A stretch of DNA of 64,000 nucleotides. Source: an uncultured Thermoguttaceae bacterium (GTDB lineage: Bacteria; Planctomycetota; Planctomycetia; Pirellulales; Thermoguttaceae). The stretch is from NCBI GenBank assembly GCA_937951625.1, contig CALFBP010000053.1:1-64000 (forward strand). The letters are read 5' to 3'. The position numbers were made by a program, and so were the translations under genes. Numbering within the stretch: the first letter of the stretch is position 1; every line of letters begins with the position of its first letter. The notes under the pieces were generated by a model. It was given only the letters and a program-made list of their open reading frames with translations, did no database searches and was not told the DNA's origin. Of this stretch, positions 1-64,000 are shown piece after piece.

Positions 1-26
1 CCGCCGCGAAGACCGAAAAGCAAGGC

Positions 27-1982
27 ATGTTTGTCCTCGACGACGGACGCGACGTGACGTTCACTTTCATTCTCGTCAGCTCGCTGTTCCTGCTTTGGGG
101 GTTCTGCAATGGCATGATCGACGTGATGGACAAGCACTTTCAGGAGGAGCTGAAGCTGACCTTGTCGCAGTCGGCTTGGGTCCAGTTCGCGCATTGGATG
201 GGCTACTTCTTGATGTCCATTCCCGCCGGCTGGCTGGCCACGCGACTGGGCTACAAGGGCGGGATCATCGCGGGACTGCTTTTGGTGGCCGTGGGCGGTT
301 TCTGGTTCATCCCGGCGTCGAACATCGCCCAGTTCTGGGCCTTTTTGCTGGGGGTGTGCGTGGTGGCTTCGGGGCTGACGTTTTTGGAGACCGTGGCCAA
401 TCCCTACACGACCGTCCTCGGCCCGCCGCGCTACGCCGCCGCGCGGATCAACACCGCCCAATCGTGCAACGGCGTGGGTTGGATTTTTGGACCGATCGCA
501 GGCAGTTTGTTCTTTTACGGGACCGACGAAAGCGGGCGAAGCACTGGCTCCGAAACGTTGTGGATCCCTTACGCCGGGGTTGCGGTCGTTGTGCTCCTTT
601 TGGCCGTGGTCTTCTTCTTTGCGCCCGTGCCCGACGTTCGCTCCAAAGACGATTACGCGTTGGACGAAGACTCGAGCAAGGACGACAAGGAAATTTCCGC
701 CGTGCGGAAGATCAATCGCGGATTGACCTACCTGCTGTTGTTGGGCAATCTGGCGGCACTTGTGGGGGTGATTCTTTTCACCCTTTGGCTTACTTTTGAA
801 TCGCTGCATCTCGGCCCACACTTCGTGGAACTGGCTTCAGCCATCCCGCATCCCTCCAGCCTTGTGGTCAGCGACGAGAACGCGATCACCGTGGTGTTGA
901 CGGCTGGGGCCTGCCTGGCCTTGATCGTCGGCGCGATTTGGTTGGTGGGAGTGGTGAAGCGTTTGACACACCACAGTATCTGGTCGCACGAGCACTTCAC
1001 CGGCGCGACGTTGGCCCAATTCTTTTACGTGGCGGCACAAAGCGGCATTTTCAGTTTTCTCATCAACTACATGGTTTGGGAGCCGCCCTCGGTGCCCGCT
1101 TCGTGGCTTCGCGAAGGAAGCAAATGGTTTGAAATCCGCACAAATTTCGGCAGTGCGGACTTCAAGGACGTTCCCTCGTTAGCTCGAAAATTGACCGCGC
1201 CGGCCGACCCCGTCTCCAAGTTCTTGGCTGAGAACCTGTCGGATGCCACACGACGGAGCTTGGTGCGTTTGACCGAAGGCCGCACGAGCGAGACCGCGGC
1301 CCGCATCGCGTTGGCGCAGGACCTCAATAGCCTCATCGCCAAACAAAGCCTCTATGATCCCGAACGTTTCCAAGGCGTGGCCCTGAGCGCCAAAACGAAG
1401 GAACTGGCCGCGCAGGGTTCGGAACGGGAAATGGCGCGACTGAATCGCTTGCTCTTGGCTGAGGCCTATCCCCAGGAGCTCGCATTCCAGGACGGCATCG
1501 TCGCCGTGACCAATCAGTTCGCGGCCACCCTGGCCTCGGTGGGGTTCTTTTGCTTCCTGATGGGTCGGGTGAGCGGGGCTGCCTTGCTTCGCAAGCTTTC
1601 CGCCCACAAAATGCTCGGCCTGTATAGCGTCATCAACGCCGCCCTATGTTTGCTCGTGTTTCTTAAACTGGGGTGGTTGTCTGTGGCCTCGGTGTTCTTG
1701 TGCTACTTCTTCATGTCCATCACGTTCCCGACGATCTTCGCGTTGGGGATTTACGGGCTGGGCGCTCGGGCCAAACGGGCCTCGGCCTTCATCGTGATGG
1801 GTATCGTCGGCGGGGCGCTGCTGCCGAAGATCATGGGGGCCGTGGCCGACCACTACGATATGTCGCGCGGGTTCATCGTGCCGCTGATCTGCTTCGTGTT
1901 GATCGCTATCTACGCCTATGCGTGGCCTACGCTGAGCCGGGTCGAGGCCTTGCACGGTGTGGGGGCCTCGGGCGGTCACTGA
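27..1982 (+). CDS. FucP-like (FHS-type) MFS sugar permease with a large inserted loop; 5' end may lie outside the window
   Basis: Inner-membrane major facilitator, probably a sugar:H+ symporter. The N-terminal half has fucose-permease-type signatures: LLWGFCNG (about residues 23-29), FLETVANPY (119-127) and RINTAQSCNGVGW (140-152). At 651 aa it is roughly 200 aa longer than typical FucP proteins (about 440 aa). Two extra hydrophobic segments (about 233-258 and 285-310) open the second half, and a mostly polar stretch of about 140 aa (352-492) sits between two membrane helices. The reading frame is open upstream of the ATG at 27 to the window edge, so the true start may be further left. The next gene follows 41 bp downstream on the same strand and encodes a secreted beta-helix protein, which suggests a glycan uptake/degradation unit. 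The substrate cannot be told from sequence. Confidence 0.85.
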   Translation: MFVLDDGRDVTFTFILVSSLFLLWGFCNGMIDVMDKHFQEELKLTLSQSAWVQFAHWMGYFLMSIPAGWLATRLGYKGGIIAGLLLVAVGGFWFIPASNIAQFWAFLLGVCVVASGLTFLETVANPYTTVLGPPRYAAARINTAQSCNGVGWIFGPIAGSLFFYGTDESGRSTGSETLWIPYAGVAVVVLLLAVVFFFAPVPDVRSKDDYALDEDSSKDDKEISAVRKINRGLTYLLLLGNLAALVGVILFTLWLTFESLHLGPHFVELASAIPHPSSLVVSDENAITVVLTAGACLALIVGAIWLVGVVKRLTHHSIWSHEHFTGATLAQFFYVAAQSGIFSFLINYMVWEPPSVPASWLREGSKWFEIRTNFGSADFKDVPSLARKLTAPADPVSKFLAENLSDATRRSLVRLTEGRTSETAARIALAQDLNSLIAKQSLYDPERFQGVALSAKTKELAAQGSEREMARLNRLLLAEAYPQELAFQDGIVAVTNQFAATLASVGFFCFLMGRVSGAALLRKLSAHKMLGLYSVINAALCLLVFLKLGWLSVASVFLCYFFMSITFPTIFALGIYGLGARAKRASAFIVMGIVGGALLPKIMGAVADHYDMSRGFIVPLICFVLIAIYAYAWPTLSRVEALHGVGASGGH

Positions 1983-2023
1983 AGCATGTTCAGGAACGAA
2001 ATGCCATGGAAAGGGGAAACACG

Positions 2024-4735
2024 ATGCTGAAACGCATTCTCGCTGCATTGTCGGTTTGGGTTTGCTGCGCGGGGACGCACGCGGCGGACCTGTATGTCGC
2101 TCCTGAGGGCAACGACGCGTGGTCGGGCAAGCTGGCGGAACCCAACGCCGACAAGACCGATGGCCCGTTCGCCACGCTCGAGCGGGCCCGGGACGCTGTC
2201 CGCAAGCTCAAAACGGCCAGCCGCGCGGAGCCGGTGACGGTCTATCTCCGTGGCGGACTCTACCCCCTCGCACAAACGTTGAAACTCGAAGCCCAGGACT
2301 CCGGCACGGCCGACGCCCCAGTCGTCTATCGGGCCTATCAAAACGAGAAGCCGGTGCTCATCGGCGGCCGGGAAATCACCGGTTTTGTGCTGCATCGCGG
2401 GTCGATCCTGAAGGCCGATCTGGCGGCGTTGGGGCTTAAGGGAAACTATTTTCGCCAATTGATCTGCGACGGGCGGCGCCAGCATCTGGCCCGCTGGCCG
2501 AACTACGATCCCGAAAATCCCTACGGCGGCGGCTGGGCCTATGTGGACGGGAAGCGGGTGTCGATGTACCAGGACATCCCCGGCGAGAATCGTCATACCT
2601 TGATCTACAAGGCCGAGGACGCCCGAACGTGGAGCCGACCCACGGACGGCGAAATCTTCGTCTTCCCACGCTACAACTGGTGGAACAACATCCTCCCGAT
2701 CAAGGCCATCGACCACGAAAAGCGGCAGATCACCCTGGCCGCCGACGCCTCCTATCCGATCCGGCCGGGCGACCGCTATTACGTCCGCAATCTCATGGAA
2801 GAGCTCGACGCCCCGGGCGAGTGGTATCTCGACCGCGAGACCTGGACGCTCTATTTCTGGCCGCCGACGGGGCTGGAGAAGAAGGCCGTGTACGCCCCGA
2901 CCCTGAGGACAATCCTCGACATCGGCCCGAAGACATCGCACGTGACCTTCCGCGGTTTGACGTTCGAGTGCTGCGAGGGGACGGCGATCACGCTTCGCGA
3001 TACCGAGGATTGCACGATCGCCGCTTGTACGATCCGCAACGTAGGCGATTACCATGGCTCCGGCGTGTCGATCAACGGCGGCCTCCGTAACGGCGTGGTA
3101 GGCTGCGACATCTTCGAGATCGGCAGCCACGGCATTTCCATCTCTGGCGGCGACCGCAAGACGCTGACTCCCGCCGAAAACTACGCTGACAACAACTACA
3201 TCCACCACGTCGGCGTGTTCTATAAACAAGGCGTGGGCATCTCCCTGAGTGGCGTGGGCAACCGGGCTTCCCACAACCTGATCCATGACGGCCCTCGCAT
3301 GGGCATCATGTTCAGCGGCAACAACCTCGTGATCGAATACAACCACATCCGCCACGTGAACTTGGAAACGGAGGACACCGGGGCGGTCTACACCGGCGGT
3401 CGGGACTGGATTTCTTCGCGCGGCACAGTGATCCGCGGCAACTACTTCCACGACATATTGGGTTACGGTCGCGAGGGCGACCGTTGGGTGTCGCCCCATT
3501 TCGCCTGGGGCGTGTACTTAGACGACAACGCCGGCGGTGTGGACGTGATCGGCAACATCGTGGTCCGCTGCCCTCGGGCCGGACTCCACCTGCACAACGG
3601 CCGGGACAACAAGATCGAGAACAATATCTTCGCGGAAAGCCGGCTCCAGCAAATCGAGTACAACGGTTGGACCAGTGACCACCGTTACTGGACCAGCCAC
3701 TTCAAGAGCATGGTCGAGGGCTACGAGATGGTGGCTGGCCAACCAGCGTGGCAAAAGATGCGCAACATGCACATCCATCCCAAGGATGCCGTGCTGCCCG
3801 ACGGCAAGATCATGACGGGCAACCAGTTCCGCAAGAACATCATCTACTATCGCAATCCGGAGGCCAAGCTCTTCAGCTTCCGCAATGTGCCGTGGGACCA
3901 TTATGAGTCGGACTACAACTTGATTTGGCACTTCGGCCAGCCGCTCCTGACCGGCCAGACCAAGGCGGGCAAGCCGCTCTCCGATAACTTGGTTGCCAAC
4001 CCAGGTTTCGAAAACGGTAAAATTGGCGCTTTGCCCGAAGATTGGCATTGGCAAATGCGGCCCAAGGAATCGCAGGCCGGCCTGGTGGAGGAAGGCACGG
4101 CCAAGGGCCGGCGGGCGTTGCGGATGACGGGCGGGATCGGCAAGGAGACCAACGGCCGCGATTTCTATCCGCAAATCGTCAGCGCGGAAATAGCCGCCAA
4201 GCCGGGAGGCTACTATCGTCTCGCCGCGAAATTGAAGGCCGACAAGCCCGACGCCAAGGCAGCCCTGATGCTTCAATCCTACGTGGCCAACGTCTATTTC
4301 TGGGCCAATTCGCCCCACCAAGCGCAAGTAGGCACGGACTGGAAAGACTACGAATTCGTCTTCAGGATTCCCGGCCCCGGCGAGCGCGGCTACTACGAAC
4401 AGATGAAGAAGTTCCGCGTGCGGATCGAGTTCGCCGAAACGTCGGGCACGCTCTGGGCCGACGACGTGTCGCTCCATGAGGTCGAGATGCTCGACGAATG
4501 GGCCGCCTGGCAGGCAATGGGCTTCGACAAGAATTCCCTCGTCGCCGATCCCCTGTTTGTCGACCCCGACAACGACGATTGGCGGCTCAAGCCCGACTCG
4601 CCGGCGTTCAAGCTCGGCTTCCGACCCATTCCCGTGGAACGCATCGGCCCCTACCGCCACGAGCTGCGGGCGAGCTGGCCGATCGTCGAGGCCGAAGGGG
4701 CCCGCGAAAAACCTTTGGGCGTCAGCGGTCAATAG
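2024..4735 (+). CDS. Secreted right-handed parallel beta-helix protein with C-terminal carbohydrate-binding-like region
   Basis: A 903-aa exported protein. The start at ATG 2024 is chosen because AAGGGG lies about 8 nt upstream and a signal peptide follows at once (MLKRILAALSVWVCCAGTHA, cleavage near AHA-ADLY). The mature N-terminus reads LYVAPEGNDAWSG and FATLERARDAVR, typical of secreted beta-helix polysaccharide-active proteins. The middle is rich in short N-I-I/H-D-G-type turns, as in PbH1 repeats. A beta-sandwich-like segment beginning NLVANPGFENG (about residues 648-660), resembling CBM4/9-type modules, precedes the closing phrase SLVADPLFVDPDNDDWRL seen at the end of many such helices. 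It is probably a lyase or hydrolase on extracellular polysaccharide; the catalytic residues were not identified. Confidence 0.85.
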   Translation: MLKRILAALSVWVCCAGTHAADLYVAPEGNDAWSGKLAEPNADKTDGPFATLERARDAVRKLKTASRAEPVTVYLRGGLYPLAQTLKLEAQDSGTADAPVVYRAYQNEKPVLIGGREITGFVLHRGSILKADLAALGLKGNYFRQLICDGRRQHLARWPNYDPENPYGGGWAYVDGKRVSMYQDIPGENRHTLIYKAEDARTWSRPTDGEIFVFPRYNWWNNILPIKAIDHEKRQITLAADASYPIRPGDRYYVRNLMEELDAPGEWYLDRETWTLYFWPPTGLEKKAVYAPTLRTILDIGPKTSHVTFRGLTFECCEGTAITLRDTEDCTIAACTIRNVGDYHGSGVSINGGLRNGVVGCDIFEIGSHGISISGGDRKTLTPAENYADNNYIHHVGVFYKQGVGISLSGVGNRASHNLIHDGPRMGIMFSGNNLVIEYNHIRHVNLETEDTGAVYTGGRDWISSRGTVIRGNYFHDILGYGREGDRWVSPHFAWGVYLDDNAGGVDVIGNIVVRCPRAGLHLHNGRDNKIENNIFAESRLQQIEYNGWTSDHRYWTSHFKSMVEGYEMVAGQPAWQKMRNMHIHPKDAVLPDGKIMTGNQFRKNIIYYRNPEAKLFSFRNVPWDHYESDYNLIWHFGQPLLTGQTKAGKPLSDNLVANPGFENGKIGALPEDWHWQMRPKESQAGLVEEGTAKGRRALRMTGGIGKETNGRDFYPQIVSAEIAAKPGGYYRLAAKLKADKPDAKAALMLQSYVANVYFWANSPHQAQVGTDWKDYEFVFRIPGPGERGYYEQMKKFRVRIEFAETSGTLWADDVSLHEVEMLDEWAAWQAMGFDKNSLVADPLFVDPDNDDWRLKPDSPAFKLGFRPIPVERIGPYRHELRASWPIVEAEGAREKPLGVSGQ

Positions 4736-4947
4736 TCTGGGAGCGGTCCCGCATCAATCCGACGTTTGCATTGCGGCTTCGAAAACACTCACGCCCTCGA
4801 CGCGGAGAACTTTCCGATAGTTCCCCAAGCACAGGGCAAGTGGGCGATCCTTTTTGGTCCCCTTGGCGCTGTGGTGCCCACCCCGGCGGTCGTGGTGGCG
4901 GAGCCGGCAAGTCCACGCTGGCCGCCTCCGCGCACTGCCCCTCCCGC

Positions 4948-5865
4948 TCACGAGGCCGCGGCAGCGACCTCGCCATGCCAATCGACGAGCGACTTCGACG
5001 GCAAGGCCACCTTCATGATCGGCGCGAATCCGGCGAATTCCTGATCCACTTGGCCCAGCAGTTTAGCCAGCGACGGCGTCCGGGCGGGACGAATCTGGTC
5101 GTAGAACGCTTCCAGTTGCGGCGCCTCATGCCAAACGGGATCGACCACCGAGGGCAAGAGGGCCGACATGGCCACCGCCGCCAGCCGTGGATCGCGACGC
5201 ATCCGCGGCGAATTCGCATCATTGGCCAGGTGGTTCTCGATCAGCACCGCGAAGTCGTCCGGCAAGTTCCATTGGCGAGCCAGTATCCCTCCGGCTTGTG
5301 CATGCGTCCACCCCAACGTTTGCTGTTCCACATCGGACAGGCGCATTTGCCCCTGCTCGCGGGCAGCAAGGAGGCGAACATACACGTCGGGCAACTCCTT
5401 TGCCAATACCGGAACCGCCATATCCTGAAGAAGCCCTGCTGAAAACGCCTCTTCGGCCTCTTTCACACCCAGGCATTTCGCCGCTGCTCGGGCAAACAGC
5501 CCGCGGCGAAGGGAATCCTGCCAAAGGCTCTTCAAGTCGAAGGGGCCGCAGCGGGGATTGGGCACCAAGCTGAACACCGCGCTCCACAAAGCGAAGTTTT
5601 TGATCGTCCGAACGCCGACCAACGAAATCGCCAGCTTCACGCTGGAAATCTCCCGCGTGAAGCCGAAGTACGAAGAATTCACAAACCGCAACACCTGGCC
5701 GGCCAGCCCAGGGTCCGCCTCGATCGGCGCCGCGAATTCGGCGGGACCATTCGAGGGGTCCTGCGACAACTCCACTAGACGGACTGCACTTTGCGGTAAT
5801 CCCGACAACTGTGCGCGGGAAAGCACGCGATGAAGGTCAACCTTTAACACGGATTCCGTGCTCAT
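4948..5865 (-). CDS. HDOD-domain protein
   Basis: A 305-aa protein whose body matches the HDOD domain (HD-related output domain, a signalling module without the full HD phosphohydrolase metal site): LSGLPQSAVRLVELSQDP near the N-terminus, then ADPGLAGQVLRFVNSSYFG, the SSVKLAISLVGVRTIKNFAL region, and a later SAGLLQDMAVPVLA helix pair. ATG 5865 is preceded by GGAAGAGAG about 10 nt upstream; the frame is open further up but has no comparable ribosome site. HDOD proteins often act in two-component, chemotaxis or cell-cycle control, but nothing in the neighbourhood identifies the partner. It converges on the beta-helix gene. Confidence 0.85.
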   Translation of the reverse strand: MSTESVLKVDLHRVLSRAQLSGLPQSAVRLVELSQDPSNGPAEFAAPIEADPGLAGQVLRFVNSSYFGFTREISSVKLAISLVGVRTIKNFALWSAVFSLVPNPRCGPFDLKSLWQDSLRRGLFARAAAKCLGVKEAEEAFSAGLLQDMAVPVLAKELPDVYVRLLAAREQGQMRLSDVEQQTLGWTHAQAGGILARQWNLPDDFAVLIENHLANDANSPRMRRDPRLAAVAMSALLPSVVDPVWHEAPQLEAFYDQIRPARTPSLAKLLGQVDQEFAGFAPIMKVALPSKSLVDWHGEVAAAAS

Positions 5866-6183
5866 TTTCAACACTCTCTTCCGGCCCCCCCCGAACCACT
5901 TTTCTGCGCAATGCTCGCCTAAAAAGCCTAGGTCAAAAAGCTCCTCCCGGCAAATCAACGTCAAGGGCCCCTGCCGCCCTTTAACGCAGTCCCCCAGTTG
6001 ATGGAAAGCCACGACGTGGCATCGTCTTGTTGCCAAGCTGCCACATCAAGCTCATCGCCATGAATCTATCGATTTGCTTGAACCGTTGGAGTGGCAACAC
6101 CTTAGGGAGTTTCGCCAAAACATCCCTAGGAATGGTTTCGCGTTTGCCACGACCGCTTTGCGTGGAAACGAAAGGGTCGCCGC
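5866..6183. other. Intergenic region, no gene seen
   Basis: 318 bp between the divergent HDOD and small membrane protein genes. It must hold both promoters, but I see no convincing -35/-10 pair. On the minus strand a TTGACC element near 5936 lacks a matching -10. Confidence 0.4.
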
Positions 6184-6522
6184 GTGCAGCGCGTCGCGTG
6201 GTTGTTGTTGGGTCTTCTGGCCGTCCTATGGCTCGCCGTGGAGCTGCCGGATTCCACGACTTCCACGCCTCCCCGATTGGTGTCCAACTGGCGTCGCACC
6301 TGCGACGGTTGGGAAAAGTTGCCTCATCTGGCCCCTTCGCCAGAGCACCATCGCCCAAGCCTTCACCCGGTTGTTGTGGCTGCCGGTCAATTGCTGTTCT
6401 CCCTGTTGGCCCTCGCGGCGCAACGTGATCCGCCGCGCAAGAGAGCTTCGCAAGAAGGCTCGCCTCGGTCCCATGGCCTGAAGGCCGTAGGCGGATTCAC
6501 CGTCTCGTCTCTTTCGGGCTAA
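6184..6522 (+). CDS. Small two-segment membrane protein, function unknown
   Basis: A 112-aa protein starting at GTG 6184, with AAAGGG about 9 nt upstream. A hydrophobic N-terminal helix (WLLLGLLAVLWLAVEL, about residues 6-21) and a second one (VVVAAGQLLFSLLALA, about 63-78) flank a soluble middle containing WRRTCDGWEKL. The layout resembles a small planctomycete family I recall with a WRRTxDGWE motif followed by an HPxVVA-leading helix; that recognition is from memory and untested. No function can be assigned. It stands alone upstream of lpdA. Confidence 0.6.
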   Translation: MQRVAWLLLGLLAVLWLAVELPDSTTSTPPRLVSNWRRTCDGWEKLPHLAPSPEHHRPSLHPVVVAAGQLLFSLLALAAQRDPPRKRASQEGSPRSHGLKAVGGFTVSSLSG

Positions 6523-6824
6523 GAATACTCCATGAGGCTGCGGCGGCCGCTTTGCCATGGTATTGGCCCGGGACGCTCCCCTTGCGGTTCTTAACGCCTT
6601 CTGGCACAATCACCAAAATCGTTTTTATACCCGGGGGTGTCGCGGGTGTCTAAACCGCAAAAAAACCAACCTCACGGCCTGCCAACAGGTTTTGGCGTGG
6701 CAATGGCGTGTTTCGCAAACAAGGATAAGCTGGGAAGCGAACACAAGTCCAAACTCTGGGGACACGTCCTCCCCGATTGAGTTTGGTCTGGATCAATCGC
6801 ACCAAACATACACGGACGACTTCG
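6523..6824. other. Intergenic region upstream of lpdA
   Basis: 302 bp with no gene. A weak promoter-like pair, TTGCGG and CACAAT with 17-bp spacing, lies around 6580-6610, more than 200 nt before the lpdA start. A GC-poor stretch surrounds TTTTTATACCC near 6620. Confidence 0.3.
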
Positions 6825-8246
6825 ATGGAGACACAAGTTGCGGTATTAGGCGGAGGACCGGGCGGGTACGCCGCAGCGTTTTTGGCCGCCGATCTGGGGA
6901 TGCAGGTCACCTTGGTCGACATGGAACCGGCGCTCGGCGGCGTGTGTCTCTTGCGTGGGTGCATCCCTTCCAAAGCCCTCTTGCACGTGGCCAAGGCAAT
7001 GGCCGAAGCCCGCCACCTGGCCGACTGGGGCGTGGCCTTCACCGGCCCCAAGATCGATTTGGAGGCCATGCGTACTCGGAAAAATAAGGTCATCGCGACG
7101 CTCACCGGCGGGCTGGCCCAGTTGAGCAAGAAGCGAAACGTGCGGCTGATCCGGGCAAGAGCCACATTCGAGGACTCGCAAACGCTTCGTTTGGAACCGG
7201 TGGACCACCAGACGCTGGAAGACGATCGGTTGAGGTTCGGCCATTGCATCTTGGCCACTGGCTCGCTGCCCACCAAGCTCAAGGCCCTGGAGTTGCCCTC
7301 GGCTCGCGTGATGGATTCCACCGGGGCCCTCGAGCTGCCCGACGTGCCCGAAACACTCCTCGTCATCGGGGGCGGCTACATCGGCTTGGAAATGGGAACC
7401 GTCTACGCCGCGCTGGGAAGCAAGGTCTCGGTGGTGGAAATGACCGATGGCCTGCTGCCGGGTGCAGATCGCGATCTCGTCAAGCCGCTGCAAAAGAAGC
7501 TGGAACGGGACTTCGCCGCCCTTTGGCTCAACACCAGGGTCACCGCACTTGCCGAGAAGAAAAACGCCATCGAAGTCGCGATGGAAGGCCCGGACGGCGC
7601 GAAGACCCAACGTTTCAGCCGCGTGCTGGTGGCCGTGGGCCGCCGCCCCAACACGGCGGATTTGGGCCTGGAAAACACCAAGGTGCAAGTCGATTCCCGA
7701 GGTTTCGTTTCCGTCGATCGACAACAACGCACGGCCGACCCGCACATCCTCGCCATCGGCGACGTGGCCAGGGAACCGATGCTGGCGCACAAGGCCGCGC
7801 ATGAGGGCAAGGTGGCGGTCGAGGTCTTGGCCGGACATGACGTGGCGTTCGAACCCCGGGCCATTCCCGCCGTAGTCTTCACGGATCCCGAGATCGCTTG
7901 GGCCGGCCTGACCGAGACCGAGGCCAAAAAGCAAGACCGAAAGATCGAAACGGCCGTGTTTCCTTGGGCGGCAAGCGGTCGGGCCCAGGCCGTCGGCCGC
8001 CCAGAGGGCCTGACCAAGTGGATCGTCGACCCCGACACGCAACGGGTCTTGGGCTGCGGCATTGTCGGGCCGGGCGCAGGCGACTTGATCGGCGAGGCCG
8101 TGGTGGCGATCGAAATGGGCGCCCATCTCCGCGACCTGACCGAGTCGATCCATCCCCATCCCACGCTTTGCGAAACCCTCGGGTTCGCCGCCGAGGTCTA
8201 TTTCGGCACGGCCACCGACCTGTACCGGCCAAAAAGGGAAAAATGA
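6825..8246 (+). CDS. lpdA: Dihydrolipoyl dehydrogenase (E3)
   Basis: A 473-aa FAD/NAD disulfide oxidoreductase that reoxidises the dihydrolipoyl groups of 2-oxoacid dehydrogenase complexes (pyruvate, 2-oxoglutarate, branched-chain) or the glycine cleavage system. Seen in order: the FAD-binding GGGPGGYAAAF at the N-terminus; the redox-active disulfide GGVCLLRGCIPSK (C-x4-C, as in lipoamide dehydrogenases); the NAD-binding VIGGGYIGLEMG; the second FAD segment HILAIGDVA; and the C-terminal catalytic HPHPTLCE (usual form HAHPTLSE). ATG 6825 fits the conserved N-terminus; an upstream in-frame ATG at 6777 would add 16 unrelated residues. No E1/E2 genes are adjacent, so it is a stand-alone E3. Confidence 0.95.
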   Translation: METQVAVLGGGPGGYAAAFLAADLGMQVTLVDMEPALGGVCLLRGCIPSKALLHVAKAMAEARHLADWGVAFTGPKIDLEAMRTRKNKVIATLTGGLAQLSKKRNVRLIRARATFEDSQTLRLEPVDHQTLEDDRLRFGHCILATGSLPTKLKALELPSARVMDSTGALELPDVPETLLVIGGGYIGLEMGTVYAALGSKVSVVEMTDGLLPGADRDLVKPLQKKLERDFAALWLNTRVTALAEKKNAIEVAMEGPDGAKTQRFSRVLVAVGRRPNTADLGLENTKVQVDSRGFVSVDRQQRTADPHILAIGDVAREPMLAHKAAHEGKVAVEVLAGHDVAFEPRAIPAVVFTDPEIAWAGLTETEAKKQDRKIETAVFPWAASGRAQAVGRPEGLTKWIVDPDTQRVLGCGIVGPGAGDLIGEAVVAIEMGAHLRDLTESIHPHPTLCETLGFAAEVYFGTATDLYRPKREK

Positions 8247-8526
8247 AACGTCGCGCTGCCGCGGTATTGGTTGGATACTGATCGCAGCTAACCAAGCAGG
8301 TCCGTCAGCGGACGGCAACCAAGCCGCCCGAATGCGACGAAGCCGCCTCGGCGTCCAAGCTTCACGGCCCGACCTGAGAGCACTCTGTACCCACCGCTAG
8401 TCGGGCTGAATCGAGCGCGGTCCCTCGGGACGGCGCTTCGGCATTACTGGCTTGGGATCACTGCCGTAGCTTCGCTCCGACATATCCCGCGACGCGGTCC
8501 GCCGATGAGCCGAGGTCACTCGCGCA

Positions 8527-10107
8527 TCAAGGCTTTTTCCACAGATCGATCGGCACGTCATTGGCTTGGGGCACGCCTGGGGTACTGCGGCCATCGGCCA
8601 CGTATTTCTCCAGTAGCGCGATCAGCCGTTTCACCACCTCGGGCTGCTCGGCCTGAAGGTTGTGCTGCTCCCCCACGTCGCCTTGGATGTCATAGAGTTG
8701 GACCCGCGGGAGTTTCTTCTTGACCGCCTCCGCGTCGCGCGGCTGGCTCCAGCCCCCGCTTCCCGGGCACAGCGCGAGTTTCCAACGACCTTGACGAATC
8801 GCGAACCTGCCCGAGATGGATTGGAAAACAAGGGCTTCACGGGCCGGGGTGGACGTCTTTCCTAAGAGGAGGGGCAGAAAGCTCACGCTGTCCTCGCCCG
8901 CGTCGTCGGGCAATTTCACGCCGACGAGTTCCGCCGCCGTGGCAAGAACATCGATGAGACCAACCAAAGCGTCGCAGGTGGAACCGGCTCGGACCTTGCT
9001 CGGCCAGCGGACCACAAAAGGAACGCGATGGCCGCCTTCCCAGATATCGGCCTTATGTCCACGGAAGACGTAGCTTGGATGATGTCCCTTGGCCAGCAGA
9101 GCGGGAAAATCGGCCTCGGGCGAACAACCGTTGTCGCTGGTAAACAGGAAAAGCGTGTTTTCGGCCAGCCCGTGCTCCTCCAACGCCCGCATCACCTGCC
9201 CCACGCTCGCGTCCACTTGCATCACGAAATCGGCATAAGGATTCAAGGCACTGCGGCCCTTCCACTCTTGGCTGGGCACGATAGGCGTATGGGGGGCGTT
9301 GAGGGGGAAATAGAGGAAGAAGGGCTTTCCTTGGCGGGCGTCCGCTGCCCGTTGGCCAATGTAGTCCACCGCCCGACGCGTCAGCGTCGGTAGCACGTCC
9401 GCCGCGTCGAACGTCGCCGCGGCCGAACCGCGCCGAGTCGTTCGGCCTTCCTTGCCCAGCATCATCGGGAAGTCGCGATCCACCGTGGGGATGGCCGTCA
9501 CGCGATCGTTCTCGATGTAGGTGTAAGGCACCATGTCCAGCGAACCGGAGATGCCGAAATAGTAGTCGAAACCAGCGGCGTTGGGCCCGTGAGCGATGGG
9601 CCGCCCGTAGTCCACGTTCCAGCCTTCCGGCCCCTTTTCGATCGTGTCAACGAAATCAGGGGTGCCTTCTTTGCGCGGCCACGTCATGCCCAGGTGCCAT
9701 TTTCCGATGCAGGCGGTGTGGTAGCCGCGTTGCCGGAGGAGCTTTGCTACGGTGAGCCGCTCCGGGGCAATCAGCGGCGGCGACAGGCCCCCGAGGACGC
9801 CGCTTTGCAAACGCGTTCGCCAATGATAACGGCCGGTCAACAGGCTGTAGCGCGTCGGGGTGCAGACCGACGAGGTCGTGTGTGCGTCCGTGAAGCGCAT
9901 CCCGGCGGCTGCCAGCCGGTCGATATGCGGCGTAGCGATTTTGCCTCCAGGATTGTTGCACTGTACGTCACCGTAACCCAGGTCGTCGGCCAAGATCAAG
10001 ACGATGTTCGGCAGCGATGACTCCGCGGCCAGCGTCCCCGCATGGAAAAGCACCAAAAGGGGCAGGAAAAACAGAACCCTCCACGAGATGTTTGTGTTGC
10101 TACACAT
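8527..10107 (-). CDS. Secreted sulfatase (formylglycine type)
   Basis: A 526-aa exported enzyme of the alkaline-phosphatase superfamily that cleaves sulfate esters, probably from polysaccharide. A signal peptide (VLFFLPLLVLFHAGTLAAE, about residues 11-29) is followed by the metal-binding NIVLILADDLGYGD (D41, D42). The formylglycine motif is C-T-P-T-R with C82 as the residue to be oxidised. GKWHLG and the later TSDNG complete the family set. Length is normal for an S1-family arylsulfatase. No maturase (formylglycine-generating enzyme) gene lies in the window. It is transcribed alone, opposite to lpdA and to the accB side. Confidence 0.93.
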   Translation of the reverse strand: MCSNTNISWRVLFFLPLLVLFHAGTLAAESSLPNIVLILADDLGYGDVQCNNPGGKIATPHIDRLAAAGMRFTDAHTTSSVCTPTRYSLLTGRYHWRTRLQSGVLGGLSPPLIAPERLTVAKLLRQRGYHTACIGKWHLGMTWPRKEGTPDFVDTIEKGPEGWNVDYGRPIAHGPNAAGFDYYFGISGSLDMVPYTYIENDRVTAIPTVDRDFPMMLGKEGRTTRRGSAAATFDAADVLPTLTRRAVDYIGQRAADARQGKPFFLYFPLNAPHTPIVPSQEWKGRSALNPYADFVMQVDASVGQVMRALEEHGLAENTLFLFTSDNGCSPEADFPALLAKGHHPSYVFRGHKADIWEGGHRVPFVVRWPSKVRAGSTCDALVGLIDVLATAAELVGVKLPDDAGEDSVSFLPLLLGKTSTPAREALVFQSISGRFAIRQGRWKLALCPGSGGWSQPRDAEAVKKKLPRVQLYDIQGDVGEQHNLQAEQPEVVKRLIALLEKYVADGRSTPGVPQANDVPIDLWKKP

Positions 10108-10320
10108 GGTCCACCTTTTCTGTCTTATACAGTGCTTTTCGGCGATCCCTCGGTAAAACTCGTCCGTTGCTAGTGCCCTTTCAACTGAATGACTTTTGCG
10201 CTTTGCGACGCAACTGCCATCTCTGCTAACAGTTGCGAAATGTAGACGCTTGCGAGATCGAAAAAAATGGGAGTATCCACGTGGTGATTGTTACGAGGCA
10301 CAAACGCAGAGACTCCCAAC

Positions 10321-10569
10321 ATGGATACGGTCAAAGGACGCCGCGTCCCACCGTTGGAGCGGCGAACATTGCGGCGGTGGAAACGCAGCCGGCTCAACCG
10401 GATCCACAGTTGTCGAGCACGGGTTATTCTGCTCTTCGCCGGCCGAACCCGCAACAAGGAGATTGCCGAGCGGGTCGGCTGCACGCCGGAGCGCCACTCG
10501 ACGCCATTTCCAGTTTCAGTGCGTCATGTCGGTAGGGAGTGCCGAAAAACGGTGATCTTCTGGCGCTAG
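10321..10569 (+). pseudogene. Remnant of an IS630-type transposase N-terminal helix-turn-helix
   Basis: An 82-codon frame whose first 57 residues resemble the N-terminus of IS630-family transposases: PLERRTLRRWKRSRLNRIHS, then RARVILLFAGRTRNKEIAER and VGCTPE, the usual 'RARIILLAAxGxSNKEIAERVGCTPE' helix-turn-helix. After TPE the similarity stops; the rest of the transposase (DDE catalytic core) is absent. No inverted repeats or target-site duplications could be made out. It is an old, truncated insertion. Confidence 0.6.
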
Positions 10570-10774
10570 GTCAGCTTCAGCAAAACCATCGGATGAGGCG
10601 CCGCATGGGGCCCGCGGCGCGGCCATAGATGCTCCTGCTTGGCGGTGGTGCGGATACGCTATTCTCGCTGGGCACGGGTATCATCGTCTCGCTTCAACCA
10701 CCCGAACGCCGATTTTCCTCCGGAGGGGCGGTCTTTTCTTTGTGAAATCTGCGAGGGGGCTTTGCCGGGGCGTC

Positions 10775-10803
10775 TTGACGGCCTTTTTGCAACGGGTTAG
10801 AAT
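10775..10803 (+). promoter_or_regulatory. Sigma-70-type promoter of accBC
   Basis: TTGACG (10775-10780) and TAGAAT (10798-10803) with an ideal 17-bp spacer. The predicted start is about 30 nt before the accB ATG, giving a short leader. Confidence 0.65.
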
Positions 10804-10839
10804 CCCGCCCAAACCTTAACGCAGTTTTGGAGTTGTGGC

Positions 10840-11346
10840 ATGGCCGGCGCCCCTTCCAAAGAGGATTTTTGGGACCTTCGGAGACTCCGTCGCCTGGTCG
10901 ACCTGATGAGGGAATACGATCTGAGCGAGATCGATTTGCAGCAGGGCGACACGCGGATTCAACTCCGTCGGGGCGGCGAGCCCGTGGCCGTTGCGGCCTC
11001 CCCTGCACCGGTGGCCATTGCCCCGGCTTTACCCGTGGCCTCTGAGGGATCGGATCGCCCGGCGCCCGCGGCCGCCGTCGAAGCCAAGGCGGAGGAAGAA
11101 CATATCGTTCCCATCCGCAGTCCGATGGTGGGCACATTCTACTCCGCTCCCGATCCCGATTCGCCGCCTTACGTCAAGGTGGGCGACATGGTGGGGCCGG
11201 ACACCGTGGTGTGTATCGTCGAGGCGATGAAGGTCTTCAACCAGATCCCGGCGGAGGTCTCGGGCAAGATCGTGGCAGTGCTGGTCGAGAATGGTGAGCC
11301 TGTGGAATACGGCCAGCCGTTGTTCAAAGTCGATACGAGGCAGTAA
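10840..11346 (+). CDS. accB: Acetyl-CoA carboxylase biotin carboxyl carrier protein
   Basis: A 168-aa carrier that holds biotin for acetyl-CoA carboxylase, the first committed step of fatty acid synthesis. The N-terminal helix region ([15 protein letters not shown]) is followed by an Ala/Pro-rich linker (about residues 48-85) and the biotinyl domain with the AccB-specific thumb ([20 protein letters not shown]) and the biotin site EAMKVFN, with K131 as acceptor. accC follows 45 bp downstream as in most bacteria. A consensus-like promoter lies directly upstream. Confidence 0.96.
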
Positions 11347-11391
11347 GCAGGCGGCGCACGGCGGAAGGCGGCAAACAGCAGGCAGGCGGCC

Positions 11392-12735
11392 ATGTTCAAG
11401 CGTATTCTCGTGGCGAACCGAGGGGAGATCGCTCTGCGGGTGATTCGTGCCTGTCGCGAGATGGGGATCGAAACGGTCGCCGTTTTTAGCGAGGCGGACC
11501 GGGGAGCGGCTTACTTGGAACTGGCCGACGAGGCCTATTGCATCGGTCCGCCCAAATCGTCGGATAGTTACTTGCGCATCGACCGGGTGATCAGTGCCGC
11601 CGAGATCGGCAATGTTCAGGCGATTCACCCGGGCTACGGGTTTTTGGCGGAAAACGCTCATTTCGCCGAGGTCTGTCGGAGCTGCAACATCGAGTTCATC
11701 GGGCCCCCGCATGAGGCCATGGCCCTCTTGGGCGATAAGAACGCGGCCCGCAAGCTCGCCCGCGAAAACGGCGTGCCCACGGTCCCTGGCAGCGACGGCG
11801 TGGTCCGCGACGAAAAAGAGGCCCTGGCCGTGGCCCAGCGGATCGGATTTCCCGTGTTGATCAAGGCGGTGGCGGGCGGCGGGGGACGGGGAATGCGGGT
11901 CGCATTGGATGGGAAGTCCCTGGAAGCAGCCGTGCGCCAAGCCGAAGTCGAGGCCGAGGCCGCCTTCGGCAACGGCGAATTGTACCTCGAAAAATACATC
12001 GAACATCCGCGCCACGTGGAGGTGCAGGTACTGGCCGACCAGCATGGCAATGCCGTGCATCTCTGGGAACGCGACTGCACCATGCAGCGCCGTCACCAGA
12101 AGCTGATCGAAGAAAGTCCCGCCCCACGCTTGGATCCCGCCACGCGCCAAGCCATGTGCGAGGCCGCAGTGCGGCTGATTCGGGCGGCGAACTACACCAA
12201 TGCGGGCACCGTGGAGTTCATCGTCGACCGCCACGGGAAGTTCTATTTCATCGAAGTCAACGCCCGCATCCAGGTCGAGCACCCTGTGACCGAATTGGTG
12301 ACCGGCATCGACTTGATCAAGGCCCAGATCCGCATCGCCGCCAATGAACCCTTATGGTTTCGCCAGGAGGACGTCCAGCCCCGCGGCCACGCCATCGAGT
12401 GCCGTATCAATGCCGAAGACCCCAGCAAAGGCTTCCGGCCTTCGCCGGGCACGATCCACCGGCTCATCGTGCCGGGCGGGTTTGGCGTCCGTTTCGACAG
12501 CCATGTGCATACCGGCTACACCGTGTCGGCCCACTACGATTCGCTGATCGGCAAACTGCTGGTCCACCAGCCGACCCGGGACGAGGCGATCGCCTCGATG
12601 AAGAGGGCCTTGGCCGAACTGCGGATCGAAGGCGTCAAGACCACGGCGCCGTTATGTGAGGAAATCCTCAACCATCCCGCCTTCGTCGAGGCCCGCGTCG
12701 ACACCACCTTCATCGAACGGACGTGGACGAGTTGA
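11392..12735 (+). CDS. accC: Acetyl-CoA carboxylase, biotin carboxylase subunit
   Basis: A 447-aa ATP-grasp enzyme that carboxylates the biotin on AccB. Visible: the N-terminal [20 protein letters not shown]; the [13 protein letters not shown] segment; the glycine-rich ATP loop GGGGRGMRV (about residues 162-170); [16 protein letters not shown]; and [16 protein letters not shown], which carries the active-site Arg and Glu. Alanine replaces the usual Thr in 'NTR'. Length matches the family. Second gene of an accB-accC operon; the carboxyltransferase subunits are not in the window. Confidence 0.97.
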
Positions 12736-12919
12736 GCTTGTTCCCTCGCACGCATCGGCCGGTAGGGCCGGAATCGTGCCTTACAAGGCTGCGCGTCGAT
12801 GACCGCCTAAGGCGGGGTCGGGGCGCGAAGCGGCGGCTGGCCGCAGAGATCGAAACATTGCAGATTCGCGGAGGCGAATCTTAAAATTCGTCAACCTTCA
12901 ACCGTTTGTGGAACCTGTA

Positions 12920-14338
12920 ATGAAGACACCGCTATCCAGTCCACCCCGTCCTGAAACCGAAATCCGCCGCGTGGCGATCCTGTTCTCCGGTGGCCCCGCC
13001 CCGGCGGCCAATGCCGTGATCGCCGGGGCCGCCAGCGCGTTTTCTCGCAACGGCATCGAAGTCCTGGGCGTGCTGAACGGCTACTCCCACCTGATGAAAT
13101 ACACGCAGGGCCAGCCGCTCCAGGAGGGCGAAGCGTTTATTCGCTTGAACCACATCGCCTTGGAGGGCGCGCGGACCAGCCAAGGCATCCTGGTGGGCAC
13201 GGCCCGAGCCAATCCGGGCAAGCCGCTCAAGACCGAATCGCAACTCGACGATCCCAAGGCCACCGCACCGTTGAAGACCGTCTACGACGCTTTGAATTCC
13301 TTGGGCGTCGATGCCTTGGTCTCGATCGGTGGCGATGACACGCTGACCACGGCGGCCAAATTCAAAATGTTCCAGGATCGGTTGCCCCGTTCGTCGAAGC
13401 GGATTCGTGTGGTCCACCTCCCCAAGACGATCGACAACGACTACAAAGGCATCGACTTCACCTTCGGGTATTTCACCGCCGTGGAGATGCTGGCCACCCA
13501 GGTGAACAACCTCTTGGCCGACTCGAAATCGACGGGAACGTACTACATTGCGCAGGTGATGGGCCGGGCCGCGGGCTGGTTGGCTTATGGGGCTGCCATC
13601 GCCGGCGAGGCCAGCCTGGTTATCGGCCTGGAAGACATCCCTCCGGAGTGGAAATTCAGCGAAGTGGCCCTCGACCCAGGCACCGGCCAACCCCGCCTCG
13701 ACCCGAAGACCAACCAGCCGCTTGCCCATGAAGTGATTCGCCTCGAACCGATCGTCGAGAAAATCGTCGACGTCATTCTCGCCCGGGAGCGCGAAGGCAA
13801 GAAGTATGGCGTGATTGTCATGGCCGAGGGAATCGCCGAGTTTCTGCCTCAGGAGGAGATTCGCAAGTGTTTGTCGGAGGACGAGTATCAGAAACTGAAG
13901 CTCGATGAATTCGGGCATTTTCCCGTTTCGCAAACGAAGTTCACCGGCCGCATTGGTCGCCTGGTCGCCGAGGAGTACCGGAACCGCAAACGCCGCGAGC
14001 GGGAGGCCGCGCTGGGCCGCAAACTGACCGAGGAAGAGGAAAAGAAGATCGGGGAGAAAAAGGTGGTTGGGCTCCAATTCGGCTACGAGGTCCGCTGCCA
14101 TCGGCCTACCGCCTTCGACGTGATCCTCGGCAGCCAACTCGGCGTCGGCGCCTATCGGGCCTTGGCCGAGCGCAATTTGAACGGCGTGATGGTCTCCGTG
14201 ACTGGCGCGCTGAACCTGGTTTTCGAGCCCTTCGAAAATCTGATCGACAAGGCGACCCTCCGCGCCTATCCTCGTCCGCTGAAGCCCGGCGAAGGGCTGC
14301 AAGAGTTGGCGCGATATTTGGAAGTCCGCACGGATTGA
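12920..14338 (+). CDS. Pyrophosphate-type 6-phosphofructokinase
   Basis: A 472-aa phosphofructokinase that interconverts fructose 6-phosphate and fructose 1,6-bisphosphate. Two diagnostic positions point to PPi rather than ATP: GGDD (about residues 137-140; ATP enzymes have GGDG) and PKTIDND (about 167-173; ATP enzymes have PGTIDND). The N-terminal ILFSGGPAPAANAVI and MGRAAGWLA also fit. It is longer than E. coli PfkA (320 aa), as usual for PPi enzymes, with a charged helical insert (KRREREAALGRKLTEEEEKK). ATG 12920 is preferred over GTG 12908; neither has a good ribosome site. A strong hairpin follows the stop codon. Confidence 0.93.
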   Translation: MKTPLSSPPRPETEIRRVAILFSGGPAPAANAVIAGAASAFSRNGIEVLGVLNGYSHLMKYTQGQPLQEGEAFIRLNHIALEGARTSQGILVGTARANPGKPLKTESQLDDPKATAPLKTVYDALNSLGVDALVSIGGDDTLTTAAKFKMFQDRLPRSSKRIRVVHLPKTIDNDYKGIDFTFGYFTAVEMLATQVNNLLADSKSTGTYYIAQVMGRAAGWLAYGAAIAGEASLVIGLEDIPPEWKFSEVALDPGTGQPRLDPKTNQPLAHEVIRLEPIVEKIVDVILAREREGKKYGVIVMAEGIAEFLPQEEIRKCLSEDEYQKLKLDEFGHFPVSQTKFTGRIGRLVAEEYRNRKRREREAALGRKLTEEEEKKIGEKKVVGLQFGYEVRCHRPTAFDVILGSQLGVGAYRALAERNLNGVMVSVTGALNLVFEPFENLIDKATLRAYPRPLKPGEGLQELARYLEVRTD

Positions 14339-14372
14339 AGACGAACAAGGCCGCAGCCAGTTTTCAGGCCCA

Positions 14373-14395
14373 GGCACGGCCTGGAAGGCCGTGCC
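14373..14395 (+). terminator. Hairpin terminator after the PPi-PFK gene
   Basis: Perfect 10-bp stem (14373-14382 with 14386-14395) and a 3-nt loop, followed by a T-rich stretch (GCTTTCGTTTC), 34 bp past the stop codon. Confidence 0.65.
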
Positions 14396-14450
14396 GCTTT
14401 CGTTTCAACTCTGTTGGCCAAGGGGGGGGTTATCCCACGGTGTCAGAAGC

Positions 14451-14480
14451 TTGACATCCGTTTTGCATCGCTCGGATAAT
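14451..14480 (+). promoter_or_regulatory. Sigma-70-type promoter of the Gfo/Idh/MocA gene
   Basis: Full consensus TTGACA (14451-14456) and GATAAT (14475-14480) with an 18-bp spacer. The predicted leader is about 53 nt and carries AGGAGG before the ATG. Confidence 0.65.
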
Positions 14481-14539
14481 CGGGATCGTTTAACGTGCGA
14501 ACCGTATCTGCCCGCTACTTCCAGGAGGCACTGAAAACC

Positions 14540-15907
14540 ATGAAAACCCTTGATCGCCGCCGGTTTTTGAAAGACGTTCACGCCGCTGGATGGGGAGTGG
14601 CGGCGGCCGCAACGATCCTGAAAGATTCCAGATCGGTTTTCGCCGCTCCAGCCAGCGACAAGATCATTCTGGCCGCGGTCGGGGCGGGCGGTCGGGGGAG
14701 CAATCTGGCCACGGGTTTCGTCGAACGCGGCGACTGCGAGTATGCCTACGTTTGTGATCCCGACGTGAACCGCGCCGAAAACCTGGCGAAGACCTTGGCG
14801 GCCCGGCAGTCGAAGCCGCCCAAGGTGGTGCAGGATTTCCGCAAAGCCTTAGACGACAAGTCCGTCCAGGCGATCATCTCGGCCACGCCCGACCACTGGC
14901 ACGCCTTGAGCACGGTCTGGGGCTGCCAGGCCGAAAAGGACGTGTACGTAGAGAAACCCGCCACCCATAGTTGTTGGGAAGGCCAAAAAATGGTCCAGGC
15001 CGCGCGAAAATACCAACGGGTGGTGCAAGTCGGCACGCAAAACCGCAGCGCGGCGTACAATAGCAGCGCGAGGGAGTACATCGCCTCGGGCAAACTGGGC
15101 AAAATCCACCTTTGCCGCGTGTTCAATCAAAAAGAGTGGGGCAACTTCCAGCAGGACAAAGACAGCGATCCTCCCCCGGGCTTCGATTGGGACATGTGGA
15201 ATGGACCAGCACCTGAGGCCCGCTTCAATCGCACCTTTTTGATAGGTTGGCACCATTTATGGCGTTATTCGGGCGGCGACATCGCCAACGACGCCAGCCA
15301 TCAGATCGATCTGGCCCGATGGCTCTTGGGCGTCGATTTGCCCAACGCGGTTTACAGCACCGGCGGCCGATTCAACACGACGGGCGCGGCGGAAACGCCC
15401 GACACGCAAATCGCCGTGTGGGAATACCCCGGCTTGCTGATGACTTTCGAACTAACCCTGTACACGCCGTACATGCTCAAGATCTCGCCGCAAATTCGCG
15501 AATCGCTCACCGAGTTCCCTTACTGGCCCCAATGCGCCACGCGGATCGAGATCTACGGGGACCAGGGGGTAATGTATGTGGGTCGGCACGGGGGCGGTTG
15601 GCAGGTCTTCGTGCGCCCCAAGGCCGAAAAGCCCGTGATCAAGGCCCAAGACAACGGCAAATTCCCCGACCCGGAACACAAGGAAAACTTCATCCAGTGC
15701 ATCCGTTCGCGTCAGCTTCCCAACGCGGATGTGGAGCAGGGACACCGCAGCGCGCTGTTGATCCACTACGCGAACATTAGCTACCGCTTGGGCGGTCAGA
15801 AGTTATTGATCGATCCCCAGAGCGAGCAAATCCGCGACAATCCCGAGGCCATGAAATTGTTCAAACGCGAATACCGGAGTCCCTGGGTCATTCCTGAGCA
15901 AGTTTGA
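14540..15907 (+). CDS. Tat-exported Gfo/Idh/MocA-family oxidoreductase
   Basis: A 455-aa NAD(P)-dependent sugar or cyclitol oxidoreductase with a twin-arginine signal (DRRRFLKDV, then a hydrophobic stretch to VFAAP). The Rossmann fold opens with LAAVGAGGRGSN; the family motif EKP occurs in VYVEKPATHSCWEGQKM (about residues 136-152). C-terminal features such as GDIANDASHQIDLARWLLG follow. ATG 14540 has AGGAGG 11 nt upstream; an upstream ATG at 14495 would place the Tat motif too far in. Planctomycetes carry many such exported paralogues, thought to act on unusual sugars. The substrate is unknown. Confidence 0.9.
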   Translation: MKTLDRRRFLKDVHAAGWGVAAAATILKDSRSVFAAPASDKIILAAVGAGGRGSNLATGFVERGDCEYAYVCDPDVNRAENLAKTLAARQSKPPKVVQDFRKALDDKSVQAIISATPDHWHALSTVWGCQAEKDVYVEKPATHSCWEGQKMVQAARKYQRVVQVGTQNRSAAYNSSAREYIASGKLGKIHLCRVFNQKEWGNFQQDKDSDPPPGFDWDMWNGPAPEARFNRTFLIGWHHLWRYSGGDIANDASHQIDLARWLLGVDLPNAVYSTGGRFNTTGAAETPDTQIAVWEYPGLLMTFELTLYTPYMLKISPQIRESLTEFPYWPQCATRIEIYGDQGVMYVGRHGGGWQVFVRPKAEKPVIKAQDNGKFPDPEHKENFIQCIRSRQLPNADVEQGHRSALLIHYANISYRLGGQKLLIDPQSEQIRDNPEAMKLFKREYRSPWVIPEQV

Positions 15908-16031
15908 AAGCAAGCCTCAGGGGCGGGATGGCACCCTTTCGCCGCTTGGCGCCGGATCCGCTTCAACCGGAGCTTGGAAGGCCCACGCAGAAGCACGCTA
16001 TCGTGTACCGCGATGATCTAGGCTTGCCGCC

Positions 16032-17024
16032 ATGCAGCCGCTCGTTTTTGAACCCTATCTTCGTCCCGTTGTCTGGGGCGGACGCTCGCTGGAACAGCGG
16101 TTGGGTAAAAAACTCCCAGGCGAAGAACGATTCGGTGAATCTTGGGAACTGAGCGCCCATCCGCACCACGTCAGTCGTGTGGCCGAAGGGCCGTGGAAAG
16201 GCACGAAGCTGACCGACCTCTGGGAGCGTCACCGCAACGAGCTGGCGGGCAGCAAGTTGCCGGAGGAGGCGAAGTTTCCGTGGCTGATCAAGTTCTTGGA
16301 TTGCCATGAACTCTTGTCGGTCCAAGTCCATCCCGACGACGCTCTCGCCCGGCAGCTTCTTGGCGATGAGTCGGGCAAGACCGAGGCTTGGGTGGTCTTG
16401 GAAGCAGCACCAGGCTCTCGGATTTACGCAGGCCTGAAGTCAGGCACGACCCGCGCTGACCTCGAACGGCACCTCGATGCGGGCACGGTGGCCGAGTGCC
16501 TGCATGGTTTCACGCCGCGGCCGGGCGATTGCGTGTTCTTGCCGGCCGGCACGGTCCACGCCGTGGGCGGGGGAGTGCTCTTGGCGGAAGTGCAGCAATC
16601 CAGCGACGCTACCTTCCGTTTGTTCGATTGGAACCGCGTCGGGCCCGATGGCAAGCCGCGACCGTTGCACCGCGACGCGGCCCTTCAGTCCATTGTCTGG
16701 CCCTCCGGACCTGTTTCGCCAGTCTCGCCCACACCGCTTCCGACGACATCCCCCGAGGCCAATGGGGAACGGCTCGTCGAATGCCGGTATTTTCGCATCG
16801 ATCGGTATCGTCTGGGGGGCATTCTGGCGATCCCGGCTCCGGGAAAGATGTCGGTCTGGATGGTGCTCGACGGAGAGGCAGAGCTGCGCGCCGAGGAAGG
16901 CGGATACCGCCGTGCCTTTGAAACCGGTCAGACCGTCTTAGTTCCGGCGTCTTCGGGTCCGATCGTTTGGCGGAACGTAGGAACCAATCTAGCAACGGTC
17001 CTTGCCGTGACTTTGCCCCTTTGA
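16032..17024 (+). CDS. manA: Mannose-6-phosphate isomerase, class I (short form)
   Basis: A 330-aa cupin-fold, zinc-dependent enzyme interconverting mannose 6-phosphate and fructose 6-phosphate. It shows [15 protein letters not shown] and [13 protein letters not shown] at the N-terminus, the metal-site segment LSVQVHPDD (about residues 95-103), [14 protein letters not shown] and [20 protein letters not shown] followed by FRLFDW. The short length matches the bacterial Bacillus-type enzyme rather than the 390-aa E. coli form. No strong ribosome site precedes ATG 16032. It supplies the link between mannose units and glycolysis or GDP-mannose. Confidence 0.92.
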
Positions 17025-17326
17025 CCACTCGCACACACTCCGGCCGCCCTTGGAGTTCGTTGAAAAAATCGATCGACCACCGCAATCGTCGGACCGAGGT
17101 GGTTTTTTTGCACGTTCGGGGCTTGACCCTGACGCGACCTCTCCCATCATACTGCGAGCGGATTACGGGCTTATCCCGCAATCTCCCATCTCCCGGGAAT
17201 GGGAGAGAGGGCTTGGGGTTGAAAGCAGCTACAAGGCGGGCGTTTTTTCCCGTCGTCTGTAAAGAAATTGGACCCTCACCCTGACTGACCCTCTCCCAGT
17301 GGGAGAGGGGACCTTTGGGATAGGCT
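17025..17326. other. Intergenic region between convergent genes with a palindrome
   Basis: 302 bp between manA and the glycosyltransferase gene. It carries a perfect 10-bp inverted repeat (17289-17298 with 17300-17309, CCCTCTCCCA type) and a second, imperfect copy of the same CTCCC/GGGAG wording around 17143-17215. There is no T-run. It could be a bidirectional stop or a dispersed repeat. Confidence 0.45.
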
Positions 17327-18460
17327 CTACGCGAGCAGCCGGCGGTACAGGTCCACGTAGCGGGCGACCATGGTTTCGACGCTGAACTCGTCCAGGACCC
17401 GCTTGCGGGCGGCCTGGGCCATTTGCTGGGCGAGGGCGGGATTGTCCAACAGTCGCAAAGTGTATTTCGCCAGGCCGGCGGCCACCGTTTTATTGACTGT
17501 GGTGGCGTTGGGTGGCCAGCCTTCGGTGCAAACGAGAAAACCGGTCTGGCCATCGACGACCAATTCCCTCGTGCCAGGGATGTCGGTTGCCACGACCGGC
17601 ACTCCGGCGGCCATCGCCTCCAGAATCGTGTTCGATTGGCCCTCATAGGCGCTCGGCGACCAGAGCACGTCGAAATGAGGCATCAGCCGGGCGACATCGC
17701 GACGATGGCCCAAAAACCGGACTTTATCGCGGATTTCGCACTGATCGCGGAACTTTTCCAGGCGTTCGCGGTGCGGGCCGTCGCCGATAACGAGCAGATA
17801 GACATCGTTGCGGATGACTTTCAACAAGTCCGCGGCCCAAATCGCGTCCTTCACCCGCTTCTGGGGCCAAAGGCGGCCGACCAGGCCCACGATCCGAGCG
17901 TCTCCGGGAAGCTCGAGTTCGCTCAAGACTTCCTGTCGAGTCGTGGAACATGGCGGGGCGGGGGGCATCCCGTTGGGAATGACCTCGATCTTCACCGCCT
18001 CGATCCCCTTGCCGACATAGAAGTCCCGGACGCCTTGGCTGTTGGCTACGATCCGCGCCGTGTGCTTGGCCAGAAAGCGATCGAACCAAAGCTCCCAGCT
18101 TTTCCAGGGATCGACGCACCGCTCCGCCGCCACCAAACGCTTCACTCCCGCCAAAAGCGCCGCCGCCCGACCGTAGGCATTGGCGGCGAACAGCCACGTG
18201 TGAACTAAATCGGGCTTGAGCCGCTGGACGAACCGCCACAAACGCCAGAAGGCATACGGATCGCATTTCCATCGCTTGCCGATGAGGGTGACGGGGATCC
18301 CAGCGGTAGCTAAGTCCACCTCCAGCGGTCCGCCTCGTGTCAACGCGCAGACGTGAACTTCAAACTCCTCCCGGGGCAGTCCCTTGGCGAGGAGCGTCAA
18401 CTGTTTTTCCGCTCCCGACTGGTCGAGCGTGGGAATGATCTGAAGGATTCGTCGGGGCAT
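17327..18460 (-). CDS. Glycosyltransferase family 4 (group 1)
   Basis: A 377-aa GT-B retaining glycosyltransferase. The N-terminus has ILQIIPTLDQSGAEKQL, typical of LPS/exopolysaccharide GT4 enzymes; the C-terminal domain has GLVGRLWPQKRVKDAI, LVIGDGPHRERLE and the E-x7-E donor-binding motif in SPSAYEGQSNTILEAMAAG. It ends a minus-strand series (kdsD, kdsC, Lpt-like, hpt) 114 bp after hpt, so it may add a sugar to LPS core or another surface glycan. Confidence 0.9.
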   Translation of the reverse strand: MPRRILQIIPTLDQSGAEKQLTLLAKGLPREEFEVHVCALTRGGPLEVDLATAGIPVTLIGKRWKCDPYAFWRLWRFVQRLKPDLVHTWLFAANAYGRAAALLAGVKRLVAAERCVDPWKSWELWFDRFLAKHTARIVANSQGVRDFYVGKGIEAVKIEVIPNGMPPAPPCSTTRQEVLSELELPGDARIVGLVGRLWPQKRVKDAIWAADLLKVIRNDVYLLVIGDGPHRERLEKFRDQCEIRDKVRFLGHRRDVARLMPHFDVLWSPSAYEGQSNTILEAMAAGVPVVATDIPGTRELVVDGQTGFLVCTEGWPPNATTVNKTVAAGLAKYTLRLLDNPALAQQMAQAARKRVLDEFSVETMVARYVDLYRRLLA

Positions 18461-18574
18461 GATGGAGTGGATAGGGCTTCAGGCATCAAGTCGCAGTCGA
18501 CGGAAGCGAGCGGAAGTTGGCGTGGCAGCCTTGGTCTGGCCACGAGTATCACGAGGGGCCGGGGCCCCAGCGTT

Positions 18575-19111
18575 TCAGCTTGCCGCCTCGCGCAATTCTT
18601 CCGGTTCCAAAGCCGCGATGTAGGGTAGATGACGGTACCGATCATTGTAATCCAGTCCGTAACCGACGACGAAGGCGTCGGGAATGTCGAAGCCGACGAA
18701 GTCGGGCTGACGAGGAACGCGGCACCGCCCCTGCTTTCTCAACAGCACGGCGACGCGAACGGTCTCGGGTCCCAACTCGTCGAGTTGTGGAATCAGTTCC
18801 CACATCGTGTCCCCTGTGTCGAAAATGTCGTCCACCAGCAATACGTGGCGTCCGCGGATGTCGCTGACCAACACGTCCAAATCGACCACCACCGGGCTTG
18901 GCTTGTTCGTGCCCTTGCCGCCGTGGCGCGAAGGAAGAAGCTCCACCCGCAACGGCAAGTCCAGCAGCCGAATCAGGTCGGCCAACAACACGATGCTTCC
19001 GGCGAAAACACCCACCAGGGTCAACGGCTTGTCGGCGTAGTGAGCGCGAATCTCTCCGGCCATCCGTGTCAAGCCCTGCCGCAATTCATTCTCCGAGATG
19101 AGGACCTTCAT
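18575..19111 (-). CDS. hpt: Hypoxanthine phosphoribosyltransferase
   Basis: A 178-aa purine salvage enzyme making IMP or GMP from hypoxanthine or guanine and PRPP. The PRPP-binding motif is HVLLVDDIFDTGDTM (VVDDILDTG type). GVFAGSIVLLADLIR and FVVGYGLDYNDRYRHLPYI complete the HPRT signature. ATG 19111 has GGGAGC 8 nt upstream. It sits 64 nt after the Lpt-like gene and is probably co-transcribed, though functionally unrelated to LPS. Confidence 0.94.
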   Translation of the reverse strand: MKVLISENELRQGLTRMAGEIRAHYADKPLTLVGVFAGSIVLLADLIRLLDLPLRVELLPSRHGGKGTNKPSPVVVDLDVLVSDIRGRHVLLVDDIFDTGDTMWELIPQLDELGPETVRVAVLLRKQGRCRVPRQPDFVGFDIPDAFVVGYGLDYNDRYRHLPYIAALEPEELREAAS

Positions 19112-19175
19112 GATATTGCTCCCATTTTCCAAACGTGTGCTCGCCCCCTTGGCTGTTCCGGATGCTGTGCGAAGA

Positions 19176-22100
19176 TCATAGCGAGTTCGGAGCGACTGGG
19201 GCGCCTTTGCCTTTGGGGCCGGCCGGCAGATTCGGGATTTCCAGGCTGCGGAAGCCGTCTAGGACGAACTGTTTGGTGGCGGGCCAGAAGAGGATCCTTC
19301 GCGACTGCTGCGAGGCGCGGCGCTGATGGGGCTGCTGCTGCAAATACAACGTCGCGTCGGTCCGCCCGTCGCCCTCCAATACCAAAAGCCCTTTCGCCTG
19401 ATCAAAGGTCATGCGCACGGCCAGGGCCATGAAGGTCTGGCCTTCGGCTCGGGCATTTCCCTCGGCTTCCAGGGCCCAGGCACGCTCGCCCGTTCCCGCC
19501 GCCGCAAGCTGCGTGGCCGCCAGTCGGTCGCAGGTCAACGTCGCGCCGTGCGGGCCGATGGCCTCGGGACTGTCGTCGTCGAACCGGGCGTCCCATGAGG
19601 CGACGGGAACGTACGTGCAACGGACCTGCTCGTGGAAAACCATCCGCCGCTGGAGGAGATTGCCCGTCAACTCCCGTTGAAACCGCACGTCCAGATAAAT
19701 CAGCGGCGCGGCCGGGCCTTCTGTCCCCGCACGCTGTCCCAGCGGCAGCGTCAAGGGCGTCTCCGCAGTTCGGCGACGCACCGAAATGACCCGTCCTGGG
19801 CCGCTGGCTCGAATCACGCCAGTCGAACGGTTCAATGTCAAATCCAGGACATCCACCCGCTCCATTGAAGTCCGATCTGCCGCTTGGCCCTCGCCTGTCT
19901 CCATCAGCACGCGTCCGCGGCAGACCAAAGTTTCGATCTCCGGCTGGGCGGCCTGCTTGGGGTCGTTGAACCGAATCGGTTCGCGAAAGCCAACCTCCAG
20001 GGTTTCGGTGCGAAGCTGTTGCTGGCCGGAGGTGGCGACCACCGCTTCGTCGAAACGGACGGTCCGGCCATCCAACGCCATGCGATCCTGCCACTGAATG
20101 ACCAACGGACCGGCAGATGGTTGCTGCGGCAGGACCGGTTCCACCGGCCGACCTTGGAGGTCGCGATCCAGCAGTAATTCCACGCGGCCGGGTCCGTCGA
20201 TCCATAGCCGGTTGGCGCCCGCGTTGAGATTGATGTTCGAGCCCACCAGCGTCAGTCCGCGACCCTCGCATCGGGCGGGATTGCCGGTCACCCCAACCGC
20301 GGCATGGGGTGTGCCAGCGCCGACCACGTGAATTCGGTCGCCCGTGATGGCCAACGGCTGGTCGCCTGGTTTCGCCGTCTGCGATTCCAGGAACCGCACG
20401 TTCCCTTCCACGATCAACTCCGTGATCTCGGTGCGTTCCCCAAGGCCTGCCACCCGGGCACGCAGCAGGGCGCCCTCGACGTGAAACTGACGTCCAAGCG
20501 CGACGCCTGTCGCCGGGGCCGAGGAGGACGAACCTGCTAAACCTCCAGCAACCGCCTGGGAAACCAGCAGGCTGGTCCAAGGATTGTCGTCGGTCGCCAC
20601 GCGCCAGGCGGTGCGCGCGGCTCGCGGAAAGTGTCGCGCCAACTGGAGCGGCGAACTGGCCGCGGAACCTCCTGGTGGTTGCGGCCGCGACGTGGAACGC
20701 GTGGGCGGGGGTTGGGGCGTGGCTGATGCGGCCGGCGGCTCGAACCACACCTCCAGTTGACCGACCACGCCAGTAAGTTGGGCCGCCTGCATGTGGACCC
20801 GATTCCGGGCAAGCATCCGATCCGGCTGGAAGGCCATCTTCGCCTTGGGAGGAGATGACTCGAGGGCTTCGTGGGCCGCCTCGTTGAGCCAGAAATGAAT
20901 CTCCGCCGCTTCCAGCTTACCCAATGCCCCATAGTTCAACTCCGCCCCGTCGATGAGCGACAACACGTGCTGCCGGTACTCGTCGGGCCGAAGATGCAGT
21001 CGCCCCTTCCATTGGGCGTGCAACGGCTGGACCAGCTTCTCGCCCATCGTGCCGCGAAGCGACCCCGGTCCTTCGGCCAAGGCCTCGCCCAAGTGGCCTG
21101 GTGTGTCTAACCGATACTCGATCCTTCGGGCGCGAATCGCATTGCCTTCCTGTTGGATCCAAACTTCTTGGCTGCCATCGAACTCCAGACGCAATTCCCT
21201 CGGATCGTACCTGAGCGTCTCGCCCCGGGCCTCGAGGTGGTGGCGTGGGCCGCGGACGATCACCGGATTGCCTCGTGCCTCGACCAGGCGAACCTCGAGG
21301 GCCATCAGGCCTTGTGGACCTAGTGAAGCCGGGCGGCCTTGTTCCGTTTTGGCTGGGGCATCCCCGGGAACATACTTCATCTTGCCTGCGGGCACGGTCC
21401 CGAAAATTGCCGATTTAGCATGGGTTTCATCCTCGGACGCCATCTCGCCGCGTTGCGGCGCGGCGGCTGGTTTGGCGTTCTCGCGGCGCGGGGCGAATTG
21501 GATCGCCAAGATATCGCAGTTCAACTGATCGGCCGGGCCCTCGGGATAGAGTTGCCGCAAGTCCACCCGGTCTTCAAAGGTGGCCAGTTGCTGACCGACA
21601 TCGAACCTGAACGGTCCACGGCAGGCAATTTCGATCGGCAGGGAGGCCTGGGCCTGTTTGGCGGCGGGCGCCTTGGCGACCTGGCCCGACAACATGGTCG
21701 GATCCAGGCAAAGACGCTCGAGCCGGCGTACCTCGATCGATTCGATGCCCGCGATATTCAGTCCGTGACTGCTGGCCGTTGCCCACATGTCGCCAGGCAC
21801 GAAGTTGATCTGCATTTCCGCCCCCCTGCCCCAACTCCTCCCCCACCGGAACTCGATGGGATTCGGCGCCCAAACACGTTGTTCGGACAATTGCACGTCG
21901 CTGGTCACGGCGTAGAGGTCATCGTCGGGCCCGGGGGACTTCCCTTCGCCGCGGATGACGATGCGGCCATTGAGTCGGGCGGCCTTCAATCGGCCGATAC
22001 TTCCCCGCTTCAAATCGAACGGCTGATCGAACTCCAATTCGGCGCCTTTTTCGGCCTGGAGGAGAATGGCCTGGCGGGTCCGCTCCGTGTCGTCCGTCGA

Positions 22101-22544
22101 GCCTCCATGGGGAGTGAAGATGATCGTACACTTCTCGAATCGAACCGTGCGGTTGTCGGCTTCCGCGGCGTAGTCGCCGTCAGGAACTAGGAACTTGACC
22201 AGCTCGCTTTCGAGAACGACCGTGTTGGGGCCAACTTCCCAGTCGTCCGGCCGGAAGAATTGGCGCAGCCCGACCAAGCGGTCGATCGGCGGCAAGGGCG
22301 TCGCCGAGATCGGCCCAGCAGGGCGTCGGTTGATCGGGGGCTCGATCCGCGGCACGACCCAAAGGGCATACGCCCAGTACGCGGCCACGACAATGGCGAA
22401 AGTGGTCGATATCCGTACAAGCCGGGGCATCGCATCCCGCTTTCCACCAAGAGCCCTCTGCCGTTCGCCCGACGTGTGCCAAAGTGCCCCCGGGCCCATT
22501 GGCGACGAGGACGGCAAGTCACTCGCTGCCGGCTGATTGTTCAC
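19176..22544 (-). CDS. Giant membrane-anchored LptC/LptA-like protein
   Basis: A 1122-aa protein with one N-terminal membrane helix (TTFAIVVAAYWAYALWVV, about residues 47-64) and a very long, beta-rich region with no further membrane segment. The GTG at 22544 overlaps the kdsC stop by 4 nt (GTGA), implying translational coupling; ATG 22430, eight residues before the helix, is an alternative start. The body has recurring phrases about evaluating 'vVrGprhhLeArGetLrYd' and 'TRIHVVGAG'-type strands, resembling the repeated jelly-roll strands of LptC/LptA/OstA proteins. In E. coli the order kdsD-kdsC-lptC-lptA is conserved, so this is likely the LPS-export bridge component, here as one giant polypeptide. 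The assignment rests mainly on context and topology. Confidence 0.7.
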   Translation of the reverse strand: MNNQPAASDLPSSSPMGPGALWHTSGERQRALGGKRDAMPRLVRISTTFAIVVAAYWAYALWVVPRIEPPINRRPAGPISATPLPPIDRLVGLRQFFRPDDWEVGPNTVVLESELVKFLVPDGDYAAEADNRTVRFEKCTIIFTPHGGSTDDTERTRQAILLQAEKGAELEFDQPFDLKRGSIGRLKAARLNGRIVIRGEGKSPGPDDDLYAVTSDVQLSEQRVWAPNPIEFRWGRSWGRGAEMQINFVPGDMWATASSHGLNIAGIESIEVRRLERLCLDPTMLSGQVAKAPAAKQAQASLPIEIACRGPFRFDVGQQLATFEDRVDLRQLYPEGPADQLNCDILAIQFAPRRENAKPAAAPQRGEMASEDETHAKSAIFGTVPAGKMKYVPGDAPAKTEQGRPASLGPQGLMALEVRLVEARGNPVIVRGPRHHLEARGETLRYDPRELRLEFDGSQEVWIQQEGNAIRARRIEYRLDTPGHLGEALAEGPGSLRGTMGEKLVQPLHAQWKGRLHLRPDEYRQHVLSLIDGAELNYGALGKLEAAEIHFWLNEAAHEALESSPPKAKMAFQPDRMLARNRVHMQAAQLTGVVGQLEVWFEPPAASATPQPPPTRSTSRPQPPGGSAASSPLQLARHFPRAARTAWRVATDDNPWTSLLVSQAVAGGLAGSSSSAPATGVALGRQFHVEGALLRARVAGLGERTEITELIVEGNVRFLESQTAKPGDQPLAITGDRIHVVGAGTPHAAVGVTGNPARCEGRGLTLVGSNINLNAGANRLWIDGPGRVELLLDRDLQGRPVEPVLPQQPSAGPLVIQWQDRMALDGRTVRFDEAVVATSGQQQLRTETLEVGFREPIRFNDPKQAAQPEIETLVCRGRVLMETGEGQAADRTSMERVDVLDLTLNRSTGVIRASGPGRVISVRRRTAETPLTLPLGQRAGTEGPAAPLIYLDVRFQRELTGNLLQRRMVFHEQVRCTYVPVASWDARFDDDSPEAIGPHGATLTCDRLAATQLAAAGTGERAWALEAEGNARAEGQTFMALAVRMTFDQAKGLLVLEGDGRTDATLYLQQQPHQRRASQQSRRILFWPATKQFVLDGFRSLEIPNLPAGPKGKGAPVAPNSL

Positions 22545-23065
22545 GTGGTGTACGCTTGGATCACTTCATCCCATCGTCCCTGGGCCTTGAGGATCATTTC
22601 GATCACCTCGCGGACCGCGCCCGCCCCACCGGGCAAGCGAGTGATATAGGCCGCGGCCTGGCGCACTTCCTCACAGGCATCGGCGACCGCGATGCCGAGG
22701 CCAACGGCACGGATCACCGGCAAATCGGGCAAGTCGTCGCCCAAGTAGGCGGCCTGCTGCAACGAAAGTCCCGCTTCAGCCAAAATCTCCTTCGTCGTGG
22801 CGAGCTTATCTGAGGCCCCTTGACGCACGATACGGACTTCAAGTTCCGCAGCGCGCATCTTCACAACTTGGGAACTCCGAAGCGAGAGCACTCCGAAGCG
22901 GTAGCCTGCCTTATGCCAGAGGCGGATTCCCAAGCCGTCTCGGATATGAAATTGTTTCGTCTCGATGCCCTGGTTATTGAGCACGACCCGGCCGTCGGTC
23001 AAGACGCCGTCGACGTCGGCCAACAACAACTCGATGGATTGACAGCGTTGCTCCAAGGTCAACAT
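22541..23065 (-). CDS. kdsC: 3-deoxy-D-manno-octulosonate 8-phosphate phosphatase
   Basis: A 174-aa HAD-superfamily phosphatase that releases Kdo from Kdo 8-phosphate. HAD motif I is LLADVDGVLTDG (D-x-D at about residues 16-18); a conserved Lys lies in ASDKLATTKEIL; motif IV is YLGDDLPDLPVI. The length equals that of compact KdsC enzymes with no cap domain. It starts 3 nt after the kdsD stop and its own stop overlaps the next start. Confidence 0.94.
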   Translation of the reverse strand: MLTLEQRCQSIELLLADVDGVLTDGRVVLNNQGIETKQFHIRDGLGIRLWHKAGYRFGVLSLRSSQVVKMRAAELEVRIVRQGASDKLATTKEILAEAGLSLQQAAYLGDDLPDLPVIRAVGLGIAVADACEEVRQAAAYITRLPGGAGAVREVIEMILKAQGRWDEVIQAYTT

Positions 23066-23068
23066 GGT

Positions 23069-24175
23069 CTAAGCTGCATTTCGTTTTCCCTCCAAAGAGG
23101 TGGGCGAAAGAGATTCGTCCACCGCCGCAGTTCCAGCCGCCTTCCCATCGTTCGGCTCAGGCGACTTGGGGAGGATGCCCACCACGTCCGTGATGTCCAA
23201 GAGGCCCTTCGGTCTACCTTGATCATCGACCACAGGTAACTCGCTTATTTTGCGTTGGGCCATGAGAGCGACCGCTTCGACCAGCAGGGAGCCGCTGGCC
23301 ACAGTCACCGGGCGTGGGGTCATGACGTTGCGGATGGGGCCGTCCAGATCACTGTCGCGGCGGCGTTCAAACAGTCGGGCCAGGTCGCTATCCGTGAAGA
23401 TGCCGGAAAGCCGGCCATCGACGTCCACCAACATGATCGCGCCGGTCCGTCGCCCCGGTACCCGTAATCCCACAAACACCTCGCGAACCGTCCGACAATC
23501 CCTCGCTACGCGGCATTTCTCCAAGGGCCTCATGGCCTGATCCACCCGGCTGAGCCTGCGTCCAAGACTGCCTGCCGGGTGCAGTCGCGCGAAGTCCTCC
23601 CGCGTAAACCCCCTCATCCGGCTTACCACCAGTGCCAGGGCATCCCCAACAGCCAGCATAACCGTGGTACTTGTTGTTGGGGCCAACCCCAAAGGGCAAG
23701 CCTCGGGCATCGGACCAAGGGCAAGGGTCAGATCCGCAGCCTTGCCCAAAGTGCTCTGATCATCGGAAGTTATCGCAATCGTGAATGTCCCGAGTGCCTT
23801 CAACCACGGCAAGAGCCGTACCACCTCTTCGGTCTCGCCGCTTTGAGACAAAATCACTACAACATCATCCTGGGGGTGAATTCGGCCCAAATCGCCGTGC
23901 AAGGCATCCGTGGGGTGCAACCAATGACTGCGTGTGCCGGTCGAAGCCAGCGATGCAGAAAACTTTTGACCGATCTGTCCCGCCTTGCCAATTCCGGTAA
24001 CGATCACGCTCCCCTTGCATCGGTAAATGCAATCTGCTGCCCGACAAAAGGTTCCGTCGAGCCGATTGGCCACTAAAGCGATGGTCTCACTTTCCAGTTG
24101 GAGGATCTCTCGGGCGAACTGGAGTTGATCTACGGGAGAGAGGGGTGAATTACCCCTAGTCGATTCATTTATCAT
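23069..24175 (-). CDS. kdsD: D-arabinose 5-phosphate isomerase
   Basis: A 368-aa enzyme converting ribulose 5-phosphate to arabinose 5-phosphate, the first step to Kdo. An N-terminal SIS domain carries VIVTGIGKAGQIGQK, PTDALHGDLGRI and VILSQSGETEEV; two CBS domains follow (about residues 220-345), the second ending in ISELPVVDDQGRPKGLLDITD. The C-terminal tail is about 30 aa longer than E. coli KdsD (328 aa). First gene of the kds operon, with a good promoter just upstream. Confidence 0.93.
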   Translation of the reverse strand: MINESTRGNSPLSPVDQLQFAREILQLESETIALVANRLDGTFCRAADCIYRCKGSVIVTGIGKAGQIGQKFSASLASTGTRSHWLHPTDALHGDLGRIHPQDDVVVILSQSGETEEVVRLLPWLKALGTFTIAITSDDQSTLGKAADLTLALGPMPEACPLGLAPTTSTTVMLAVGDALALVVSRMRGFTREDFARLHPAGSLGRRLSRVDQAMRPLEKCRVARDCRTVREVFVGLRVPGRRTGAIMLVDVDGRLSGIFTDSDLARLFERRRDSDLDGPIRNVMTPRPVTVASGSLLVEAVALMAQRKISELPVVDDQGRPKGLLDITDVVGILPKSPEPNDGKAAGTAAVDESLSPTSLEGKRNAA

Positions 24176-24228
24176 GGCAACGTCGTCCCTGACGTGGACA
24201 CACCGGTACTACCATCCGGTGCCACTGG

Positions 24229-24257
24229 ATTGTAACGGCCGCAGCGGGGTGTGACAA
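24229..24257 (-). promoter_or_regulatory. Sigma-70-type promoter of the kdsD operon
   Basis: Read on the minus strand: TTGTCA (24257-24252), 17-bp spacer, TACAAT (24234-24229). Both hexamers match 5 of 6 consensus bases. The leader to the kdsD ATG is about 47 nt. Confidence 0.6.
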
Positions 24258-24268
24258 CACACAAATGT

Positions 24269-24299
24269 TTGACGAGGAATAATAGATAAGAAAGATAAT
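24269..24299 (+). promoter_or_regulatory. Possible promoter of the aldolase gene
   Basis: TTGACG (24269-24274) and GATAAT (24294-24299) with a long 19-bp spacer, in the only clearly AT-rich stretch of this divergent region. The leader would be about 145 nt. Confidence 0.35.
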
Positions 24300-24449
24300 T
24301 TGTTTTGCTTTTGCCGGCAGGTGTTCGAGGCCCATAGCGGCGCCGCGGCCTTCTCGATAGAATACTTTGTGTTTAAGGGACGCTGACGGTTTGTTCTAAC
24401 CAGGTTGATGGGGGGATAACTGCTCCCTCTACCGGAGGAGGATAGGGTT

Positions 24450-25436
24450 ATGATCGTTACGACCAGTGAACTATTTCGGCACGCCTACGGCAAATACGCC
24501 TTGGGGGCTTACAACATCAACAACTTGGAACAGACCGTCGGGTTGTTTCGCGGCAACTTGGGCAAAGTCAAGTCCAACGACGACCCGACTAACCCCGCCG
24601 TCAGCGCCCCGTTCATCATCCAGATCTCCCGGGGGGCTCGTAGCTATTCTGACAAGCGATTCCTCGAGGCCATGATTCGCACAGCGGAGGCCGTTTTTCC
24701 CGATGCGATCTTCGCGGTTCATCTCGACCACGGCACGGAGGAAACCTGTTACGATGCTATCGACAGCGGCTTCTATAGCTCGGTGATGATCGACGCCTCG
24801 CACGAGCCCTTTGAGAAAAACATCGAGATTACCCGCCGAGTCGTGGATCGCGCCCATGCCAAAGGGGTGGTTGTCGAGGCAGAACTCGGCCAACTCGGAG
24901 GCGTCGAAGAGGACGTGCAGGGTAGCGTCTGCTTGACCGATCCCGGCCAGGCCGCCGAGTTCATCGAAAAAACCGGTTGCGACTCGCTCGCCGTGGCCAT
25001 CGGCACCTCGCACGGCGCTTACAAGTTTACTGGCACTCAGGGCCTCCGCATGGACCGTTTGGCTGAAATTCAAAAGGCCGTGCCTAAGAATTTCCCCTTG
25101 GTCATGCACGGCTCCAGCAGTGTGCCGAAGGAGTGGGTCGACCGGATCAATGCAGCGGGCGGCAAGATCAAGAACGCCAGCGGGGTCCCTGAAGAACAAT
25201 ACCTTCCGGCCGCGAAGCTGGGGATCTGCAAGATCAACATCGACACCGACGGCCGTTTGGTCTGGTGCGCCACGCTCCGCGAAGTATTCCGCGACAAGCC
25301 GGAGGATTTCGATCTCCGCACCTCCGGCAAGGTCTTCATGGCCAACTACGCCGAGTACATTGCCCACAAGAACAAGATGCTTGGCTCGGCGGGAATGTTG
25401 GAATCGGTTCGCGCTTTGCTGACCGGGCGCAAATGA
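24450..25436 (+). CDS. fba: Class II fructose-bisphosphate aldolase
   Basis: A 328-aa zinc-dependent aldolase splitting fructose 1,6-bisphosphate into DHAP and glyceraldehyde 3-phosphate. Seen: YALGAYNINNLEQ; FAVHLDHGTEETCYDAIDSG, with the active-site Asp and the first zinc His; MIDASHEPFEKNIE; VEAELGQLGG; the further metal-binding segments AIGTSHGAYKF and LVMHGSSSVP; and KINIDTDGRL. A strong AGGAGG lies upstream of ATG 24450. Together with the PPi-PFK at 12.9 kb it covers two successive glycolytic steps. A weak A/T stem (25438-25445 with 25453-25460) follows the stop. Confidence 0.96.
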   Translation: MIVTTSELFRHAYGKYALGAYNINNLEQTVGLFRGNLGKVKSNDDPTNPAVSAPFIIQISRGARSYSDKRFLEAMIRTAEAVFPDAIFAVHLDHGTEETCYDAIDSGFYSSVMIDASHEPFEKNIEITRRVVDRAHAKGVVVEAELGQLGGVEEDVQGSVCLTDPGQAAEFIEKTGCDSLAVAIGTSHGAYKFTGTQGLRMDRLAEIQKAVPKNFPLVMHGSSSVPKEWVDRINAAGGKIKNASGVPEEQYLPAAKLGICKINIDTDGRLVWCATLREVFRDKPEDFDLRTSGKVFMANYAEYIAHKNKMLGSAGMLESVRALLTGRK

Positions 25437-25863
25437 CGCCAAAAATTCTAGCTTTTTGGCTCGCAAACCGCTGTTAACTCGGCTCGGCCAAAGTCCCGAA
25501 TGGGAGGGCGTGGGTTCAATGGCCCGGTATTCCAATGTTGAGGCCCGACTTAAACGAAGCCGAAGTGTGAGCGTCCGGTACGAGTCCGCGTCGGCTTAGT
25601 CCGGAAGTACGTTGTGGATGCCCTTAAATAGCCGCTTGGGGCGATGGAGTGCGGTGCGAAGATGCGACCTTTTTGCGGAGTCCGCACGATCGAAATTTGC
25701 AGTGCCTAAATAGGAAGCCTCGCTCGGGCCTGGGGCCGGGCGAGGCGTTATGATGGAGGAAACCGCACTTGGACCGCGTTCCCTCCTTGGTAGTGCGATG
25801 ACCTGAATCCCAGGCAATGATAAAGCGGACGCGAATAAATTGGGATAAGCCCTCCACCCCAAA
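25437..25863. other. Intergenic region between convergent genes
   Basis: 427 bp. Contains a weak stem directly after fba (25438-25460) and an 11-bp stem with one G:T pair (25717-25727 with 25736-25746) about 115 bp downstream of the FHA gene, followed on the minus strand by TTCCTATTT, so it may end that transcript. No gene seen. Confidence 0.45.
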
Positions 25864-26280
25864 TTAAAAATCACGAATTTCTAATATGTCAAGAGTCGGC
25901 CCCGAAAAAATTTTTTTCTCGGTCTTCGACTGTTCCTGATATGGCGGGCCTTTCTCAGGTCGGGTTTGCGACGCGACTCCTCGGTCTGGGAGGCTGTAGG
26001 AAACGAAGAAGCTATTCAACCCTAAAGTGAGCTTGCTCCCCGGCCATAGGCAGGCCTCGCGGACCCGCGACTCGTTTACATAGGTTCCGTACTTCGATCC
26101 CAAATCGCGGACCACGAGCACGCCATTTTCCCAATCAATCCGGCAATGGTAAGGACTGACCGTCCAAGCTTCCGGCGGGAGCGCCCCGCCCCGCGGCCGC
26201 GCGAAAATTACTGGGAACCTCTCGATCAGAATCGCCTCGCGTCCGTGCGGTTGTCCTAACGGCATAAAGGCGACTTTCAT
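25864..26280 (-). CDS. Small stand-alone FHA-domain protein
   Basis: A 138-aa protein dominated by one forkhead-associated domain, which binds phosphothreonine peptides: VSPYHCRIDWENGVLVVRDL (the SxxHC segment) followed by LGSKYGTYVNESRV, the conserved SxxGTxVN turn (about residues 62-72). The tail after residue 105 is polar and low in structure. ATG 26280 has AAGGGAG 5-6 nt upstream. A near-consensus sigma-54 promoter lies about 75 bp upstream, so expression probably depends on RpoN and an enhancer-binding activator. The partner kinase is not in the window. Confidence 0.88.
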   Translation of the reverse strand: MKVAFMPLGQPHGREAILIERFPVIFARPRGGALPPEAWTVSPYHCRIDWENGVLVVRDLGSKYGTYVNESRVREACLWPGSKLTLGLNSFFVSYSLPDRGVASQTRPEKGPPYQEQSKTEKKIFSGPTLDILEIRDF

Positions 26281-26837
26281 AAATTCTCCCTTCGGGTCGG
26301 AAGCGAGCTACGTGAATTGCCCGATGCTCACCACCCCCGTGATCGAAACTTAAAGCAATCTCTGTGCCAAATGCCCGCAAATATTGCAATTGCAACGATA
26401 AAGCATTGCCGGGCAAATATTTAGAAACTGTCCGTGAGAGGCCGGACTGCTTTCGACGTTGTGTTAAGACACCGCAAGGTGTGCTAAAACGCCACACTGC
26501 CAAGGCCCCCTTGGCACCTGCTGGGAATTAGATCGCGCTGGCTGCCGGGTTTTGGGATTTGATCGGTACGCGAGTTGCGATTTGGCAGAAATTTTCCCCA
26601 TGACGGGTCGGCCAGATCCTGGGTTGTCCTCACGACTTGGAAAAGGAACATCCATGATCACTGGAAAACGCGTGACGCGGCACCTTCAGCTTTTTCCAAC
26701 GTGGCTGAAAACTGCGGATGAGTCAGGAAATTGGTCGATTGACGCCGGGTTGTGACCTATGGATACTGGCCAGCGGCGGGACTCGATAAAGAAGCAGGGA
26801 CGGTTTTGCACATTTGCGTGCGGGTCGTTTGGGGGCC
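26281..26837. other. Intergenic region with the sigma-54 promoter and upstream repeats
   Basis: 557 bp between the divergent FHA and sulfatase genes. Beside the promoter (26354-26370) it has a 12-bp perfect palindrome TTGCAATTGCAA (26384-26395) and two copies of CAAATATT (26378-26385, 26414-26421), possible activator sites. No gene supported. Confidence 0.5.
26354..26370 (-). promoter_or_regulatory. Sigma-54 (-24/-12) promoter of the FHA gene
   Basis: The minus strand reads TTGGCACAGAGATTGCT, matching the RpoN consensus YTGGCACGRNNNTTGCW at 16 of 17 positions, including exact TGGCAC and TTGC with 5-bp spacing. Predicted start near 26342, 62 nt before the ATG. Confidence 0.7.
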
Positions 26838-28388
26838 ATGAACGAACAACGACGATCTCTGCTGGGCTTGCTTGCCGGTTTGGGAATTTGGCTGGGAACC
26901 GCGGCGCTCGGGGAACTGCTGGGAATCGGCTGGGCAGGGGAAGACGTGTCCCGCCCCAATGTCGTGTTTATTTTGGCCGACGACCTCGGCCAACGCGACT
27001 TGGGGTGCTATGGGAGCACGTTCTACGAAACGCCGAACTTGGACCGCTTGGCACGACAAGGAGCGCGGTTCACCGATGCTTACGCCGCGTGCCCAGTATG
27101 TTCGCCGACTCGGGCCAGCATCATGGTGGGTCAATGGCCGCAGCGTACTGGCATCACGGATTATCTCGGCGCGCCAGGTCCGAAGAGTTGGAACAGAAAC
27201 ACGATCTTGCTCCCGGCGCCGTGCCGCGACCGCCTGGCGCTGGAAGAGCTGACCCTGGCCGAGGCCCTTGGCCGCGCCGGCTACGCGACCTTTTTCGCGG
27301 GCAAATGGCACTTGGGTCCGGAGGGGTTTTGGCCGGAGGATCAAGGGTTCGACGTCAACAAGGGCGGGTGTGCTTGGGGAGCGCCCATGGGCGGGAAACG
27401 GTATTTCTCGCCATATGCGAATCCCCGTTTGTCCGATGGACCGCCGGGCGAGCACTTGCCTGACCGCTTGGCCACCGAAACGGCCCGTTTCATCGAGCAG
27501 AATAGGGCGAGGCCGTTTTTCGTGTTTCTCTCGTTCTACTCAGTGCATACGCCGCTTTTGGCCCGCGAGGACCTTCGCCAGAAATACCAGGCCAAACGGC
27601 AGCGATTGGGGCTGGAGGCCAGGTGGGGCCGCGAAGAGCCCCGCGACGTCCGGCTTGTGCAAGAGCATCCCGTCTATGCCGCGATGGTCGAGGCGATGGA
27701 CTTGGCGGTGGGCAAAGTGATGGCCAAGCTGGACGAGTTGGCGCTGAGCGATAACACGCTCGTCATTTTCACGTCGGACAATGGGGGCCTCTCGACGAGC
27801 GAGGGTTGGCCCACATCGAATCATCCGTGGCGGGCAGGCAAGGGATGGCTTTACGAGGGGGGTATTCGAGAACCGCTTTTGGTGCGCTGGCCCAAGGTAG
27901 TGCGGCCGGGAACGGAAATCGCTACGCCCGTGACTAGCCCCGATTTCTTCCCCACGCTCTTGGAAGCCGTAGGACTGCACGCTCAGCCTGGCCAGCGACT
28001 GGATGGCATCAGTTTTCTTCCGCTCCTTCGCGGCACGACGCGGTTGCCGGAGCGAACTCTGTTCTGGCATTACCCCCATTATGGAAACCAAGGCGGGGCG
28101 CCTGGGGCAGCCATTCGCCGTGGGAAGTGGAAGCTGATCGAGTGGTTCGAGGATGGCAAGGTCGAGCTTTTCAATCTGGCCGACGACCCCGGCGAAACCC
28201 GGAATCTTGCGGCGGGTGAGCCTCAGCGGGTGGACCAACTGCGCACCGAGCTTCATGCCTGGCAGCACGAGGTGGGAGCAAAGTTCCCCACCACCAACGC
28301 GGCATACGATCCTGCCAAGCCCAATGGGCGAGAAAGCCCCCGGGTGACTAGGGATCCGCCGCCAAGCCGCCGCAGATCAAATCCTTAG
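26838..28388 (+). CDS. Secreted sulfatase (formylglycine type)
   Basis: A 516-aa exported sulfatase. The N-terminus has basic residues (NEQRRS) and a hydrophobic segment (LLGLLAGLGIWLGTAALG). The core shows NVVFILADDLGQRDLG (D48, D49 metal ligands), the formylglycine motif C-S-P-T-R (C88 modified), GKWHLGPEGF, and FTSDNGG; the C-terminus ends with the usual LADDPGETRNLA. It is not closely similar to the sulfatase at 8.5-10.1 kb, so the two probably have different substrates. ATG 26838 is chosen over 26814, where the extra residues do not fit a signal peptide. Confidence 0.93.
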   Translation: MNEQRRSLLGLLAGLGIWLGTAALGELLGIGWAGEDVSRPNVVFILADDLGQRDLGCYGSTFYETPNLDRLARQGARFTDAYAACPVCSPTRASIMVGQWPQRTGITDYLGAPGPKSWNRNTILLPAPCRDRLALEELTLAEALGRAGYATFFAGKWHLGPEGFWPEDQGFDVNKGGCAWGAPMGGKRYFSPYANPRLSDGPPGEHLPDRLATETARFIEQNRARPFFVFLSFYSVHTPLLAREDLRQKYQAKRQRLGLEARWGREEPRDVRLVQEHPVYAAMVEAMDLAVGKVMAKLDELALSDNTLVIFTSDNGGLSTSEGWPTSNHPWRAGKGWLYEGGIREPLLVRWPKVVRPGTEIATPVTSPDFFPTLLEAVGLHAQPGQRLDGISFLPLLRGTTRLPERTLFWHYPHYGNQGGAPGAAIRRGKWKLIEWFEDGKVELFNLADDPGETRNLAAGEPQRVDQLRTELHAWQHEVGAKFPTTNAAYDPAKPNGRESPRVTRDPPPSRRRSNP

Positions 28389-28440
28389 CTTTGCTGCGGT
28401 CCTCTTCTCTCTGTGATTCGCCTGATTTCAATTGTTTCAG

Positions 28441-28468
28441 TTGCCGCGCGCGGAAGATGGTGTAGAGT
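28441..28468 (+). promoter_or_regulatory. Possible promoter of the small lipoprotein gene
   Basis: TTGCCG (28441-28446) and TAGAGT (28463-28468) with a 16-bp spacer; four of six matches in each. Confidence 0.35.
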
Positions 28469-28522
28469 TGCCTTGCTGGTTTGGCCGCGCGAGGGCCAGC
28501 CACCTGTGAGGAGACCGCGGTT

Positions 28523-28789
28523 ATGAAAAGGTTTCTGTCGTTGCTGGTCGTGTCGTTTCTAGTGCTTGGGGCGGCCGGGTGTCATGGCGGCGGTTGGTGG
28601 AATCGGCCTGCCGCGGGCCCTGCGATGGGGCCCTTCGGCGGCCCCCTGCCCGAGGCGGCCTATGGCGATCCGATGGGACCGCCGGTCGCAACGCCCGGGT
28701 CGTGCGGCCCAGGAGGTTGCGCTTCGGCTGGCAACACCCCACCGGTGCTTTCCGGCCCGCAAGGGTTTCTGCCCGTCCCAGGCAGATAA
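28523..28789 (+). CDS. Small Gly/Pro-rich lipoprotein
   Basis: An 88-aa protein with a lipoprotein signal: basic KR, hydrophobic FLSLLVVSFLVLG and the lipobox LGAAGC. The mature part is low-complexity, rich in Gly, Pro and Ala, with two further Cys in GSCGPGGCAS. GAGGAG lies 9-10 nt before ATG 28523. Planctomycetes have many such short envelope lipoproteins; no function can be given. Confidence 0.75.
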   Translation: MKRFLSLLVVSFLVLGAAGCHGGGWWNRPAAGPAMGPFGGPLPEAAYGDPMGPPVATPGSCGPGGCASAGNTPPVLSGPQGFLPVPGR

Positions 28790-28948
28790 ACTCGCGATGG
28801 GAGATTCACGCCGCACGGTCGTTAGGTCGCACGGCGTTCGTCGTTTGATCGTTGGCCGCGGTGGTCGTCGCGCCGCAGGTGAGAAGCAACCGCCACCGAG
28901 CGGCGCCGCCTTCGGCGGGGTAGGCGATAATCCAGCGTCGTCTTCCCG

Positions 28949-30670
28949 TCAACGCCCTGCTTGGCTGCCGATGCCTTGTCCCTCGGTGAGCGTCACCAGC
29001 CGGTCGACTTCGAGGTTCTCGAACACGTCGACTCCGCCGCCAATCCAGCGGACTTCGACGCGGTCGACGCGGTCCCGTTTTCCCAAGCCGAAGTGAAGTC
29101 GCGAGCCCCAATGGCTTTGGTAGCCGCGGCCGCTGTGGACCTCGTCGATCTGGACCAAGTCGCCCGCCGTGACCTTGACCCGCGCCCCCACCCCGTCGCG
29201 GTTGGTTTTCACCCCGCGAAGCTGCACTTGGAGCCAGTGGTTGCCCGGGGGCGACTCGTTCCGTAACACCAGGGCAGGTCGCCGGGAATTGAGGATCACG
29301 ACATCGATCCGGCCGTCGTTGTCCAGATCGTCGAAGGCGGCGCCGCGGCCGACGGAGCGAACGCGGAGACCATCGCCGCTGGAATCCGAGACGTTGATGA
29401 ATCCGCCGAGGCCGGTGTTTTTCAACAGCACGGGCGTGGCGAGATAGGAGGTCGAGTCGTCGATCAATTCGACATTGTCGAGGAGGTGACCACAGGCCAA
29501 GAACAGGTCCTTCAAGCCGTCGTTGTCGAAGTCCACGAAGCCGCACCCCCACTTCACTTGATTCAAAGAACCCTGCCCGGCCCCGCTTTGCCGCGTGACA
29601 TCATCGAACAACCCCCCGCCCAGGTTGCGAAACAACGTGGCCAATTGCCGCTGATAGGCGGTCACGTAGAAATCCAGCAGCCCATCTTGATCGTAGTCGG
29701 CGCAATCGACGCCCATGCTTCCGTGGGCCGCGCCGCCCGCCTCGTAGGCCACGCCGCTTAGATCGCCCACCTCCGTGAACTTGCCGCCATCGTTTCGGAA
29801 GAGGAAGTTGCCCGGCCCGCCGTCGTTGCCCACGAAAATATCCGTGTCGCCGTCGTTGTCGTAATCGGCGCAGATGATCCCCATGCCTGGGCCGCGGTGG
29901 GCGGCCACTCCCCACTCTTGGCTCACGTCAATGAACGCCCCATCGCCGCGGTTGCGGAAAAGAATGGCCGGCAAGGGCGGATAGCGTTCGGGCCCGACGT
30001 AGATCGGCACCCCTTTCCACACATTGGGGACATGCTTGTCGTACCAGAACTCGAGGTAATTGGCCACGAACAAATCCAGTTCGCCGTCGGCGTCGGCGTC
30101 GAGAAAACAGACGCCCGCCCCGACTTTGGTGCGGTCCGCGGCGGCGGTGCCGCTTTGCTGTGTGGCGTCGGCAAACGTCCCGTCGCCGCGGTTGCGGTAC
30201 AAGACGTTGGGCCCGAAATTGCTGAGGTAAATGTCCGCATGACCATCGTTGTCGTAGTCGCCGACGGCCACTCCCAGCCCATAACCCGAGGGACCGACAC
30301 CGGCCTTGTCCGTCACGTCGAGGAACTTGAAATCGCCGAGGTTTCGATACAGGCGGTTGATGGGAAAGACCTCCGTCTTGGTTCCCTCCAGCGGGGTGCC
30401 GGTGAGAAAATAGACGTCGATCAGACCGTCGCCGTCGTAATCGAACGTGGCCAGGCCCGAGGCCACGGTTTCCACGATATACCTTCGGCCGCTGCTACCG
30501 TCGGAATGCTGGAAGGCGATCCCCGACTCGGCCGTCACATTGCGCAACACGATCGGGCCTTCGGCCCAGGCTGAAGCTGCCGCGGAAAGCAGAAGCACGC
30601 AACAGACGTAGTGAAAAAGGCGAAGAGCGGCAGGGCCCGCTGGGATGCTGGCAATTCCGTAGATCTGCAT
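28949..30670 (-). CDS. Secreted FG-GAP repeat protein with ASPIC/UnbV domain (CRTAC1-like)
   Basis: A 573-aa exported beta-propeller. A signal sequence (LFHYVCCVLLLSAAASAWA) leads into at least seven FG-GAP blades, each with a calcium-binding D-x-D-x-D-G loop: DYDGDGLIDVYF, DYDNDGHADIYL, DADADGELDLFV, DYDNDGDTDIFV, DYDQDGLLDFYV, DFDNDGLKDLFL and DLDNDGRIDVVI. The C-terminal ASPIC/UnbV domain runs from HWLQVQLRGVKTNRDGVGA to the end. Such proteins are abundant in planctomycetes and are thought to act in surface adhesion or ligand binding. ATG 30670 precedes the signal directly. Confidence 0.92.
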   Translation of the reverse strand: MQIYGIASIPAGPAALRLFHYVCCVLLLSAAASAWAEGPIVLRNVTAESGIAFQHSDGSSGRRYIVETVASGLATFDYDGDGLIDVYFLTGTPLEGTKTEVFPINRLYRNLGDFKFLDVTDKAGVGPSGYGLGVAVGDYDNDGHADIYLSNFGPNVLYRNRGDGTFADATQQSGTAAADRTKVGAGVCFLDADADGELDLFVANYLEFWYDKHVPNVWKGVPIYVGPERYPPLPAILFRNRGDGAFIDVSQEWGVAAHRGPGMGIICADYDNDGDTDIFVGNDGGPGNFLFRNDGGKFTEVGDLSGVAYEAGGAAHGSMGVDCADYDQDGLLDFYVTAYQRQLATLFRNLGGGLFDDVTRQSGAGQGSLNQVKWGCGFVDFDNDGLKDLFLACGHLLDNVELIDDSTSYLATPVLLKNTGLGGFINVSDSSGDGLRVRSVGRGAAFDDLDNDGRIDVVILNSRRPALVLRNESPPGNHWLQVQLRGVKTNRDGVGARVKVTAGDLVQIDEVHSGRGYQSHWGSRLHFGLGKRDRVDRVEVRWIGGGVDVFENLEVDRLVTLTEGQGIGSQAGR

Positions 30671-31033
30671 TCTTGCAACCAAACCATCGCGACCGCGGTG
30701 GACTCATCCTTGATTATGGCCGCTGCGCCGAGAGGGGTCAAACCGCCAGCGAAGAACAGGGCCGACGGCGGAGGACCTCACTCAAACAAGGTTCGCTGCT
30801 GGCTTTGACAGCCGATCCAGGCCATCGGCAGGTTTCGGGTAAGGTTGCGCGGCGCCCGGCGGCGAAATCTTTCGACCTTACCCCACGAAGGAGTTCGAGC
30901 ATGTTGAAAAAGCAGGGGATTCCAACCGGCCGGAGGTCGCTTGTTGGACGCATGGCGGCAACCGTTGGGGCCTACGTTTTTCAGGGCATCGGCCGTGGCG
31001 CGTTCCTCGAGGAACTGCTGCCGCTCGAGGCCG
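30671..31033. other. Intergenic region, no gene supported
   Basis: 363 bp between two minus-strand genes. A TTGACA at 30805-30810 has no -10 partner. A plus-strand frame at 30901-31059 with a good ribosome site is discussed under rejected items. Confidence 0.4.
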
Positions 31034-32380
31034 TCAATTCCGCCCTGCCAACTGGTTGAGCATACTGACTGCTTCATCCACCATGCGCTCGCCAGTGCCC
31101 GGCTCCGCGTAACTGTGGTAGCCTGTCCACACTTGGTAGCCGCCGAGCTTATGCGCCTCGCGATCGGGCAAATAGCCGATCCAGTCGTTCGACAATTCCG
31201 CCACCACGGTGTGTTTGAAAGGGGAGCGTTGTTTGATGTCGAGACCGAGCTTGGTGAAGAACTCGGCGGGCACGCCCACCAAGGCCACGTCGCCGATCCG
31301 GATCGCCTGAAGCCACGTGGTTCGTTCCTGACCCTGCTGCGGGGCGAGGTTTTTGCGCATGTCGCGGAAGACCTGGGCCACGCTCTCGGCGTGTTGCGGG
31401 CCGATCCGCTTGGTGCAGTAATCCACGACCGCTTTTTCTTCAGCAGCCTCGTCGAACGTCCGGACCTTGAATCGGAAGGAACGTTTGAGGGATTCCAAGC
31501 GCTCGACCTTTTGGGGCTGGGCCTGCCCCAAGGTGGCGAGCACCGCTTGCTTGATCCGGCGAAAGGCCTCGTGAGCGTCCATGTTATAGACATGCGTGGA
31601 ACCGCTGGCCCCTTCGAGAAACGCGACCTTGCCGCCCAATTCAGACTCGATCGCCTGAGCGGCCATGCCGTAGAAGCCCGGCGAGCGGGCGCCCGGCGTG
31701 AGCGCCCCGATGGTATGGCTCGAATGCCCGAAGAGCATCGCCTGGAGTTTGCCGGTCGGGTCGCGAAAGGCAAACACGGGCAGATCGGGATCGAAGGGGC
31801 CGGTGGGGCCGATCGCGTCGTCCCGCGGTCCAACCCAATAGATCGTCCCGTCCTTCAACTGAAGCCGACTGTTCATGCCCACTGTCGCTTCCTGGCCTAG
31901 GGCGAAGGCAAACTGAGTGTCGGCCATGTGGGATCGGGCCTCCACCACCGACTGCACAATGGCCTTTTTAAGTCGATCCACGAACACGTCGCAGCGGTCG
32001 TAGGCGTGAACCGGCGCACAGCTTGGGGCGTGGTGCGTATGGGTAGCGTGGACGAGCACGTGCGAGGCGGGAATGCCGCAACGTTCTTCGATTTCCTCCA
32101 AGGCGGGGTCCACGAAGTCGCGGGTCACGAAGAGCACGTCGCAGGAGACGATGGCCAAGGGGATCGCACCGGCTTTCTCGACCACTACGGCGGTCGCGCG
32201 GAGCTTGCCCTCTTGCCCCTTGCTCCGACCGCTATGGATGCCCCCGGCGATCGGCATCGTGTCGTCCGCCTCGACTTCGACGGCCGAGGCGCCGACGCGC
32301 AGCTCCGCCGCCCAACCCCTATCCACGGCAGCCGCCAACACCCAACAACACGCGGCGATGAGAATAAGTTTGGTTCTCAT
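31034..32380 (-). CDS. Neutral/alkaline ceramidase-like secreted protein
   Basis: A 448-aa exported protein (signal LILIAACCWVLAAAVDRGWA). It begins LRVGASAVEVEADDTMPIAGG and has IVSCDVLFVTRDFVD and HVLVHATHTHHAPS, the His-rich segment in the position of the zinc site of the neutral ceramidase N-terminal fold. VGVPAEFFTKLGLDIK and LSNDWIGYLPDREAHKLGGY also belong to that family. Planctomycete genomes contain many of these; true ceramidase activity is unproven, and a role in sugar or amide hydrolysis is possible. The start ATG overlaps the stop of the upstream aldo/keto-reductase-like gene (ATGA), indicating coupled translation. Confidence 0.82.
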   Translation of the reverse strand: MRTKLILIAACCWVLAAAVDRGWAAELRVGASAVEVEADDTMPIAGGIHSGRSKGQEGKLRATAVVVEKAGAIPLAIVSCDVLFVTRDFVDPALEEIEERCGIPASHVLVHATHTHHAPSCAPVHAYDRCDVFVDRLKKAIVQSVVEARSHMADTQFAFALGQEATVGMNSRLQLKDGTIYWVGPRDDAIGPTGPFDPDLPVFAFRDPTGKLQAMLFGHSSHTIGALTPGARSPGFYGMAAQAIESELGGKVAFLEGASGSTHVYNMDAHEAFRRIKQAVLATLGQAQPQKVERLESLKRSFRFKVRTFDEAAEEKAVVDYCTKRIGPQHAESVAQVFRDMRKNLAPQQGQERTTWLQAIRIGDVALVGVPAEFFTKLGLDIKQRSPFKHTVVAELSNDWIGYLPDREAHKLGGYQVWTGYHSYAEPGTGERMVDEAVSMLNQLAGRN

Positions 32381-33324
32381 GATGCTTTGGCTCCCTGAGC
32401 GAGTTCACGGGTATACTGCGCGTTGGCGCGGATTTCGTCGAAGAAACGCGGGTACATGCCGACGATCACGCCGTCGGTCGGCTTGATCCGCTCGAAGGCG
32501 AAGCGAAACGCCTCCTTGACCGCCTGCTGGCTGGAACACTTGCGCCCCGAGGCGAGAATCTTGAACCCGAGGCATGGCTGCTTCACCTGACGCATCACGT
32601 CGGTCATGGCGACCGGGTCGTCGGCATAGAACGGATAGCCGATTTCCAAAGTGGGCAAAGCGGAACTGTGTTTGCGGGTCAGAAAGTAGAAGCAGTTCAT
32701 GAACAGGTCCACCTCCCAACCCTCGTCGGCAATCTGCTTGATGCAGTCAGGATTATGAGCCGAGACCCCGGCTAGCACGCCGGCGTCGTGAACGGCCTTG
32801 ACGTAGTCATGGACCTCGGCTTTCTTGCCTTCGGCAAACAGCCGATCGGTGACCCCGCCGTGATGGACCATGGCGATGGGCTGCGTTGCGTCCACCATTT
32901 TCTTCACGTCCGCCCGAGCCGAGTGCAAGCAGAGGAACTGCATCTTCGATCCCCGCTCGCGAACCCTGTGCAACACTTCCTCGGTGTTGGCGGCCGGCGA
33001 GAACTGGTGGGCCGTGATGCCCGCCCGCTCGCAGTCCAAAAGGAACTCCACCGTTCTCTCCGTGGTGAAGTACTCCTTCATGTGGCGGTCGGTGTGAGGG
33101 CCGAGGTAGGAGTAGCCCCCGATCGGGTTCCAACCGGCGACCAGCCGGCTCACGCGGTGCTTGCCCAAGGCGATCGTGGGCAACAATGGGGTCACTGAAG
33201 TCGTATTCGATTCCGCCGCAGAGAGTCCCTTCCAGCCCAAGCCGGATGCCGCCGCGGCGGCCGTGATCTGGGCCAGGAAACGCCTTCGCGCGCAACCGTC
33301 CGGGTGGCGATGCTCGTGATCCAT
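32377..33324 (-). CDS. Tat-exported aldo/keto reductase-like protein (divergent)
   Basis: A 315-aa protein with a twin-arginine leader (CARRRFLAQITAAAAASGLG). The rest follows the TIM-barrel layout of aldo/keto reductases in places (RVSRLVAGWNPIGGYSYLG, GVLAGVSAHNPDCI, IKPTDGVIVGMYPRF), but the canonical Asp-Tyr-Lys-His tetrad is not obvious. AGGAG lies 7 nt before the ATG. It is the first gene of a two-gene operon with the ceramidase-like gene and is divergent from a second, canonical aldo/keto reductase. Confidence 0.75.
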   Translation of the reverse strand: MDHEHRHPDGCARRRFLAQITAAAAASGLGWKGLSAAESNTTSVTPLLPTIALGKHRVSRLVAGWNPIGGYSYLGPHTDRHMKEYFTTERTVEFLLDCERAGITAHQFSPAANTEEVLHRVRERGSKMQFLCLHSARADVKKMVDATQPIAMVHHGGVTDRLFAEGKKAEVHDYVKAVHDAGVLAGVSAHNPDCIKQIADEGWEVDLFMNCFYFLTRKHSSALPTLEIGYPFYADDPVAMTDVMRQVKQPCLGFKILASGRKCSSQQAVKEAFRFAFERIKPTDGVIVGMYPRFFDEIRANAQYTRELAQGAKAS

Positions 33325-33532
33325 GGCGGATTCTCCTAGGGAAAACAGGGGGCAGGTCGCAGTTCAGGTCGCAGTGGAGCAAACGAAGCGGCTCGAAGAG
33401 GCCTCGCAGCCGCGATCCAGTCTACCCCCAACGGAAAAGGAGCGAAAGACTGGTCTCAGGGGCCCGAGCGGAATATAAAGATTGAGGACGGGAATCGGGA
33501 AAATCACTGCATCTGCTTGAAAGGGCGTTTTC

Positions 33533-34408
33533 ATGTCAAGCATTTCGCGTCGCGATTTTTTGGCCGGAGTGACTCTTGGCGGGATCGCCGCCTCATGGGG
33601 ACGTTTTGTTCCGGGGGCAGAACCTGTCGCCCGACCCAAACTGGGCACGGATCTGGTGACGCTCGGCCGAAGTGGTCTGCAAACGACGGTCTTGGGGATC
33701 GGGACGGGGTCGGTGGGTGGGAGCCAGCAGCGGGCCTTGGGGACCGAGGGGTTCACCAAACTCGTGCGCCACGCCCTGGACCGCGGCATCCGCTACATCG
33801 ACACGGCGGACATGTACCGAATGCACACTTTCGTCCAGATCGCGCTGAAGGGCGTGGCTCGCGACAAGTACTTCATTCTTACCAAGACTACTGCCCGCCA
33901 TCCCGAGGTGGCCAAGGCCGACGTCGAGCGCTTCCGCCGCGAGTTGGGCGTGGAAACCATCGATGTCTTGTTGATGCATTGCATGCAGACTGGCTCCTGG
34001 CCCACCGACATGCGCCCCATCATGGACGTGCTCGACGAGGCCAAACGCAGGGGCCGCGTCCGCGCCGTGGGCATTTCCAATCACGGTTGGGAACCCTTGC
34101 TGGCCGCCGTGGAATCGAATTGGTGCGACGTCCATCTGGTCCGCATCAATCCCTTCGGCGACAAAATGGACGGCGAACCGGAAAAAGTGGCCGAGCAGGT
34201 GCGGAAAATCCACGCCAAGGGCTGCGGCGTGTTGGGCATGAAGATCTATGGCGAGACCGGCTTCGACAGCCAAGAAAAACGCTTCCAGTCGCTGAACTAC
34301 GTGCTGGGGCTGGGCTGCGTCGACGCCTTCACGATCGGCTTCACGAGCACGGAGCAACTCGACGAGACGCTCGAACTGATCGAAAAGGCGGCGCAATCGG
34401 TGGCCTGA
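33533..34408 (+). CDS. Tat-exported aldo/keto reductase
   Basis: A 291-aa NAD(P)H-dependent oxidoreductase with a Tat signal (SRRDFLAGVTLGGIAAS). The barrel carries LGRSGLQTTVLGIGTGSVGG, the catalytic Asp/Tyr in RYIDTADMYR, Lys in FILTKT, and His in VLLMHCMQ; RVRAVGISNHG follows. Export makes a periplasmic role likely, with the folded, cofactor-loaded protein moved by Tat. AAAGGG precedes ATG 33533 by 7 nt. It diverges from another exported reductase-like gene, so the two may serve the same extracellular substrate. Confidence 0.9.
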   Translation: MSSISRRDFLAGVTLGGIAASWGRFVPGAEPVARPKLGTDLVTLGRSGLQTTVLGIGTGSVGGSQQRALGTEGFTKLVRHALDRGIRYIDTADMYRMHTFVQIALKGVARDKYFILTKTTARHPEVAKADVERFRRELGVETIDVLLMHCMQTGSWPTDMRPIMDVLDEAKRRGRVRAVGISNHGWEPLLAAVESNWCDVHLVRINPFGDKMDGEPEKVAEQVRKIHAKGCGVLGMKIYGETGFDSQEKRFQSLNYVLGLGCVDAFTIGFTSTEQLDETLELIEKAAQSVA

Positions 34409-34881
34409 CATGGGGTCGAGGAGGGTGAAACCGAAGGTCCCAGCGGGGATTTCTCCCTCGGTCTCATGAATAGGGACCTTCGACAACGACGCGCCTTCTG
34501 GGGAGGACTCTGGTCATGTCCCAACCCGGCGGACTCCGTTGGAAAAACTGGCAAGAAGTCTCGAAGACGCCCCCTGGCGAACCGCCACTGGATCATCCCG
34601 TCTCGCAGGAGCTAGCCAGAACGCTGAGTTCAATCGCGAGAGCAGGGAGAATGGGCTTTATTTTCCGAAAACATAGGTGGCTCATCGTCGTGGGGTTCTG
34701 ACGCAATTTTTAACGCAGATAACACGAAGACAGATAAAATCGAGGCGCCGGCCGAAGGGAACGCCGCGGGTCTGCCCCCGGCCGTCGATTCCCTGTTCCC
34801 GGTCCCTTTCTTGCCCTGGAGTCTGGCTCGTGGTCGCGAGATGCCGGCGTCGATGGGGACGTGCGGCTGTCCCCGCGCCTT
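34409..34881. other. Intergenic region with a hairpin after argG
   Basis: 473 bp between convergent genes. A GGGGAC/GTCCCC stem (34855-34860 with 34869-34874) lies just past the argG stop on the minus strand, without a T-run. A stretch near 34713-34740 (AACGCAGATAACACGAAGAC) looks like a dispersed repeat. No gene supported. Confidence 0.4.
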
Positions 34882-36096
34882 TCAAAACGGCCTAGGACGC
34901 ACGCGGGCCTGGACGCGCGTGGGCAGTCCTTGAATCTTGAGGAATCCCTCGGCGTCGGTCTGGTTGTAGCTGCCCCCGCCCTCCATCGTGGCGATGCCTT
35001 CGTCGTACAGACTGTAAGGGCTGCTGCGGCTATCGACCGCGATCGTCCCTTTATAGAGCTTCAGCCGCACTTCGCCCGTCACTGGTTTCTGGGCCTCACG
35101 GATGAAGGCCATCAAGGCGTCCATCTTGGCGTGGTACCAGAAACCGTAATAGACCATCTCGGCCACTTCGGGCGCAAGCCGGTCGCGCAGATGCATCAGG
35201 TCGCGGTCCAAGGTCAACTGCTCGACCAGGCGATGGGCCTCGTAAAGGATCGTCATGCCCGGGGCTTCATACACGCCGCGGCTCTTCATGCCCACGAAGC
35301 GGTTCTCGACCATGTCCACGCGCCCGATCCCATTGCGGCCGCCAATCTGGTTCAGCGTGGCCACGATCGCGTGGGGACTGAGCGGTTCGCCGTTGACGCG
35401 GACCGGTACGCCCGCTTCAAAAGAAACACTTACCGTCTCGACCTGGTCCGGTGCCTGTTGCGGCGAGACGGTCATGCCGAATTCGACCAGCTCCACGCCA
35501 TTGACGCTCAGGTCCTCCAGCTTGCCGGCCTCGTAGCTGATGTGCAGGCAGTTCTCGTCGGAGCTGTACGGCTTCGCTGCCGACGCCTTGACCGGGATCT
35601 GCTTGTCGTTGCAATAGGCGATCATTTCGGAGCGGCCGGGAAATTGCTGCCGGAATCGCTCGATCCGCCAGGGCGCGATCACCCGAATGCCCGGCTGAAG
35701 GGCCTCGGCAGCGAGCTGGAAACGGCACTGGTCGTTGCCCTTGCCCGTGGCCCCGTGGGCGAAGGCATCGGCCCCCACTTCCCGAGCGACTTGGAGGCAT
35801 TTTTTGGCGATCAGTGGTCGGGCGATCGAGGTGCCCAGCAGATAAACGCCCTCGTATTTCGCCTGCCATTGGAGCACGGGAAAGGCGAAATCGCGGCACA
35901 GCTCCTCTTTGGCATCGACGATCGTGGCCGACTTGGCGCCGACCCGCCGGGCCTTGTCCAGAATGGCTTGTCGATCCTCGCAGGGCTGGCCTAAATCGAC
36001 GTACACGGCGTGGACGTCGTAGCCCTCGTCGATCAACCAACCCAAAATGACCGAGGTATCCAACCCGCCCGAATAAGCCAACACGCAGCTCGACAT
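34882..36096 (-). CDS. argG: Argininosuccinate synthase
   Basis: A 404-aa ATP-dependent ligase joining citrulline and aspartate in arginine synthesis. The N-terminal PP-loop AYSGGLDTSVILGWL binds ATP; AHGATGKGNDQCRF, APWR near residue 175 and SVNGVELVEFG belong to the family, as does GRVDMVENRFVGMKSRGVYE, which lies in the citrulline/aspartate-binding half. Length is normal. AAGGA lies about 11 nt before ATG 36096. The gene stands alone and argH is not in the window. Confidence 0.97.
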   Translation of the reverse strand: MSSCVLAYSGGLDTSVILGWLIDEGYDVHAVYVDLGQPCEDRQAILDKARRVGAKSATIVDAKEELCRDFAFPVLQWQAKYEGVYLLGTSIARPLIAKKCLQVAREVGADAFAHGATGKGNDQCRFQLAAEALQPGIRVIAPWRIERFRQQFPGRSEMIAYCNDKQIPVKASAAKPYSSDENCLHISYEAGKLEDLSVNGVELVEFGMTVSPQQAPDQVETVSVSFEAGVPVRVNGEPLSPHAIVATLNQIGGRNGIGRVDMVENRFVGMKSRGVYEAPGMTILYEAHRLVEQLTLDRDLMHLRDRLAPEVAEMVYYGFWYHAKMDALMAFIREAQKPVTGEVRLKLYKGTIAVDSRSSPYSLYDEGIATMEGGGSYNQTDAEGFLKIQGLPTRVQARVRPRPF

Positions 36097-36305
36097 GACA
36101 CTTGCTTTCCTTGAAGCCCGTCCTTACGCTCAAAATATCCATTTTGGCAATCCAAGCTATCGGCCGCAAGGCTTTCAACGACCGCTTCACGACGAGCAAT
36201 GCGCGACCTCAAGGGCAATCGTAAAAGCAACCGGGAAATGGAGCGAAAGAACATCGGGTTCGGTCGCTTCAATCCCTTGATTCCCCGCAACGCAAGGAGA
36301 TTGCT

Positions 36306-37424
36306 ATGGCTCGTTGGCTCTTTCTCGGAACGTTGGCGTGGTTGTCGGCCATGGCGTGGGCCGCGGCCGAGCCGATGTTGGAGCACACCGACGTTTTCGT
36401 TTCCGGTCGGGACGGCTACCACACGTACCGCATCCCGGCGATCGAGGCTGCGGCCGATGGCTCGCTGGTGGCCTTTGCCGAGGCTCGGAAGTACAACATG
36501 GCCGACCCAGGCATGGAAAACAACGACATCGACCTGGTGATGAAGAGAAGCACCGACCAGGGGAAGACATGGTCCGCGATGCAGATCATCGAGGACCCAG
36601 GCGAAAAGTGGTCGGCCGCCAATCCGGCCAGCGTGCTCGATCGCAGCAACGGTCGATTATGGCTCTTGTATCTTCGGGGCAAACCGGGACGGAGTTCGCT
36701 GACCGCCCGGCCAGGGACCGACGACGTCCAGACCCTTGCCCGATATAGCGACGACCACGGCAAGACCTGGTCTTCCCCCATCGACTTGACCGCCGTGGCC
36801 CGCGACATGCACGACGCGCGCTGGCGGTGCAGCGTGGTCGGGCCGGGGGGGCCAATCCAAACGCGCAGCGGGCGCCTCCTCGCCGCCGTGTGGAAGGCGG
36901 ATCCGCCGGGAGTGTTCGCCATCTTCAGCGATGACCACGGCCAAACCTGGCAGCGCGGTGAGCTCGTTGCCGGTGGGCGCGGCGATGAGAACCAAGTCGT
37001 GGAGCTTGCCGATGGGCGGATCTTGATGGACATTCGTCAGAACTCAGGCCCGCACCGCTTTTTGGCCGAGAGTACCGACAGCGGCAAGACCTGGTCCGCC
37101 CCGCGCCCCGGCTTGACGGTCACGCCCGTGGCCTGCGCCATCGAGCGCTACACGCTCCAAACAGCGGGCGACGATCGTGACCGTATCCTCTGGACTGGTC
37201 CCAAAGGCCCCGGCCGGACCAACCTGGTGGTCCTCACGAGCTACGACGAGGGAAAGACGTTTGGCAACGAGCGGCTCATCTCGAATCAGCAGGCCGCCTA
37301 TTCCGACCTGACGATCCTCAAGGACAAGACCGTCGGCGTTCTTTGGGAACGCGGCGAACAGCGGGGGTATCAGTTCATCACGTTCACCCGATTCAATCGC
37401 GAATTTTTGGAACCCGCGAAATAA
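36306..37424 (+). CDS. Secreted exo-alpha-sialidase-type six-bladed propeller
   Basis: A 372-aa exported BNR protein. After the signal peptide (WLFLGTLAWLSAMAWAAA) comes YRIPAIEAAADGSLVAFAEAR, with the YRIP arginine motif of sialidases, then four Asp-box repeats: STDQGKTWS, SDDHGKTWS, SDDHGQTWQ and STDSGKTWS. VVELADGRILMDIRQNSG matches the region with the second arginine. This supports hydrolysis of terminal sialic or related nonulosonic acids, although some BNR proteins act on other sugars. AAGGAG is 6 nt before the ATG. It is divergent from argG. Confidence 0.88.
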   Translation: MARWLFLGTLAWLSAMAWAAAEPMLEHTDVFVSGRDGYHTYRIPAIEAAADGSLVAFAEARKYNMADPGMENNDIDLVMKRSTDQGKTWSAMQIIEDPGEKWSAANPASVLDRSNGRLWLLYLRGKPGRSSLTARPGTDDVQTLARYSDDHGKTWSSPIDLTAVARDMHDARWRCSVVGPGGPIQTRSGRLLAAVWKADPPGVFAIFSDDHGQTWQRGELVAGGRGDENQVVELADGRILMDIRQNSGPHRFLAESTDSGKTWSAPRPGLTVTPVACAIERYTLQTAGDDRDRILWTGPKGPGRTNLVVLTSYDEGKTFGNERLISNQQAAYSDLTILKDKTVGVLWERGEQRGYQFITFTRFNREFLEPAK

Positions 37425-37524
37425 GCGTTGATCGGAGATCGAAGACCGTTCCCGAGCCCCTGGGAAATCGGGGAGGCCAAAAAGAAGGGGAATCGGGGAC
37501 GGTCAGCGGCGAGCGAGAGTGGCA

Positions 37525-38202
37525 ATGTGTGGACGGTTTACGCTTCGGGCGCCGGCCAGCGTCGTGGCCGAGCAGTTCGGCTTGTTCGACACTGCGCCAT
37601 TGAGCCCGCGCTACAACATCGCGCCATCGCAGACCGTGGCCGCGGTCCGGCGGGCGACAGAAAGCGTCGAACCCGCTCGGCAGTTGGTTTTGCTGCAATG
37701 GGGTTTGGTTCCGTCGTGGGCGAAAGACGCCAAGGTCGGCAACCGACTGATCAACGCCCGGGCCGAAACGGTGGCCGAGAAGCCTGCCTTTCGGGCCGCC
37801 TTGCGCCGCCGCCGCTGCCTGGTGGTGGCCGATGGGTTCTATGAATGGCAGCGGACCGGCGGCAAAAAACAGCCGTATTTCATCCGCCTTGCCGACGACC
37901 GGCCGTTCGCCTTCGCGGGCCTGTGGGAACGTTGGGAAGGCCCGGACCACGCGGCGCTAGAAACCTGCACCCTGATCACCACGGAGGCCAACGAATTGAT
38001 GGCCCCAATCCACGACCGGATGCCGGTGATCCTCTCGCCTGACGACTACGACCGCTGGCTCGACCCGGCGATTCAGAAGCCGGAACACCTTCAACCCCTC
38101 CTGCGGCCTTATCCGAGCGACGCCATGGTCGCCTACCCGGTGACCACGCACGTGAACAATCCGAAAAACGAGGACCCTCGTTGCATCGTCCCCGCGGCGT
38201 GA
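37525..38202 (+). CDS. SRAP-domain DNA-crosslink protein (YedK/HMCES family)
   Basis: A 225-aa protein of the SOS-response-associated peptidase family, which forms a thiazolidine link through Cys2 with abasic sites in single-stranded DNA. It begins MCGRFTL, so ATG 37525 must be the start (an upstream in-frame GTG at 37519 would bury the catalytic Cys). RYNIAPSQ, NARAETV, CLVVADGFYEW and MAPIHDRMPVIL carry the conserved Asn, Glu and His. Length equals E. coli YedK (222 aa). No LexA-like box was seen upstream. Confidence 0.93.
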   Translation: MCGRFTLRAPASVVAEQFGLFDTAPLSPRYNIAPSQTVAAVRRATESVEPARQLVLLQWGLVPSWAKDAKVGNRLINARAETVAEKPAFRAALRRRRCLVVADGFYEWQRTGGKKQPYFIRLADDRPFAFAGLWERWEGPDHAALETCTLITTEANELMAPIHDRMPVILSPDDYDRWLDPAIQKPEHLQPLLRPYPSDAMVAYPVTTHVNNPKNEDPRCIVPAA

Positions 38203-38219
38203 GGCCCTGCCGCGTCGAT

Positions 38220-40301
38220 TCATTCCACCAACAGCACCGCTTTGCGTGGGGCGAGATCGAGTTTCACCAGACCATCGTTGGTCCTTTCGGCTCCGTAGAC
38301 GCTGCCGTCGGCGGGATCGCAAACGTGCCACGCGCCCGCCGGCTTTGCGGCAAGCTGACCTTGATACCGTTGGCGGCCCACGTTGACCAAAAGAACGATC
38401 CGCCTCCCCTCACGGACAAAACTGCCCAAGGCGATCGTGTCCGCGGGCGGCGAGATGTGAAAGGCAGGCTGAATGGCGGCGATCAGTTCTTCCCGCGACA
38501 ACGCACCCGATTGCCCTTGGTCAACCAAAACCTTCCCCCCGCCCGCGCGAAACGCCTCGACCACTTTGGCCGCCGGCGGCGGGAACTCGATCTCAGCAGG
38601 CGCCACGAGCGTTGTGAAGCGGTGGTCGCCAATTTGCAACGATCCGTCGCTGCCCGGCTTGGCGGCCGCGAGGTGCTCGTGGTCGATGATCGTAAAAGGA
38701 ACTTGACTCCGCTGGAGGGTCTGGCCGAGGCGGGAAAACGAGCTTACGATGCGCTGCGCCCGAGGCGACTGCGAGGAAAGCCGCAACGGTTCGGCCACGG
38801 GGAGATACTCGGCCCAGAGGTCGTGGACCGGGTAGTAAAGGAGGACTTCGCTCTGCATCCGGGCAGGTTTGAGCAAGGCGTTGAGCCGCCCGACGTAGGT
38901 GTTATAGGCCCGATACTGCTCGGGTGAGCGCTGAGGGATGCCATAATAAAGTGTGAACTCGGTCACGCCCCAGGCGGCCTGCCAGGCGGCGGTGGCTTGC
39001 ATTTCCGGCAGTCCGACGGGACCCTGGCGGCTCATGGTCTGCGCGAAGTCGCTTACCTCGGTCATCACCCGGCGGCTGCCGCGGAGCACCGCTGCCGAAG
39101 CAGGCAATCCCGCGGTCATCCAACCGCTATGGATGACGGCCTCCGGATCGGAGGTGAGCAAGTCGAGCCCCGGGATGTCCATCCGCGTGAGGGCCTTGAG
39201 CTTGTTGCCGTCCAGGGCCGGGTGGTGCATCAAGGCCTCTTCCCAGAGCGTGTGACCCGAGGAGGCGACCTTGTGGGCGGCGCACCACGTCTGGATCGTG
39301 CCGAAATAGCGTTCCGCCACCAAGTCTGCGATCAACTCCCAAAATTGCGACCGCACCCGGCGATCCTCGGGCGATTGGCCGGTGAACAGGCTCATTCGCT
39401 GAACGCTCAAGTCCTGGCCGAAACGTTTGCGGTACAGTTCCGCCAGATCGTGGCTCCAAGGGACCGTGGGCAAGGGCTTTACGGTAGGGTCGATCGGGTC
39501 CACCACGCGGACCTTCGTGCGGACCTCCTCTGGCAACTGCCCGAGATTTATGGCAATCAGCGACGGTTCGTCGGTGAAAAAAGCCTGGATGGTCTTGCCG
39601 AAATGCCGCTGGAGACGTTGGTAATATGCCTCGTGCGTCGCCGCGATGAATGCTCGCACCGCCCGTTCGTCGATCACGTTGATGTATCGCCGGGCAGCGT
39701 AATAGTTGTTGCTGGCGTGGGTGTGCTCATAGGCGGGCCGAAGAAAGAGCGGCTCCGGCCGTGAAGGATCGTAGGCCAAGGCGAGGGCCTCGAAGGTCGG
39801 ATTCTCCTTGAGCACCAGCCCGCCGGCCGCGCCGCTGGGATAGCCCTCCTCGTCGTACAGCCACACGACCATGCCCAATTCGGCGCAGGCGTCGATTCCC
39901 GCGATGAGCTTCTGCCAGTTCTCTTCGGAACGAAGATATTGTTGGAAGGCCACGTTGCAGACGATGCCGCCCAGGCCGAGGTCCTTATACTGATTCATCT
40001 TGCGCAGGACCAATTTCTGCGAGCCGCTGCCAGGGACCATTTGATCCAGGGCATCGGCCGTGGGCCGCTCGAGGTCGATCCCGTGGACGATCTGAAGCGG
40101 CCGGTCCGCAAGCGGCGGCTTGTGCCACGACTCCATCCATGCCGTGGGAAGCGGCGGAGGAACCGCTTCCGCGGCCATCAACGTCGTGGCGAGAAACACG
40201 CCGTAAAGCAGCTTTACGACGGAGACTGCAAACGGCCGGCGCCGGCAAGCCGCCTTCGCGAAAAACGGAGACTCAACGACGCGGGTTCGAAACCGTCTCA
40301 T
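38220..40301 (-). CDS. Secreted glycoside hydrolase-like protein (GH106/rhamnosidase-like)
   Basis: A 693-aa exported protein. The ATG at 40301 has a strong GGGAGGA 5 nt upstream; the signal is long, with the hydrophobic part at about residues 26-44 (VVKLLYGVFLATTLMAA). The following barrel-like region has KDLGLGGIVCNVAF, AELGMVVWLYDEEGYPSG, where WLYDEEGYPSG resembles a signature of the GH106 alpha-L-rhamnosidase group, and AFFTDEPSL with a candidate acidic residue. The C-terminal third looks like the Rossmann/beta-galactosidase-trimerisation-like region plus a small beta domain. Assignment to GH106 is tentative. Confidence 0.6.
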   Translation of the reverse strand: MRRFRTRVVESPFFAKAACRRRPFAVSVVKLLYGVFLATTLMAAEAVPPPLPTAWMESWHKPPLADRPLQIVHGIDLERPTADALDQMVPGSGSQKLVLRKMNQYKDLGLGGIVCNVAFQQYLRSEENWQKLIAGIDACAELGMVVWLYDEEGYPSGAAGGLVLKENPTFEALALAYDPSRPEPLFLRPAYEHTHASNNYYAARRYINVIDERAVRAFIAATHEAYYQRLQRHFGKTIQAFFTDEPSLIAINLGQLPEEVRTKVRVVDPIDPTVKPLPTVPWSHDLAELYRKRFGQDLSVQRMSLFTGQSPEDRRVRSQFWELIADLVAERYFGTIQTWCAAHKVASSGHTLWEEALMHHPALDGNKLKALTRMDIPGLDLLTSDPEAVIHSGWMTAGLPASAAVLRGSRRVMTEVSDFAQTMSRQGPVGLPEMQATAAWQAAWGVTEFTLYYGIPQRSPEQYRAYNTYVGRLNALLKPARMQSEVLLYYPVHDLWAEYLPVAEPLRLSSQSPRAQRIVSSFSRLGQTLQRSQVPFTIIDHEHLAAAKPGSDGSLQIGDHRFTTLVAPAEIEFPPPAAKVVEAFRAGGGKVLVDQGQSGALSREELIAAIQPAFHISPPADTIALGSFVREGRRIVLLVNVGRQRYQGQLAAKPAGAWHVCDPADGSVYGAERTNDGLVKLDLAPRKAVLLVE

Positions 40302-40365
40302 GATGTCCTCCCGGTGAGTTTTGCCTACGGCATTTCAGACCAACTCCGGAGGCGTGTCCAGCGAC

Positions 40366-43116
40366 TCAAGGTCCGCGGAGCTGCAACCGCGCGTCGAGCA
40401 CCTTGCGAATTCGCGCAGCGTTTTCCTTGAGGTGCGCTAAGGTGTAAGGGTCGAGCTTGGCCTGGCCGGCCATCGCGGCGTTCATTCGGGCCTCGATTTC
40501 GCCGAGTTGCATGAAGGCGATCGTCTGGCAATCTTCCGGCGCAGCCACGTTGCCCAAGGCCAGGTTCGACAACCGCTCCAGGTAGCGCCGCTGGAGCGCC
40601 CGTCGCTGCGGCGAAATGGCCGGTTTTCTCGTCGAGAATTCGCCTTGCTGGAGCCGATCGAGTTCGCTGAACAGGGCCTTCGAGAGGCCCGCCAGCAGCT
40701 CGACCGCAGTGAAGGCGTCCTGATCGGGCGGGACCTTCATCTCGGAATCGATCAGACGCGACAGCGTGACGGTGGACAACAGGAGGCCGAGAATCCGATC
40801 CTGCCAGCCGAGGATCGATTCCCGCACGGGATAGTCGGCGCGGTCCACTTCGCGCATTCCCCAGTGAGACCAGCGGCTGTCGACCAGCAGGTTCCACAGC
40901 CCGGCCGGAATATCGAAGGCCTTTTCGCCGAAGACGTGCTCCGTGAGCAAAGCCAGAGACTCGCGCTGACGCGCCGCCTCGACGACCACGAAGGGCGGCT
41001 TGGCCCCTGGATCCGATTTGTGATTGCGGTGGGAATACACACCGCCGATAAGCCGCGCGGCGGCGTACATCGCCGAATTCTGGGCGTTGAATAGCATGTT
41101 GAACGCCCGCCGTGTCCGATCATACCCACCGCCCGACTCGGTCAGCCGGTCCACCAGGCCCGGGAGGAGCTGCCAAACAAGTTCCCGACGCATCTTGGCG
41201 AACTGAATCGGATCCTTGCCCAAGTCGAAACGGTTGACCAGCGGATCGGGATCATTGGGGCGGGCATCCTCGTCGGGAGCGTAGGCCAGGGCGGGTTCAG
41301 CGGATCGGGCAGCGATCTTTTTCAGTTCCGCCACCTCCCCGTCCGTTCCCCCTGCCAAAGGCTTGTAGCCATATTCGATTGCCCAATAGTCATAGGGACC
41401 AAGCGTTGTGCTGAAATAATCCCCTTGCTTATGGCCCTTGGGCATGAAATTGACCGGCAGGTAGTCCATGATCGAGGCCGAGAGACTGGTCTGCTTGGTT
41501 TTCTCGGGGTCGTTGATCTCTTCGAGGGTCAGGTACGCGCTGGCCTTGAAATTGTGACGCAGCCCCAAGGTGTGGCCCACTTCGTGGATCGTGATCGACT
41601 TGACCGCCTGATACACGAGCTTCTCGAACTCCTCTTTCCCCATCGGTTTGCCGGACGACTCGGCGGCGAGCGAGCCCAAGAATAATTGTTCGGCCATGCC
41701 CTGACCAAGCTGACAGATATGACGGCCGTGCCCCTGCGGCTCGGAAAGCGGATTGCGGAGCCGGTCCGCCAGCCGAAAGGCCTCAGTCCCGGCGGACGCA
41801 TGTTCGCCGCTCAGCGAGCCCTGCGGCGGGCCGAGAACGTCGTACTCGTCTTTCCAAAAGCTGAGGAAGTCGGCGTCGAAAATCACGTCGGCATCGAGGA
41901 TTTCGCCGGTGATCGGATTGACGCGCGACGGCCCCATCGCAAATCCCGCCCCGGCCGTAATCCATCGGAACGTGTTGAAGTTGATATCCTCGGGATCGAA
42001 GTCGTCGCTGGGCCGCTGCTCGCGAACCTCGATCGCGTTGGCGAATCCGACCCGCTCGAACGCCTTGTTCCACTCCAGGATTCCCTCCTGGATCGGCTTG
42101 CGGTAGGCGAAGGGGATGGTCTTTTCCAGCCAAAAGATGATTTTTTTCTTGGGGGGAGAAAGGTTTGCTTGCGGCTCCTCCTTACGCAAGTCCCAGCGGT
42201 TGATGTAACGCACGAAGCGGTCGCTGTCGTACTTTCTGGAGAAGTTTTTCACGGCGGTGACGAAATAACCCACCCGCTCATCGGCCAACCGCGGCTCATA
42301 GCCCGTCTGCGGTAGGATGCTGAGCGAGTAGTGGACGTTGATGGTCGCGCCGCGGGCATCGGCCACGGTGTCCATCCGCGCCGTCCCGCCCGAGGCATAC
42401 GTGGCCGCCACCTGGATTTCCACGTTGTCGCGAAACGCCTTCACGCTGGCCCAGCTCGATCGTTCCCGCGCGAAAGCGAATCCCCGAAGGACCTGGGAGA
42501 TTTGGGGCAAGTCGCTCATGAACACGGGGGTCAGGTCCACCACGGGATTGCCCGCCGGACTCATCGTGGCCAAAGGCAAACTGAACAAGACACTGTCGGT
42601 ATAGGCCAACTGCACCGCGCGTTCCTCTGGGCTTCCCTTGGCGGCTGTGAAACGCACGTTCCGCCGCACGATCTGCACCTTGTCCTCCACGCGGCGAAAC
42701 TGCCAGATCCAGTCGTCGCCAAAGCCCCACGTCATACCGCTGATCAAGGGCGTCTCGCCGATGCCTCGGGCAATAGCGATGGCCACCAGCAGGTCTTTGT
42801 TGAAAAGCGGAGCAGCGATCTCGGCGTACAGCTTGTCCTCTTTGCGGTACAACTTGAGCAGCCCGTCAATCGTTTGGGCGTCGCGAAGCAATTCGGCGAA
42901 GGGCGGAAACTTGGGCTTTGGTGTCTCGGCCGTCCCACCACTGCTTGGCGCCCCCGCGATCCCACCCGGCCCGCCCGGCGACACTGGCGCCTCGATCGAG
43001 GGCTTTGACACCTCTGTGGTCGGGGGTTTGCCCGAGGGTTTCTCATCAGCCGTGCCAAAAACACTTCCGGCAACGAAAAAACAGACGACCAAAAGCGCTT
43101 TCACAGGTCCTAACAT
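40366..43116 (-). CDS. Secreted zinc-dependent metalloprotease (DUF5117/DUF4953 type)
   Basis: A 916-aa exported protein. The ATG at 43116 gives a signal (VKALLVVCFFVAGSVFG) followed by a Pro/Gly-rich linker. The N-terminal half corresponds to the DUF5118/DUF5117 regions; near residue 508 is the metzincin-like zinc site HEVGHTLGLRHNF (H-E-x-x-H-x-x-G-x-x-H) preceded by AVKSIT. The C-terminal part has FAKMRRELVWQLLPGL. The family is widespread in Bacteroidetes and planctomycetes, with peptidase activity inferred from the zinc motif. It starts before a long non-coding stretch and ends 64 bp upstream of the GH106-like gene, with which it could form an operon. Confidence 0.88.
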   Translation of the reverse strand: MLGPVKALLVVCFFVAGSVFGTADEKPSGKPPTTEVSKPSIEAPVSPGGPGGIAGAPSSGGTAETPKPKFPPFAELLRDAQTIDGLLKLYRKEDKLYAEIAAPLFNKDLLVAIAIARGIGETPLISGMTWGFGDDWIWQFRRVEDKVQIVRRNVRFTAAKGSPEERAVQLAYTDSVLFSLPLATMSPAGNPVVDLTPVFMSDLPQISQVLRGFAFARERSSWASVKAFRDNVEIQVAATYASGGTARMDTVADARGATINVHYSLSILPQTGYEPRLADERVGYFVTAVKNFSRKYDSDRFVRYINRWDLRKEEPQANLSPPKKKIIFWLEKTIPFAYRKPIQEGILEWNKAFERVGFANAIEVREQRPSDDFDPEDINFNTFRWITAGAGFAMGPSRVNPITGEILDADVIFDADFLSFWKDEYDVLGPPQGSLSGEHASAGTEAFRLADRLRNPLSEPQGHGRHICQLGQGMAEQLFLGSLAAESSGKPMGKEEFEKLVYQAVKSITIHEVGHTLGLRHNFKASAYLTLEEINDPEKTKQTSLSASIMDYLPVNFMPKGHKQGDYFSTTLGPYDYWAIEYGYKPLAGGTDGEVAELKKIAARSAEPALAYAPDEDARPNDPDPLVNRFDLGKDPIQFAKMRRELVWQLLPGLVDRLTESGGGYDRTRRAFNMLFNAQNSAMYAAARLIGGVYSHRNHKSDPGAKPPFVVVEAARQRESLALLTEHVFGEKAFDIPAGLWNLLVDSRWSHWGMREVDRADYPVRESILGWQDRILGLLLSTVTLSRLIDSEMKVPPDQDAFTAVELLAGLSKALFSELDRLQQGEFSTRKPAISPQRRALQRRYLERLSNLALGNVAAPEDCQTIAFMQLGEIEARMNAAMAGQAKLDPYTLAHLKENAARIRKVLDARLQLRGP

Positions 43117-43721
43117 GGCATCGTGTCTGGGCAGAAAAGGATGGGAAGGGGCCACTTTTTGGAGCTTTGGCGGTCGGACAACTTGTTGGATTCCGCAAAT
43201 ATAGCCTATCTTCCCAAACTTACGACATAGGGAGAAGGCCCTGGACTAATTTGTGGGACAATTCCACGCAATGCAGTCACATCGGGGGTAGGCGACCAGC
43301 ACCGATGATGGGCAAGCGTCACTGTGCCCTCGTGGGTGAAGCCCGGCAACCTGCCACGATCATCAAATTCAGTTCAGTTAGACGAAGCGTCATTGACCTC
43401 GATTGACCGAGCGATTGCCATGACCAGGGCCGCGCGATTGCCCGACTGCCTGTCGCCTCGCTTCGGTTGCAAAAGCCGTCGCGGTGCGCGGGGCAGAGAT
43501 CTCATTGACCGCCGGACCGCGGCGGAGTCTATTATGGGGGCGCGGGCCGGGATGCTTTGCCAGCAGGTTGGGCGAGACGCCGCAAACTCTGTTTCGTGCA
43601 TTCCCCACGGTGGCTGCGCCGCAGCTTGAGACCTGCTGGAGACCCAAAGCCCCAACCGCTCGTGCTCATCGTTTTTGTGCGTGTGAGGGTAAGCTGATTT
43701 CTGGAAAAAGGATGTTGATTC
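43117..43721. other. Long intergenic region with a possible promoter for the esterase
   Basis: 605 bp between divergent genes. TTGACC (43505-43510) and TATTAT (43530-43535) with a 19-bp spacer may drive the esterase. Short plus- and minus-strand frames here have no recognisable product, ribosome site or coding character. Confidence 0.35.
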
Positions 43722-44486
43722 ATGGTGCGCGGAGAATTGTTCGCGGCGTTGGCCTTTGGTCTGGCCTTGGCGTGCTCGATGAATTTTTGTCGAGCGGCGG
43801 AAGGCGATGGTGGCGAGCCGGGCAAACAGCGGGCGCAAAAACTGGAGCGAATCATCAAGGTCACGATGGACTACTTGCTTTACCTCCCTGCGGATTACGC
43901 CCAAAAGGATGCTTGGCCGCTCCTACTGTTTTTGCACGGCGCTGGGGAGCGAGGCAACGATCTCAATCGCGTCAAGATCCATGGCCCGCCTAAGTTGATC
44001 GAGGCGGGCAAACAGTTTCCCTTTATCGTGGTTTCGCCGCAGTGTCCCGCGGGCCAATGGTGGCAGCCTCACGCCTTGGCAGCCTTGCTCGACGAAATCG
44101 CGGAGAAATACAAGGTAGACGCCGATCGGATCTACGTCACGGGGCTGAGCATGGGCGGGTTCGGCACGTGGGCTTTGGCCGGTTTTGCGCCCGACCGATT
44201 CGCCGCGCTCGTGCCGATCTGCGGCGGCGGCGATCCCATGACCGCGCGACGGCTTGCCCATGTGCCCGTTTGGGTTTTTCACGGGGCCAAGGATACCGTG
44301 GTACCTTTGTCGGCCTCCGAACAAATGGTCGAGGCCCTCAAAAAGGTCAACGGAAACGTCAAGTTCACCGTTTATCCTGAGGCAGGCCACGATTCCTGGT
44401 CCGAAGCCTACAACGATCCCGAACTCTACCGCTGGCTACTCGACCAAAAGCGGACGCCGACGAAATCGGTCGGCGCGAAGCCCTAG
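43722..44486 (+). CDS. Secreted phospholipase/carboxylesterase-type alpha/beta hydrolase
   Basis: A 254-aa esterase with a signal peptide (ELFAALAFGLALACSMNFCRA). LLLFLHGAGERGND holds the oxyanion turn; the nucleophile is Ser in TGLSMGGFGTW; the catalytic Asp lies in HGAKDTVVPLS and the His in YPEAGHDSWSEAYN, all in canonical order. The family (PHB-depolymerase/feruloyl-esterase-like) often removes acyl groups from polysaccharides. It converges on csrA with only 19 bp between stops. Confidence 0.88.
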   Translation: MVRGELFAALAFGLALACSMNFCRAAEGDGGEPGKQRAQKLERIIKVTMDYLLYLPADYAQKDAWPLLLFLHGAGERGNDLNRVKIHGPPKLIEAGKQFPFIVVSPQCPAGQWWQPHALAALLDEIAEKYKVDADRIYVTGLSMGGFGTWALAGFAPDRFAALVPICGGGDPMTARRLAHVPVWVFHGAKDTVVPLSASEQMVEALKKVNGNVKFTVYPEAGHDSWSEAYNDPELYRWLLDQKRTPTKSVGAKP

Positions 44487-44505
44487 CCTCGCTGCCTAGC
44501 ACGGC

Positions 44506-44682
44506 TCAAGCCGCGGCGATTTTCGCCGCCGACGCCCCGACCAACTCCGTGCGGAGCACTTTGACGTCTTTAGGGGCCTCGATGGCCAATCGAACCCGGT
44601 TGCCGCGGATTTCTACGACGGTCACCCTGATTGCGTCGCCGATCGCAACGCTTTCCTGTTTCCGTCGGGACAGCACAAGCAT
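44506..44682 (-). CDS. csrA: Carbon storage regulator CsrA
   Basis: A 58-aa RNA-binding translational regulator acting as a dimer on GGA-containing loops. It reads MLVLSRRKQESVAIGDAI, then VRLAIEAPKDVKVLRTEL; the RNA-contacting Arg (VLR) and the VRLxI strand are present (Ala where Gly is usual). GGAGG precedes the ATG by 9 nt. A strong promoter 200 bp upstream implies a long structured leader with several GGA triplets (see separate entries). In other bacteria CsrA controls carbon storage, motility and flagellin synthesis. Confidence 0.94.
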   Translation of the reverse strand: MLVLSRRKQESVAIGDAIRVTVVEIRGNRVRLAIEAPKDVKVLRTELVGASAAKIAAA

Positions 44683-44768
44683 GATTTGAAACCTCCGTGA
44701 GTGAAACGATCCTGCGGGACAGTGCTGACGCGATGCCGGCCGCAACGACTGCGGAGACCTTTCGCCCC

Positions 44769-44806
44769 CGATCCCCAAGCCATTTTGCGCGAAACGTTGG
44801 GGATCG
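44769..44806 (-). promoter_or_regulatory. Leader hairpin of csrA
   Basis: A perfect 10-bp inverted repeat, CGATCCCCAA and TTGGGGATCG, with an 18-nt loop, inside the predicted csrA leader. GGA triplets of the minus-strand RNA occur at 44694-44696 (the ribosome site), 44710-44712, 44772-44774 (hairpin arm) and 44809-44811. Confidence 0.5.
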
Positions 44807-44893
44807 AATCCCGGCGGCGAATCGCCTTGCCGAGCCTCTTTTGGCCCCAGGGAAAAATCTCGCCGACCGGCTAGTCTTGCGGCCTTGTGCCAC

Positions 44894-44921
44894 ATTCTAG
44901 CGATTACTATACGCATGTCAA
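44894..44921 (-). promoter_or_regulatory. Sigma-70-type promoter of csrA
   Basis: Minus strand: exact TTGACA (44921-44916), 16-bp spacer, TAGAAT (44899-44894). The start near 44887 gives a leader of about 205 nt. Confidence 0.65.
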
Positions 44922-44945
44922 TCACCCCAGGTTCGAATTTTTTTC

Positions 44946-44967
44946 GGCCCGAGGCGAGTCTCGGGCC
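44946..44967. promoter_or_regulatory. Palindrome in the csrA-methyltransferase divergent region
   Basis: Perfect 8-bp inverted repeat (GGCCCGAG / CTCGGGCC) with a 6-nt loop. The T-run lies before it on the plus strand, so it is not a normal terminator for either gene; it could be an operator. Confidence 0.35.
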
Positions 44968-45234
44968 TTGCCAATGGTTTGCCAACAGCTAACTCGGCGC
45001 AACGATGTCGTCGCGATTCCACCTCCTGCGGGTGACTTGAACGCTAGTGCGGGGACTAGTGAGCAAACAGCTTCAACAATATATTTCGGGGATCCTGGGC
45101 AAACTGACGAAAGCGAGCTGACTTGGCACGCGAGCAGGACCTGGCTATTCGGCCAGAACGATTTGGCGAAGGGACTCACCGTGGCTTCAGTGTCTCAGAA
45201 AGCCCCTCTGCACAGAGGAAAATCGGAAAGGGAC

Positions 45235-46923
45235 ATGACTGGCCTGGGAATCAATCAGGTGCATTGTGGAGATTGTTTGGAGCTGCTTGAGCGGATCGAG
45301 CCTGGAACCGTCGATTTGGCCTTCGCCGATCCGCCCTTCAACATCGGTTACAAGTACGACGTTTACGAGGATCGCCGCTCGCGGCGGGAATACCTCGATT
45401 GGTCGCGGAGGTGGATTTCAAACGTCTCCGTGGTGCTGAAACCGACGGGAACGTTCTGGTTGGCGATCGGCGACGAGTACGCCGCGGAGCTCAAACTCAT
45501 CGCCCAAGACGAGGCAGGGTTTCATTGCCGAAGCTGGGTCATTTGGTATTACACCTTTGGGGTGAATTGTTTTCGAGGTTTCAGCCGGTCCCACACGCAC
45601 CTGTTCCATTTCGTCAAAGACCCGGCTTGCTTCACGTTCAACGGTGAGAATCCGGCGGTAAGGGTTTTGTCGGCTCGACAGCTTGTGTATCGCGACGGCC
45701 GGGCGAACCCCAAGGGCCGCCTGCCCGACAACACCTGGATTTTTCGGCCCCAGGATGCCCCGCCGTCGGGCTTCGCGCCGTCGCATGACACTTGGTATTT
45801 TTCGCGCGTGGCGGGGACCTTTCGAGAGCGGGAGGGGTTTCATGGGTGCCAGATGCCGGAGCAGTTGTTGGGGCGGATCATCCGCATTTCGAGCCACCCC
45901 CAAGACTTGGTGCTCGATCCCTTCGCTGGCAGCGGGACCACGCTTGTAGTCGCCAAGAAGCTGGGGCGGCGCTGGCTGGGCATCGAGCTGTCTTCCCATT
46001 ACGTTCGGCGGATTCGACTGCGTTTGAAGGCCGCGCAGACAGGCGATCCCCTCGATGGTCCTGCCGATCCGGTGCGGAGCGCTCCGAAAACATCCCACGG
46101 AAGGCGCGGCGTGCGCATTTTTCGTAGCCGTCCCCTGCCCGAATCGGACCAAACCACGGAACGCGCCATCATCAGCGCTTTTCAAGCCGCGTGTACCGAC
46201 TATTCGGCGGATCAGGTCCTTTGCGATCCCGAGGTCAACGCCCGGTTTATTGCCGCGTGCGCGGCGAGTAACGTCGGCCGCGAGCCTTTCACGTGCAATC
46301 GTCTGCTCTTGCGTTTGCGAAAGCGCGGGAAGCTTCCTAAACTCGGCGTGGCCCGCCGCAGGCTTGATTCTCGAACTATGGACCCTTACAGCGATGCCGC
46401 TGAGATCGCCATGCAGTTGATGAGCGTCGACTACGGTTATTCGCTCGACGATCTGCTTTGTTCGCCCGAGGCGGCTGCCGAGTTCGATCGCCTGGCCGCC
46501 GAGTTTGCACCCGGCTACTCCCCGGCAGAGTACCGTTGGGCGGCGATCTCGATCCGAAAACGGGCGAGGAGCTCCAAGGCCTTGGCCAAGAGTCATTTTT
46601 CCGCTTGGCTGAGGCGACGCAGTTTGCCGCCCGCGGCGCCGTTGTCGAACTGGGTGGACGATCGCTACGCCGTGCCCGGCGTCTACGTGGTCTTCAGCGA
46701 GTCGATTGCCCTGTATGTAGGCGAGACCTTTAATCTGTTGCGGCGACTTGAGGGTCTCTCCTCTGCCGAGGGCTGGAAAAAGCTCACGCCGACCTCTGTG
46801 CTTTTCCTACCCTGCAAGGAAAACACGAGGGTGCGGCACGGTCTTCAGACTGCGTTGATCCAGCGGGTCAAACCGTTGTTGAACTCGCAACTTCTTCGCT
46901 TGCGACCGGCGGAACTCGTCTGA
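45235..46923 (+). CDS. Beta-class DNA methyltransferase fused to a duplicated module and a GIY-YIG-like domain
   Basis: A 562-aa protein. Residues 1-265 form an amino-methyltransferase with the catalytic motif ADPPFN (31-36; motif IV) before the SAM-binding DPFAGSGTT (228-236; motif I), the order of beta-class N6-adenine/N4-cytosine enzymes. Residues 305-450 hold two related modules of about 60 aa: YSADQVLCDPE (323-333) and YSLDDLLCSPE (402-412), each followed by F-x-x-x-A and a basic helix (LRLRKRGK; SIRKRARS). Residues 480-552 resemble a GIY-YIG nuclease: PGVYVVF, LYVGETFNLLRRL with R503, and PLLN; Gln538 occupies the usual catalytic Glu position. ATG 45235 has AAGGGA just upstream. No separate restriction enzyme is nearby, so it is an orphan methyltransferase or a fused system. 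Confidence 0.88.
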   Translation: MTGLGINQVHCGDCLELLERIEPGTVDLAFADPPFNIGYKYDVYEDRRSRREYLDWSRRWISNVSVVLKPTGTFWLAIGDEYAAELKLIAQDEAGFHCRSWVIWYYTFGVNCFRGFSRSHTHLFHFVKDPACFTFNGENPAVRVLSARQLVYRDGRANPKGRLPDNTWIFRPQDAPPSGFAPSHDTWYFSRVAGTFREREGFHGCQMPEQLLGRIIRISSHPQDLVLDPFAGSGTTLVVAKKLGRRWLGIELSSHYVRRIRLRLKAAQTGDPLDGPADPVRSAPKTSHGRRGVRIFRSRPLPESDQTTERAIISAFQAACTDYSADQVLCDPEVNARFIAACAASNVGREPFTCNRLLLRLRKRGKLPKLGVARRRLDSRTMDPYSDAAEIAMQLMSVDYGYSLDDLLCSPEAAAEFDRLAAEFAPGYSPAEYRWAAISIRKRARSSKALAKSHFSAWLRRRSLPPAAPLSNWVDDRYAVPGVYVVFSESIALYVGETFNLLRRLEGLSSAEGWKKLTPTSVLFLPCKENTRVRHGLQTALIQRVKPLLNSQLLRLRPAELV

Positions 46924-47269
46924 GAAGCAATGGTGAGGTGGTCGCTCCCTGCGGGGCCGATGGCCCTGGCCACCTGACGAACGCGGTAACGCGAAAAGCG
47001 CAGCTTGGGCAGTCTTCCCGCGTTATCGCCCCGCCACCGTCGTGATCGCTCCAACGAACCTTTCGGCCTGCGGACTCACGGAATCGCTCCCCGCCAAAAG
47101 CAAAATCTTGGCGATCAGCCGTAATTTTGCAGCAAACCCACTGTACGCCAAGAGCGTCGGCGGTTAGGATAGGCCACTGGGCAATACGTTACCGCGGCTT
47201 GCCGGTCGCGCGGGAGAGTGGTCGTTTACTCGAGGGTCTGGGTTCCTTCCTTTTCAATTGGCGGAGAAC
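46924..47269. other. Intergenic region between the methyltransferase and rpsU
   Basis: 346 bp. An imperfect inverted repeat (46983-46993 with 47019-47029, one mismatch) may end the methyltransferase transcript, and a second pair CGCCAA/TTGGCG lies at 47092-47113. No rpsU promoter could be picked out. Confidence 0.4.
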
Positions 47270-47458
47270 ATGGTCAAACTGATTTTGCGGGAGCGGGAGT
47301 CGATTCAAGAGGCGGTGCGTCGTTTTCGAAAGCTCGTGGAGCGCACGGGGATCAAGAAAGAGATGCGCAAGCGCGAGCATTACGAGAAGCCTAGTGTGAC
47401 GCGGCGGCGGGCCAAGGTCCGGGCCGAACGCCGCAGCCGCCTCCGCTCGCAAGCGTAA
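47270..47458 (+). CDS. rpsU: 30S ribosomal protein S21
   Basis: A 62-aa basic ribosomal protein of the small subunit, near the 3' end of 16S rRNA. It begins [19 protein letters not shown] and continues with [18 protein letters not shown], followed by an Arg-rich tail ([11 protein letters not shown]), as in S21. ATG 47270 with GGAG close upstream is preferred over a TTG at 47258. Confidence 0.94.
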
Positions 47459-47595
47459 AATCGGTTTGGCGGAAACATCATTGCGAGTCGTTCGACCGGC
47501 GCGAGACGAGATGCTTTTTTCGGCCCTCAAAAGCCGAACTACAAGCCAATTCCATCGCCGCAATAGAAGCGCAGAATATCTCTGCTAAAATCCGA

Positions 47596-47629
47596 CCATT
47601 CCCGCTGGTTACGATGCCAGCGGGAATGG
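47596..47629. terminator. Strong palindrome between convergent rpsU and RRM genes
   Basis: Perfect 13-bp stem (47596-47608 with 47617-47629) and an 8-nt loop in a 320-bp gap with no gene. On the minus strand it is followed by GGATTTTAG; on the plus strand there is no T-run. It probably acts as a shared terminator. Confidence 0.5.
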
Positions 47630-47778
47630 CGGGAAGTTCTTAGCCCAACAGCGATTCGTTGAGGCCATTGGCAAGCAGGGCAGGAAGCCGGCTCTCAGAG
47701 TTGCATGTTCTGAATACCCAATTTTCCTGTTTTGCCCTGGGCCAAAGCCTCGCGCTGTCGTTTTCGTTCGCCAAAAAT

Positions 47779-48063
47779 CTACCAACTACGGCGGCGGCCG
47801 CCGGTGCGTGGGCGGTCTTGCTTGGGCCGGGCCTCGTTGACGGTCACCGAACGCCCGTCGATCTCGCGGAGGTTCAATTCCTGAATCGCCGTGGCGGCCT
47901 CTTTGCCGTCGGCCATCTCCACGAATGCGAAACCGCGCGGCCGGCCTGTTTCGCGGTCCTTGACGATGTTCACATTGGAAACCTTGCCGTACTGCGAGAA
48001 CGCTTCCCGCAGATCGTCCTCGGTGGCCGTGTACGACAGATTGCCGACATAGATACTGGTCAT
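47779..48063 (-). CDS. RRM-type RNA-binding protein
   Basis: A 94-aa single-RRM protein of the bacterial/cyanobacterial Rbp type. RNP2 is IYVGNL at residues 4-9 and RNP1 is RGFAFVEM near residue 44; the C-terminal tail is Arg/Gly-rich (RPRTGGRRRSW). Such proteins bind U-rich RNA and are often cold-induced. ATG 48063 is directly before TSIYVGNL. A possible -10 (TACAAT) some 285 bp upstream would imply a long leader. Confidence 0.93.
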   Translation of the reverse strand: MTSIYVGNLSYTATEDDLREAFSQYGKVSNVNIVKDRETGRPRGFAFVEMADGKEAATAIQELNLREIDGRSVTVNEARPKQDRPRTGGRRRSW

Positions 48064-48349
48064 GAGATCCAAAACCCTTTCTCCGCGATCAATTGGTTGA
48101 TCGCCCTTTGCGGCCTAGCGCCGCTGTTGAAACGGAAACCCAAACAACACACTCTGGCTGCCACCGCTTCACCCTGAGCCCAAAATCCACGAAACACGGC
48201 GGAAGCCAACGGTAGAAGGGAAAGATCAACCGCACCTGGAGATCGACGTCCCACCGTTGGGACGCCGCGACGCAGATCGTCGGTGACTTAGAACGAGAGC
48301 TCTGGACCTCGCGGGCTCACTTGGCTTCTCGCCGCAACTACCGCCATTA

Positions 48350-48371
48350 TTGTACCATATAGATCGTACAA
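48350..48371. promoter_or_regulatory. Operator-like dyad in the RRM/hydrolase divergent region
   Basis: TTGTAC (48350-48355) and GTACAA (48366-48371), a perfect 6-bp dyad with a 10-bp centre, in the 430-bp gap between divergent genes. On the minus strand it overlaps a TACAAT -10-like hexamer. The rest of the gap shows only a T-tract near 48386-48400. Confidence 0.35.
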
Positions 48372-48493
48372 GGGAAGCCCGCTTTTTTGCTTTTTTTTTG
48401 AGGCCCGTACGGTCGCTTACCAAGGGTTCGGTGATTTTCGCAAAAAAGGCGGGCGGAAGAATCACGCCTGGCGAAGACGAGGGGGGAGAACCT

Positions 48494-49732
48494 GTGAGAT
48501 TTGTCGCAACCTGTTCAGTAGTTCTGGCTTTCGCAATCGGACTGGGCCTCACCGCTTCAGGCCAGGAAGCAGGGCAACCCGCCGCCACGGTCGGCATTCC
48601 CGAACCTCGGTGGGACATGCAAGTGCTGGGCAAGACGCCCAAAACCTATCCGGCGGAAAAACCCGTGGCTAAAAGCGTGACCTCGGTTTTTTTCGAGGGA
48701 CTGCCATGGCGCAAGCGGCCCACGCGGGTTTTCGCCTATTACGGCCTGCCCAAGGCCGCGCCGAGCGAGCGCGTGCCGGGCATGGTGTTGGTGCATGGGG
48801 GCGGCGGCACGGCCTTCGATAGCTGGGTGCGACTATGGAACGACCGCGGTTACGCGGCTATCGCGATGGATACTTGCGGATGCCTGCCCATCGGCTCTTA
48901 TGGCAAGTGGCAACGCCACGAGTTCGGCGGGCCACCCGGCTGGGGAGGTTTCGCGGAGATCGACGAGCCGATCGAGGACCAGTGGACCTACCATGCCGTC
49001 GCCGACGTGGTGTTGGCCCATTCCCTCTTGCGGTCTTTGCCAGGAGTCGATCCCGAGAGGATCGGCGTGACGGGAATCTCGTGGGGTGGCTACTTGACGT
49101 GCATTGTGTCGGGTGTCGATCCCCGATTCCGCTTCGCCGTGCCGGTCTACGGTTGCGGTTTCCTCGGTGAGAATTCGGCCTGGCTGGGTGAATTTCAAAA
49201 AATGGGGCCAGACAAGTCTTCGCGATGGTTCCGCTGGTGGGACCCGTCCGTGTGGCTGCGGTGGAATCACATGCCCACGCTCTGGGTGACGGGAACGAAT
49301 GACTTTGCCTATCCCATGGATTCCCTTCAGAAATCGTACCGCACGGCCCAAGGCCCTCGAACCTTGTGTATCCGGATTCGAATGCCCCACGCCCATGGCG
49401 GAGCTGGCGAGAATCCCGCCGAAATCCTCGCTTTCGCCGACAGTCTGCTCCGAGGCGGTCCGCCGCTTGCTCGAATCACGGGTCAGGGACGCGAAAACGA
49501 CCGGGCCTGGGTGACGTTCGAAGGGGCGGTTCCGATCCGTCGGGCGGAACTGATCTACACGCTTCAGGCCGGCCGCTGGCAAGATCGTTTCTGGCAAGCC
49601 ATGCCCGCCGACATCGACCCCACGGCGCGAAGGGTCCAATCGCCTTTGCCCCAAGGCGTCAAGGTCTACTATTTCAATCTCATCGACCAACGCGATCTGA
49701 TCGTCAGTTCGGAGCACGAGGAAATGCCGTGA
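48494..49732 (+). CDS. Secreted alpha/beta hydrolase (acetyl-xylan-esterase/dienelactone-hydrolase-like)
   Basis: A 412-aa exported hydrolase starting at GTG 48494 with GGGGGGAGAA immediately upstream; the frame is open far beyond, but the signal peptide (VRFVATCSVVLAFAIGLGL) fixes the start. PGMVLVHGGGGTAFDSWV contains the oxyanion region; the nucleophile is Ser in TGISWGGYLTC; the catalytic Asp is in VTGTNDFAYP and the His in MPHAHGGAG. The C-terminal 90 aa form a beta domain (AWVTFEGAVPIRRAELIYT). Likely an ester hydrolase on plant or algal glycans. Confidence 0.85.
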   Translation: MRFVATCSVVLAFAIGLGLTASGQEAGQPAATVGIPEPRWDMQVLGKTPKTYPAEKPVAKSVTSVFFEGLPWRKRPTRVFAYYGLPKAAPSERVPGMVLVHGGGGTAFDSWVRLWNDRGYAAIAMDTCGCLPIGSYGKWQRHEFGGPPGWGGFAEIDEPIEDQWTYHAVADVVLAHSLLRSLPGVDPERIGVTGISWGGYLTCIVSGVDPRFRFAVPVYGCGFLGENSAWLGEFQKMGPDKSSRWFRWWDPSVWLRWNHMPTLWVTGTNDFAYPMDSLQKSYRTAQGPRTLCIRIRMPHAHGGAGENPAEILAFADSLLRGGPPLARITGQGRENDRAWVTFEGAVPIRRAELIYTLQAGRWQDRFWQAMPADIDPTARRVQSPLPQGVKVYYFNLIDQRDLIVSSEHEEMP

Positions 49733-49965
49733 GGTGGCCTCTGGGGTCGGAGCCCGTCAACTGAAGCATCGAGGGTTTGCCCTGTGAATGCCGGACCTTT
49801 TCTGGGCCGCCACGTGGGTTTGGGAATGGCGATCGGGCGAGGATCCGGGGGTTGCAAGGGGGCCGATCTCAAGACACAATGGCGGGCGAGGTCGAGCGGT
49901 TGATGCGGCGGCCTCGGTATCTGCCATGCGAAGACTTTTCTAGGCCACTTGAGAAGGAGTGCTCG

Positions 49966-50979
49966 ATGCCACGCCCCGTTACGATGTTCACTGGACAATG
50001 GGCCGATCTGACCCTGGAGACCTTGGCTGCGAAGTGTCGCGAGTTCGGCTTTGATGGACTGGAGTTGGCCTGCTGGGGCGATCACTTCGAGGTCCCCAAG
50101 GCCTTGGCCGACGACCAATACTGCCTCAACAAGCGGAAGCTCCTCGAGAAGCACAATCTTCAGGTTTTCGCGATCAGTGCGCATCTTGTTGGCCAAGCGG
50201 TGCTCGACGTGATCGACGCCCGGCATCAAGCGATCTTGCCGCCTTATGTTTGGGGAGACGGGGACCCGGCGGGCGTGAACCAACGCGCGGCCGAAGAGCT
50301 GAAGGCGACCGCGCGGGCCGCCCAGAAGCTAGGTGTGGGGGTGGTCAATGGCTTCACTGGCTCCAGCATTTGGCACTTGCTCTATTCTTTCCCGCCCGTG
50401 CCGCCCAAAATGATCGACGACGGCTTCAAACTCCTGGCCGAGCGGTTTCACCCCATCCTCGACGTGTTCGGCGATTGCGGGGTGAAGTTTGCCTTGGAGG
50501 TCCATCCTACCGAAATCGCCTTCGATCTTTATACGGCCCAACGGGCGCTGGATGCCTTGGACCGCCGCGAGGAATTCGGATTCAATTTCGATCCCAGCCA
50601 CTTGATCTGGCAGGGGGTGGACCCTGTGGAGTTCATTCGGGCCTTTCCCGACCGCATTTACCACGTCCACATGAAGGACGCGATCGTTAAACTCAACGGC
50701 AAAAGCGGTATTCTCGCTAGCCACCTCAATTTCGGCGACCCGCGACGTGGCTGGGACTTCCGCTCGCTGGGCCGGGGAGGGGTCAATTTCGAGGAAATCA
50801 TCCGTGCCTTGAACGAGATCGGCTATCAGGGGCCATTGTCGGTCGAATGGGAAGACAGCGGCATGGACCGCGATCACGGCGCCAAGGAGGCCTGCGCGTT
50901 CGTGAAGCGAATCGACTTCGAACCGAGCCGCGTGGCCTTCGACGCGGCCTTCGACAAGGAAGAGCAAAAAAAGCAATGA
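49966..50979 (+). CDS. Sugar phosphate isomerase/epimerase (AP-endonuclease-2 fold), copy 1
   Basis: A 337-aa TIM-barrel enzyme of the IolE/xylose-isomerase-like superfamily. ATG 49966 has AAGGAG 7 nt upstream. Metal-site segments: [29 protein letters not shown] and [27 protein letters not shown] lies between. It forms a tandem pair with a close paralogue at 51.1 kb (113 bp apart), sharing most residues. Related enzymes convert ketohexoses or inosose, often alongside Gfo/Idh/MocA oxidoreductases; the substrate here is unknown. Confidence 0.9.
50365..50469 (+). repeat. Patch of near-identical DNA shared by the two isomerase genes
   Basis: 83 identical bases (50365-50447 equal to 51492-51574) followed, after one mismatch, by 21 more identical bases, while flanking parts of the two genes differ at many third codon positions. 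A second identical run of about 46 bp surrounds 50265-50310. Fits recent gene conversion. Confidence 0.7.
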
Positions 50980-51092
50980 TACTCGGGAAATCCCCTCAGC
51001 GGGCGGATGAGGAATGACGGTGCCGCATTTCTCGCCTAGCTTGGGACATGACGGGGACGAACGTAGCAGCAGCGAAAAAGGAGGAACAGCCG

Positions 51093-52103
51093 ATGGCGCG
51101 TCCGGTCACGTTGTGTACGGGTCAGTGGGCCGACTTGCCCCTGGAGGTTTTGGCCCAGAAGTGCAAGGCGTGGGGATTCGACGGCCTCGAATTGGCCTGC
51201 TGGGGCGACCATTTCGAGGTCGATAAGGCCCTGGCCGACGAGGGCTACTGCGCACGGAAACGGGCTTTGCTCGATCAATATGGGATGAAGGTTTATTCGA
51301 TTTCCAACCACCTGGTGGGGCAGGCCGTGTTGGACATCATCGACGAGCGTCATCGAGCCGTGCTGCCGCCCTACGTCTGGGGCGACGGCGATCCGGCGGG
51401 CGTGAACCAACGCGCGGCCGAAGAGCTGAAGGCGACCGCCCGGGCCGCCCAGAAGCTAGGCGTGGGCGTGGTCAACGGTTTTACCGGCTCGAGCATTTGG
51501 CACTTGCTCTATTCTTTCCCGCCCGTGCCGCCCAAAATGATCGACGACGGCTTCAAACTCCTGGCCGAGCGGTTCCACCCCATCCTCGACGTGTTCAAGG
51601 AGTGCGGCGTCAAATTCGCTCTGGAGGTCCACCCGACGGAAATCGCCTTCGATATTTATACAGCGGAGCGGGCAATCCAGGCTTTGGACGGCCGACCCGA
51701 GTTCGGATTCAATTTCGACCCCAGCCACCTGATCTGGCAGGGCATGAATCCGGCCTTGTTCATCCGCAAGTTCCCGGATCGCATCTTCCACGTCCACATG
51801 AAAGATGCGATTGTCCGGCTCGACGGCACGGCTGGAATCTTGGCCAGCCACCTCAATTTTGGCGATCCGCGGCGGGGTTGGGACTTCCGTTCGCTTGGTC
51901 GGGGGGGCGTCAATTTCGAGGAGATCATTCGCGCGCTGAATGATATCGGCTACCAAGGCCCGTTGTCCGTGGAATGGGAAGACAGCGGCATGGATCGCGA
52001 ACACGGCGCCAAAGAGGCCCTGGAGTTCGTACGCAAGCTCGACTTCGCCCCCAGCGCCCGCGCGTTCGACGCCTCGTTCGACAAGAAGGAACAGCAAGCT
52101 TAG
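51093..52103 (+). CDS. Sugar phosphate isomerase/epimerase, copy 2
   Basis: A 336-aa paralogue of the preceding gene with all the same metal-site segments ([35 protein letters not shown]). ATG 51093 has AAGGAGG 9 nt upstream. It differs most in the first 75 residues and the C-terminal 30, so substrate range may differ. Keeping both genes with intact active sites suggests two related activities rather than decay of one copy. Confidence 0.9.
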
Positions 52104-52201
52104 CGCAAGCCGAGTATGGCGCTGGTCCGAAAATCCTGGCGGCCTGCCGCGGCATCTTCAGGCTGTCATTTTCCCGGGCTGCGCGCCAAAGGGTTATCCA
52201 G

Positions 52202-53377
52202 TTGGCTATCGTGAAGGTTCTTCACGGGTACCCTTACTACCGTTCGGCCACCGGCGACGCGGAGCAGATCGCGTTGCGGCTGATCGAGGTTTTGCGGCAG
52301 CACGGCTACGACGTGGACGGGTTTTGCCTGACGCTCAACCCGCCTGGGCCGCACTTGACGTTTCGTGAGTTGGATCGCCGCTGGCGACGCGGCGACCGTG
52401 AACTGCTCTCGATGTACGAGAAACTCGAGGAGCGCCTGGAAGGCTGCGACGTGCTGCTCAACGGATCGGGCATCAATCTCCACCCGGAGTTCGTCTCGCG
52501 ACTTAAGGTTTTTACTGTCTTCCAGTGCTTTGACGATCCAGAAAGCTCGGCGATCCTTTCCAAGCCGGTGGCGGCCGCCTACGATTTGTGCTTGGTCGGC
52601 AATGTCGCCGAGGTGGAGACGTATCGGTCTTGGGGCGTGCGGTACGCCGAATGGGCACCGCTCGGCCTGCTGCCGGGCTCTTACGATCCCACCTTACGGG
52701 AAATCGACATCCTGGAGGGGCGGCGCGACATCGACCTGCTGATGCTCATCGACCGGCTCAGCCCCCCGCGACGCGAACGCATGGACAAAATGGCCAAGGC
52801 GTTTCCCGATGGCCATTTCTACGGCCGGGGTTGGCCCCGGGGCTATTTGCCGGTCGGACAGGAGTTGGCCATGCTGCGTCGGGCCAAGATCGGGCCCAAT
52901 TTCCACAACTCCACCGGCCCGATCAACTTGCGCCTCTTTCAACTGCCGGCCAACGGGGTGATGCAAATCTGCGACAACCGAAAGCACCTCGGCGTTGTCT
53001 ACGAATTGGATAAGGAAGTGGTGGGATTTGAAACGGTCGAGGAGTGCATCGACCTATGCCGCTACTACCTCGCCCATGACCGCGAACGTCGCGAAATCGC
53101 TGCTGCTGGTTGGCGGAGGGTCATGCGTGATTACAACGAGGTTGCGGCCTTCGCCTGGCGCATGCGGATCATCGAGGCCCACTTGCCATGCCGCCAGGTC
53201 CGTCCTGTGGAAACGGCCATTGCCATCCGGCAGCGAGACCGCACGCGTTGGCCGCGCTTGCGGCATCAGATGCTTGCTCCGTTCCGAGTTGTAGTCAACG
53301 CGGTCCTTACGATCGCCCGACGTGTCGTGGGCTACCTCCGTCGCGGGTTCAAATGTCAGTCGGCCCCCCATGATTAG
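52202..53377 (+). CDS. CgeB-like glycosyltransferase
   Basis: A 391-aa protein of the group-1 glycosyltransferase superfamily related to CgeB. The start is probably TTG 52202 (AAAGGG 8 nt upstream), giving MAIVKVLHGYPYY; the frame is open further up, through the end of the isomerase gene. It shows DVLLNGSGINLHPEF, a typical FQCFDDPESS, FYGRGWPRGYLPV and the C-terminal KIGPNFHNSTGPINLRLFQL plus NGVMQICDNRKHLGVVYE, the acceptor/donor region of CgeB-type enzymes. It lies 98 bp after the isomerase pair and is possibly co-transcribed. Confidence 0.8.
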   Translation: MAIVKVLHGYPYYRSATGDAEQIALRLIEVLRQHGYDVDGFCLTLNPPGPHLTFRELDRRWRRGDRELLSMYEKLEERLEGCDVLLNGSGINLHPEFVSRLKVFTVFQCFDDPESSAILSKPVAAAYDLCLVGNVAEVETYRSWGVRYAEWAPLGLLPGSYDPTLREIDILEGRRDIDLLMLIDRLSPPRRERMDKMAKAFPDGHFYGRGWPRGYLPVGQELAMLRRAKIGPNFHNSTGPINLRLFQLPANGVMQICDNRKHLGVVYELDKEVVGFETVEECIDLCRYYLAHDRERREIAAAGWRRVMRDYNEVAAFAWRMRIIEAHLPCRQVRPVETAIAIRQRDRTRWPRLRHQMLAPFRVVVNAVLTIARRVVGYLRRGFKCQSAPHD

Positions 53378-53509
53378 AAAAAGATTGGAGCCTCCTATCC
53401 CCCCCTTTCACCCGGCTTGCGGAAGAGGGAAGATTTCCCGAAAGTTGCCAACTTGATTAGTTTGCGAAGCGAGACCGCATCGGCGGCGGTGATGGGCGTT
53501 GCAGGACGG

Positions 53510-53860
53510 TCATGAGGCCCGGCCGCCGCCTGGTTCCACGTTGTCGCGATTAGTGTCGCGGGGGCCTCGACGCGGCTCGACTTTTTCGAACCGTTCGCCA
53601 GGTTTGACGAGCGACGTGATCCGCAGCCCGAACTTATCACCTACCTTAACTGCTTCGCCCAAGGCCACCGGTCGACCGCCGATGTGAACCTCGAGCATCT
53701 CTTCGCACGACTTGTCGAATTGCAGGATGGCTCCGGGGGCCAATTCCACGACAGCGCCAAGCGGCTGACGCTTTTGGGCCAGTACGACGCTAACCGGAAC
53801 GGGTATTTTTAGTAAGCTCCGCGAGTACGCTGGCAGGTCTTGCGGCGTAAGGTTGGACAT
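53510..53860 (-). CDS. fliN: FliN-like flagellar motor switch (SpoA-domain) protein
   Basis: A 116-aa protein made almost wholly of a SpoA/FliN domain: LKIPVPVSVVLAQKRQPLG, then LAPGAILQFDKSCEEMLEVH, the VGGRPVA-type loop (IGGRPVALGEAV) and KVGDKFGLRIT. In flagella, FliN forms the C-ring and binds the export apparatus. Its hydrophilic C-terminal tail (about 25 aa) is unusual. It stands apart from other flagellar genes, as is common in planctomycetes; a type III secretion C-ring paralogue is an alternative. Confidence 0.85.
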   Translation of the reverse strand: MSNLTPQDLPAYSRSLLKIPVPVSVVLAQKRQPLGAVVELAPGAILQFDKSCEEMLEVHIGGRPVALGEAVKVGDKFGLRITSLVKPGERFEKVEPRRGPRDTNRDNVEPGGGRAS

Positions 53861-54095
53861 GTTTTTTCTTATCGGTCAGCATGATCGTCAAACTTTACCC
53901 ACCCTGCGCATATTTCGACGCAACCGTTGGGAGCGAGTAGCCGATAAACCGTGTAGTGGTCGGCAAAGCCGGGGATACTGTCATCTTAGGCACGTCGGAT
54001 TTAGGCGTTGCAACCGGATGGCGGGCCTGCCCCCGAACAGGCGAGGCATCGGTCCAGAGGCTGCCGAACGTAACGGAGTGCGAGGAGCCCTTTCG

Positions 54096-54428
54096 ATGCA
54101 GGTGAAAGTCTATTGCCCCAAAATGGTGGAGATTCCCACGGCGTATCTTCCGGCATTGGCGAAACGGGCTGCGGAGAGTCTCGGGGATCGAGCCGCCGAA
54201 GTCACCGCCACCCGTGGACATCTCGTACGTCAAGCCGTCCAGGATGGTTTGCTGCGGGAACTCGACGATTTGATTTGCGAGGATGGGACGGTCGATCTGG
54301 TGTGCGACCCGGCCAGCGAGACCCCTTTGGAGCTTGAGAACCGCACATTGACCTTGGCCGAATTATTGGAGGTCATTCAGCGCAGGCGTCCCTGGGGCGA
54401 AATGGCCCGTTCGTCCGAAGCCGCCTGA
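54096..54428 (+). CDS. Conserved-looking protein of unknown function
   Basis: A 110-aa acidic protein; ATG 54096 has GAGGAG 9 nt upstream. It has a beta-strand-like N-terminus (MQVKVYCPKMVEIPTAY), a helical middle (LPALAKRAAESLGDRAAEV) and an acidic, Leu-rich end (TLTLAELLEVIQRR). No family recognised. It is followed 28 bp later by another unknown gene and is divergent from fliN, so the three may form one functional unit, perhaps flagellar. Confidence 0.6.
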   Translation: MQVKVYCPKMVEIPTAYLPALAKRAAESLGDRAAEVTATRGHLVRQAVQDGLLRELDDLICEDGTVDLVCDPASETPLELENRTLTLAELLEVIQRRRPWGEMARSSEAA

Positions 54429-54456
54429 CGGGCTTTTCGCAGGGAGGAGAGTATCC

Positions 54457-55134
54457 GTGACGGCCTATCCCAAACCAGCGACGCACGAGCGGATCGTGGT
54501 GTCCTTGAAATCCGCCGCAAGAGCCGGCTCCCCCGGCCAACGGTCGGCCGAACAACCCCGCACGACCATTGCGGAGGTGGCAATGGAGCCGTGTCTCGGG
54601 TTTGCGGAATCGCGTCGGACGGGCAATATCGAGGTGACGTTCCAAATGCCGGGGTCGCAGCGGGCGGGTGAGCCAGCGCATACCGAACCGGCGTCCACCG
54701 TCCACGCTACGCCGATAGCGTCGCCGGCCAGGCCTCGGCCGCACGCCGCCATGCCTGTCCCTCAGGGCGACTTTTCCCAAGATCTGCGACAAGTCGCCGC
54801 GGAAGCTCCCTCCACTTCATACGGCGAGGTCATCGAGAGCCTGCTGGCGGACGCACGCATGGAAGCTTCCGAAGAATCCAGTTGCCCCAAGTCGACGGCC
54901 CAGCGGTTACAGACCGGCATGGATGTACGGCTTGCGCGGATCATCGATGCCTGGCCTCAGCTTGGCGCAAGGACCCGGGCGGCCCTTGCCGCCACCCTCG
55001 ACAATTCGCAGGTGTCCACCGCTGTGGGGGGGGCGACGGAAGAAACCAGACCGATCCCCATGGCCGTTGCCTCACCGCGATCAACCGGGAGCCCCCTTTC
55101 AACTAACCGTCGCCGAAAGAGAGCCAAGGATTAG
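54457..55134 (+). CDS. Unknown protein, low complexity with a C-terminal helical motif
   Basis: A 225-aa protein starting at GTG 54457 with a strong GGGAGGAG 8 nt upstream. Most of the chain is Ala/Pro/Ser-rich and probably disordered. Residues about 155-185 form a helical segment (RLARIIDAWPQLGARTRAAL) resembling a short 'AWPxL...R.ailA' motif found at the C-terminus of assorted planctomycete proteins. It forms an apparent operon with the 110-aa gene upstream. Function unknown. Confidence 0.55.
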   Translation: MTAYPKPATHERIVVSLKSAARAGSPGQRSAEQPRTTIAEVAMEPCLGFAESRRTGNIEVTFQMPGSQRAGEPAHTEPASTVHATPIASPARPRPHAAMPVPQGDFSQDLRQVAAEAPSTSYGEVIESLLADARMEASEESSCPKSTAQRLQTGMDVRLARIIDAWPQLGARTRAALAATLDNSQVSTAVGGATEETRPIPMAVASPRSTGSPLSTNRRRKRAKD

Positions 55135-55664
55135 GCGTTCGATCAACCTGGAGTGCCAGTCGCGATCGCGGTACAAGGATTGTCGATTGCAAATCGGATG
55201 GACAAACTCTGCTGGCCAACGCACGGCCGTGCCGCCTCAGCATCGTTGACGGACCGCGATCAAACCGGCCAGCAACCAGACGGCGAGGAAAGCAAACGCC
55301 AGCAAAAAGCGGATCCAGTCGAGCGAAAGCACGCGAGAATTAATCCCTTCGGGCTAAGGGTTGAACAGGTCCGAAAGTTCGGACGCAGCGCCGCGATCCC
55401 AAACACCGAGAGTCTGGCCGGGAGTCTCATCGGCCTTGCCGTGGCACGGTCTGAAAAGGCAATCGACGAGCTGCCCTGGCAGGTTTGACCGCGTTAACGC
55501 GTCCAAGCCGTAAAGGGAACCTCACTCCCACAATTGGCACGGCTTGTCGGGGGCTCGTCGCTTGCCCTCCGAGTAGGTCCGACTGAGCCTCGCCCCAGAG
55601 AAATGTATCCGTTTTGCCCGGGCGAAGTCCAGCTCCAGGGCTTTTCACCGCTTCGGAGGGCGGA
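55135..55664. other. Intergenic region, no gene seen
   Basis: 530 bp between convergent genes. Open frames here have no ribosome sites or protein-like composition, and no strong hairpin stands out. Confidence 0.4.
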
Positions 55665-56948
55665 TCACGCTGGGGGAATCGATTCCCCACGGACCAAATC
55701 GTCGAAGCTTTGGCGTTGTCGCACCAAGTGAGGCTGGCCGTTGCGAACCAGGACTTCAGCGGCCAAGGGTTTCGAGTTGTAGTTCGATCCCATGACGAAC
55801 CCGTAAGCCCCGGCGCACTCGATGACTAAATAGTCGCCGACGGCGGCCAGGGGCAGACGGCGTGGGGCGACAAAGCCGCCTTCGTCTTGGGTGAAGATGT
55901 CGCCCGACTCACAAAGCGGCCCGCCCACGATCGCCTCGATCTCCGGCCGGTTGGCATGGCCGTCGGCGGGGGCGATGGCGATGGGGTGGTAAGCGCCGTA
56001 AAGGATAGGTCGGGCCAGATTGTTGAAGCCGGCGTCCACCAGATAGAACGTGTTACCGCCCTGCTTCTTCACTGCCCGAATCTCGCTGATGAGAAACCCG
56101 CTCTCGGCCACAAGATAACGGCCGGGCTCGATTTCCAAGCGGACTGGGTGGCCAAAGCGGGCTTCGAGCCGCTTTCGCACGGCGTCGCAGCGGCGGAAAT
56201 ATGCATCGAGATCGACGTACGACTGCCCTTCCCGATACGGGACCGGCAATCCCCCGCCGACGCTGATCGACTGCACGTTTCGTCCTACCTCGACGGCGGC
56301 CTTTTCCAAGGCCCCGCAAACTTGCGAGAGATGCTCCAGGTCCGTGCCCGATCCAATGTGGACATGCACCCCGGTCACGCTCAGGCCATAATGTTCCGCC
56401 GTCACCAGGCAGTCGTGCAACTGTTCGTGCCAAATGCCGTGTTTGGAGCAATCGCCACCAGTATTGGTCTTACGGCTATGGCCGTGGCCGAAGCCCGGGT
56501 TGATCCTCAGCGTGATCGCCCGGCCCGGCGCCACGCTGCCATACTGGTCGATCATGTCCGGCGAACCGCAATTGACGTGGACGTTTTCGCGGACGACCAA
56601 ACCCAGCGAGTCGGCGTCGAAAATATCGGCGGTGTAAACCACCGGCGGGGGATCGCCCTGGGCCGGATAGCCGGCCGCCAGGGCCCGGCGAATCTCATGG
56701 GCGCTTACGGCATCGACCAAGGCACCATGTCGCCGCAGGAGATCGAGAATCGCCAGATTGCTGGCGGCCTTCTGGGCATAACGCACCACGTCGAAATGGC
56801 GCAGGTCGTTCAGCCTTTCGACGATTTTGGCTGCATCGTAGACGAAAGTGGGCGTCCCGAATTGTCGCGCCAAGTCCACGACCGGCACTCCAGCAATTTG
56901 CCGTCGCAAGAGAGGAAACGTCGGTTGTGCAGGCATCGAGTCTTTCAC
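55665..56948 (-). CDS. lysA: Diaminopimelate decarboxylase
   Basis: A 427-aa PLP enzyme making L-lysine from meso-diaminopimelate. PLP attaches to K60 in RYAQKAASN; GVHVHIGSGTDLE and SVGGGLPVPYREGQ bind the phosphate; EPGRYLVAESG and the conserved GGPLCESGDIF (Cys from the partner subunit) complete the active site. GTG 56948 is the longest start; ATG 56936, four codons in, is equally possible. It is the only lysine-pathway gene here. A hairpin lies between it and the gene upstream. Confidence 0.95.
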   Translation of the reverse strand: MKDSMPAQPTFPLLRRQIAGVPVVDLARQFGTPTFVYDAAKIVERLNDLRHFDVVRYAQKAASNLAILDLLRRHGALVDAVSAHEIRRALAAGYPAQGDPPPVVYTADIFDADSLGLVVRENVHVNCGSPDMIDQYGSVAPGRAITLRINPGFGHGHSRKTNTGGDCSKHGIWHEQLHDCLVTAEHYGLSVTGVHVHIGSGTDLEHLSQVCGALEKAAVEVGRNVQSISVGGGLPVPYREGQSYVDLDAYFRRCDAVRKRLEARFGHPVRLEIEPGRYLVAESGFLISEIRAVKKQGGNTFYLVDAGFNNLARPILYGAYHPIAIAPADGHANRPEIEAIVGGPLCESGDIFTQDEGGFVAPRRLPLAAVGDYLVIECAGAYGFVMGSNYNSKPLAAEVLVRNGQPHLVRQRQSFDDLVRGESIPPA

Positions 56949-56984
56949 ACCCTAGGCGGCAAGCCAAGCGGAAAAGAATGAAGG

Positions 56985-57025
56985 GACCGCTCCGCGGCGC
57001 AGGAGCTCGAGGCCGGGGAGCGGTC
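56985..57025 (-). terminator. Probable terminator of the 579-aa gene
   Basis: GACCGCTCC (56985-56993) pairs perfectly with GGAGCGGTC (57017-57025). On the minus strand it is followed by the pyrimidine-rich CCTTCATTCTTTTCC. It lies between the 57.1-58.8 kb gene and lysA. Confidence 0.5.
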
Positions 57026-57087
57026 AAGCGAAGTCTTCGCCTATCTCATAGGCAAGATGAACAAAGACCACCAAGCGGAAACCACTA

Positions 57088-58827
57088 TTAGTTGCCGCCA
57101 AAAGGGGCCTTCTTCTTGCCTTTCGCGGCGGGCCCGCCCATCATCGCAGGGCCGATGTTCATCAAACCTGCCATGCCAATCGCCTTGAGAACGCCTTCCT
57201 CGGCCGTCAAGCGGATTTGCATTCCATTAGAGACCGGCGAAGCGGCGATCTTTACGTGGTCCTTGCCAGGCGAGCTGGCAAGCACCTTGGCGATCATTTC
57301 GAATTGCTGCTTTTGGTCGTCTTCAGCTACCGAGGCGGCGAAATGCAAAACATCGGCCAGGGCCAACGATATTTCGGCAGGCGGTAGCGGCTTCCCGGTG
57401 GAAACTCTCCTTTCGATGGCCTCCTTGAGCGAGGCGGCCGCGTTCCGGCCCATCGCCAGGTATAGCTTCGTTTCACCAATTCCGATCACGGTGTCGACGT
57501 TGTCTCCCACTAGGGCACGTAGCTTCTGGCGGGTATCGGCCTCCTCGATCATCTCGACGGGAATCGAAAGAACATGGAATCGAACACCGCCGTGTTCCTC
57601 GGCATTGAGTTTGAACAACCGGGCCGCAGCGGGGTTTTCCTCGCCAACTTGTTCGATCAACTGTTTGATCACCGATTCCAGCTTGCCACCTTCGGCAATC
57701 TGCATTCCGACAAGCAAGAGGAAAGCATTGGGTTTCAAGTTAACCGAAGCCGCAAAGTCGAGTTTCCCGCCGTCCAAGGTCTTTTCGGCCACGTCCATCA
57801 GGTCGCCGGCCAATTGTTTGGCCAACTTGGCCTGATCCTCGGGAAGGCCCTGTTTTTCAATCTCGGCTAAGGCGTTGGCGCGGAGTCCGGCCATGTTGGA
57901 CTTGGCTTGGGCGATGTCTGCCGCGTCGAGCTGCTGGGCAACGTGGACCTTCATCGCGGCATCCGGCGAAAGCAGCCCGGCGAACTGGGTTTGGACTTGG
58001 CCGGTTTTCGCAAGCCTCTTGGCGCTAACAGAGTTCGGAACCAGAGTGGTCGTGAATTCCACGTAGGCCGACGAACTCGCCTCGTCGAGCTTGATGCCCA
58101 ACGTCAAAGCGTCCAAGTCGTTCAGCGTAGTCTTCACCTGCTCCGTGGCCTGTTGAAGCATCTTGGAACGGGCGGCAAACTGATCCTCGCTTTCACCGGG
58201 CATCTGCTGGAGGCCGGCCTGAACGCTAAAGGCCATCAGCTCGAGGAATTTCCTCCGCAGGCCCTCGGGAATGTTGCTGATCGATGCGCGGACGCCGAGA
58301 TGATACTTCTCGTGCATCCCACCCGTGGCCGCAACGGGGTCTGCTGGAGCGTCGAGCACCGATTCTTTCTTGTTGGAAACGACCGTCCAGGCGCCGTGCT
58401 GCTTCACGAAGATCGACTGGTTGGGGGCCTTCAGCTCCAAGGCGCCGTCGCCGGCGTCCTCGGGCTCGGCCGGCAGGGGCAACGCTTTCAGCGCCGACTT
58501 CACATCACGGATGGGCAAAAAGCCTTGAATCGCATAATCCTCACCGTCCTCGTCGATCTTCACCACCAGAACCCAGGGCTGTTTCTTGTCCAAGGTTTTG
58601 AGGGCTTCGGCAACTCCCGCCTGTTGTTGGATTTGCGCTTCCAACAGCAACGGCAAGCCGGGCATTCCGGCAAGCTTGCCAATCATTCCCACGCCTTGCA
58701 TCAGTTGGTCGTAACCCGCAAATGACACGGTGACGACCTGCTTCAGATCCTTCGCATCCGCGGGATGAACCCAAAACACGATCGGCAAGGCCACCGCCAC
58801 CAAAGTCCGTACCAGCAATCTTTTCAC
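57088..58827 (-). CDS. Secreted protein of unknown function
   Basis: A 579-aa exported protein starting at GTG 58827 (AAGGAG 8 nt upstream), with signal LLVRTLVAVALPIVFWVHPADA. The rest alternates beta strands and helices: QLMQGVGMIGKLAGMPG, WVLVVKIDEDGEDYAIQGFLP, and a helical part LLSPDAAMKVHVAQQLDAADI. The C-terminus is Gly/Lys-rich (AAKGKKKAPFGGN). I recognise no catalytic motif or named family, although similar long secreted proteins occur across planctomycetes. Confidence 0.8.
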   Translation of the reverse strand: MKRLLVRTLVAVALPIVFWVHPADAKDLKQVVTVSFAGYDQLMQGVGMIGKLAGMPGLPLLLEAQIQQQAGVAEALKTLDKKQPWVLVVKIDEDGEDYAIQGFLPIRDVKSALKALPLPAEPEDAGDGALELKAPNQSIFVKQHGAWTVVSNKKESVLDAPADPVAATGGMHEKYHLGVRASISNIPEGLRRKFLELMAFSVQAGLQQMPGESEDQFAARSKMLQQATEQVKTTLNDLDALTLGIKLDEASSSAYVEFTTTLVPNSVSAKRLAKTGQVQTQFAGLLSPDAAMKVHVAQQLDAADIAQAKSNMAGLRANALAEIEKQGLPEDQAKLAKQLAGDLMDVAEKTLDGGKLDFAASVNLKPNAFLLLVGMQIAEGGKLESVIKQLIEQVGEENPAAARLFKLNAEEHGGVRFHVLSIPVEMIEEADTRQKLRALVGDNVDTVIGIGETKLYLAMGRNAAASLKEAIERRVSTGKPLPPAEISLALADVLHFAASVAEDDQKQQFEMIAKVLASSPGKDHVKIAASPVSNGMQIRLTAEEGVLKAIGMAGLMNIGPAMMGGPAAKGKKKAPFGGN

Positions 58828-59178
58828 AGTTCACACTCCTTGGGAAAAAAGGTCTGCTCTCCGCTGAACGTGCCGGCTAAACATTCGCTAGCTGCCCAGA
58901 CCCTGCCCTTCCTTTCCGGTCTCCCAAACGACGCCGGCCGAGGAAACGATTACGCTAAAGTGTACGAAAAAACTCAAGTAGCGAACAGGTACCCTGCGGC
59001 ATAAGGGCACCCCCCTTAGATTAACCAGTTCGTCAAAAAAGAAAAATCGTCAAACGCACAACGTAGGATGCTCGCTATACGGTTCTCGCGGAGCGATCCC
59101 AAATGCTATTGTCCGTTCATGCGAAAAACGGAGGCTGGGCCAAAGGCAGTGCCGGGCATTGACTTCGTAGCTGTTCCT
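58828..59178. other. Intergenic region, no gene seen
   Basis: 351 bp. AT-richer than its surroundings at about 58945-59060; it should hold the promoter of the gene ending at 57088, but no pair of hexamers is convincing. Confidence 0.35.
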
Positions 59179-60126
59179 TTAAGGTCGGCCCAGGGATGGC
59201 GGCGCGCCGAGCGATTCGAGTTGTTGGCGGATTTCGTGGCGGAGCGATTCACTGGCATGTCGCTCGGCCATCCGAAAATAGACCTTGGCAGCGCCGAGGT
59301 TCCCAGCCTCCAGCGCGGCGAGACCTCGCTCGTAAGCAACCTCCGCTTCGGCCTCCAACGCTGTCCGCTCTGCGTCGCGTAGCCGTTTCGCCTCGGCAAC
59401 GCTCACGGCCGGACGTCCGGCGCTGCTCTCTCGGGCCGCCACCAATCGCCGCAGAAGCGAGTCGGACGGCTCGGCCGCACTGGGTGGGGGGATAAGTCGA
59501 TCGGGATTCGGGGCGGGTGCCATCGGGAAACCATCGCCTTGCGGTCCCCGGCTTGACTCCGGCCCTGCGTTGACCGCGGATTCGGCACGGCGAAGCGCAT
59601 CCCGGACCGCGTCCGCTCCCACGCCTGACGATGAAGGCGGCACGAAAGGCATCGGCAACGCTGGCAGGAAAACGGCCGGGATCGTGGGAAATCCGCCGAC
59701 CACGGGTACGTAGGAAACAACGAAGGGCCTCACGGTGCCAACGGCCACATAGCCCGGCATCCCGTCCGTCACCGTAATCACCGGCGTCTGGCTGACGAAG
59801 GACCGCTGAGACCCCTGAGAAAAGTTGGCGTTGAAAAACCCTGCGGTACCGCCCCGCTCGAAGCCGAAGCCCAGGTTGACTCCGGCATCGGGACGAAATC
59901 CGCCAAACTGTGGAGCGGCCAGCGTGGGGCTGCCAAATTGCACCCAGACTCCCTTGCTACGAAATCCCCAGCCGATACCGACGTTCTCGAAAAAACTGTC
60001 GCCCACGCTGTGGTACGGCGTGGCGATTGTGACTTGCTGGCCAGCGACCAAGCGAGGAACGAAAAAGGCCGCGACGAGAAAAGTCAGCCTGCCGACTTGC
60101 CCACATCCGCCCCGACCGCCCCGCAT
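59179..60126 (-). CDS. Secreted planctomycete protein with C-terminal TPR-like helix
   Basis: A 315-aa protein with signal LTFLVAAFFVPRLVAG. The mature start QQVTIATPYHSVGDSFFENV and the following glycine-rich strands (GFGFERGGTAGFF) match a planctomycete hypothetical family I recall by its 'TPYHSVGDSFFE' opening. The C-terminal 70 aa are helical: AKRLRDAERTALEAEAEV, then YERGLAALEAGNLGAAKVYF, a single TPR-like unit. GGAGGGG lies just upstream of the ATG. Function unknown. Confidence 0.8.
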   Translation of the reverse strand: MRGGRGGCGQVGRLTFLVAAFFVPRLVAGQQVTIATPYHSVGDSFFENVGIGWGFRSKGVWVQFGSPTLAAPQFGGFRPDAGVNLGFGFERGGTAGFFNANFSQGSQRSFVSQTPVITVTDGMPGYVAVGTVRPFVVSYVPVVGGFPTIPAVFLPALPMPFVPPSSSGVGADAVRDALRRAESAVNAGPESSRGPQGDGFPMAPAPNPDRLIPPPSAAEPSDSLLRRLVAARESSAGRPAVSVAEAKRLRDAERTALEAEAEVAYERGLAALEAGNLGAAKVYFRMAERHASESLRHEIRQQLESLGAPPSLGRP

Positions 60127-60315
60127 CGCAACCCCTCCGTCACGAGCAACGCTTGCCCTCTCATTGTAGCGCGACGAAGCGATTGCGGCAACGCACCCCC
60201 GCGCGGGAGGCTTCTGGCTGGGCGGATGCCTGAACCGGCGTGGATCGAGGGGATGGGGGCAGCGAGATTCCGCCTAGGCGGCACGCCATGGCTGGGGAGC
60301 GATTTTGGAAATCGA

Positions 60316-61605
60316 CTACGAGATTCTTTTCCGCGGGTCGACGCCCAACCACGCGCAGGAGCCAAGGAGGTACAATCCGCCCATCACCCACAGCGGAGCG
60401 TTCCATTCGCTGGTTTGGGCAAGCAGGTAAGTCACCATCAGTGGACAAAGGACGCTGCCGACCTGGCCCGAAGTGTTCATGGCGGCGCTGACCACGCCGG
60501 CGTGATTGCCCCCGAGGTCGAGGCAGGTGCCCCAGGCGGCGCCCAGCGTGAACATGCTTGCGGCAACCGCCAAAGCAATACACAGCGCAGCCAGCGAAGG
60601 CTCGCCGAGACAGCCGGCCGCGATCATCGCCCCGCCGGCCGCTGCGTAGGCCGCGGCCCCCAGGCCCGTCCGTCCGACGCGCGGGCCAAAACGCCGGGTC
60701 AGCCGATCCGTGGCCAGACCGCCGAACAAGTCGCCCAACACGCTCATTGCCAGCGGCAGGCCCGCGAAAAAGCCTAGCGACGCGCTTTCGAAGCCGTGTT
60801 TCTCCTTCAGGTAGGTGGGCAGCCAGGTGATGCAGAAATAGAAGCCAAAGCTGTTGGGAAAATACATCAGGCACAAGGCCCAGGTGTTGCGGTGCTTCAA
60901 AAGCTGTCGCCAATAGGCCCAGCCTTCGGCGTGTCCTAAGTCGGGTTCGCGTTGGGCGACGATCAGGGCAAGTTCGGATTCATTCACACGGGGATGCTCC
61001 GCCGGCTCATCGCGGAACCATCGGTGCCAGACTACCGCCCATGCCACCCCCATCAACCCAAACAGCAAGAACACCGTTCGCCAATCGACGATCCTGGTGA
61101 GCGTCATGACGAGCAGGGGCGTCAGACCGCCTGCCAGATGCGCCCCGCTGAAGAAAATGCCTTGGACCGTGCCGCGTTCCGAACGGGGCACCCAGCGCGA
61201 GAAGGTCCGCGCCGCGCTCGGCCAGGCCCCGGCCTCGCCTGCCCCGAAAAGGAATCGCGTGGCCAAGAGCGAAACGAAGTTGAACGCCGCGCCCGTCAAG
61301 GCCGTGAATGCCGACCACCAGACCACGATCCGGGTCAGTACCCGCCGGGTGCCAAAGCGATCGGCCCAGCGTGCGGTCGGGATCTCGAAGGCCGCGTAAG
61401 CGATGGCGAACGCGCTGTAGACCCAACTCATCTGCTCCTTACTCAAGGCGAGATCGCTCATGATGTCCGGCGCCAGCGTGGCGATACACGCGCGGTCGAC
61501 ATACGTGATCATGGCCAAGAGCACCGCCATGGCCACGACGGCATGACGCACTCGCGTCGGGCGAAGCGGGGGCGCCGCCGATGTTGGGCATTTTTGTGAA
61601 GCCAT
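60316..61605 (-). CDS. MFS transporter, ACS (organic anion) type
   Basis: A 429-aa inner-membrane permease with 12 predicted helices. The N-terminal half contains [20 protein letters not shown] and [18 protein letters not shown], as in the anion:cation symporter group that imports hexuronates, galactonate or glucarate; R-F-G-T-R-R-V follows helix 2, and [20 protein letters not shown] is typical of helix 4. Such a carrier would fit uptake of acidic sugars released by the secreted enzymes in this window. Substrate inferred only from the family. Confidence 0.88.
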
Positions 61606-61754
61606 GCCGGAAAAGCCGCCGGGGAATGTCGTGGCCGGACGTGCCCAGAGTAACGCCCGAGGCGTGAATTCTAGTCGTCAAGCGGTTCCGGGTGCAAGTT
61701 CACCCCCACGGGCAACCGCAAAACCCGCAAAACCACCCGAGAAGGCCCGCTGCG

Positions 61755-63140
61755 TCACGCCGCTGCCGACGAACGTTGGGCTGCCATCACGCTTGCGGGC
61801 GTGCCGGGCGATCGAAGGATCGTGCCGGCGTGTTCCGGGCGTTCCAATTGGTCCCGGAACATTCCCAAAATCGCCTGCAACCGCGACGCCGTGAATCCCG
61901 TCTGTCGATAGGTCATGCCGATGTTGATCCGATTGCCTACCGTCGTGACCGCCGCGGTCAACGGCAGCATCGGCCCAGTCGGCGAGCCGCGGAGGTAATC
62001 GACGATCGGGCTTTGCGGGGCGGTGAGCCAGGGGTCGCGAACAACGACGTTCGAGATTCCCGCGGTCATGGGCACGGCCAGGCGGGCATAGTAGGCTTTG
62101 CGTCGGGCGTTCAAAAGCGGCCACACCAAGCTGAATATCCTCATCTGCGGCAAGGCGGCGAGGTAATCGCGCTGGAGCTTGATCGGGCGAGTCAACGCGG
62201 TCACCTGTCGCGTCACGTCGGCAAGTCTAGCCCCCGGTTCCGCAAGGAAGTTCACCCCGTAAAACGACAGGAATGTGCCAAACGTGTTCGACAGATCGAG
62301 AACGCTGTCGCCGCGGGTGTCGACGATCGTGCCCAAGGCCATGGGACGCGAGCCGTCGCCGGTCGCGCGGCGAGGCATGTTTTCCGCCATCGCCCGAGCC
62401 AGCGCCGCCAGCATCACGTCATGCACCGTTGCTCCCAGCGACTTGGCGAAATGCCGCACGCGGTCCACCGTCCCATCGACCGTGGTTGTCATCGCGTATC
62501 CGACAGGGAAACACGTGACCGACGTGTAGGGGACGCGGCAAATCCTTTTGCGCCATAAGACCTGCCAGAGCGCCTGCCCCAACGCCCGGACCACGCGCAA
62601 ACGGCTTAGCCTTGGCGCAAACACCTCCCGGTAAGTGGCAGGGTAAAGCTCCGGCGGCGGCTCTTCGGGGATGCCGAGATTCAAGTAAAGGTTGAGAACA
62701 CGGCGGGCCAAGAGCCGGGCGGATACGCTGTCGGCCACCCAGTGGTTGTAGCCAATGCACACGTAATGGTCCGCCGGCCCCGCGGCCACGGCGCTAAACC
62801 GCATCGGGCGGCAGCGCGGCCGCGCGAAGGGCGTGTTCAACTCCCGCGCAAACAACTCGCCCAAAACCGCCTCCGCGTCATCGGCGCCGTCCAAAATCTC
62901 CAACGGCGGGCAGGCGTCGAGGTCATGCCGATACCAATAGCCGGCGGAGTCGGTCTCCGCGAACCCAAAGCCAACCTGGCGATATACCCGGCCAATGGAT
63001 TCGCGGAGGCGCTCCACGTGGAGCGGTCGGGCGATGCGGTACGCATGGACGGCGTTGTAGGGATGAAGGTCGCTCCATTGGTACATTACCCGCTGGAACG
63101 CATTCATTCTTCCCGGAAAGCTGAGCTCACTGCCACTCAT
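61755..63140 (-). CDS. Condensation-fold acyltransferase-like protein
   Basis: A 461-aa protein starting at ATG 63140 (TAGGA about 9 nt upstream). It has the fold signature of condensation/chloramphenicol-acetyltransferase-like enzymes: LSFPGRMNAFQRVMYQWSDL at the N-terminus and the catalytic-type motif NHWVADSV (H-x-x-x-D) about residues 155-162, then TTTVDGTVDRVRHFAKSLGA and NVVVRDPW. Related proteins include wax-ester/PapA-type acyltransferases. It lies just downstream of a radical SAM gene, so the two may belong to a lipid or secondary-metabolite cluster. Confidence 0.7.
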   Translation of the reverse strand: MSGSELSFPGRMNAFQRVMYQWSDLHPYNAVHAYRIARPLHVERLRESIGRVYRQVGFGFAETDSAGYWYRHDLDACPPLEILDGADDAEAVLGELFARELNTPFARPRCRPMRFSAVAAGPADHYVCIGYNHWVADSVSARLLARRVLNLYLNLGIPEEPPPELYPATYREVFAPRLSRLRVVRALGQALWQVLWRKRICRVPYTSVTCFPVGYAMTTTVDGTVDRVRHFAKSLGATVHDVMLAALARAMAENMPRRATGDGSRPMALGTIVDTRGDSVLDLSNTFGTFLSFYGVNFLAEPGARLADVTRQVTALTRPIKLQRDYLAALPQMRIFSLVWPLLNARRKAYYARLAVPMTAGISNVVVRDPWLTAPQSPIVDYLRGSPTGPMLPLTAAVTTVGNRINIGMTYRQTGFTASRLQAILGMFRDQLERPEHAGTILRSPGTPASVMAAQRSSAAA

Positions 63141-63297
63141 TCCTGTTGTTCCTATCAACACCCGTTGTTGGCTGGTGCGATGGCATCTTTGTTGTAAATC
63201 GGCAACTGGCGGGGGGGTGAACAATCAGTTGCGCAGTAGTGTCACAACCCAAGAAGACCCAACTCTTGTAGTGAAAACCATTGTTGGTAGACCACGG

Positions 63298-64000
63298 TTA
63301 TGTCGAGTCATGCCAGAGAATCTTGGCATGTTGGGCAATTCGGTCAATTTCCGGTGAGGATATATTGTTACGATAATCTAAAGAAAATACAACGACCAGG
63401 CGCTTTGCACCCGCGAGGGGATTGGGATGGAGGCTGTAGTATAGGTCGAGATAGCTCGTCGTACGAAAACATTCCGCTGAAAGGAGGTCCAAAAATGACC
63501 TGAAGTGGTGGATTCTACTTCCAATGGGTGCAATGAGCACATCAAGCGAAGTATGCGGATTCGCGTCCAATACTTCACGGACCAGCAAGGCCGCCTGTTG
63601 GCTTTTCGCTTCGAACTGCCGCGACCGCAGCAAGAGTGAAAAGGCCAGAGCCCTTTTTTCAGCCTCTGGCAGCTTCACCGTGGTGCCATCTAAGTCGATA
63701 ACGACTTGGCTGTAAAGCTGGTCCAACTGCGCGGAACCGCCGGATCCATGCACGTCGGCCGATGCCATTCGGTCCGCAGAGGCGGGGTCGGGCAACGTGG
63801 GGGGAGGCCACGGGTCGAATTCCAAGCCGAACGCCTCTTGTACTTCCTCCATCAGTTCGTAAAGCTGTTCAAGGCCCAACGTGGGGGTTTGAATCGCGTA
63901 GTAAGGCGGCCGGGACTGGAATTCCAGCCCCAATTGCGCGGCCTCGCGGCGGAAGGCCGTCCCCGGCAAGACCGAGAGGTTGAACACCTGGATTTCGGAG
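63298..64000 (-). CDS. C-terminal part of a probable B12-binding radical SAM protein (cut by the window edge)
   Basis: The frame is open to base 64000, so only about the last 233 residues are present. They resemble the C-terminal region of cobalamin-dependent radical SAM enzymes: EIQVFNLSVLPGTAFRREA near the edge, then LGLEFQSRPPYYAIQTP and LEQLYELMEEVQEAFGLE. The iron-sulfur CxxxCxxC motif would lie outside the window, so this identification is provisional. The stop is 158 bp before the acyltransferase-like start, on the same strand. Confidence 0.65.
   Translation of the reverse strand, partial: SEIQVFNLSVLPGTAFRREAAQLGLEFQSRPPYYAIQTPTLGLEQLYELMEEVQEAFGLEFDPWPPPTLPDPASADRMASADVHGSGGSAQLDQLYSQVVIDLDGTTVKLPEAEKRALAFSLLLRSRQFEAKSQQAALLVREVLDANPHTSLDVLIAPIGSRIHHFRSFLDLLSAECFRTTSYLDLYYSLHPNPLAGAKRLVVVFSLDYRNNISSPEIDRIAQHAKILWHDST

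Follow-up and report, generated by a model that had tools for sequence, protein, structure and literature searches.

A giant kds-locus protein of Planctomycetota as a probable fusion of LptC with several LptA-type units

Introduction

In Escherichia coli, the helix of LptC packs between LptF and LptG, and lipopolysaccharide (LPS) moves from LptC to LptA and on to the N-terminal domain of LptD through joined jellyrolls (PMC9972910). Together with the periplasmic portions of LptF/G and LptD/E, LptC and a single LptA measure about 16 nm, and the periplasm of E. coli measures 21 nm (PMC5575297). The genes lie in the order kdsD-kdsC-lptC-lptA-lptB, with LptC and LptA as separate proteins of 191 and 185 aa. 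Diderm Firmicutes have two separate OstA proteins of about 200 aa (PMC5007114).

Planctomycetes possess LPS, LptD and BamA (PMC3422733, PMC10632474), and LptD was present in all planctomycete genomes searched by Speth et al. in 2012 (PMC3422733). One survey describes the planctomycete Lpt set as largely reduced (PMC8871954), and an essential-gene study of Planctopirus limnophila reports lipid A genes among the essential ones, with no Lpt protein mentioned in the main text (PMC10632474). In the open-access papers searched for LptA/LptC in connection with planctomycetes, fusion or gene order, we found no description of the giant protein described here. This protein is encoded at the kds locus of an uncultured Thermoguttaceae bacterium and, with a probability that we put at roughly 0.87, is a fused LptC-(LptA)n, in other words the periplasmic bridge of the Lpt exporter in one chain.

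Results

The window analyzed here is a stretch of 64,000 nucleotides on contig C53 of an assembly of 4.59 Mb that is 98% complete. Three genes at one locus are relevant to the argument.

23069 to 24175, minus strand: kdsD-type arabinose-5-phosphate isomerase, SIS and two CBS domains (TIGR00393 KpsF/kpsF, 257.6 bits, cut-off 203.7)
22541 to 23065, minus strand: kdsC, Kdo-8-phosphate phosphatase (KdsC subfamily TIGR01670, 154.1 bits, cut-off 106.95)
19176 to 22544, minus strand: giant, probable fused LptC-(LptA)n protein (longest frame 1122 aa from a GTG overlapping the kdsC stop; probable ATG at 22430, 1084 aa)

A sequence-only reading of the window had described a kdsD-kdsC pair followed, with a GTGA overlap, by a frame of 1122 aa in the place where proteobacteria have lptC and lptA. 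The open reading frames, the profile matches and the minus-strand bases 22541-22544, which read GTGA, confirm the overlap of kdsC with the 1122-codon frame, and the position matches that of lptC-lptA in the E. coli gene order. The overlap is thus real as sequence, but it may not be where translation of the giant begins. An ATG at 22430, preceded by GGAAAG, is codon 39 of the 1122-codon frame, and the first methionine of most relatives is the equivalent of this codon, which makes it the likelier start; the GTG at 22544 was set aside as the true start for the same reason. The real product is therefore probably 1084 aa, judged by comparison with the relatives, with a gap of about 110 nt after kdsC. 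Downstream of the giant gene lie a phosphoribosyltransferase gene and a glycosyltransferase. Elsewhere in the window, two long open frames of 693 and 579 aa (38220-40301 and 57088-58827, both minus strand) have no Pfam match at E 1e-5, and 40366-43155 (minus strand) encodes a 929-aa met-zincin protein (DUF4953/DUF5117/DUF5118).

Of 196 genomes from the same order, 190 contain a match to the giant (156 of the 159 that are of good quality), and most of the frames measure 970-1300 aa. The named relatives comprise Pirellulales, Planctomycetaceae and other Planctomycetota metagenome-assembled genomes, among them Thermoguttaceae bacterium JANLFZ010000238.1; kdsD and/or kdsC lies directly upstream in 17 of the 20 that have upstream sequence. 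An in-family relative (G181, locus L013) agrees with this Thermoguttaceae record in its N-terminal sequence and in its identity to the window protein, which by itself would very likely place the window in a Thermoguttaceae/Pirellulales planctomycete. Together, the conservation and gene order rule out a chance open frame. In a sister family (f21), the gene immediately preceding the giant is kdsD, and a profile built from 16 relatives also found the full-length giant in a further family of the class.

The chain was modeled with AlphaFold2 from 22 sequences without templates, in its 1084-aa form. The whole-chain model (mean pLDDT 75, pTM 0.59) consists of one N-terminal helix followed by almost only beta strands, and hydropathy finds one hydrophobic helix at aa 45-67, so that the chain has the single anchor and beta-rich composition ascribed to it by the sequence-only reading. 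Stretches of 58 and 76 residues (aa 356-413 and 607-682) are predicted to be disordered and interrupt the structured part, and because of the whole-model pTM of 0.59 the positions of the units with respect to one another are uncertain. Its domains, in the numbering of the 1122-codon frame, are as follows, with similarity to LptA units of roughly 660-aa fusions from other classes (see below) given where found.

22344 to 22412, minus strand: single N-terminal transmembrane helix, aa 45-67 (hydropathy; helix 2-29 in model numbering)
21684 to 22229, minus strand: LptC-type beta-jellyroll domain, aa 106-287 (structure matches to LptC; profile-profile match)
21045 to 21647, minus strand: LptA-type unit A, aa 300-500, containing the disordered insertion aa 356-413 (E 6e-14 to an LptA unit of the ~660-aa fusions; LptD_N)
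20715 to 21062, minus strand: LptA-type unit B, aa 495-610, weaker (E 5e-7 to unit A; best decoy 4e-3)
20499 to 20726, minus strand: low-complexity linker rich in Pro/Ala/Ser/Gly/Gln, aa 607-682, disordered according to the model
20130 to 20507, minus strand: LptA-type unit C, aa 680-805, the weakest repeat (E 5e-5 to an LptA unit of the fusions; lowest decoy E 4e-3)
19755 to 20147, minus strand: LptA-type unit D, aa 800-930 (E 1e-11 to an LptA unit of the fusions)
19230 to 19706, minus strand: C-terminal LptA-type jellyroll, unit E, aa 947-1105 (LptH/LptA structure matches; E 1e-10 to the last unit of the fusions)

Hydropathy and the model agree on the layout typical of LptC, one N-terminal transmembrane helix and then a beta-jellyroll. 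When the N-terminal 262 residues were folded alone (pLDDT 81.7), the top four structure matches were all LptC: 4b54 (Z 12.8, 2.5 A over 123 residues), 6mit_C (12.6), 3my2 (12.6) and 6mjp_C (12.5), the alignments covering 123-137 residues at 2.5-3.0 A. The next matches were LptA/LptH, and the first unrelated fold followed at Z 6.0. In profile-profile comparison with LptC domains, a narrower alignment of the N terminus was not significant, and an alignment of 60 sequences gave E 1e-5 over 139 columns, with the best decoy at 0.03. Neither the window protein nor anything else in the host genome reached the curated cut-off of PF06835 or TIGR04409 (LptC).

At the opposite end, aa 947-1105 of the model form an LptA-type beta-jellyroll, which superimposes on LptH 4uu4 at 1.7 A over 122 residues (Z 15.0) and on LptA 2r1a_C at 2.0 A over 122 (Z 14.9). 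The LptC fold at one end and the LptA fold at the other are the arrangement expected of an LptC-LptA fusion. With the whole model, the best Foldseek matches include LptD chains and then LptA, and a second structural alignment returned LptH/LptA at the C terminus, followed by the LptD N-domain and LptC. Identity to canonical LptC and LptA in structural alignments is about 8-18%.

Five LptA-type units, A to E, were placed by profile-profile comparison, in which unit E covers about aa 945-1112. Units A, D and E give repeat-to-repeat profile matches at E 1e-7 to 1e-14, and unit A matches unit E at 2e-10 to 2e-11; units B and C have modest profile matches only. Each query was accompanied by 27 reversed or shuffled decoys, which mostly scored above 4e-3 and had best values of 0.004-0.03, save for one unit-A decoy at 3e-5, because of which single profile matches near 3e-5 were not relied on. 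The number of units, estimated from the repeats and the residues available, would be about four to five. Curated models recognize part of the chain: PF03968 (LptD_N, the LptA and LptD N-terminal family) matches aa 434-481 of the window protein with 22.8 bits (cut-off 20.4), and four further relatives exceed the cut-off at this same unit or at the C-terminal unit. Against the LptA equivalog TIGR03002 the window protein scored 22.5 bits, below the cut-off of 71.7, and the sole match of the giant's profile among PDB sequences was LptA at E 0.3, too weak alone. LptA-type repeats, for which the sequence-only reading had proposed to look, are thus recognized by profile between an LptC-type N terminus and an LptA-type C terminus. 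LptA itself is a separate soluble periplasmic protein with a signal peptide; here the units lie inside one TM-anchored chain, and we therefore class the giant as a fused variant and not as LptA.

A long beta structure shaped as a groove, with a single N-terminal helix as its anchor, is also typical of AsmA/TamB/YhdP-like proteins, and the giant might instead be a bridge-like carrier of another lipid, such as phospholipid, that happens to share the beta-taco fold. We consider this very unlikely indeed, since the best matches are LptC and LptA/LptH, and since the locus and the complementary absence of lptA and lptC (see below) point to Lpt. AsmA-type proteins were absent among the structural matches, and a Pfam search of the window protein up to E 5 returned LptD_N and a chance DUF but no AsmA-type family; either absence is weak evidence.

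Fusions of this kind extend beyond the order. The Pfam LptC model had no match among the listed genomes of the class, and in the phylum 61 of the 294 genomes sampled had one, for the most part in a frame of 560-1700 aa and not of about 190 aa; these frames often also hold a stretch matched by the giant's profile. Loci read out from other classes have a single protein of about 560-1120 aa directly after kdsD-kdsC. Several of these single-chain proteins contain LptC (25-73 bits against a cut-off of 21) together with LptA/LptD_N (55-102 bits against 20.4); two exceed the cut-off of 38 of the LptC equivalog TIGR04409, with 82.4 and 51.5 bits, and one relative of about 660 aa reaches 70.9 bits against the cut-off of 71.7 of the LptA equivalog TIGR03002. 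Because recognized LptC and LptA domains share one chain at the same locus, the fused form is, judged from sequence, common across the phylum; the Pirellulales protein belongs to the same group but has diverged further and has a larger number of repeats. One genome (G216, contig C55, L115:2510-3031) has a separate LptC of 174 aa after kdsD-kdsC, possibly the ancestral state or a transferred locus.

Two LptC-containing open frames in other classes are longer still, at 1690 aa (L116:2248-7317, G398, contig C62) and 1599 aa (L117:3891-8687, G333, contig C24), and might possibly encode even longer bridges. Downstream of the fusions of about 660-720 aa (L096, L100, L101, L107) lies a frame resembling glycerophosphodiester phosphodiesterase, with the motif H-[RN]-G-x-x-E-[DEH]-x-PENT.

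The host genome encodes other components of the Lpt machine: LptB on contig C71 (333 bits, cut-off 240), LptF and LptG on C45 and C94, and LptE on C37 (50.7 bits, cut-off 23); LpxC is on C97. LptD is present as a candidate of about 1085 aa with an OstA-like N terminus (G000, contig C7, 6739-9993, minus strand; loci L124/L135), conserved in 39 of 40 relatives. The candidate is borderline, its trimmed protein scoring 20.3 bits for LptD_N against a cut-off of 20.4 and the LptD barrel model remaining below its cut-off; from such scores, the planctomycete LptD would itself be strongly diverged. Profile searches of the host genome, a check proposed by the sequence-only reading, found neither a separate LptC nor a small LptA frame, and the 11 significant PF03968 matches across 80 genomes of the class lie without exception in frames of 1004-1187 aa. 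Because the profiles are insensitive here, this is good but not perfect evidence that separate lptC and lptA are absent. A PF03968 match at C18:45556 (E 0.2), in a 1269-codon frame without a closed ORF in that stretch, was treated as a chance or shadow match.

The strong divergence of the giant from canonical LptC and LptA, at about 8-18% identity, would also suit a relative that has been put to some other use, as a scaffold or for a different glycolipid, with LPS exported by other, unrecognized proteins. This is very unlikely, since LptB, LptF, LptG, LptE and lpxC are present with nothing else joining them to LptD, the presence of the giant in nearly all genomes of the order fits an essential bridge, and less diverged members of the phylum retain clear LptC and LptA signatures at the same locus.

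Discussion

Both folds, the internal repeats, the intermediate fusions and the lack of detectable separate lptC and lptA support the original proposal of one giant LptC/LptA-like protein. The missing LptC and LptA of planctomycetes are probably this diverged fusion. The crossing of the periplasm by LPS in planctomycetes was previously without a named component, and the fusion fills this gap.

By analogy with the E. coli exporter, LptB2FG in the inner membrane would be the docking site of the N-terminal helix and LptC-type jellyroll, which would take over the cargo, presumably LPS, once ATP hydrolysis has extracted it. Some four to five LptA-type jellyroll units of the beta-taco type would then form a hydrophobic groove in which the lipid moiety of LPS crosses the periplasm, and the C-terminal unit would pass LPS to the N-terminal domain of outer membrane LptD. 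The LptC-LptA and LptA-LptA handovers would become intramolecular.

The sequence-only reading had further proposed that one such polypeptide spans the periplasm by itself. Since about 16 of the 21 nm of the E. coli periplasm are already covered with a single LptA (PMC5575297), several further LptA-type units could bridge an ordinary periplasm, and one chain might do so alone, with a groove that would be continuous despite the two disordered linkers, which could act as hinges or loops. Alternatively, the protein is a real Lpt fusion of which one chain does not suffice, either because the linkers split the groove into two rods or because several chains or an extra protein complete the bridge. 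The predicted disorder at aa 356-413 and 607-682 favors the latter view, planctomycetes can have a much enlarged periplasm of variable width (PMC5394234), beyond the reach of any fixed rod, and a model with a pTM of 0.59 cannot decide on the continuity of the groove. Against it, the giant has several units more than the single LptA of the 16-nm estimate, which is enough in principle, and an extra LptA gene was not found. We regard such an insufficient chain as quite possible, if on balance doubtful. The giant chain may represent an adaptation to the planctomycete envelope.

For the phylum, we regard it as an even bet that planctomycetes build the whole bridge from LptB2FG to LptD as one covalent polypeptide without free LptA, with a lineage-dependent number of units (frames of about 560 to about 1690 aa) and a genetically fixed length that may track the distance between the membranes. 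The length would be fixed genetically, and not set by oligomerization of LptA, because lineages differ in unit number. A natural single chain with countable units fixes the stoichiometry of the bridge and so makes the stoichiometry question testable, and lineages with different unit numbers allow bridge length to be compared directly with the geometry of the envelope.

An inner-membrane-anchored single protein that replaces separate periplasmic carriers has a parallel in the elongated MlaD of Veillonella parvula, a proposed envelope bridge (PMC10665443). The parallel is an analogy only, as MlaD has an MCE domain, a phospholipid cargo and another fold, and the giant is not homologous to it. The N-terminal domain of LptD has the same type of beta-jellyroll as the units of the giant, but the giant is without an outer membrane barrel, and a separate LptD candidate is encoded on contig C7. 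Like LptC of proteobacteria (PF06835, TIGR04409), the giant has an N-terminal transmembrane helix, then a beta-jellyroll, and a gene position after kdsC; in contrast to LptC, this part makes up only the first ~250 residues of a chain of about 1084-1122 aa, is followed by LptA-type units and is too diverged for the Pfam and NCBIfam LptC models. With LptA/LptH (PF03968, TIGR03002) the giant shares the C-terminal fold and the LptA profile signature of its repeats, and it occupies the place of lptA in the operon. Whereas E. coli LptA is separate, soluble, periplasmic and able to oligomerize, the LptA-type units of the giant are linked covalently, both among themselves and to LptC. In these terms, the giant is the known Lpt machine in a new form, a fused LptC-(LptA)n chain.
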